Source: Irineochytrium annulatum (Eukaryota > Chytridiomycota > Chytridiomycetes > Chytridiales > Chytridiaceae). Taken from it: a stretch of DNA of 13,461 nt. Numbering within the stretch: the first letter of the stretch is position 1; every line of letters begins with the position of its first letter. The DNA lies in NCBI GenBank assembly GCA_027600665.1, contig JADGJL010000813.1, positions 1 to 13,461 of the forward strand, written 5' to 3'. A program made the position numbers and the translations under genes. A model generated the notes under the pieces. That model made no database searches and had not been told where the DNA came from. It saw only the letters and a list, made by a program, of their open reading frames with translations. This document shows, one piece after another, positions 1 to 13,461 of this stretch.

Positions 1-235
1 TTTTTGTTGTTTGTGCCTTTGCCTTCCTTTGTCGCGATCTCGTCCGCGTCATAGGTGTTGGCTCTCCCAGGGTGTCTCTGTATGAACATCATCAAGAGTC
101 TAACATTATGAGCTCAAGTCAAAAGCGGAAAAGAGCATCTGTATTATTGGGCCTTTAAAGACCTTCGTTTAAAAAGGGTTTGAAACGCAGGAACATCGAC
201 GGAAAACATGAAATGTTCCAACAGGATACGCAGAA
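1..235. other. Left flank downstream of the SAM membrane-protein gene
   Basis: This is the 3' flank of the minus-strand gene that stops at 236. I see no convincing complete gene. On the minus strand an ATG at 52-50 opens a frame to the window edge that is strongly basic (begins MTRTRSRQRKAKAQ). It could be the start of the next minus-strand gene, but 17 codons are too few to judge. No AATAAA lies on the minus strand here; the nearest match is AATAAT at about 143-148. Confidence 0.3.
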
Positions 236-1803
236 TTACGTTTGATGCCTTCCGGTTTGATATGGAGGAGGTGCCACATCGATGGTTTCTGTTCGGCTAC
301 TAACATCCAGTCCTGCGCTCGAGGATCCATTGCCGCCGGCAGCTCGCGTCAACCTCGTTATCAGCAAGCGCAGAACCTCCCTCGCGCTGGCACTTGTCAT
401 CCCAAGCCCCTGGCTCATCTCCTCGTCAGACAAACTCAAAAGCCTCGCGCCGTCCACGTTGTTCGCTATATCAACCATTATCAGGAAGAAGTTTACCGAA
501 GGAAGAACATGCAAAAATTGGAAGAGCTAAACATACCAGTAAAGGCCGCGATTCTTTCCTGGCTGAAATCGTTCCGCCGCAGCCACCCGGAGACGTCCGC
601 CACGCTCCACGACCCCACGTCACGCTCCTCGTCGTCCGTCAGCGCCGACGCGGCGGCCGGCGACCCGCCATCGGCTGCCGCGCCTACCAAACTCGGCCCA
701 CCGACCGTTCCAGAGAATGAAAACGCCGCGCTTGATGGCGCATCGGACGTCGACCCGGACACCGCCTGGGGTTCCTCACCCGACCTGACGTCCGCCGCCG
801 TTGACGCCGCGTGCAGTTGCTTCCGAAGGCTCGCGTCCAACTCAGCTATCGCCGGTGTAGGCGGGAGCGGGCGTTCGGCGACGAGGCCCAAGAAGAGTTT
901 GGAATCGGTCGAAGCGTCGAAGGTTGACGATAAGGCAGAGGGCTGTAGCATGGTGAGCTCGTGGTCGGAGAGCGGGGTGGCGGACTCGACGGTCGACTCC
1001 GCGACTATCGAAGCCTTAACGGCGCGACGCTTTCTGTGGATTAACACGGCGGTGATGGCCGTGATGGCGATCACGGCCCCGAGGGCCGCCACCGATGCGG
1101 AGACAATCGCGGCTATTGGCGGTGTTGAAGTGGGCGGCGGAGGTTCGTAAATGAGCGTGGTGGGTATGCGGGTGTAGGGTGCGCCAGAGCCGCCGAGGGC
1201 CTTTGGTAATACAAAACCGGGGCAGGTGCTCTGAAGATAGGGGACAATTGTGTTGCTGGGGCCAAAGGGAGCGCCAGGGCCCGTCTCCCACGGAAGGATG
1301 GCGGTGCAGCTCGTCATACAGTCGACGAGGTCGATGTAGTTTGTGCATTTGCAGTCGACATTGTAGTCTGAACACAGGTCCATGCTTTTGCTGACTATCT
1401 CGATGCAGGCAATGCAGGGGCTCAGGTCAGCCGGGTCAGCCGTCGCGGTCGCCGGAATCGAAGTGCCGACGGACGTCGCCGGGAGGGGCAGAGTGGCGTT
1501 CAGGGACGGAAGCCAAGTGGCGGAAGAGAACAGAACGTTCTGCGACTCATCGATGCAGGAGGAGTGATCGGCGTATCTGGTGCAGTCCTCGCAGTTACCG
1601 GTCCGTGCTTTTGCGTAGGTCGTCCCGTTGATGCAGTTGCATTCACCCCTAGGTGTAAAACCGGCCAGGATAGCATCAGGGATCTCCATGCACCGATCCA
1701 CGGCCGAGTTCGTCGCCCGGCCCGGGCATGCGACGAAGGATGTCGACGGGAGACCGAAGCACGGCGGAATGCCTGTGAGAGCGAACGGGATTGCTGCCAA
1801 CAT
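236..1803 (-). CDS. Single-pass membrane protein: Cys-rich ectodomain, SH3 ligand, SAM domain, PPxY tail
   Basis: Exons on the minus strand are 1803-537 and 465-236, giving 498 aa. The 71-nt intron (536-466, GTATGT...ATAG, phase 1) falls inside the SAM domain, and splicing restores a continuous SAM sequence. Order: short hydrophobic N-terminus, likely a signal peptide (1-18); extracellular part with about 15 cysteines and N-glycosylation sequons NGT and NAT; Pro-rich stalk (YEPPPPTSTPP); membrane helix about 230-255 followed by stop-transfer HRKRR; cytoplasmic tail with RPLPPTP (311-317, an exact RxxPxxP class I SH3 ligand); low-complexity Ser/Ala stretch; SAM domain about 397-462 (opens WSVADVSGWL); PPPY at 488-491, a WW-domain ligand. 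SAM domains usually oligomerise or bind other SAM domains, so a receptor or adaptor role is likely but inferred. The ectodomain family is not recognised. The start is the least certain part: the frame is open upstream to a TGA at about 1857-1855 but has no earlier in-frame ATG. Confidence 0.78.
466..536 (-). other. Phase-1 intron splitting the SAM domain
   Basis: Donor is G|GTATGT at 536 and acceptor is GATATAG|CG at 466. Removing 71 nt joins ...RIAAFT to ANNVDGARLL..., which gives an uninterrupted SAM fold. Reading through instead gives a stop soon after the domain's first half. Confidence 0.85.
853..873 (-). other. Class I SH3-binding motif RPLPPTP in the membrane protein tail
   Basis: The codons read R-P-L-P-P-T-P, matching [RK]xxPxxP exactly. 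It lies about 55 residues after the membrane helix, so it would face the cytoplasm. The divergent neighbour encodes nine SH3 domains. Binding is inference. Confidence 0.7.
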
Positions 1804-2966
1804 TGACACGACGCCCAGGCTGTCGTGGAACCGGGCTTCATCAGCCTGGGTGTTTCAGAGCGACCATATCCAGTTCGAACTCTATCAGACGTCACATACT
1901 TACACCACGTCCGAATCTCAGGAGTCGCGATATAATGTGTTAGTCCTAATCGTGAGCGTTTATTTTAAAATGCCACGGAATATGAAATTCATTCACGACG
2001 GGAAGTACAATCAGCTCGGCTGACGTTTGTTGGTATTTATAAATCAGGTCCTGCCAGATTTTTCTCGTGGGGCAGTCAGAAACTGAAGTCCGCGTATTTC
2101 TTGTGTCGCCTTTATTGTTTGATGTCTATTTATTCATAATATATCATCACATCATCATCTATTTGCACCTTGTCCCCTATTTTAAATCATTAAGCCCTAC
2201 CCGAACAACCTGCGCCTATGCGCGCTTTTGTCCACAACGCGCGTGCGCGCTCCACCCCCTATCGCTAGTCAATTATGTGGGTTAATGTCACATCGGCCTC
2301 CAAGTTGGTCTCTACCGTCTCTCTGACGAGGCCCTATCCAACACAATATATTAGCATGCGCCGGCTGGTCCCGTCTTCAACAGAACGGGAGAAGAACACA
2401 CATAACTTGCACCAAAACGGACCTTGCTCTCCCGATCCAGCATCCTCTTGGGCTTTCCGGCGTTCCCGAGCAATATGTCGATCTGTGAGGCAGTAGTACT
2501 TGGGTCGATCCAAACCCCGACGGCGCAAGTGTCGCCAGGCCGCCCTCTTGCTCGTTGACTCTTACATGTAGAGAGCATGGTAGAGGGAGAGTTGAGGAGG
2601 GAGTAAAGAGGCAGGAGGGGCGCGAAGGTCGAGAGAGGGCTAGCCGATTGTGGAGCTGGATGTCCATCAGTGCGCGGTGGTGAAGAGGGAGAGAGCTCGA
2701 CATTCGACGCGTGAAGCGGTGGCATGAACCACCATGCCCGCCATGCATGCAGAAAGACCAGAAAGACAAGTTCGAGATTGTCATCGAAATTGGGCGTTAA
2801 CACCAGACAGTCCAGAGACGGCTTGAGCGTGACGCTGCTGTCGCATTTGCTCATCGCCCAAACCACCTTGCGCTGCTCCCCGCTCCTGCACCTGCACCAT
2901 CCCGTGTTGGGCTTCCGTCATTCCTCTTCCTCTGCTGGACATCCGTTCGATTGATCAACGAACAGT
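1804..2966. promoter_or_regulatory. Divergent intergenic region between the membrane-protein gene and the SH3-septin gene
   Basis: This 1163-bp gap separates two start codons facing away from each other, so it should hold both promoters. On the minus strand a strong donor GTAAGT at 1903-1898 pairs with a CCCAG acceptor ending at 1846, a plausible 58-nt 5'-UTR intron. After that acceptor an ATG at 1842-1840 is out of frame with the main start and would be an overlapping upstream ORF. The interval 2100-2200 is AT-rich, 2217-2250 holds alternating purine-pyrimidine CG-rich runs, and 2570-2640 is purine-rich on the plus strand. The 60 bases before ATG 2967 are pyrimidine-rich, as expected of a 5' leader. 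The longer open frames here show no domain and look like chance. Confidence 0.55.
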
Positions 2967-5900
2967 ATGGACGGTGAGCTACGGAGTTCCCACCCTTTCC
3001 CTGGATTCTGCGTTCTGACCATCCTTCTTCTGTTTGTCCTTTACAAGTAGCCGCCGATCGGCTTGTTGGAAGTGAGTGTCCTTTATTCTTTGTTCTGTGT
3101 TGGGATGGGCCGGATGCGAGGGGATTAGATCTCCTGGTTTGATGTGGGACCAGTACCGAAGGAGGAAGAAGGAGTGCCCTTGTCGTAGCACGGACGTATT
3201 GATCCTTACTGTTCTTTGCATTTAGTCGCGGATTACACGCCCAGCCATGCCGATGAAATTAAGCTCCAGGTTGGTGACTCTCAGTCCTTGGAGAGCCCAC
3301 TTAGTAAGCTAATCGCGCTTTCACTTCACCAGACGGGCAACGTCGTCTCCATTCTCTTCTCCTACGAAGACGGCTGGGTCCTCGGTCGCAACGAGACCAC
3401 GGGCGCCGTCGGCCTTCTTCCCCGCAACTTCCTCGGCAAAGAAGTCCCCGCCGCCAAGGTCGTCCGCACCCCGACCAACCGCGCATCCTCTCTCGTGAAG
3501 GGGCGCGGCAACACCCTCCGCGGCCAGCAGGGCGGAAGCGCTGCGCCCAACGCTTCTAATGCGGCAGCAAAGCCCCCGGCCGCAGCGGCAACGCCAGCCT
3601 CTAACGCCTCCTCATCCCCCGCCACACCCATCCAGACCACCCTGCCCTCCATGGCACCCAATCCCTCCCAGGCCTCCGCTTCCTCCGCGACCCCCGCCAC
3701 CTCCTCCGCCGCCGGCGCTCCACCGGGCGCTGCCGAGCGCCTCGTGGCCGTGTGCGAGTACGAGCCCCAGCAGCAGGACGAGATCCGTCTCGGGCTCGGC
3801 CACATGGTTTCGATCCTGTTTACGTACGAGGACGGGTGGGTGCTCGGGAGGAACGAGAGCACGGGGACCGTCGGGTTGGTCCCGAGGAACTTTTTGGAGG
3901 CGGAAGCGAACGCGACGAGCAAGCAGCCGCAGGTCGGGAGGATGGCGTCGAAACGGACGAGCTCGTTGGCTGTCAAGAGGGGCGCCACGGTGCAGAAGGC
4001 TTCGTCGGGGCAGGGGTCAACGGGATTGTCGCCGACCTCGCAGCCGTTGGCGGCGGAGACCGTAGCGCCCGCTGTCGCGGCGGCTGCTTCGGCGGCCGTG
4101 GCAGATGCTGGGAAGACCGTCGAGAAGCTCGTTGGCAGTAAGTTATTCTTAACTTTCGCGTTGACGTGTTGGAGGGGGCCAGTGATCTGATACGGTCCCT
4201 TTCCTTCTCCTCGCTCTGCCAGTTTGCGACTACGTCCCGCAGAACGCGGATGAGATTGCCTTGAAGGTCTCGAACGTCGTCGTCATCCTCTTCACGTACG
4301 AGGACGGCTGGATCTTGGGCAGGAACGAGGCCACCGGAGGTATTCTCTCATTTGTTTTCGTTTGCGCATGTTCTAATTATTTGCGAATGTAGCCGTCGGC
4401 CTTCTCCCCCGCAACTTTCTCGACAAGATTACCGCGTCCAATGCTAAGCCCGTTGGCGGGAAGGTCGCCGGCACGAGGAACAACTCGCTCAACGCCAAGA
4501 ACAGCAACTTTGGGAACATTATCACGGGGCAGCCCGCGGCCGCACCTGCGCAGGCCACCACGGCCAATGGGATGCTGGCCCCGCCAGGTGCTCAGGCGGA
4601 CACTGATGGCGGGGCTGAGAAGCTTGTCGGAAGTACGTAACCCTCTGATCTAATCTTTAATATCAACAATTAACACTGTTTTTTTTCCAACTCAGTCTGC
4701 GACTACGCGCCCCAGAACCCGGACGAGATTGCCCTTAAGGTCGGCGAGCCCGTGGCCGTGCTGAACCGGTACGAGGACGGGTGGGTCATGGCCCGGAATC
4801 AGAAGACGAACGCCATCGGGCTGCTCCCCGGTAACTTTTTGGGCAAGGACACGGCGCCACCTGCGGTCGGGAGGCTCGCTTCGGGCAGGACGAGCTCGAT
4901 TAACGCCAAGCCGTTGCCCGCTGGGCCGGAGGAGCTTGTTGGGAGTGAGTTTTTGTGCGCCTTTTTTTTTTTTCTTATTGGCGGACGGTTTTTGTTGATA
5001 TTGATGGGTGACTATAGTTTGCGAGTACAAGGCCGCGAACCCTGATGAGATCAACCTGAAGGTCGGCCAGAAGGTCACAGTGCTGAAGGTTTTCGCGGAC
5101 GGATGGGGTTTGACGCGGAACGAGGCCACAGGAGGTATACGATCTGTCTGAAGCTGCGTTCGTCTTTCGTCTCGTCACTAAACACGCCCTATTTTCCTTT
5201 TCAAAACTTAGCCGTCGGCCTCCTCCCGCTTAACTTTCTCGATAAGTCTTCCGTCGCACCCGTCGTCGGCAGGCTCGCCTCCGTTAGGAACGAGTCCCTC
5301 GCGAACAAGCCCGCCGGCCCCGTCGGTGCCGCTGCCTCGTCCACGTCGTCATCGACCCCGGCGGCCACACCCGCGCCGGTGGCGGCGGGGGCGCCCGCCG
5401 ATGTTGGCAAGGAGATGCTTGTCGGAAGTGAGTATTCGCTTTTAATCGATTATAACCCCCAACAATTCTTACGTGTTCCTTTTCTTCAGTCTGCGAATAC
5501 AAGGCCACGGCCCCGGACGAGATCACGCTCCTCGTCGGCCACCGCGTCACGGTCTTGAACTCCTACGAGGACGGATGGGTCATGGCGAGGAACGAGGCCA
5601 CTGGAGGTGACTAACCACGCTTCACTTTAATCCCCGAAATCTTGTCCTTAGCAAATTGATTACATAGCCATCGGCCTCCTCCCGCGCAACTTTCTTGAGA
5701 AGGAGGCTGCCGCCAAGGGGCCCGTCGTTGGCAGGCTCGCTTCGGGTCGCACGGCATCGCTTCAGGCCAAGATGCCCACCGGTGCGAACGCGGCGGCTGC
5801 TGCACCCGCCGCTGCCGCAGCCCCCGTTGCAGTCGCCTCCGCGTCGTCCGCTCCGTCTGCTGCTTCAAAGGCTCTTGTTGGGAGTGAGTGTTTGTTTTAA

Positions 5901-8271
5901 CATATCTGACGTTGTTGTACCGCTTTTGCGCTCTCGACGGTTTTCTAACCTGTCCTCCTTTCCCAAAGTTTGCGATTACGCGCCTCAGGCTCCCGACGAA
6001 ATCGCGCTGAAGGTCGGTCAGCGCGTCACGATCCTGAACTCGTATGAGGACGGCTGGGTCATGGCTCGCAACGAGGCTACGGGCGGTACATATATTTACG
6101 TCGCTTTTCCTTGTGGATGTGCTATCTGACCCGCGCATTTGTTTTAGGCGTCGGTCTCCTCCCCCGCAACTTCCTCGACGTTGAGAGCAGCGCGCCCGTC
6201 GTCGGCCGCCTCGCCTCAGGCAGGACTTCATCGCTTGCCGCCAAGATGCCCGGTGGGTCCACTGCGCCAAACCAGCTCGCTCCGGCCACTGCCGCAGCTT
6301 CCGCCGCTCCCGACCCGAAGAAGCTTGTCGGAAGTAAGTCTTCGTGCATAAATCGCCCCTTTTTTTTTTTGGATATCGGTCATTAAATGTTAATTCACTT
6401 CTTTTGTATTGCAGTCTCCGACTACGTGCCGCAGAACAACGACGAGATCGGCCTCAAAGTTGGTCAGAAGGTGACCGTGATTAACGCGTTCGAGGACGGC
6501 TGGATTCTTGCCCGGAACGAGAGCACGAGCGGTTGGTTTTCCTCCCCACATTTGGCGTATTGTTGCATCTTTTTGAAAACCTTACTCCTCGGGTGTAGCT
6601 GTCGGTCTTCTCCCGCGTAACTTCTTGGACTTCGATTCGGCGTCCCAGGTTAAGGCCGTTGCCGGACGAGTCCCGTCGAAGAGGGGCTTGGCTTCTGCCA
6701 ACGCTCTCCCCGGCGCTTCGTCCGCCGCATCTTCGGCTCCCGTGAAGCCCGTCGAGGCCGCGGTGGCTGGGTCGGGCTGCGGGTCTGGGTCTGCCTCGAA
6801 TGCGGACGTTCTTATCGCTCGTAAGCATTTAGTACCCTTTCGCAAAGGCTGAAAAACTAATTCTTATCTGTGAAGTCTGCGACTTCACGCCCACGGCACC
6901 CGATGAGATCGCCCTGAAGTTTGGGCAGAAGATTACGATCTTCACCAGCTACGAGGACGGCTGGGTTTTGGGCAGGAACGAGGCGACCGGAGGTTAGTCG
7001 ACTGGCTTCATTGAAGGAACCCGTAGTTCTAACTTCATCTTTCATCTGCAGCTGTTGGTCTTATGCCCCGCAACTTCATGGACATCAACAGGAACGCCAC
7101 TGTTTCGCCGGTCGTCGGCCGCGTCGCATCGACCCGTAACGCCTCGAAGGCCGCGAAATCCGGCAGCTACGGCCACATGATCGTCGAGACAGTGCCACCT
7201 GTGACAAAGATGCCGTCCGGCGTGACGACGGCGCCTTCCGTGTCTATTCAGCCCATCGTTACGCCTACGCCCGCCGCCCCAGTCTCCGCAAACTCGACCA
7301 GCTTGCGCCATGCGGCCGCCGTGCCCCCGCCGCGAAAAGAGCCTCTTTTGTTCGAGGAATCCATCAACGGCCCGGGTTTCACGATCTCGACCCAGCGCAA
7401 AATGACCGAGGTCGCCGAGCGCCGCTCAAACCGCTCCCGCGTCGCAGCCAACATGGGCACGCTCAAGGTCGCCATCGTCGGCGACATGTCGATCGGCAAG
7501 ACGGGCCTCATCAAGGCTTTCCTTTCCATTCCGGAGATCGTCATGTCGGACCCTTTACCGCCGGCGTCGGCCTCTGGATCAATTCGCGAGATCCGCGCCT
7601 CCACTATCCCCGCCGCCGAGCTCGTCCCGGGCGAGGAGAGGCTCAATCTTACGTTTGTGGACACGCCCGGCTACGGCTCCTCCCTCGATGCGCTATCGAT
7701 CGTCCGGCCGGTCGTTGACTACTGCCTGCAGCAGTACGCCAAGTCCGAGCGCTGCTTCGTCCGAGGACCCCAAGGCCCGTCGCGCGCCCAGGTGGTTCGG
7801 TTCCTGAACGCCGGGTCCGGGTCACACCCTCACGTGGACGTGGTGCTTTACGGCCTCCTCCACCGCCTCACGCCCATTGACGTTGAGTTCATCCGGAGGC
7901 TCGAGCGCGTCGCCATCGTCGTGCCCGTCATCCTTAAGTCCGACAGCCTGCTCGCGAGCGAGGTCTTCGCGCTCAAGCGTGACGTGCTCGAGAGGCTAGG
8001 GGAGGTCGGCGTTCGGGTCTATGGGTTTGGGCTGGAGCACGAGGAGTGCCTGGCGTTGGCGCGCGCCGGCGTGTGGGGCGCCGTGCCGTTTGCGCTATCG
8101 AGCCCTGCGGAGCTCCCGAAAGGCGGCAAGCCGTCCGCGAGGGGTGCAGACGGGGACGAGGGCGCGAGGAACGAATTTGAAGAGTTGAAGAAGGCGCTGC
8201 TTTACCAGCACATCGGGGAGATCCGGAATTTGGCTGCGGAGAAGTTTGCGGATTGGTGGGAGAGCAACTGA
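2967..8271 (+). CDS. Nine-SH3 scaffold protein with C-terminal septin-like GTPase domain
   Basis: The 17 exons are 2967-2973, 3051-3071, 3226-3269, 3333-4137, 4223-4339, 4393-4632, 4696-4944, 5018-5134, 5212-5427, 5490-5606, 5668-5883, 5969-6085, 6148-6333, 6415-6531, 6599-6820, 6876-6992 and 7052-8271. They total 4128 nt, or 1375 aa, with frame preserved throughout. The start (MDAADRLVG) was chosen because splicing a 7-nt exon and a 21-nt microexon gives the same (R/K)LVG-I lead-in found before the other SH3 domains. SH3 domains lie at about 9-60, 161-213, 291-343, 410-463, 493-546, 604-657, 715-768, 816-869 and 929-982. The common pattern is DEI.LKVG..V.IL..YEDGWVLGRNE.TGAVGLLPRNFL. Ala/Pro/Ser linkers separate them. 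Residues about 1105-1375 form a GTPase most like septins: P-loop GDMSIGKT (1113-1120), DTPG (1173-1176), LKSD (1264-1267), and a C-terminal helix like the end of septin G domains. There is no signal peptide or membrane helix, so a cytoplasmic or cortical scaffold is inferred. Confidence 0.88.
3226..7083 (+). repeat. Nine tandem SH3 domain units (exon-module repeat)
   Basis: Domain spans, introns included: 3226-3440, 3741-3899, 4223-4424, 4696-4843, 5018-5243, 5490-5699, 5969-6179, 6415-6630 and 6876-7083. All keep the acidic DE of the RT loop, the ligand-binding Trp (DGW) and the Pro-x-Asn-Phe site (PRNF in place of the usual P.NY), so they should be able to bind PxxP ligands. Domain 5 is the most divergent, with FADGWGLTR in place of YEDGWVLGR and PLNF in place of PRNF. 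Domains 3 and 5-9 are each split by an intron immediately before the final AVGLLPRNF strand. Domains 2 and 4 are uninterrupted, and domain 1 has an intron at a different place. Confidence 0.92.
3270..3332 (+). other. 63-nt stop-free intron inside SH3 domain 1
   Basis: Donor is CAG|GTTGGT and acceptor is CACCAG|ACG, phase 0. Removing it yields DEIKLQTGNVVSILF, which aligns without gaps to domain 2 (DEIRLGLGHMVSILF) and domain 3 (DEIALKVSNVVVILF). The intron is 21 codons with no stop, so retention would insert 21 residues without a frameshift. The alternative is that it is real coding sequence inserted in the RT/n-Src region. The alignment favours splicing. Confidence 0.7.
3480..7140 (+). repeat. 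Recurrent post-SH3 linker motif, (VVGR)(L/V)AS.R..S(L/I)
   Basis: After most SH3 domains the linker repeats a basic Ser-rich motif. The core after domains 1-9 reads NRASSL, KRTSSL, TRNNSL, GRTSSI, VRNESL, GRTASL, GRTSSL, KRGLAS and TRNASK. Seven of nine therefore fit R-x-x-S-[LI], and several are preceded by VVGRLAS or a close variant. R-x-x-S-hydrophobic is a typical basophilic-kinase site (PKA/CaMK/AMPK type). Phosphorylation itself is inference. Confidence 0.65.
7453..8268 (+). other. Septin-like GTPase domain (G1, G3 and G4 motifs)
   Basis: Encoded entirely in the last exon. G1/P-loop is 7480-7503 (GDMSIGKT), G3 is 7660-7671 (DTPG) and G4 is 7933-7944 (LKSD, where septins have AKAD). The segment leading to G4, LTPIDVEFIRRL then VVPVILKSDSL, follows the septin pattern of L.P.D.EF.K.L then IPVIAKADTL. 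The C-terminal NEFEELKKALLYQHIGEIRN resembles the septin DF..LR..LI.THM.DL segment. A basic stretch (RRSNRSR) lies just before the domain, where septins carry a polybasic membrane-binding region. The septin unique element (GR.YPWG region) is not recognisable. Confidence 0.75.
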
Positions 8272-8555
8272 GTGTTTTTCGATTTCTCTTGTTATTGAAA
8301 CTTCTCTTTTTGTTACCTTTCGTTGCTTCATGCGGATTTCGTTTTGATGGTGCTCTCTTTCAGTCTACTTCTTTGCTCCAATCTTCTTTGTTGGGTCCGG
8401 TTATTCAATCTAAAACCTCGGTCTGAATCATAGATAGCTATGAGTATTTTGCTTCTTCCTTCCCTATGTTCAATTTTTGCTGGTCTTCGGGACTTCGCCT
8501 CGTTTTCACACAGCATTGGTGGCTACGTTTCTTCAAATGGCGATTGTATCGCTTG

Positions 8556-8561
8556 AATAAA
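8556..8561 (+). terminator. Poly(A) signal AATAAA for the SH3-septin gene
   Basis: A canonical AATAAA 285 nt after the stop, and the only exact match on the plus strand that I found between 8272 and 8600. Confidence 0.5.
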
Positions 8562-8674
8562 AGGAAGTAGAAACGTATGAAATGCTGGAAGCATATGAAT
8601 ATGAGTCATCAGTGGACAATCGCAGTGGCCTGCCCGCTGTATCATATGTCATAACATACCAAGAAGTCTAAAGC

Positions 8675-8680
8675 TTTATT
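8675..8680 (-). terminator. Poly(A) signal AATAAA for FRS1
   Basis: TTTATT on the plus strand, hence AATAAA on the minus strand, about 130 nt after the FRS1 stop codon. Confidence 0.55.
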
Positions 8681-8808
8681 CTTCCACCGCAAAATCCAAA
8701 CAATTGACGACTAAAGATGAAACGTCAAGATTTGTGTTTGCATGCGCAGACGGTGAGAAACATGGTCACGCATAGAAATACAGGCCCCCCTCCCCAACAG
8801 AGATGCGT

Positions 8809-11274
8809 TTAAACGAACGGCTCCAAGTTCAACTCGAGAGCCGAAGACGGGTAATTGAACTCGAACTTCTGGATAACCTCCGGGTGCAGGATGCCGAAGC
8901 TCCCAATCTTCTCCTTGTTGTAAAAGACGTCCGCGCGCCGGCCCTCAAAGAACGTGGCATCTGTGGATGGAAGAAACGTTCACATATAAGTTGAACGCTA
9001 ACGCTGCCAGCAACCCACTTTTCGATTCCTGAATGTAGTATCCGCCCGCCTCCCCAGCGTCGACAGAGGGGATGTTGAGCATGGCCATAACGCGGTCTAG
9101 GACTCCGTGGACAAGCTAATTTCGGTTACCAAATACAATACATCGAAACACGGACCTCAAACCCGGAAGTCTTCAAACTCGCAAAAACGACGCAAAGGTT
9201 CCTTTGGTTCCTTGTCTGCCTCTCCTTGGTGCTGTCCTTGAAAACGACGTCCGACACTTCAAAGATCTTAAGCGGGAGCGGGTGATCCTTGTTCGACGCG
9301 ATCGTCTTCAGCAAGCCGGGAATCAAGCTCGTCCGGACAACCTTCAAGGACACTTACTAAACTGTAGCTAAAAGCAAGAACGGTGCAATTTACCTGATAT
9401 TCTACCGTCTTTGGGTTCGCAAGCTTGACCGCGCTCCCATCATCGGTCTTCTTTAAGAACGCAAAGTTCTCATCATGCGAGCACTATGACCCTAAATTAG
9501 CCTTCCACACATTCCCCCTTCAACACATCAATCCTCACCAGAATCAAGGGCAGAACCTCCGTATACCCTGCAAACGCCAACTCCCTCCTAATCTGATCCG
9601 ACATCTTGTTCAGCGGCAACGGTGCGGCAGGCGTGTTGGCCTTGGGCGTCGTCTCGGTGATGTTGTTGTACCCGAACGCGATCGCGACGTCCTCTGCGAT
9701 GTCGCACGCGTGAAGGATGTCGGACCGCGTCGGCGGAACCTGAACGACGATCTCGTCGGACGGGCCCTTGGACTTTGTGGCGGTGAGGGACATTTTGGAC
9801 AGAAGCTTGATGATCTCGTCGGCGTTCAGGGTGGTGCCGACGCGGGTGTTGATGTAGTGGGCCGAGGTTGTGAACTTACGCGGGGTCAGGTCCGGGTATA
9901 GAACAGATTTGCCCTCCGCGTCTACGACTTCCACGGGTTCGACGCTACCGGTTTGTACGTTAACCCCTCGTCCAAACAAAGAAAAAAAAAAAAAAAGGAA
10001 AAAGGGGCGGGGGGGTGGAGACTGGGCCTGGGACGTACGAGAAAGGGTCCGCGACGTATTGCGAGAACATGGACACGACCGTGTTGAGCACGGTCTTCGC
10101 CTTTGTCAGATCCGTAGCCGTGCACTCGATGAAGACGTTCTTCGTCGTTAGCTTGATCTTTGAGTGATCGCTGTTGATAATGGGCGGCAGCGAGAGGACG
10201 CGCCGCTTTGAATCGTAAATGACGGGATACCGTGGGGCGTCACGGATGATGTGGAGATACTTGCTCAGCTTGCGGTCGCTCTTTCAAAGGAAAAGAAAGG
10301 AAAAAACCGATGCTTAACAACTATACAGGCGGAGGTGGAAAAAGCAAAAACCTCGTAGAACGTCATTAACTCTTTGGCGTCCATTGACTTTGTCTGATTC
10401 AGCGGCACGAAATTGATCTCGGACGGCGGTAGAGCTTCGTAGGTGAACGGACCGACGACGGTATCGAGGTCGTGAGTTCCAATGGCGACAAGGGTCCGCT
10501 TTCTGATTGCCAGTCTAAGTATTCCGTAGGTCATTAACGGGCAAGGGAAAACTTAACCTGCAGATGTTATTGTGCAGCTTGTCCTGCAGCTCGATGAATG
10601 TGTTGTAATTCTCCTCCGTGAATTTGATGTTCCGGAGGACGGCCGCAACCACGAAGGGACGGATGGCGGCGGTCTTTGTATTTTTTTTTTTTTTGGAAAT
10701 GTTAAGGAACAAAACAGGCCAACCACAAAAACGCCAAACCTCAGGCTTCACAATGAGCTTCTGCGCTTGGCCCTTGGCGGGCTTGACGACCCGGTAATTC
10801 GGGGGAGCGCCCTCCCCGCGGAAAGTGAGCAACGCGCGGGTGATCCCTTCGGGGCAGAGCAGATCGTATCTTATCGTACCCTCTTAGTCTCACCACGGAA
10901 GAAGAATCAACGCGTCATTACCTGTTTGCCGGGATGTCGATGCTGTACAACCGCCGTTTGGACGAATCCTTCGCGCGATCGGCGCCGACCTCCTTCGCCT
11001 TCTTCTCATACTCGGAGGTCTTCATGCTCACTTAGCCAGCAAGAACATGCAGCCTAACAATCACCTCCTCCTCCAACTCAATCCCAAAGTCGAAGCATAG
11101 CTCCTCGAATTCTTCCTTTGCTGAACGGGCATGATCAGTCAACGGTTGCAGTACCGAACAGATCCTTACTGAATGATCGGTTCAGCGCCTGGAAGAGGTT
11201 CTCCTTGTCGACGTCGACGGTAGGCTGGTGACGGGCATCAGATGGTGCCAGGAGCACGGCGAGTGACTCACCAT
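8809..11274 (-). CDS. FRS1: Phenylalanyl-tRNA synthetase beta subunit, cytosolic
   Basis: The beta subunit pairs with the alpha subunit in the (alpha-beta)2 enzyme that charges tRNA-Phe in the cytosol. Exons on the minus strand: 11274-11272, 11224-11170, 11120-11065, 11019-10922, 10869-10740, 10673-10558, 10502-10352, 10280-10039, 9944-9539, 9483-9394, 9341-9156, 9115-9019 and 8960-8809. They sum to 1782 nt, or 593 aa, the normal eukaryotic length. The N-terminus ([15 protein letters not shown]), [26 protein letters not shown] and [14 protein letters not shown] are family hallmarks. A B3/B4-type region follows at about 115-280. The B5 domain is at about 300-375 ([17 protein letters not shown]). 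The C-terminal core ends at [10 protein letters not shown]. Splice sites were chosen by frame and family alignment. For example, the acceptor at 10503 gives [12 protein letters not shown] rather than the longer reading from an upstream AG. The first coding exon holds only the ATG. The 11274 start lies head-to-head with RPL26. Confidence 0.97.
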
Positions 11275-11704
11275 TTCGCGAAAAAGCCTTTGCCTAGTTG
11301 TGTGCGTCTAATTACCGATCTGTGCAGTATTCATATTCCCACGGTCTTGGCGATGAATATGAAATGATGTTGCTTCTCCACAAGATGGACTAACTACTTT
11401 TCATTTGTTGGCAAAAGCTTGCAGTGTGTGGGAAGAATGCCCAGAGTGGGCAGCAGATAGACACGAAAAGAAACACAGGCCGATTGGGTCAGCAACATTA
11501 ACTGTATGGATGGCGAATGACCAACGAGCATGATCTTCGGATTCATCAATGGCCCTTCCACGCCCTAGCTAGAATACCATGTTGCTGGAAGTCCACAGAC
11601 AGCTTCACTTCTTTGGGCTGTTAATCTGTGGCGCAGTATCAAAGTTGGCGGACAGGTTTGTCAAGTGCATTCGAGGTTTTCTGCAGGAACTCCGAGCCAT
11701 CACC
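11275..11704. promoter_or_regulatory. Shared divergent promoter region of FRS1 and RPL26
   Basis: This 430-bp region separates two translation-machinery genes transcribed away from each other. I could not identify a specific factor-binding motif or TATA box. On the plus side an ATG at 11579 stays in frame with the RPL26 start and no stop intervenes. The TTTCTGCAG ending at 11684 could be the acceptor of a 5'-UTR intron. The TSS positions cannot be set from sequence. Confidence 0.5.
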
Positions 11705-12387
11705 ATGAAGTTCAGCAATGGTGAGCGTCGCGACGGGCTTGAAAGAGAGTCTCTGAGATGGTTCCTGGCCGCGCGATTCCGTCAAGTCCGTGAACGACTA
11801 AGCTGACATTTGGTTTTCTCTCCCAGACGTGTCCTCCAGCCGCCGGAAGTCAAGGAAGGCCCACCTGTCGGCCCCTTCCAACGTACGGCGAAAGATCATG
11901 TCCGCATCGCTGTCGAAGGAGCTGCGGGAGAAGTACCATGTCTGTATTTTGATTGATGAACGCGCTGGCACCACAGCGCGGCGCGGTGGAAAACGATAGT
12001 TGACGTGATTTGGCCACGATGACAGGTCCGGTCCCTACCCGTGCGCAAGGATGACGAGGTCACGATCATGAGGGGCACGCAGAAGAACCGGACGGGGAAG
12101 GTCGTCCAGGTCTACCGCCGGAAGTGGGTTATCCACATTGAGAAGATTGTGAAGGACAAGGTCAACGGTGGGTACATTCGCTCTATTAACCAGAGCTCGT
12201 TTTTAAATCTGGTGGTGGATATGGGTTGTTGTCTGACCATTTTTCGGTTATTTCGTTCTGTACAGGCGCGTCGGTCCCTCTCGGCATCGACCCCTCCAAG
12301 GTCCAGATCACGTCATTGAAGATGGACAAGGACCGTTTGGCGTTGTTGGAGCGCAAGGACCGCTCGAAGCTGCCCGCTCGCGCGTGA
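11705..12387 (+). CDS. RPL26: 60S ribosomal protein L26 (uL24)
   Basis: A structural protein of the large ribosomal subunit; uL24 binds 25S/28S rRNA early in assembly. Exons are 11705-11720, 11827-11939, 12026-12167 and 12266-12387, totalling 393 nt, or 130 aa (yeast about 127, human about 145). The spliced product begins [20 protein letters not shown]. It keeps [17 protein letters not shown], then the KOW-motif region [12 protein letters not shown]...[12 protein letters not shown], and [18 protein letters not shown]. The three introns are 106, 86 and 98 nt; the first comes after only 16 coding nt, as is common in ribosomal protein genes. The start at 11705 is chosen because family members begin MKF/MAK-like just before this conserved segment. 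An in-frame ATG 42 codons upstream is considered non-coding. Confidence 0.97.
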
Positions 12388-12927
12388 AGTGGTGGCCGTT
12401 TGGAGGTGGGATATGTGTGAGGTTGACACGGTAGAGGGGGGTAGTGTGACGCGGCGGCTAGGGCGTTAGCCTTTTCGAGTAGTTTTCGCGGGCCGGCCAG
12501 CGTAGCGTTGATGGGGTTGCCATGAGGATGTTACTGCCTTAAATAAATAACATAGCAAAATCGTATTCGATGCTAATAGCAAACATATGTTGTCAGCAAC
12601 CCGAACCATAAAGGATGGAATGGTGCTTCTGTAAACCATAAATGATGTCAGTATACCGAAGTCATACCTCGCGGTCTTATTTCCACTTAGATGCATACAA
12701 TGCAATCCCAAAATCACTCAAGCAAACCCGGTACAAAGCACACCCGTCACTTCATGTCCATGCTTCCACAAGGCACCGCCCGCCGTACCCTTGCATCGAC
12801 CCACACAGCCCGACATCAATCTATGGTGTCCTGCATTTCACTGCAGTCAGGTTCGGGCATGCTGACGGATTCTCTATCATCGCGCAAAACTCCAAGTCAT
12901 AGGGAGCAATCCCGACGTTCAACAGAT
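12388..12927. other. RPL26 3' flank, no gene recognised
   Basis: It holds the RPL26 3' UTR and a candidate poly(A) signal. Several short open frames occur on both strands, but none shows a recognisable domain or a consistent spliced structure. Confidence 0.4.
12542..12547 (+). terminator. Poly(A) signal AATAAA for RPL26
   Basis: AATAAA, overlapping a second AAATAA, lies about 155 nt after the RPL26 stop codon. Confidence 0.55.
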
Positions 12928-13399
12928 TCATTGCTTTAAACATGACCAACAAACTTCATCCATATCGAGAGTTGCGTTGCACAGTTCGAGGTGCTCGAGG
13001 CGGTACAGATAGAAGACCACGGCTATGCTCTCGGCGTTGTCGCGAAGATTCTTCAGCTTGGCAGCATCCCCATGAAGTTGTGCTCTAGGGATTGCCAAAT
13101 TAACTTCGCGTCCAGGTCAGATCCCGTTCCTTCAGCTTGACCAGATCCGAGGACCCTTGCACGAATCTAATCCCGTCCCCAACGGAGCCATAATCGACGT
13201 CAAGCTGGTGAAGTTATGGAATTCCATTGACAACTTTCGCAGTGTAACTTTCGTCGTGAGCTTTATCTTTCGCAGCTAGGTCGCCTTTTTTGTAAGCAGC
13301 CAGAGATGCGATAACTCGAGCAGGCACTTGATAGTGTATGCGAAGGCGGTGAGGGTGGGCGGGTATGAGGCGGCATAAGGTCAAGGGCTGCAGCGACAA
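12928..13399 (-). other. Possible partial or decayed minus-strand coding sequence, family unknown
   Basis: Three minus-strand open segments lie head to tail in different frames. 13399-13214 includes DLAAKDKAHDESYTAKVV. 13204-13100 follows a TTCACCAG acceptor-like site and includes GSSDLVKLKERDL. 13116-12928 includes GDAAKLKNLRDNAESIAVV and ends at a TGA. The last two look protein-like (charged, helix-forming) but overlap by 17 nt in different frames with no plausible intron between them. This fits a frameshifted gene remnant, a sequencing indel or chance. I do not recognise a family and infer no function. Confidence 0.25.
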
Positions 13400-13461
13400 T
13401 TTCGTGATGATAAAATATATATAAGGAATGATAATAATAAAAACACCAGTCCAGAATTAAA

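Follow-up and report, generated by a model that had tools for sequence, protein, structure and literature searches.

Nine SH3 Domains Joined to a Septin-Like GTPase in One Predicted Gene of the Chytrid Irineochytrium annulatum

Introduction

Multi-SH3 adaptors such as intersectin, CIN85 and Tuba carry several SH3 domains per chain for multivalent binding; to our knowledge, none of them contains a GTPase domain of septin type and all have fewer SH3 domains than nine.

The septins are divided into groups, and passages in the published surveys assign an arginine finger to most members of groups 6–8 and to AspE (group 5); they regard this finger as an ancestral trait that most opisthokont septins no longer have. 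According to the same passages, AspE is not part of core heteropolymers, and the tryptophan of the septin-unique element (SUE) is kept, together with its R and H neighbours, in all septin groups, group 5 included. In the available passages on green-algal septins (PMC11238149), the finger and the catalytic switch-I threonine are either present together or lost together. Entries named 'Slk' are listed in Pan 2007.

Results and Discussion

The window (the whole stretch of 13,461 nucleotides analysed, contig JADGJL010000813.1) carries on its forward strand, at 2967..8271, a gene predicted to encode an SH3-array/septin-like protein of 1375 amino acids. The 17 exons and the 1375-codon frame claimed in an earlier note on this DNA were borne out by splicing, since removal of 16 GT-AG introns from 2967-8271 resulted in a single frame with a stop at 8271. 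The predicted exons 1–6 are located at 2967-2973, 3051-3071, 3226-3269, 3333-4137, 4223-4339 and 4393-4632, exons 7–12 at 4696-4944, 5018-5134, 5212-5427, 5490-5606, 5668-5883 and 5969-6085, and exons 13–17 at 6148-6333, 6415-6531, 6599-6820, 6876-6992 and 7052-8271. The least certain parts of the gene are exon 1 (7 nt) and exon 2 (21 nt); exon 2 is backed by homology, because LVGI precedes the equivalent phase-1 intron in SH3 repeats 3–8 and LIAL precedes it in repeat 9.

A Pfam search with the spliced protein showed nine SH3 stretches (SH3_9, 296.1 bits; SH3_1, 270.9 bits), the number given previously. All are encoded on the forward strand: SH3 no. 1 (3068..3434, residues 9-58) with introns inside, no. 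2 (3747..3896, residues 163-212) intron-free, no. 3 (4134..4421, residues 292-341) with two phase-1 introns, located at residues 2 and 41 of the domain, and no. 4 (4629..4841, residues 411-460) with the first of these only, at SH3 residue 2. Both introns are found in no. 5 (4941..5240, residues 494-543), no. 6 (5424..5696, residues 605-654), no. 7 (5880..6176, residues 716-765), no. 8 (6330..6627, residues 817-866) and no. 9 (6817..7080, residues 930-979), which ends in the G-domain exon; in this pattern repeat 1, like repeat 4, has the first intron only. Introns 4–16 are of phase 1 throughout and placed at SH3 residue 2 or 41, so that the array looks assembled from a symmetric two-exon cassette. 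The nine-SH3 array probably arose from a single-SH3 ancestor by repeated duplication of this cassette; the SH3 tree, made from 50 columns, is too short to order the duplications.

The single-gene reading finds its strongest argument in the open frame 7033-8271, which holds the last exon and thus the entire G domain as well as the final part of SH3 no. 9; a reading as two genes was rejected on this ground. The DNA identity among the SH3 coding stretches is 60-76%, the longest exact word common to two units has 18 nt, and the similarity between introns in corresponding positions does not exceed expectation (top z 2.5, 36 pairs). These values indicate an old array, and an assembly artefact was rejected. 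That one predicted gene encodes both the nine-SH3 array and the septin-like GTPase was confirmed at the sequence level.

The protein identity among the nine SH3 domains is 52-80%. In 35 of the 36 pairs, dN was 0.14-0.45 versus dS of 0.68-4.29 (dS was undefined in the remaining pair), which, with dS near saturation, points to purifying selection. The key Trp, the PxxP-groove Pro and the RT-loop DE are kept in 9/9 domains, and the ALYDY tyrosine is conserved in eight domains and replaced by F in the ninth one counted; we take these residues to form the SH3 ligand site. The multivalent SH3 scaffold anticipated in the earlier note appears likely. The best PDB alignment of SH3 no. 7 was with a Src SH3 domain (35.5 bits).

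The domains are separated by long low-complexity linkers rich in Pro and Ala. A motif R-x-[SNTAE]-[SA]-[LMI] occurs within 60 residues after seven of the nine SH3 domains (mean 0.24 and maximum 3 in 2000 shuffles) and, with six near-duplicate proteins left out, in 21/32 linkers of other members of the family described below (shuffled mean 1.0, maximum 6); as the pattern was set post hoc from the linkers, these figures exclude composition as the cause and do not give an unbiased rate. This RxSSL-type motif presumably resembles a basophilic kinase site, which makes kinase control of the array plausible.

The septin-type G domain is encoded at 7447..8265 (+), residues 1102-1374. The Pfam Septin profile (PF00735) matched residues 1106-1366 with 79.3 bits against a cut-off of 26.2 (85.8 bits for the G domain alone; 83.5 bits for the window gene in the genome scan), the predicted model has a septin G-domain fold, and septins ranked first by a wide margin in profile, sequence and fold searches, all in agreement with the septin-type domain proposed before. 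The claimed GTPase motifs GDMSIGKT, DTPG and LKSD, which correspond to septin G1 (P-loop), G3 and G4, were located at residues 1113-1120 (7480..7503), 1173-1176 (7660..7671) and 1264-1267 (7933..7944) of the forward strand, respectively. The septin-like segments described in the note were recovered in part: the Sep3 region and core are septin-like, whereas the SUE, which should precede the last helix, is absent. No WG is present there in the window protein, and the predicted models of this protein and of its paralogue P0001 show no three-stranded beta-meander of the SUE. Because of this absence, the protein is called septin-like and is not classed as a canonical septin.

By alignment, I1147 (7582..7584, +) stands where the catalytic threonine of switch I would be, and H1240-R1241 (7861..7866, +) correspond to the trans-loop-1 histidine and the arginine-finger position, the latter being assigned from passages in two papers combined with the alignment. 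An arginine adjoining the invariant Sep3 His, a trait of groups 6-8, is therefore found in this protein. A basic alpha0-like helix, a candidate membrane contact, is predicted before the G domain at residues 1077-1096 (7372..7431, +). The protein has no C-terminal extension.

Relatives were collected by a database search with the G domain of the C544 paralogue, which gave 55 proteins, near-identical and same-species entries included. SH3 domains were found in 35/55 with a profile made from the window protein and two paralogues and in 30/55 by precomputed Pfam annotation; some of the profile matches, such as those of P0026 (19.6 bits), P0008 (26.2 bits) and P0031 (27.1 bits), were weak, and the SH3 domain of P0022 was not detected by Pfam. 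One SH3 domain is present in 34 of the 35 SH3-bearing relatives and two in P0017 (Zopfochytrium polystomum). As judged from these sequences, proteins combining SH3 and septin-type domains form a chytrid family in which nine SH3 domains are the exception. The window protein has the features of this family, provisionally named chytrid SH3-septins: an N-terminal SH3 and a SUE-less septin-type G domain, often with an RxSSL-type motif. In one database protein, P0013 (Cladochytrium tenue), a palmitoyl-protein thioesterase is fused to an SH3-septin, probably in a merged gene model.

The arginine-finger position is R in 34/35 family rows versus 1/10 canonical rows, and the switch-I threonine is absent from 33/35 versus 1/10. 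The SUE 'WG' was seen in 0/33 family rows reaching that region and in 10/10 canonical rows, and the column of the G-interface histidine SEPT2-H158 is D in 33/35 family rows, the window protein among them, versus H in 10/10 canonical rows. The P-loop Lys (35/35) and the G4 Asp (33/35) are conserved in the family, an indication that its members still bind nucleotide. The basic stretch before the G domain is net positive in 32/35 family rows and likewise in five canonical septins; to judge by sequence, such a stretch is widespread among septins and is no distinguishing mark of the family.

Nine SH3-less relatives (P0037-P0040 and P0042-P0046, from Calcarisporiella, Geranomyces, Oculimacula, Saitoella, Parasitella and Actinomortierella) have hydrophobic C-terminal stretches, with best 19-residue means of 1.28-2.51, which could be membrane anchors; apart from those of Geranomyces they come from fungi other than chytrids, and P0042 additionally has a DUF6780.

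Further long relatives were sought with two word-filtered searches. Window residues 400-1375, compared with the 7992 candidates sharing most words, matched only P0013 and the SH3 protein P0056, the latter having no septin domain; neither is a nine-SH3 relative, and with the search limited to these candidates other nine-SH3 arrays may exist. The G region gave no match among 7100 candidates of 756-2406 aa, though relatives of 783-1052 aa exist; this silence reflects the word filter and is no evidence of absence. As for the novelty of the architecture, SH3 plus septin turned out to be widespread among the relatives, nearly always with a single SH3, and is already visible in databases under the names 'SH3 domain-containing protein' and 'Septin-domain-containing protein'. 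The part of the claim that stood concerns the literature: no description of SH3-septins was found in the titles and abstract beginnings of open papers (subscription papers and most preprints lay outside this search), and SH3 is not mentioned in the main text of the septin surveys examined.

The G-domain tree contained 57 of 64 rows, after removal of P0001, P0012, P0022, P0049-P0051 and sepC435, and covered neither algal and ciliate septins nor TOC, AIG1 and named AspE. The window protein and P0017 are sisters (100/99), nested in a six-row clade (97/95). They share 63% identity over 264 columns, and both Irineochytrium and Zopfochytrium belong to the Chytridiaceae. P0017 has at least two SH3 domains, since its database model begins inside an SH3, the first being cut at the N-terminus. 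Altogether 46 rows, the SH3-bearing ones and ten SH3-less ones, are separate from 11 canonical rows with support 100/100; 18 inner branches of the tree are unresolved, and the branch to the canonical septins is long, the root as drawn having 1.48 changes per column to either side. Monophyly of the 35 SH3-bearing rows was not rejected (p-AU 0.41) in a 53-row tree, from which four further rows had been dropped, including the SH3-bearing P0041 with its long branch.

A Septin scan of the same genome gave 20 exon matches on nine contigs (the window, C544, C184 and six others). The genes on C544 (L010) and C184 (L011) are SH3 plus septin-type paralogues with one SH3 each, and their C-terminal extensions comprise 148 and 165 residues, respectively; in both, an intron splits the P-loop between K and T, and no such intron is present in the window gene. 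The C544 paralogue matches P0001 (HK101_008600, I. annulatum) with 100% identity over the G region, and the C184 paralogue agrees in length and in profile scores with P0022 (HK101_003280, I. annulatum). An intron place in C544 seemingly shared with the window SH3 domains was dropped, the 667-aa splice being probably wrong at one acceptor; P0001 (661 aa) is without six SH3 residues of that splice and gives the better score (93.0 versus 86.1 bits). Five other same-genome septins group with the canonical septins, and the sixth, C435, is absent from the tree. A canonical septin on C259 (L015) reads GHRTSL, in which the trans-loop histidine is followed by an arginine and two residues are additional.

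Other genes were also seen in the window. A 453-aa frame at 496-1854 (-) has no Pfam match; it contains a hydrophobic stretch and a part rich in cysteine, and its end together with the frame 236-526 (-) looks by eye like an intron-interrupted SAM domain (region 236-1854). A gene for the beta subunit of phenylalanyl-tRNA synthetase lies at about 8830-10880 (-), an extent judged by eye, with a B5 match of 69.2 bits in the frame 9500-10105, and a KOW motif protein at 12023-12319 (+), 33.1 bits, is likely ribosomal protein uL24/RPL26.

Proposed Function and Alternatives

The explanation that we tentatively prefer, with a probability falling somewhat short of one half, is that the protein acts as a GTP-binding, membrane-docked dimeric scaffold which clusters proline-rich partners and is not a filament subunit. 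The predicted basic helix before the G domain would dock the protein on a membrane, the GTP-bound G domain would pair as a dimer via its arginine-finger face with no septin filament being formed, and the array of nine SH3 domains would gather many proline-rich partners. The GTP-bound state, the dimer, the docking and the partners are inferred from the features described above. Several points count against parts of this proposal. A finger residue without the threonine is odd, given that the green-algal septins in the passages cited keep or lose both together, and GTP hydrolysis may be absent or altered. The dimer step is weakened by the loss of the SUE, which removes a part of the canonical G interface, and by the Asp in the SEPT2-H158 column. 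The basic stretch before the G domain is shared with other septins, which lowered our confidence slightly. Finally, the word-filtered search turned up no second protein with nine SH3 domains, and the array may have lengthened in this species alone and serve no particular purpose by its size.

Incorporation into septin filaments, with the G domain entering or capping core filaments and the SH3 domains decorating the cortex, would fit the septin fold, the retained Sep3, the predicted basic alpha0-like helix and the five other septins of the same genome that fall with the canonical ones in the tree (C435 was not placed). It is unlikely in view of the family-wide lack of the SUE 'WG' and of the G-interface histidine, both constant in the canonical rows; the SUE W and its R/H neighbours are, in the survey passages available, kept even in group 5. 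With the SUE and this histidine lost and an arginine-finger residue absent from groups 1-4 present, a canonical septin-type filament looks unlikely as the cortical assembly envisaged in the earlier note. The long branch to the canonical septins, the finger residue and the missing SUE would also suit a fungal paraseptin, i.e., an arginine-finger GTPase near septins, like TOC and AIG1/GIMAP, fused to SH3 domains; the searches by profile, sequence and fold, which put septins first by far, and the septin-like Sep3 argue against it and leave it with a small probability.

Alternatively, the GTPase domain could be an anchor or relic and the SH3 array a multivalent hub, possibly self-bound via the Pro/Ala-rich linkers. 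The nine intact SH3 surfaces, the long linkers and the loss of the catalytic threonine are compatible with such a hub, which we nevertheless consider rather improbable since the conserved P-loop Lys and G4 Asp suggest maintained nucleotide binding. Least of all do we expect a gene-model artefact, in which two genes would have been merged or a single SH3 multiplied by the assembly. The model is a predicted one with microexons 1 and 2, and no same-length database protein from this genome was found in word-filtered searches, which speaks for an artefact; it is rendered very improbable by the open exon in which SH3 no. 9 ends and the G domain lies, by the unit identities and unrelated introns given above, and by the occurrence of SH3 plus septin in many other species, with two SH3 domains in the Zopfochytrium sister.

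The preferred scaffold reading can be extended, more speculatively and with a chance that we put on the doubtful side, to the family as a whole. The chytrid SH3-septins would then be an undescribed fungal septin lineage that kept the ancestral finger and lost the catalytic threonine and the SUE; they would act as nucleotide-gated, SH3-armed dimers outside filaments, with the array grown to nine SH3 domains in Irineochytrium. If so, one dimer of the nine-SH3 protein would present eighteen SH3 sites and could condense actin or polarity proteins at the membrane. As an extreme multivalent scaffold, this member would lend itself to studying how valency affects clustering on membranes. A chytrid family of this size that has an arginine at the finger position and neither the threonine nor the SUE would show a septin route from filaments to another job. 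The function of finger-type septins outside filaments would become testable in Spizellomyces punctatus, which has SPPG_00158 and is reported to be a transformable chytrid.

Comparison with Known Systems

The core septins of groups 1-4 (Cdc3/10/11/12, SEPT2/6/7/9) share with the window protein the fold, the P-loop, G3, G4 and the Sep3 core; they differ in having the SUE, in forming filaments and, usually, in a small residue at the position of the family's arginine. The window protein is accordingly not placed among them, as it lies outside the core clade (100/100) and has R1241 and Asp at the H158 column. Group 5 septins keep the SUE W, in the passages available, whereas the window family is without it; green-algal finger septins, in the cited passages, retain the switch-I Thr, whereas the window family has the finger residue mostly without Thr. 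A close resemblance is to the single-SH3 chytrid proteins (for example, SPPG_00158 of S. punctatus and HK101_008600), which likewise consist of SH3, linker, basic stretch and G domain and share the arginine-finger residue and the absence of the SUE (one of them modelled), but have a single SH3 where the window protein has nine, and in many cases a C-terminal extension, which the window protein lacks. P0017 is like the window protein in its linker motif, its lack of a C-terminal extension and its multiple SH3 domains.
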